Of a DNA stretch of 11,865 bases, positions 1 to 11,865 are shown piece after piece (position 1 is the stretch's first letter; the number at the start of each line of letters is the position of its first letter). The translations under genes were made by a program, and so were the position numbers. This DNA is from Pseudomonadota bacterium (GTDB lineage: Bacteria; Desulfobacterota; Syntrophia; Syntrophales; JADFWA01). The DNA lies in NCBI GenBank assembly GCA_015222855.1, contig JADFWA010000183.1, positions 1 through 11,865 on the forward strand, given 5' to 3'. Under the pieces are notes generated by a model, which was not told the origin of the DNA, ran no database searches, and saw nothing but the letters and a program-made list of their open reading frames with translations.

Positions 1-30
1 AAACTTATTCCTCAGCATGTTACGGTCTAA

Positions 31-56
31 AGATTTCTCGTTTCACTCGAAATGAC
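31..56. repeat. Short imperfect palindrome of a dispersed intergenic type
   Basis: The segment starts AGATTTCTCG and ends CGAAATGACA, with ATTTC and GAAAT facing each other as a small imperfect hairpin. From memory it resembles an intergenic sequence (TTCTCGCTTCGCTCGAAATGAC-like) seen in many anaerobe genomes, but no second copy is in this window. No coding frame is supported here. Stops close the three + frames by 30, 54 and about 110, so at most a gene tail of nine codons could lie at the very left edge. Confidence 0.35.
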
Positions 57-137
57 AACTTGAGGAGACTTTTTATGATACCATCAACATTGAGGTTTTA
101 AATAAGCAAATACTGATAAATTTGAATATTTTTATTC

Positions 138-190
138 TCTGCGTTTTCTGCGACCTCTGCGGTAAAAAAATATCAGACCTGAGTAGTTAC
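138..190. repeat. 9-base TCTGCG array and right end of a GTAACTACTCAG-type element
   Basis: Three consecutive 9-base words (TCTGCGTTT, TCTGCGACC, TCTGCGGTA) occupy 138-164. They are followed by CCTGAGTAGTTAC ending at 190. That terminus is the same right-hand inverted-repeat end that closes the elements at 6960, 9431 and 11459. No matching left end GTAACTACTC is visible in 1-137, so the element is either truncated or begins left of the window. Confidence 0.6.
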
Positions 191-218
191 AAAATAAAAA
201 GCAAGGTGTCTCCGGAAC

Positions 219-233
219 TGGAACTGATTTTGC
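219..233 (+). promoter_or_regulatory. Candidate sigma-54 (-24/-12) promoter for fliP
   Basis: TGGAACTGATTTTGC fits the RpoN pattern TGGCACG-N4-TTGC, with GG at 220-221 and GC at 232-233 at the required spacing; two of the eleven consensus bases differ. A start of transcription near 245 would leave a leader of about 44 bases before the GTG codon of fliP. Sigma-54 control of the export-gate operon is common in polarly flagellated Proteobacteria, but no enhancer-binding site was identified, so this remains a candidate. Confidence 0.42.
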
Positions 234-288
234 ATCCTTAATTTTGCGATTTTTAATTTTTATTATTGATAAGGGATGGGGGTCGCCA

Positions 289-1059
289 GTGAGTTTTAAA
301 TGGACAAAACACCTTGTTTGCATGATTGTAATTCTGGGAATTCTGCTTTTCGCGAGCACGCCGCTCTGGTCTCAGCCCCTCTCTATCCCCACGATTAATC
401 TGAGTGTCGCAGATGGTTCCGATCAACCGGGCAAGGTGTCCGTCGTTCTTCAACTCCTTTTAATACTTACCGTACTTTCACTTGCACCTGCTATTCTTGT
501 AATGCTGACCTCTTTTACAAGAATAGTCGTTGTTTTTTCCCTCCTGAGGCATGCCTTGGGTACACAGCAGATGCCCGCGAATCAGATCGTTATAGGACTT
601 TCTCTGTTTCTTACATTTTTTATTATGACGCCTGTGTGGCAGAAAGTGAACACCCAGGCCCTGCAGCCATACTTTGATGAGCAGATTTCGGCGGAAGAGG
701 CCTTTAAATTGTCTTCACAGCCTGTAAAGGCCTTTATGTTAAAGCAGACGAGGGAGAAGGATATTGCTCTCTTTGTAAAGATATCGAAAGCAAAAAGACC
801 TGATACCCCGGCGGATATATCTCTGTCGGTATTGATGCCTGCCTTTGTGATCAGTGAGTTGAAGACAGCCTTTCAGATCGGTTTTTTGATATATCTGCCA
901 TTCTTGATACTGGATATGGTTGTTGCCAGTGTTCTTCTCTCAATGGGTATGATGATGCTTCCTCCCATTATGATAAGCTTGCCATTTAAACTGCTTCTTT
1001 TTGTGCTGGTTGACGGGTGGTATTTGATAGTCGGATCACTGGTCCGGAGTTTTGGATAA
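289..1059 (+). CDS. fliP: Flagellar type III export gate protein FliP
   Basis: FliP forms, with FliQ and FliR, the helical export gate in the inner membrane at the centre of the flagellar MS ring. The product has an N-terminal signal sequence (hydrophobic core from about residue 9, likely cleavage near SQP, as known for FliP) and then the conserved core: SFTRIVVVFSLLRHALGTQQ in the first membrane hairpin, the soluble loop with QKVNTQALQPY, and the last hairpin with MGMMMLPP near the C-terminus. I chose the GTG at 289 because GGGATGGGGG lies just upstream and it gives 256 residues, close to the family length. A TTG at 244 would add 15 residues without a ribosome site and would sit at the predicted transcription start. 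fliO, the usual upstream neighbour, is not seen. Confidence 0.95.
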   Translation: MSFKWTKHLVCMIVILGILLFASTPLWSQPLSIPTINLSVADGSDQPGKVSVVLQLLLILTVLSLAPAILVMLTSFTRIVVVFSLLRHALGTQQMPANQIVIGLSLFLTFFIMTPVWQKVNTQALQPYFDEQISAEEAFKLSSQPVKAFMLKQTREKDIALFVKISKAKRPDTPADISLSVLMPAFVISELKTAFQIGFLIYLPFLILDMVVASVLLSMGMMMLPPIMISLPFKLLLFVLVDGWYLIVGSLVRSFG

Positions 1060-1062
1060 TAA

Positions 1063-1137
1063 GTGAAAGGCAAAAGGCTAAGGGCCAAAGGCGAAAGGTA
1101 AAGACCCTTAGCCCTTAACCTTTAGCCCTTAGCCCAA
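1063..1137. repeat. Fold-back 7-base array between fliP and fliQ
   Basis: The left arm is a run of purine-rich 7-base words (AAGGCAA, AAGGCTA, AGGGCCA, AAGGCGA, AAGGTAA). The right arm is a run of their reverse-complement type (CCCTTAG, CCCTTAA, CCTTTAG, CCCTTAG, CCC). The two arms could pair as an imperfect hairpin with stem of about 30 bases. There is no trailing U-tract, so it is not a classic intrinsic terminator. The same word family recurs at 2281-2320 and 6979-7015. Confidence 0.8.
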
Positions 1138-1152
1138 AGTGAGGGTATAAAC

Positions 1153-1422
1153 ATGACTACAGATTTGGTTATAAGTATAGCAAGCGAGACTATAAAGATA
1201 GCCCTGCTGGTTGCTGCTCCTATGCTTATTGTCGGTCTTGTCGTCGGCGTTGCAGTCAGTGTTTTCCAAGCGGTCACTCAGATTCAGGAGATGACATTGG
1301 TATTTGTTCCCAAGATCCTGGCCGTTATGTTGGCGCTTATAATTGCGGGCCCGTGGATGCTCAATGTTCTTTTGACATACACGCACAATCTCTTTTCCAA
1401 TATACCGATGTATGTCAAGTAG
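1153..1422 (+). CDS. fliQ: Flagellar type III export gate protein FliQ
   Basis: FliQ is the small subunit that wraps around FliP and FliR in the export gate. The product is 89 residues, the normal family size. It consists of two long hydrophobic hairpin segments (about residues 15-40 and 52-75) separated by the conserved QAVTQIQEMTLVFVPK loop, which is diagnostic of FliQ. The ATG at 1153 is preceded by GAGGG at 1141-1145, a reasonable ribosome site at 7-base spacing. The gene follows the fold-back array downstream of fliP and stops just before the next array, which leads into fliR. Confidence 0.96.
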   Translation: MTTDLVISIASETIKIALLVAAPMLIVGLVVGVAVSVFQAVTQIQEMTLVFVPKILAVMLALIIAGPWMLNVLLTYTHNLFSNIPMYVK

Positions 1423-1499
1423 TTTAGTTGGTTCGTTGGTTTAGTTGGTTCAACGAAACCAATGTAACCAACACAACCAATGAAACTAACTTAACCAAT
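1423..1499. repeat. Fold-back 9-base array between fliQ and fliR
   Basis: The left arm contains words such as TTTAGTTGG and TTCGTTGG. The right arm is a clear 9-base series (AAACCAATG, TAACCAACA, CAACCAATG, AAACTAACT, TAACCAATA) that complements it. The array begins directly after the fliQ stop codon and ends at the ATG of fliR. The 9-base period keeps reading frame, so the array is open in the fliR frame. A sister array lies at 6852-6924. Confidence 0.8.
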
Positions 1500-2276
1500 A
1501 TGACTATTCCCAACATTACGCCGGAACAGATAGAGCTTTTTTTACTCATATTTCTCCGGGTGAGCGCCATTGTGGTAACCCTTCCCATATTGGGAAACAG
1601 GACCGTTCCTGTCAGGGTAAAAGCCGGACTGTCATTCCTGATTGCATTTCTCATATTTCCGTTTGTTCACTTTGAGGTGCCGAAGGGCGATATCGCTGTA
1701 TTTCCTTTGATGTTCAGGATGGCAGGAGAGGTTCTGGTAGGAGTCATTATAGGCTTTACCGCCAGGTTGATCTTTGCGGGGATACAAATGGCCGGGCAGC
1801 TTGTGGGATTTCAAATGGGTTTTGGTATCGTTAATGTTGTTGATCCTGTGACCAGCGCGCAAATTTCCATCATAGCCCAGTTCAAGTATCTTATTGCCAT
1901 GTTAATATTTCTGGCGATAAATGGTCACCATGTGTTTTTGTATGCTATTTCCGAAAGTTATCGCATTTTGCCTCCACTTGGCTTTCATTTTTCGGGAGAA
2001 TTGATGGAGGCGATCTTTCTGTTTTCGAGGAACATGTTTATTGTCGCAGTCAAGGTGGGCGCTCCGATTATGGCGGTTCTGTTATTTACGAGCGTCGCGT
2101 TGGGTTTGATTGTCAGGACGGTTCCACAGGTAAACGTATTCATCGTCGGTTTCCCGCTGAAGATAGGGGTGGGTATGATAGGTATCGGGCTTGCCATGCC
2201 GATATTGCTGAGGGTGGTTGAAAAGATTTTCTCAAATCTGGAGGGAGAGGTTAACTTACTCCTGCAGCTTATGTGA
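1500..2276 (+). CDS. fliR: Flagellar type III export gate protein FliR
   Basis: FliR completes the FliPQR export gate and contacts FlhB. The product shows the family pattern of an N-terminal hydrophobic hairpin with LRVSAIVVTLPILGNRTVPV, a central GQLVGFQMGFGIVNVVDP signature, and C-terminal membrane segments including the RTVPQVNVFIVGFPLKIGVG region. Starting at the ATG at 1500 (MTIPNITPEQ) gives 258 residues, the usual size. The frame is open back to a TTG at 1428, which would add 24 residues encoded by the 9-base array (an N-x-T series). I regard this as unlikely but possible. No Shine-Dalgarno sequence stands before 1500 because the array occupies that space; coupling to fliQ translation is an alternative way to load ribosomes. 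Confidence 0.94.
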   Translation: MTIPNITPEQIELFLLIFLRVSAIVVTLPILGNRTVPVRVKAGLSFLIAFLIFPFVHFEVPKGDIAVFPLMFRMAGEVLVGVIIGFTARLIFAGIQMAGQLVGFQMGFGIVNVVDPVTSAQISIIAQFKYLIAMLIFLAINGHHVFLYAISESYRILPPLGFHFSGELMEAIFLFSRNMFIVAVKVGAPIMAVLLFTSVALGLIVRTVPQVNVFIVGFPLKIGVGMIGIGLAMPILLRVVEKIFSNLEGEVNLLLQLM

Positions 2277-2280
2277 GAGA

Positions 2281-2320
2281 AAGGTAAAAGGTTAAGGGTA
2301 AAAGATGAAAGGCAGAAGGG
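2281..2320. repeat. 7-base purine-rich array between fliR and flhB
   Basis: The words AAGGTAA, AAGGTTA, AGGGTAA, AAGATGA, AAGGCAG and AAGGG follow one another at a strict 7-base step. This is the same family as the left arm at 1063-1137, but here only one arm is present and no fold-back partner follows. Confidence 0.7.
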
Positions 2321-2379
2321 TTGTATGGTTTTTTGACGGAAGCGTCAGCAATATGGAAGAGGGGTTAGGAATTTAGCTC

Positions 2380-3450
2380 ATGGCTGAGGGTAATCAAGAC
2401 CAGGAAAAAACTGAACAACCAACACCTAAGCGAAGAGAGGAAGCGAAGAAGAAGGGGCAGGTTGCAAAGAGCCAGGAAGTGGCATCTGCGACGATCCTGC
2501 TTGTATGTCTGATCTTCTTCTATTTCAACGCAACCGGTATGTTCGAGCAGGTGTTGGATATGATGAGGTGGATGTTTCTGGAATCCGGAAGCATGACTGT
2601 TAATTCCGCCAATATCCAAGCGCTTATGGTAGGGTTTATATATAGGATGTTTGTTCTCCTTTTCCCGCTGTTTATGATTGTTGTTGCCGCGGGCATGATT
2701 GCCAATTTCCTTCAGGTCGGGTTCATGTTCTCCACGGAATCTATACAGCCCAAGCTGTCGAAGATCGATCCGATCAAGGGATTTCAGAAGTTTTTTTCTC
2801 TGAAAACCCTCGTTGAACTGGTAAAGAACATATTTAAGATATCCATTGTGGGATTTATCGCCTATTTGGTAATCAAGGGAGAGATAAGAGGACTGTTTCC
2901 CTTGATGGAGCAGAGTGTATGGGGGATCCTTTCCTTCATAGGTAGAGTTGTATTCAAGATAGTCTTTGTAACCTGCCTGGCGCTCATAGTCCTGGCAATC
3001 CTGGATTATGTTTATCAGAAATGGGAGCATGAAAAGGAGCTCAAGATGTCCAAGCAGGAGGTCAAGGATGAGTTCAAGCAGACAGAGGGAGACCCGCTTG
3101 TAAAGGCAAGAATAAGACGTCTCCAGAGGGAGGCGGCCAGACATAGAATGATGGCAAATGTTCCCACTGCCGATGTAGTCATTACCAACCCAACGCATAT
3201 TGCCGTGGCGCTGAAATATGATCAGGCGGAAATGTTTGCCCCCAAGGTTGTCGCCAAAGGGAGGGGTTTTATAGCTGAGAGGATAAAGGAAATTGCCAGG
3301 GAAAATGGTGTGACGATAGTGGAAAACAAACCGGTGGCACAGGTATTGTATAAGATAGTGGATGTGGACGAGATGATACCGGAAAATCTGTACAGGGCGG
3401 TTGCCGAGATACTGGCGTATGTATATGGTTTAAAAGCGAGCGAAGCGTAA
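2380..3450 (+). CDS. flhB: Flagellar export substrate-specificity switch FlhB
   Basis: FlhB is the inner-membrane protein that switches export from rod/hook subunits to filament subunits. The product has 356 residues in the expected order: a charged N-terminus (TEQPTPKRREEAKKKGQVAKS), four membrane segments between about residues 37 and 210, then a basic linker (KMSKQEVKDEFKQTEGDP) and the cytoplasmic domain. The autocleavage motif NPTH is at residues 270-273, with cleavage expected between N270 and P271 and followed by HIAVALKYD. All key residues are intact. The ATG at 2380 follows a purine-rich stretch (GAGGGGTTAGGA). It is separated from fliR by about 100 bases that include a 7-base array, instead of the close coupling usual for these genes. 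Confidence 0.96.
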   Translation: MAEGNQDQEKTEQPTPKRREEAKKKGQVAKSQEVASATILLVCLIFFYFNATGMFEQVLDMMRWMFLESGSMTVNSANIQALMVGFIYRMFVLLFPLFMIVVAAGMIANFLQVGFMFSTESIQPKLSKIDPIKGFQKFFSLKTLVELVKNIFKISIVGFIAYLVIKGEIRGLFPLMEQSVWGILSFIGRVVFKIVFVTCLALIVLAILDYVYQKWEHEKELKMSKQEVKDEFKQTEGDPLVKARIRRLQREAARHRMMANVPTADVVITNPTHIAVALKYDQAEMFAPKVVAKGRGFIAERIKEIARENGVTIVENKPVAQVLYKIVDVDEMIPENLYRAVAEILAYVYGLKASEA

Positions 3451-3480
3451 TTGTTTGATAACTAATGGGGTTTATAAATC

Positions 3481-3558
3481 CGAAATTCGAATATCGAAAA
3501 TCGTAAATCGAAAAATCGGATAACGAATTACGATTTCCAATTTCCGATTTCCGAATTC
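3481..3558. repeat. Fold-back 7-base CGAAAAT array between flhB and flhA
   Basis: Eleven words run at a nearly constant 7-base step: CGAAATT, CGAATAT, CGAAAAT, CGTAAAT, CGAAAAAT, CGGATAA, CGAATTA, CGATTTC, CAATTTC, CGATTTC, CGAATTC. Because the later words are of the reverse-complement type, the two halves can pair. The same family recurs at 9780-9834 and 10674-10856. It ends immediately before the AGAGG ribosome site of flhA at 3561-3565. Confidence 0.85.
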
Positions 3559-3576
3559 AAAGAGGTCTAAAAAAAT

Positions 3577-5649
3577 ATGGCTGAAGCTGATGTAAAAACC
3601 GGCGGTCTTCCGGCGTGGGCGAAAAATAGCAGCATTGCGATGGCTATAGGCATCGTCGGCATTCTCATAGTGATGATGATACCGCTTCCCACGCCTGTCC
3701 TCGATGTACTCCTTTCGTTTAATATTACATTTTCCGTCATCATAATATTGATGACGATGTATGTTCTGAGGCCGCTGGACTTTTCCGTTTTTCCCTCGAT
3801 ACTCCTTGTGGCCACTCTGTTTAGATTATCCCTGAATGTTGCCTCCACACGTCTGATTCTTCTCCATGGCAATGAAGGTACGGCGGCGGCAGGACAGGTC
3901 ATAAAGGCATTCGGCACCTTTGTAGTTGGGGGCAATTATGTAGTCGGTCTGGTTGTATTTTTGATAATTGTTCTAATTAATTTTATCGTAATAACCAAAG
4001 GCGCGACAAGGATAGCCGAGGTGTCGGCGAGGTTTACGCTCGATGCCATGCCCGGAAAGCAGATGAGCATTGATGCCGATCTCAATGCCGGACTTATCAC
4101 GGACTCGGAAGCACGTGGGCGGAGGCGAGATATCGAAAGAGAAGCGGATTTTTATGGCGCTATGGATGGCGCGAGCAAGTTTGTCAGGGGTGATGCGATT
4201 GCCGGGATTGTTATCACGTTGATAAATATTCTGGGTGGATTGATTATTGGTACCTTGCAGCAGGGTATGACGCTGGCGGATGCCGCGCGTAATTATACCC
4301 TCCTGACGGTGGGTGACGGTCTGGTGACACAGATTCCGGCCCTGGTTGTCGCGACCGGCGCCGGTATGCTTGTGACCAGGTCGACGGCATCTACGGACCT
4401 GGGCAAGGAAGTAGCGGGCCAGCTTTTCGTTCAACCGAGGGCCATTGGTACGGCGGCGGGGATTCTTTTAGTCTTCGGTTTGATTCCCGGTATGCCGAAG
4501 ATATCATTTATTACCATCGCGCTGGTTATGGGGGTCCTTGCTTATTCGCTGTTTCGGGCATCGAAAAAAATCGAAAAAAAGGAGGAAGTATTACCTCCGG
4601 CCACCCCGATGGAATCGGTGGAAACCCTTTTACCGCTGGATCTCCTGGAGCTTGAGGTGGGGTACGGCTTGATACCCCTTGTTGATGTGGAGCAGGGGGG
4701 CGAGCTGCTTCAGAGGATAAAGGCGTTGAGGAAGCAGCTGGCGCTTGAGATAGGGTTCGTGGTGCCGGCCATCCATATAAGGGACAATCTTCAGTTGAAA
4801 CCCAGCGAATATTCCATAATAATGAAAGGGGTTCAGGTAGCTAAAGGGGATTTGATGATAGGGCATTACCTTGCAATAATACCCGAGGACAGGAAAGTAA
4901 AGATAAGCGGGATAGAAACGAAAGAGCCGGCTTTCGGTTTGCCGGCGGTCTGGGTGTCTGAGAAGGAAAAGGAAGATGTTCAGGCGAAGGGTTATATCGT
5001 CGTTGATCCGGCAACCGTGATTACGACTCATCTGACGGAGGTTATTAAATCCAATGCCGATGAATTGCTGGGAAGGCAGGAGGTTCAATCATTGCTGGAT
5101 ACCCTGTCGATGAATTACCCGAAGGTTGTGGAGGAGCTTGTTCCCAAGGTCATTCCACTGGGCACGATTCAGAAGGTATTGCAAAGACTTCTCAGGGAGA
5201 GGGTTTCAATTCGCGATCTCTTGACTATCCTGGAGGCGCTGGCGGATTACGCGCCGATAACAAAAAATGTGGATATCCTGACCGGATATGCGAGGGAAGC
5301 CCTGTCCAGGACGATAACGAAACAGTATCAGGACGATGAGGAGAATATAACGGTGGCGATGCTTTCCCCCGAGATCGAAGATAAAATAGAGAGCGCCGTT
5401 CAACATACCGAATATGAATCCTATGTTTCACTGGACCCGAATTTCATACAGAAGGTTGTAAACAGTGTACAGAAATTTATTAACATCTTTACATCGAAGG
5501 GCGTTCAACCGGTTATTTTATGTTCTCCCAATACAAGGACTCATTTCCGTAAGATCATCGAGAGGTTTTTACCCAATGTCGCGGTTCTTTCCAGCAATGA
5601 GATAGCCCGCGAGGCAAACATTCAATCTCTGGGTATGGTGGAGTTGTAA
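3577..5649 (+). CDS. flhA: Flagellar export gate / proton-channel subunit FlhA
   Basis: FlhA forms the nonameric ring that couples proton flow to export and docks chaperone-substrate complexes. The 690-residue length is typical. The N-terminal half holds about eight membrane segments; it contains the FHIPEP-family signature RLSLNVASTRLIL from residue 83 and the conserved loop MDGASKFVRGDAIAG, in which D206 corresponds to the aspartate implicated in proton coupling in Salmonella (D208). A charged linker (KKIEKKEEVLPPATP) leads to the cytoplasmic domain, which includes HLTEVIKSNADELLGRQEVQ and the RERVSIRDLLTILEALADY region. The ATG at 3577 is preceded by AGAGG at 3561-3565. flhF starts one base after the stop, implying coupling. 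Confidence 0.97.
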   Translation: MAEADVKTGGLPAWAKNSSIAMAIGIVGILIVMMIPLPTPVLDVLLSFNITFSVIIILMTMYVLRPLDFSVFPSILLVATLFRLSLNVASTRLILLHGNEGTAAAGQVIKAFGTFVVGGNYVVGLVVFLIIVLINFIVITKGATRIAEVSARFTLDAMPGKQMSIDADLNAGLITDSEARGRRRDIEREADFYGAMDGASKFVRGDAIAGIVITLINILGGLIIGTLQQGMTLADAARNYTLLTVGDGLVTQIPALVVATGAGMLVTRSTASTDLGKEVAGQLFVQPRAIGTAAGILLVFGLIPGMPKISFITIALVMGVLAYSLFRASKKIEKKEEVLPPATPMESVETLLPLDLLELEVGYGLIPLVDVEQGGELLQRIKALRKQLALEIGFVVPAIHIRDNLQLKPSEYSIIMKGVQVAKGDLMIGHYLAIIPEDRKVKISGIETKEPAFGLPAVWVSEKEKEDVQAKGYIVVDPATVITTHLTEVIKSNADELLGRQEVQSLLDTLSMNYPKVVEELVPKVIPLGTIQKVLQRLLRERVSIRDLLTILEALADYAPITKNVDILTGYAREALSRTITKQYQDDEENITVAMLSPEIEDKIESAVQHTEYESYVSLDPNFIQKVVNSVQKFINIFTSKGVQPVILCSPNTRTHFRKIIERFLPNVAVLSSNEIAREANIQSLGMVEL

Positions 5650-5650
5650 G

Positions 5651-6760
5651 ATGCAGATCAGAAAATATGAGGCGTCAAATGTGCAGGAGGCATTGATAAA
5701 GATCAAAAATGATCTTGGTCCGGATGCTGCCATCCTTTCGACAAAGAGGGTAAGGAGTGGAAGGTATCCACTGGTTGAGGTGACCGCTGCCAGAGATAAT
5801 AATTATGACAGGACTAAACATCGTAAAGAAGAAACGAATCTTGATATTGCTTCTCTCAGGGGCGAGATAGATGATCTGAAGGCCCTTATGCTGGGTGTCA
5901 AGAATGGTGAATTGATCGAGTTAAGGGAAGCCCTCAATACCTTTTTTGATACAGTCGGTATGAGTAAAAAAGCCATGTATGGGGGTCAGTTGTCCAGGAT
6001 TTATTATTACCTCATCGCCCGGGGTATATCGAGACAGAGGGCATGCAGGTTAATAAACACGCTTAAAAATAATCTTTCTGCAGGAGGTGTAGGGGATTAT
6101 AATGCAATATTTAAATTTGTGGTGGGACTAATAACGAAATCTATTAGTGTTACTAATGGAACAAAGGTGAAAAGAGTTGTTGCCTTCGTTGGTCCTACCG
6201 GAGTGGGGAAGACGACTACAGTGGCAAAACTGGCGGCCTGCTTTACGCTGGAGAAAAAATTGAAGGTCGCTCTGATAACGGCGGATACTTGCAGGATAGC
6301 CGCGGCTGAACAGTTGAAGATATACGCAAAGATAATGGGTCTGCCGGTTGAAATAGTTTCCGAGAAAAAGGAATTTAAGCGGGCACTGAATAGATTTGCA
6401 GATAAAGATGTGATTCTGGTGGATACACCGGGGAAGAGCAGAAACGATAAAGATTATATGGAAAAACTGAGAGATTTTCTGGCCCTGGATATTCCGGTAG
6501 AGACCAGTTTGCTTTTGAGCCTGACATCAAGCCAGGAAAATATGCTGGACACGGCTGCAAGATTTGGGGTAATGAATTATAATAACATAATATTTACAAA
6601 ACTGGACGAGTGTGTCTGTTTCGGTTCAATCTACAATGTTATTGATCAGGTTGGCAAGCCGGTGGCATATATTACAAACGGGCAAAATGTCCCCCGGGAT
6701 ATAGAGAAGGCGGATCCGGCAAAGCTTGCGAGAACGATAATGGAGGATAGGCTGAATTGA
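5651..6760 (+). CDS. flhF: SRP-type GTPase FlhF (flagellar placement)
   Basis: FlhF is the signal-recognition-particle-like GTPase that sets the polar site of flagellum assembly. The 369-residue product starts with the typical QIRKYEASNVQEALIKIKNDLGPDAAILSTK B-region, then a charged linker, an N domain, and a G domain. Visible motifs are the P-loop GPTGVGKTT at residues 181-189, the SRP-GTPase insertion motif DTCRIAAAEQLKIYA, G3 as DTPGKS at 258-263 and G4 as TKLDE at 316-320. G3 departs from the DTAGR of Ffh/FtsY. The gene begins one base after flhA stops. A composite repeat element follows its stop by nine bases. Confidence 0.96.
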   Translation: MQIRKYEASNVQEALIKIKNDLGPDAAILSTKRVRSGRYPLVEVTAARDNNYDRTKHRKEETNLDIASLRGEIDDLKALMLGVKNGELIELREALNTFFDTVGMSKKAMYGGQLSRIYYYLIARGISRQRACRLINTLKNNLSAGGVGDYNAIFKFVVGLITKSISVTNGTKVKRVVAFVGPTGVGKTTTVAKLAACFTLEKKLKVALITADTCRIAAAEQLKIYAKIMGLPVEIVSEKKEFKRALNRFADKDVILVDTPGKSRNDKDYMEKLRDFLALDIPVETSLLLSLTSSQENMLDTAARFGVMNYNNIIFTKLDECVCFGSIYNVIDQVGKPVAYITNGQNVPRDIEKADPAKLARTIMEDRLN

Positions 6761-6789
6761 AAGACGGACGTAACTACTCGGGGATGTAG

Positions 6790-6809
6790 GGGCGTATAGC
6801 AATACGCCC
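6790..6809. repeat. Perfect 8-bp hairpin nested in element B
   Basis: GGGCGTAT at 6790-6797 and ATACGCCC at 6802-6809 pair perfectly around the loop AGCA. With its flanks (GTAG before, GTAC after) it resembles a widespread bacterial intergenic palindrome of the GTAGGGGCG...CGCCC type known to me from many genomes. It lacks a following T-run, so intrinsic termination is not indicated. Confidence 0.7.
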
Positions 6810-6851
6810 GTACCAAAGGCACAGAGGCACAAAGAAAAACAGAACAGTTTT

Positions 6852-6924
6852 ATTAGTTCAATTAGTTTCGTTTGTTTCATTGGTTAACCAAGAGAACTAA
6901 TAGAATCAATTAAACCAATAGAAC
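6852..6924. repeat. 9-base fold-back array inside element B
   Basis: Words at a 9-base step are AATTAGTTT, CGTTTGTTT, CATTGGTTA, then ACCAAGAGA, ACTAATAGA, ATCAATTAA, ACCAATAGA. The turn is the palindrome GGTTAACC at 6883-6890. The family is the same as the array at 1423-1499 before fliR. Confidence 0.75.
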
Positions 6925-6978
6925 ATATTTATTCTGTACTTTTGGTACCTGAGTAGTTACATCCGGACAAGATTTTTT

Positions 6979-7015
6979 CCTTTAGCCTTTAGCCTTTTGC
7001 CCTTAGCCTTTAGCC
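6979..7015. repeat. 7-base CCTTTAG array upstream of flhG
   Basis: CCTTTAG, CCTTTAG, CCTTTTG, CCCTTAG and CCTTTAG follow each other at exactly 7 bases from 6979. This is the right-arm orientation of the family seen at 1063-1137 and the opposite orientation to the array at 2281-2320. With element B it fills most of the 315-base gap between flhF and flhG; the remaining 60 bases carry the flhG ribosome site and nothing else recognisable. Confidence 0.75.
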
Positions 7016-7075
7016 AGGGCAGAGAAGGCATTACGATATATCAGACTGCGGAGTAAGAAAAAAGGAGTAAACGGT

Positions 7076-7924
7076 ATGGCAAAAACAGCTCAACAGGGAG
7101 ACCATGCTGCCGGTGATAATGTCAGGGTTATTGCGATCACCAGCGGCAAGGGGGGTGTCGGGAAAACACATATAGCCGCCAATCTTGCCTATGTTCTGTC
7201 AAAAATGAAAAAGAAGGTGTTGGTTCTCGATGCGGATGTGGGGCTGGCGAATATAGATATTATTCTGGGGCTCACTCCTGAATACAATTTACACCATGTC
7301 CTGAGCGGCGAGAAGACCATATCGGAAGTAGTTGTTCCTGGTCCCGGAGGCATCAAGATTCTGCCTTCAGCCTCAGGGATCCAGGAGATGGCGAATCTGT
7401 CAAAGGGTCAAAAGCTTACCCTGTTGGATGAAATGAATAGTATGAATGAAGACATGGATTTTATGTTAATTGATACGGCTGCGGGGATAGCGGGGAATGT
7501 TATGTATTTCAATATGGCAGCCAAGGAAATTATTGTCGTTGTTTCTCCCGAGCCGACATCGCTGACGGATGCCTATGCCTTGATCAAGGTCCTTTATAAT
7601 GCCTATGATGAAAAGAGGTTTATGGTGCTCGTAAACATGGTAAAGGATTCCGATGAGGCCGGAGAGGTTTACAGGAAACTGAGTAACGCAACGGAACATT
7701 TTCTTAATGTTTCTGTCGAGTATTTGGGCCACATCCTTCATGATGAATGTGTGCGAAAAGCGGTTGTTCAACAGAAGGCCCTGGTGGAAATTTATCCCTA
7801 TTCTCCCGTGAGCAAGTGCCTGTTTACGGTAGCAAAGAAGCTGTGCCGGGAGGAGCCGGAGAGTTACGAAGGTGGAAGCATGAAATTTTTCTGGAAAGCC
7901 ATTGTCGATAAAGATCGTGGATAA
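7076..7924 (+). CDS. flhG: MinD-family ATPase FlhG/FleN (flagellar number control)
   Basis: FlhG (FleN, YlxH) is a MinD/ParA-type ATPase that limits flagellar number and acts with FlhF. The 282-residue product has the deviant Walker A motif TSGKGGVGKTH at residues 22-32, with signature lysine K25 and P-loop lysine K30. It also has the switch region LDADVGLANIDIILGL and Walker B LIDTAAGIAGNV, followed by the family segment EPTSLTDAYALIKVL. The N-terminus before the P-loop is short and lacks the DQAxxLR activator motif of Bacillus-type FlhG, so it is closer to Pseudomonas FleN in layout. The ATG at 7076 has a strong ribosome site, AAAGGAG at 7061-7067. Its 3' end overlaps fliA. Confidence 0.95.
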   Translation: MAKTAQQGDHAAGDNVRVIAITSGKGGVGKTHIAANLAYVLSKMKKKVLVLDADVGLANIDIILGLTPEYNLHHVLSGEKTISEVVVPGPGGIKILPSASGIQEMANLSKGQKLTLLDEMNSMNEDMDFMLIDTAAGIAGNVMYFNMAAKEIIVVVSPEPTSLTDAYALIKVLYNAYDEKRFMVLVNMVKDSDEAGEVYRKLSNATEHFLNVSVEYLGHILHDECVRKAVVQQKALVEIYPYSPVSKCLFTVAKKLCREEPESYEGGSMKFFWKAIVDKDRG

Positions 7925-8627
7925 AAAAGAGCGTGATAAACTTATAATGGAATATGCCCCCCTCGTGAAGAATATAGTGGGGAGGTTTGCCGTAAAGGTG
8001 CCGCCACATATCGCAGGCAAAGATGACTTAATAAATGTCGGCATTATAGGTTTGATCTCGGCCATAGAGAAATTCGACAAAAGCAGGAATGTACAATTCG
8101 GAACTTATGCAAGATTCAGGATTAGAGGCGCTATACTGGATGAATTGAGAGCAAGGGATTGGGTGCCGAGATCTACCAGGAATAAAAGTGCAAAGCTGGA
8201 AAAGGCGTATTCGTCATTACAAAGGAAGTTAGGGAGACAACCCGATGAAGAAGAGGTATCCAGACATCTCGGTATAACTCTTGATGAATACTATAAGCTT
8301 CTTGATGAGGCAAAGGGTGTAACGCTCTTCAGCAGTGAGGATTTCTCCTTTGATCGTTGTGTAAAGTACGGTACTTACGATGTCATAGATACTTTTAATC
8401 GAAATGATCCCTTCTCCTTTTTCGCCAACAGTGAATTAAAGGTCATATTGAAAACAGCGATAGATTTCCTGCCTAAAAAGGAGAGGCTGGTCTTGTCGTT
8501 GTATTATTATGAAGAGTTGACGATGAAAGAGGTTGGGATGGTGATGAAACTGACAGAGTCGAGGGTCTGCCAGCTTCATTCCCAGGCGATACTGAGGTTG
8601 AGAGGGGCGCTGAAGGAGCTGGAATAG
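7902..8627 (+). CDS. fliA: Flagellar sigma factor FliA (sigma-28)
   Basis: FliA directs transcription of late flagellar and chemotaxis genes. The 241-residue product matches the class: region 2 at about residues 11-90 (DDLINVGIIGLISAIEKFD, then FGTYARFRIRGAILDELRARD, which binds the -10 element), region 3 at about 95-145, and region 4 at about 180-238 (LPKKERLVLSLYYYEELTMKEVG and the recognition helix TESRVCQLHSQAI). There is no region 1.1. I kept the TTG at 7902, which follows GGAAA and overlaps flhG by 23 bases. In-frame alternatives are GTG at 7917 and ATG at 7947, the latter cutting close to the conserved EYAPLV. The overlap points to translational coupling with FlhG. Confidence 0.94.
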   Translation: MSIKIVDKKERDKLIMEYAPLVKNIVGRFAVKVPPHIAGKDDLINVGIIGLISAIEKFDKSRNVQFGTYARFRIRGAILDELRARDWVPRSTRNKSAKLEKAYSSLQRKLGRQPDEEEVSRHLGITLDEYYKLLDEAKGVTLFSSEDFSFDRCVKYGTYDVIDTFNRNDPFSFFANSELKVILKTAIDFLPKKERLVLSLYYYEELTMKEVGMVMKLTESRVCQLHSQAILRLRGALKELE

Positions 8628-8631
8628 CTTA

Positions 8632-8718
8632 CAGTAGGCAGTAGGCGGTAAGCAGCAAATATCCATCGGTATCCAACTTTATACCTCTCCCTACTGATCC
8701 CTGACCCCCTGACCCCTG
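8632..8718. repeat. 7-base CAGTAGG fold-back array after fliA
   Basis: The left part reads CAGTAGG, CAGTAGG, CGGTAAG, CAGCAAA at a 7-base step. The right part (CTACTGA, TCCCTGA, CCCCCTGA, CCCCTG) is of the reverse-complement type, with about 30 bases between. It occupies nearly the whole gap between fliA and the FliL-like gene. No U-tract follows. Confidence 0.65.
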
Positions 8719-8741
8719 CGAACTGTTACAAGGTTGATCTC

Positions 8742-9266
8742 ATGGTAAGAAAGGTAGAACTTGATTTTTTAGAAATAGAAATAGGCGCTTTGAAAGAAGC
8801 GGGTATTATTAGAGAAGAGGTGCCGGCGGAACCGGAGAAAAGGAAGATATCCTTATGGATGTTGGTGTCTCTTTCTGTGTTTCTCTTGTTGTGTGTGACA
8901 GGAACATCTCTCTGGGTATACATAAAAATTCGAAGCGCGGACGTTTATAAAGAGGAAGTTTCTGTACTGGAGGGCAAGATTGAAAACTTTGATAATTTTA
9001 TCATTGGTCTGAGAGATGATCAAGGAAACTACAGGGTCTTGATCTGTGACATCTCCTTCGAATTGAATAAGGATGCGGAGATCTCGGGAAAGAGGGTGAA
9101 TGTAAGAAGGACTATCTATAAGGCGGTAATAAGGAAGAAAGTTGGACAGGTGAAGCCGGCCGAGGTCAGGGAGATATTAAAGAAGACAATCAGGTTTGAG
9201 TTGAACAATTTTCTTGGAGAAGAAATAGTAAAACGGGTGTACTTTGCCAGGTTTGTTTTATTGTAA
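8742..9266 (+). CDS. Divergent FliL-like basal-body membrane protein
   Basis: FliL-family proteins sit around the stator of the flagellar motor and influence torque and stability. The 174-residue product has a cytoplasmic N-terminus, one membrane segment at about residues 37-60, and an outer domain. That domain has the FliL pattern: a start like FDNFIIGLRDDQGNYRVLI, the beta segment ISFELNKD, an arginine-rich helix VRRTIYKAVIRKK, and the ending LNNFLGEEIVKRVYFARFVL, which parallels the VYFTEF ending of FliL. The segment between them is shortened. It could instead be a FliL-derived paralogue, since classic fliL usually lies next to fliM. The ATG at 8742 is preceded by AAGG at 8730-8733. It follows fliA after the 7-base array and stops two bases before element C. 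Confidence 0.7.
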   Translation: MVRKVELDFLEIEIGALKEAGIIREEVPAEPEKRKISLWMLVSLSVFLLLCVTGTSLWVYIKIRSADVYKEEVSVLEGKIENFDNFIIGLRDDQGNYRVLICDISFELNKDAEISGKRVNVRRTIYKAVIRKKVGQVKPAEVREILKKTIRFELNNFLGEEIVKRVYFARFVLL

Positions 9267-9268
9267 AG

Positions 9269-9431
9269 GTAACTATTCAGCCACCAAGACACGAAGTCAC
9301 TAATTGCCGCCCCGTTCCGATGCTGAATTCTTGATACTGGATGAGATTTCACCTGTAGCTAATCTTAGGTATCTAGCATCCAGTATCTAATTTCCCTTTG
9401 TGCCTTGGTGACTTGGTGGCTGAGTAGTTAC
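9269..9431. repeat. GTAACTACTCAG-type MITE-like element C
   Basis: Ends are GTAACTATTCAG (9269-9280) and CTGAGTAGTTAC (9420-9431), one base apart from perfect complements. The inverted match continues inward through 8-base CCACCAAG-type words on the left and TTGGTGAC, TTGGTGGC on the right, for about 30 bases in total. A further inner pair, GATACTGGATG at 9333-9343 and CATCCAGTATC at 9377-9387, is perfect over 11 bases. The element starts two bases after the FliL-like stop codon, and its right end lies 25 bases before the next start codon. Confidence 0.8.
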
Positions 9432-9456
9432 TATAACCGTTTGAGAGGATTGAAAA

Positions 9457-9777
9457 ATGGTAAAGAAATCAGTGTTTTTTATAGTTATCTTTGTTTTTGT
9501 CGTGGGTTTCCTTACTTGCAGTTATGCCCTTACTCCCGAGCAGGTTATTAAATTGAAAAAGGCGGGTGTGAGTGATCAGACCATCCAGATTATGTTACAA
9601 TTGGAAGAAAAAAGCTCCTTCGATTATTTTGGTGTAAGGGAGGTGAAGGACAAGGATGGTAATGTCTATATTATTTACTATACAGGCCGGCCATCCAAAA
9701 AACGTAGTACCGCTGATGAAGACAGGGAAAAGGCGTGGAAGATGTTAAATAATATTATAATTGACAGAAGGCAGTGA
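9457..9777 (+). CDS. Small secreted protein of unknown function
   Basis: I do not recognise a characterised family. The 106-residue product begins with a signal peptide: lysines at 3-4, hydrophobic core from about 6 to 20, likely cleavage after SYA at residue 24. The cysteine at 21 is not in a good lipobox, so a lipoprotein is unlikely. The mature N-terminus, LTPEQVIKLKKAGVSDQTIQ, looks like the short helical TPEQVIKLKKAGVSDxxI motif (SHOCT-like) found in various exported bacterial proteins. A short strand-rich segment (KDKDGNVYIIYYTGRP) and a basic helical tail follow. The ATG at 9457 has GAGAGGA at 9443-9449 upstream. Its place in the flagellar locus suggests, without proving, an envelope role linked to the motor. 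Confidence 0.75.
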   Translation: MVKKSVFFIVIFVFVVGFLTCSYALTPEQVIKLKKAGVSDQTIQIMLQLEEKSSFDYFGVREVKDKDGNVYIIYYTGRPSKKRSTADEDREKAWKMLNNIIIDRRQ

Positions 9778-9779
9778 AT

Positions 9780-9834
9780 ATCGGAAATCGAAATTCGGAA
9801 TTCGAATAACGTTTTACGATTTACGAATAACGGG
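9780..9834. repeat. 7-base CGAA array abutting the next start codon
   Basis: ATCGGAA, ATCGAAA, TTCGGAA, TTCGAAT, AACGTTT, TACGATT, TACGAAT and AACGGG follow one another at 7 bases, turning from one orientation to the complement near 9808. The array begins two bases after one stop codon (9777) and runs up to the ATG at 9835, filling the whole gap. It is the same family as 3481-3558. Confidence 0.8.
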
Positions 9835-10596
9835 ATGCGGGAAATGGATAGAGATGATATTTATAAGAAGCTGAAAAAAGAGTTCGAAGCTACCTTTATT
9901 GATGAGCTTATTCCCGGCATTCTCCATAACTTTGCCAATCCCTTGAATGGGATTATGGGGCGTTCCAAACTTTTGCAGAGAAGATTGGGGGAGAGCATTA
10001 AGAAAATTAATGAAAGGTTTCCTGAGATAGATAGCGAAATTATGGAGGATCACAAAAAACTTATTGATGATGTTGATTTAATTACAGATGAAACTGACAG
10101 ATTTTTAAACATGTTTCAGGTCGTCGCGGAAAAGTTCTATATAATCAGCAACACCAGTATGCAGAGAATAAATTTGTCCGACCTCATAGAGACAGAAATG
10201 AGGTTTTCTGAATTTTATCTGGATCTTAAACATCATGTAAAAAAGACAGTCAATCTTGACAGTGAACTTCCTGAGATTACAGGAGTACCTGCCTATTATT
10301 CGATCTGTCTGTCAACATTTATAAGACATTCGATGGATGCTATGAAAAATAGCCCCATAAAAGAATTCCTCATTTCTACAAGTTGTGATGATAGGTCTGT
10401 TTGTGTTAAAATTCAGGATACAGGGGCCAGTATTTCGGAGGATGAAAGAAAGTCATTGCTGAAAGACCCGCCGGTACCGGAGAATGCCTGCAGTGATTTG
10501 TTTTATGCCTTGTTGCTGTTGAAGAAATATGATGTTCGTTTTCAGGTATACCGTGAAGCTGGAATGAATGCTCTCTCTATAGAGGCACCATATTAG
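9835..10596 (+). CDS. Degenerate histidine-kinase-like protein (possible phosphotransferase)
   Basis: The 253-residue product has no membrane or sensor segment. After a short helical start comes an H-box-like motif, LHNFANPLNGIMGRSKLLQ, with H31; the usual acidic residue after the histidine is replaced by N32. A second long helix (about residues 62-100) would complete a dimeric four-helix bundle. The C-terminal part resembles a HATPase domain, but the N-box asparagine is replaced by H165 (IRHSMDAM), the G1 box reads DTGAS at 195-199 without the second glycine, and no GLGL-type G2 box is present. ATP binding is therefore doubtful. The layout (bundle plus degenerate ATPase) recalls phosphotransferases such as ChpT or Spo0B, but this is structural inference only. 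A second in-frame ATG lies at 9844; neither has a clear ribosome site. Confidence 0.65.
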   Translation: MREMDRDDIYKKLKKEFEATFIDELIPGILHNFANPLNGIMGRSKLLQRRLGESIKKINERFPEIDSEIMEDHKKLIDDVDLITDETDRFLNMFQVVAEKFYIISNTSMQRINLSDLIETEMRFSEFYLDLKHHVKKTVNLDSELPEITGVPAYYSICLSTFIRHSMDAMKNSPIKEFLISTSCDDRSVCVKIQDTGASISEDERKSLLKDPPVPENACSDLFYALLLLKKYDVRFQVYREAGMNALSIEAPY

Positions 10597-10673
10597 TCTG
10601 TTAGTTTGAAAATTCGAGTTTTCGGACAAAAAATTTTCGTTATATCAGGTAACATATTGTAATTGATTGTCAA

Positions 10674-10856
10674 ATCCGAATATCGAATATCGAAATCCGA
10701 AACAAGTTCGAATGACAAAAATACAAAATTCGAAACCACGATAAAATTGTACGTTTACCTTTGTAAAGAAAATGTGTGAGAGCAAATATGGTTTAGAGCA
10801 TTTGAACATTTGAATTTAGGATTTGTTTCGAATTTCGTGCTTCGTATTTCGAATTT
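10674..10856. repeat. Long CGAA-type fold-back in the 382-base gap
   Basis: The left arm has 7-base words ATCCGAA, TATCGAA, TATCGAA, ATCCGAA from 10674, continuing AACAAGTTCGAATGAC. The right arm (TTTCGAATTTCGTGCTTCG from 10826, then TATTTCGAATTT, preceded by ATTTGAACATTTGAATTT) is largely its reverse complement over about 60 bases, with a loop of roughly 60 bases. In the rest of the gap, 10597-10673 holds only a 7-base inverted pair, GAAAATT/AATTTTC (10608-10638). 10857-10978 holds a GC-rich stretch near 10901-10920 and the promoter/ribosome-site region of the next gene. No coding frame is supported in the gap. Confidence 0.65.
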
Positions 10857-10926
10857 AAGAATAATTGGTTAATAATCCCCAAAAAACTTTGACCTGCTTA
10901 GTTCCGGCTTGTCCGGGTTAAAGGGT

Positions 10927-10954
10927 TAAAGAAATTCGGTTGTTATGACGATTA
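10927..10954 (+). promoter_or_regulatory. Weak candidate sigma-28 promoter
   Basis: TAAAG at 10927-10931 and GACGATTA at 10947-10954 resemble the FliA-dependent elements TAAA and GCCGATAA; six of eight -10 bases match, and the spacing is one base longer than ideal. Transcription would start close to 10961, right at the ribosome site AAGGGGGTGA (10961-10970), leaving a very short leader. fliA being in the same locus makes it worth noting. Confidence 0.25.
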
Positions 10955-10978
10955 TCTAATTAAGGGGGTGAAAGAATC

Positions 10979-11302
10979 ATGTTGAGGGCTGTTGATTTAC
11001 AACAGGTGTTAATGCTCTCCAATTCCATGGAGCGTGTTCAGCAGGCACAGCAACAGCATCCTGACATGCAGCAAAGATACTTCGGGGTTCAACTGAGTGA
11101 AGAGAGAAAACTACGGCAGGAACAGGTTAAGGATACAGAAGAAACAGAACGTGCCCAGATTAAAGAAAAAGAAGAGGAAAAACAGAGAAGAAGGGGAGAG
11201 GAGAGCAGGGAAAAGGTAGAAGAAGAGGGTGAGGAGCGCCATGAAGGTGACCTGTACCTTGCTGAACCTGAACATGGGAGACGTGTGGATATAAAGGTCT
11301 GA
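10979..11302 (+). CDS. Charged coiled-coil protein of the flagellar cluster, function unknown
   Basis: The 107-residue product has no signal peptide or membrane segment. Residues 1-40 (MLRAVDLQQVLMLSNSMERV, then QQAQQQHPDMQQRYFGVQLS) look conserved in style. Residues 41-90 are a Glu/Lys/Arg-rich helix likely to form a coiled coil, and the tail ends in RRVDIKV. From memory, similar small proteins with a QQQHPDMQQRYF-like segment occur in Geobacter-type flagellar clusters, without a known function. The ATG at 10979 has a near-perfect Shine-Dalgarno, AAGGGGGTGA at 10961-10970, the strongest in the window, which suggests high expression. The coding strand is strongly purine-rich over 11100-11240. 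It is not convincingly FlgM, although a small charged protein near fliA invites that idea. Confidence 0.75.
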   Translation: MLRAVDLQQVLMLSNSMERVQQAQQQHPDMQQRYFGVQLSEERKLRQEQVKDTEETERAQIKEKEEEKQRRRGEESREKVEEEGEERHEGDLYLAEPEHGRRVDIKV

Positions 11303-11303
11303 T

Positions 11304-11459
11304 GTAACTACTCAGCCACAAAGTCACCAAGACACAAAGTGTAGAAATTAATTATAATTTTCAATAATCTCCGGGAATTTTTGTTAACCAAATGCCTCTT
11401 GTTATCATAAATTATTATATAATTTTAGTGACTTCGTGTCTTAGTGGCTGAGTAGTTAC
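11304..11459. repeat. GTAACTACTCAG-type MITE-like element D
   Basis: Perfect 12-base ends GTAACTACTCAG (11304-11315) and CTGAGTAGTTAC (11448-11459) are followed inward by 8-base words (CCACAAAG, TCACCAAG, ACACAAAG) on the left and the complementary GTGACTTCGTGTCTTAGTGG on the right, for about 32 paired bases. The centre is AT-rich, with short inverted stretches around ATTATAATTTT. It begins one base after a stop codon and ends 17 bases before the next ATG. No coding frame and no clear target-site duplication. Confidence 0.82.
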
Positions 11460-11476
11460 GGTTTGAGAATATTAAT

Positions 11477-11865
11477 ATGAGTATAGATATACAGCAATTA
11501 CTGATTTTTCAAATAATCGCCGATGTTATCCTGTGCATTGCGATTATTTTTCTTCTTCGGGCGATCGTCAAAGACATAAAGAAGAAACCCCAAGGGGTGG
11601 ATGAAAAAACACTCCTGGAATTCAGGAAGATGCTGGATGAGTCTCAGGGTTCTGCAGAAAATCTCCTGCAGGCCCTGGATGAGGGGAAGGCCTCACTGAG
11701 GGGAATTGCCGGTTCTTTAAATGAAAAAGAGAAAAGGTTGGAGATACTTATTGAACAGTCGGAAATTCAGCTTAAAAAGTTAAATGTTAAAAGTTCGGAA
11801 CTGGCGGATTCTTCCCCGGGTAATAAGTATGAGGATGTTATAAGAATGATCGAGAAGGGTTTAAC
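11477..11865 (+). CDS. Membrane-anchored coiled-coil protein, C-terminus cut by window edge
   Basis: The reading frame is open from the ATG at 11477 to the right edge, giving at least 129 residues. A single membrane segment lies at about residues 8-30 (LLIFQIIADVILCIAIIFLL), followed by a basic stop-transfer stretch (KDIKKKP). Residues 43-108 are a helical, charged region likely to form a coiled coil. The last visible part, KYEDVIRMIEKGL, resembles the start of the C-terminal motif of the DUF2802/DUF6115-type proteins often found beside flagellar and chemotaxis genes; the decisive end of that motif lies beyond the window. The ribosome site is weak (GAGAAT at 11465-11470), close behind element D. 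Confidence 0.7.
   Translation, partial: MSIDIQQLLIFQIIADVILCIAIIFLLRAIVKDIKKKPQGVDEKTLLEFRKMLDESQGSAENLLQALDEGKASLRGIAGSLNEKEKRLEILIEQSEIQLKKLNVKSSELADSSPGNKYEDVIRMIEKGL

Follow-up and report, generated by a model that had tools for sequence, protein, structure and literature searches.

The stretch of DNA analysed here (the window, 11,865 nucleotides) carries a flagellar gene cluster with fliP, fliQ, fliR, flhB, flhA, flhF, flhG, fliA and a FliL-like gene, and its gaps hold tandem arrays of words with a period of 7 to 9 bases (Table 1). Our detector counted 14 such arrays in 1,919 gap bases, where simulation gave a mean of 0.19 and a maximum of 2 (300 runs), and none in 9,968 bases of gene sequence; it overlooked an array of 9-base words at 1423-1499 that TRF picked up. 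The arrays that an earlier note had placed, with their periods, in the fliP/fliQ, fliQ/fliR, fliR/flhB, flhB/flhA, flhF/flhG, fliA/FliL and later gaps are thereby confirmed, and the flhA/flhF (1 base) and flhG/fliA (overlap) junctions are free of them, as it had stated. The note had also tied its case to these periods exceeding chance across the genome, and in a sample of this genome the enrichment is 11 fold at lag 7, 3.7 fold at lag 8 and 5.1 fold at lag 9, with little or none at lags 5, 6 and 10-13.

That most arrays reverse into their own complement holds in part: several fold-backs are present, but only one arm is present at 2280-2312 and at 6979-7015, and at 8632-8716 mainly two different words face each other, with a sub-array of period 7/8 at 8699-8716. 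Likewise, there are several families of fixed period, but these are not all unrelated, since dispersed elements with a common terminus contain both the CACCAAG arrays and the 9-base fold-back at 6846-6924, which thus are not independent families. On RNA folding, four of six window stretches reached z ≤ -3.4, and two gave 0.0 and -0.7; an Rfam scan of the window returned no match. The FliR start codon, ATG at 1500, directly follows the fliQ/fliR array.

Table 1. Word arrays and MITE-like elements in the window
Feature	Position	Strand	Words, period and parts	RNA fold z
Upstream of fliP (beyond the range of the earlier note)	135..190		TCTCTGCG-type words, period 9; solo CTGAGTAGTTAC terminus 179-190	
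fliP/fliQ gap, fold-back	1066..1135		AARGGYN words left (1066-1102), NRCCYTT words right (1105-1135), period 7	-3.42
fliQ/fliR gap, fold-back	1422..1499		TTNNRTTRG / CYAAYNNAA-type words, period 9	-4.77
fliR/flhB gap, single G-type arm	2280..2312	+	AARGGYN-type words, period 7; immediately follows fliR stop	
flhB/flhA gap, fold-back	3476..3558		AT-rich words with TCG core, period 7	0.0
flhF/flhG gap, MITE-like composite	6770..6960		between GTAACTACTC and CTGAGTAGTTAC termini: GTAGGGGCG hairpin, CACARAGG words, fold-back of 9-base words	
Inner fold-back of flhF/flhG composite	6846..6924		TTNNATTRG / CYAATNNAA-type words, period 9	-4.37
flhF/flhG gap, single C-type arm	6979..7015	-	CCTTTAG words, period 7	
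fliA/FliL gap, facing arms	8632..8716		CAGTAGG 8632-8655 (period 7); one CCCTACTG, then CCCTGACC, 8689-8716	-0.70
FliL/next gap, MITE-like element	9269..9431		GTAACTATTCAG ... CTGAGTAGTTAC ends; CACNAAGN words (period 8) within ends; GATACTGGATG fold-back mid-element	
Gap 9778-9834, fold-back	9780..9832		TTNCGNN-type words, period 7	
Gap 10597-10978	10677..10856		period-7 words of CGAATAT / TTTCGAA type at either end (10677-10702, 10826-10856)	
Gap 11303-11476, MITE-like element (beyond the range of the earlier note)	11304..11459		complete GTAACTACTCAG termini, CACNAAGN words, period 8	-4.98 (11304-11453)

Fixed and free positions of the AARGGYN word

The commonest word, AARGGYN, combines fixed and free positions. 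Among 380 words in 71 arms, defined by five of six matches, which favours the consensus, and drawn from 81 contigs, 20 of them picked for holding a pattern match, the core reads A in 358, A in 361, G in 376 and G in 371. The third position is A or G (237 and 140, with T in 3), the sixth mostly C or T (232 and 126, with A in 13 and G in 9), and the seventh takes any base (T 197, A 111, G 52, C 20). Both two-letter sites are looser in viral-labelled contigs, where 302 words were picked by the AA and GG positions alone (third: A 161, G 108, T 20, C 13; sixth: C 113, T 90, G 57, A 42). A weak neighbour effect between words (lag 1, p 0.012) arises from the Y site. The words do drift while the period stays fixed, as the earlier note had it, but in this genome the drift is not free and is largely confined to certain word positions.

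The quadruplex type, with a run of at least three G in every word, is not what is seen here: the third position is G in 140 of the 380 AARGGYN words, and the TTNCGNN and CACNAAGN words hold no run of three G. A G-quadruplex as the common function was rejected, as several families are without a G-run.

Polarity and mirror tests of facing arms

Where arms face each other, they do so in one order. G-words stand left and C-words right in 38 fold-backs against 0 in three families of this genome; over all families and all genomes read the ratio is 52:4, in counts that include a relative (G001) whose flagellar contig is array-dense while its ten other sampled contigs are nearly array-free, a possible sign of mixed binning. 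When the relatives read are pooled, the 32 pure G-C pairs lie in tandem (24), divergent (4) and convergent gaps (4); there is no pure C-G pair, and three complex gaps contain a C-to-G step. Convergent gaps in other loci hold three further G-C facing pairs, near-copies possibly among them. Solo arms in the relatives follow suit, G arms lying in the left half of the gap in 28 of 40 cases and C arms in the right half in 39 of 46. The viral-labelled contigs depart from this: solo arms in divergent gaps break the rule (inward in 4 of 12), and 3 of 25 facing pairs have the C-G order.

What could cause this polarity? Avoidance of Shine-Dalgarno-like G-words before start codons was rejected as the sole cause, because convergent gaps have no start codon yet keep the polarity, although the numbers are small (4 G-C, 0 pure C-G). 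Fold-back pairing was rejected because facing arms of unlike words keep it too, as in one convergent gap (L249), where such arms flank a terminator-like hairpin, identified by eye.

The fold-backs had been ascribed to template switching, in which an array would grow, the nascent strand turn on itself or its sister and copy backwards, and the words then drift. This origin is not supported: we consider it very improbable overall and largely refuted for AARGGYN. It would account for the four window fold-backs that fold well, and for facing arms belonging to the same family more often than after re-pairing (p < 0.01, three sets), a likeness that independent arms alone do not explain. Word order within AARGGYN arms also adds slightly to pairing, as measured against within-arm word shuffles (p 0.003 for energy, 0.010 for score), so some order is present, which we interpret as an end effect common to all elements; a simpler first mirror test with few offsets gave p 0.088 against word shuffles (three sites together). 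However, the arms are no more complementary to their partners than to re-paired arms (duplex energy, p 0.68; mirror score, p 0.28), in a test that detected simulated mirror copies with 70% of the variable sites redrawn in 8 of 8 trials and would detect them with about 80% redrawn. The AARGGYN pairs are therefore not recognisable as the mirror copies of a template-switch quasipalindrome. Moreover, a turn-around at random would be expected to yield both polarities, so that the single polarity found here speaks against it, as do the unlike words in roughly a quarter of facing pairs, a partly by-eye estimate. That estimate starts from 25 of 65 pairs with a word likeness below 0.7, a measure that is set to 0 if periods differ and so misses some like arms; judged by eye, no fewer than 8 of these 25 pairs belong to the same family in another phase or period.

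A dispersed MITE-like element

Three window gaps hold a dispersed element with GTAACTACTCAG ends, for which MITEs are the comparison class. The terminus occurs in 76 copies in this genome, against 1 for a control, and in at least three copies in 10 of the 60 genomes searched, this one included. Eight inward pairs, 54-237 bp, were found in the loci read, and the copies have inner sequence and word order in common, by eye. Like MITEs, the element is short, has inverted termini, is dispersed in both orientations, and no gene was found inside. It differs from them in that no transposase partner or regular target duplication was found and in carrying word arrays inside its ends: a target duplication accompanies one of the eight elements (L159, a 6-base repeat, by eye), and among the terminus matches listed no inward pair lies 0.7-5 kb apart and no autonomous partner with the same ends was seen (by eye; genome 80.6% complete). 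A plasmid search with the element gave one partial match (21% covered, E 0.4).

Could every array, then, be an arm of some non-autonomous mobile palindrome (MITE- or REP-like) that was inserted into its gap as one unit? The GTAACTACTCAG element, with its many termini, inward pairs and common inner sequence, is what this would predict, but as a general account we hold it to be unlikely. The AARGGYN arms have almost no common word order (nearest neighbour 4.34 vs 4.14, sd 0.08), one pair standing out; arm ends look ragged by eye; and both the single target duplication among eight elements and the lack of a 0.7-5 kb inward pair among the matches listed speak against it. REP/BIME sequences with RAYT are GTAG-tagged palindromes. 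The Y1 transposase (PF01797) is present in 45 of the 60 genomes, with three matches in G000, and no match in G015 despite nine array-pattern matches there, which may also count against insertion as units. Neither reverse transcriptase, Ku nor Y1 transposase tracks the arrays across genomes, and no reader protein or function for them was found in this analysis.

Turnover of arrays in relatives

At the same junctions, relatives carry other words or no array: the word family differs at one junction, and the flhB/flhA gap is reduced to 4 bases in G003. Between close copies in relatives, array length differs by whole words: there are 3 against 9 copies in one case and, in another, 13 against 15 words in unchanged order, the two sequences sharing 93.6% identity across 611 bases. 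To exclude simple slippage, as the earlier note did, was thus too strong. In congeneric orthologues, array-invariant phases differ at 113 of 630 sites and variable phases at 81 of 173, counts that lack independence, as both directions and shared loci enter them, and that come from an alignment favouring matching cores. A scan of named genomes yielded a single relative, a Deltaproteobacteria MAG related at order level.

In most genomes, heptamers outnumber other long repeats, which has been attributed to polymerase slippage (Mrazek et al. 2007, as cited in PMC4679880). Neutral, unconstrained simple repeats, lost and regained at random, would agree with this prevalence, with the perfect arrays present in relatives and with their copy-number differences. 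We nonetheless regard this as decidedly unlikely, as neutral decay would have struck AA and GG too, whereas wide variation is seen at R, Y and N, and it would not yield one polarity in all gap types.

Discussion

The closest precedent for these arrays comes from Xanthomonas and Nostoc, in heptamers of the GGGANTN type that face inward (PMC4692102). The Xanthomonas GGGAATC/GGGANTN and Nostoc GGGGA(C/T)T heptamers have a fixed core and free positions, are mostly intergenic and form convergent facing pairs, 70 in Xcc and 75 in Xac, with 186 and 183 repeats found (Rehm et al. 2015, PMC4692102). AARGGYN shares the tandem words of fixed length with core and free positions, and the gaps studied here share the convergent pairing. 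Whereas that source describes one G-quadruplex-forming family, a single genome here holds many families with periods 7, 8 and 9, many words without a three-G run and some facing arms that are unlike. In the delta-proteobacterium Geobacter metallireducens, the octamers GTTGCTYN and TCTCCGTS[Y] also form short tandem words with degenerate ends in opposite-strand pairs, at variable distance, and a heptamer family, GGGACCG, occurs in 49 places (Aklujkar et al. 2009, PMC2700814); in the part of that paper available, however, there are three or four words per site, proposed to be IHF/HU global regulator sites, and the words are others, although GTTGCTC/GTTACTG words do turn up in the relative G001. 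The TAACTGA heptamers of marine Beggiatoaceae are likewise intergenic arrays, scattered across phyla with no evident mechanism, but in the text available they involve one word, with related heptamers rarely repeated, in 169 direct-repeat sets and one indirect set, mostly just upstream of start codons (MacGregor 2015, PMC4679880). In the titles and abstract openings of an open-access collection, no paper turned up that deals with AARGGYN arrays or with a single polarity shared by many families.

Between the genes of cyanobacteria, the STRRs form heptameric tandem repeats. The kinship to them that the earlier note proposed is upheld by description.

Two processes that write words anew have to be weighed as well. 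In telomere-like growth, broken 3' ends in gaps would be extended with degenerate G-strand words templated by a short RNA, as by DRT10 or telomerase, and then joined head-to-head. A bacterial reverse transcriptase producing tandem-repeat DNA has been described (PMC12632851, as far as its available text shows), and the polarity, the independence of the arms, the unlike words on the two sides of some gaps and the period of 7-9 fit this geometry, as do two-letter sites restricted, for the most part, to purines or to pyrimidines. We nevertheless give it scarcely any weight: RVT_1 has no match in the array-bearing genomes G000, G008, G026, G031 and G040 (three of them 100% complete), so that the reverse transcriptase of a DRT10- or telomerase-like system is not seen there, although divergent enzymes could escape; Ku is found in 1 of 60 genomes; and orthologous arrays are inherited, differing by whole words. 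In a gene-edge analogue of telomere-repeat addition, which we think highly unlikely, bacterial genes would be flanked by arrays that grow outward, and a degenerate process using an enzyme other than a recognisable reverse transcriptase would write the words of every gap afresh, with no array already present serving as the source. Its G-strand would read away from coding sequence on both sides whatever the word family, and fixed core, purine site, pyrimidine site and free site would be the writer's built-in degeneracy.

Our analysis leans, a little beyond even chances, towards a scenario in which the gaps comprise two layers of known but little-studied short-period arrays. The first would be simple arrays, mostly AARGGYN, that lengthen and shorten by whole words in slippage-like events and, at a fixed junction, are lost and replaced between species, so that a new family may take over a gap, while the word core is kept and set positions vary. 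Two facing arms in one gap would behave as separate arrays, and the fold-back look of the gaps would follow from a polarity rule under which G-type words run inward from either gene edge. The core might be kept by a sequence-specific reader, DNA- or RNA-binding, or by a need for paired transcript arms, and array orientation may be under the same constraint. The second layer would be the MITE-like element, which in most cases measures 140-240 bp, has GTAACTACTCAG as its termini and is dispersed as a unit, its arms containing CACNAAGN words and some copies carrying a 9-base word fold-back.

Several bacterial groups are known to carry heptameric repeats, for which no origin or role is generally accepted (PMC4692102, PMC4679880). 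One polarity in all gap types and many families, non-mirror arms and variation confined to set positions are three separate claims, each open to testing in any genome; together, these features argue against both slippage alone and turn-around copying, and they point to a reader or writer of words that can be sought. In genomes of this kind, intergenic gaps can be filled with repeats, which also matters for finding promoters, small RNAs and terminators.

Results

How far do the arrays of tandem 7-, 8- or 9-base words exceed chance? In the 1,919 gap bases of the window, arrays of period 7-9 numbered 14, where 300 first-order Markov simulations gave 0.19, and the same count gave none in the 9,968 gene bases, which bears out the claim of the earlier note that the gaps carry such arrays. 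The genes run fliP, fliQ, fliR, flhB, flhA, flhF, flhG, fliA and a FliL-domain protein gene; Pfam assigned fliP, fliQ, flhB, flhG, fliA and the FliL-domain gene, and the other three we take to be fliR, flhA and flhF from the earlier finding. The four genes after the FliL-domain gene, of which the final one is truncated where the window stops, had no Pfam match.

The excess extends beyond the window (contig C86 of an 80.6% complete, 1.90 Mb genome in 423 contigs). In a sample of 61 contigs including the window (275,959 bases, 56,248 of them N; 24,745 intergenic), intergenic 5-mers recurred at lags 7, 8 and 9 at 11.0, 3.7 and 5.1 times the level of dinucleotide shuffles, with harmonics at lags 14, 16, 18, 21, 27 and 28, and at 0.7 to 1.4 times that level at lags 5, 6 and 10-13. 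Low-threshold array counts were 52 for period 7 (expected 0.2), 12 for period 8 (0.4) and 9 for period 9 (0.5). GCCTTTAGCC occurred 86 times and its reversed control 9 times, the AARGGYN pattern 251 times versus 2. At a stricter threshold, no array was found in 20 of the 37 contigs of the sample that offered over 1,500 readable bases, so the arrays are unevenly spread along the genome. The reversed control pattern was found 72 times in the compared genome G096, which thus has a family read as GGRAANY. In G001, the flagellar contig (locus L084) holds 14 array clusters in 20 kb and ten other sampled contigs (L220-L229) hold 2, reflecting either mixed binning or clustering of arrays.

Window features recorded by position
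Feature	Window position	Remark
Candidate fliR starts	1428-1500	Longest frame would begin within an array, at TTG 1428; true start probably ATG 1500, directly behind it
TTTTTTGACGGAAGCGTCAGC	2329-2349	TTGACG-N-CGTCA-type palindrome 5' of flhB
GTAACTACTCAG-bounded stretch	6770-6960	MITE-like element
GTAGGGGCGTATAGCAATACGCCC hairpin	6786-6809	Within MITE-like element; same place in L166 and L150
GTAACTACTCAG-bounded stretch	9269-9431	MITE-like element
TTCCGGCTTGTCCGGGTTA	10902-10920	Short palindromic repeat; close form adjoins arrays in G003 (L082)
GTAACTACTCAG-bounded stretch	11304-11459	MITE-like element

The gene order is common to 20 relatives where their contigs cover it, and flhA/flhF spacing is -20 to 4 bases in 21/21 genomes. 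On inspection of nine loci, the remaining junctions in relatives consist of a few bases, of non-repetitive sequence, or of an array with species-specific words: fliP/fliQ carries AARGGYN in the window genome, GTTCAGT in G003 and GTCAGAA in G001, and flhB/flhA an AT-rich 7-base fold-back (two facing arms) in the window genome and four bases in G003. Among four congeneric species (DNA identity about 80-92%), one junction bears arrays in all four, of AAAGGCT (G008, G040), ACAGGCT (G058, the change being present in both arms) or GGCTTAA (G026); another array has 9 copies in G026 and 3 in G040, and where G058 and G026 have a fold-back in common, G008 has a short single arm. In G181 a region present in two copies (93.6% identity over 611 bases) has 15 left-arm words in one copy and 13 in the other, with their order kept. 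At congener loci L264 and L272 versus L268 and L252, the gene between two array-bearing junctions matches within G008/G040 and within G026/G058 with no cross-match between the pairs, and the neighbouring gene matches in 4/4; gene exchange between arrays is possible. The palindrome before flhB, a likely regulatory site, is kept in seven of eight relatives inspected (G003, G018, G001 with one change, G034, G058, G008 and G026; none seen in G015), the rest of the gap being replaced.

Some words belong to a dispersed MITE-like element. Its GTAACTACTCAG terminus occurs 76 times in the window genome (control 1) and in 16 of 60 genomes searched, its own included: at least three times in ten and once or twice, a level also reached by controls, in six. 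The interior holds CACNAAGN words of period 8, and some copies also contain a GTAGGGGCG hairpin and a 9-base fold-back. By eye, copies L180, L166, L150, L185, L067 and L187 have inner sequence or word order in common with the first window stretch (6770-6960), which makes the CACCAAG words and the flhF/flhG 9-base fold-back one nested element family.

Are facing arms mirror copies, as the growth by copying and turn-around (template switching) proposed in the earlier note would have it? For 23 AARGGYN pairs, the facing-arm duplex energy was -38.6, versus -36.5 with words shuffled within arms (p 0.003) and -39.0 when arms from different elements were paired (p 0.68); for the best mirror score the two comparisons gave p 0.010 and p 0.28. 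Simulated mirror copies were detected in 8/8 trials when as many as 70% of variable sites had been redrawn, 7/8 at 80% and 2/8 at 90%. Adjacent words are hardly more similar than random (lag 1, p 0.012, from the Y site), with no effect at lags 2 and 3; in 65 arms from the whole sample the nearest-neighbour score was 4.34 versus 4.14 (sd 0.08) for shuffled words, one pair being exceptional. Word sharing of facing arms exceeds that of re-paired arms in each of three sets (33, 18 and 14 pairs; p below 0.01). In 25 of 65 facing pairs word likeness scored below 0.7, at least eight of these being one family by eye; roughly a quarter of pairs (partly by eye) have unlike words.

Enzyme distribution speaks against templated break healing and RAYT-type mobility. 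The Pfam profile of reverse transcriptase (RVT_1) had no match in G000, G008, G026, G031 and G040, all with the array pattern, and Ku was found in 1/60 genomes; Y1 transposase was found in 45/60, including G000, and its profile had no match in array-bearing G015, negatives that divergent enzymes may produce by evading a profile, and arrays could outlast their maker.

Neighbouring arms follow a polarity, G-type words (such as AARGGYN) left and C-type words (such as NRCCYTT) right. For three families in 81 contigs (20 picked for a pattern hit), word runs at most 200 bases apart stood in this G-C order in 26, 3 and 9 cases and never in C-G order, and same-type neighbours were met 3 times; scored by G-C skew over all families and genomes read at that stage, polarity was 52 to 4. 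Across 535 distinct gaps, each 30 bases or longer, G-C pairs numbered 24 in tandem, 4 in divergent and 4 in convergent gaps, with no pure C-G pair, three complex gaps with a C-G step, and 67 of 86 single arms on the expected side. Viral-labelled contigs (80 loci) gave 22 G-C versus 3 C-G pairs, two of the latter the same sequence; single arms faced inward in 45/70 overall and 4/12 in divergent gaps. Shared descent of all copies could account for polarity within one family, but explains less easily the polarity shared across unlike families.

Discussion

The nearest precedent is the system of Rehm et al. (2015; PMC4692102), in which many of the Xanthomonas GGGANTN heptamers form facing pairs in convergent orientation. 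Their G strand either adjoins the end of an ORF on its coding strand or lies upstream of an ORF on the opposite strand, and Nostoc shows this orientation preference too. Paired octamers on opposite strands (consensus GTTGCTYN) are described in Geobacter metallireducens (Aklujkar et al., 2009, PMC2700814), and MacGregor (2015, PMC4679880) describes TAACTGA arrays and relates that heptamers are the commonest repeat class in most genomes. Beyond these, the present case adds many families in one genome, a polarity rule that spans three types of gap, facing arms that are in some cases unlike, and tests of mirror-copying and word independence.

What, then, can be read from the words themselves? Among 380 AARGGYN words (5 of 6 matches were required of an arm), each base of AA and GG is conserved in 94-99%; a purine fills the third position in 377 words and a pyrimidine the sixth in 358, and the seventh is free (T > A > G > C); sixth and seventh are interdependent (p 0.0007), the third independent of both. 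With third and sixth positions left free in the search, they were by eye mostly purine and pyrimidine among the G181 and G070 matches listed; viral-labelled contigs are looser (269/302 and 203/302). Phases that are constant within an array also diverged less between species (differences at 113 of 630 sites, versus 81 of 173 for the variable phases), in comparisons that are not independent. Such a pattern is hard to derive from neutral decay of a once-uniform array, and the confinement of variation to certain positions suggests that each word may be recognized.
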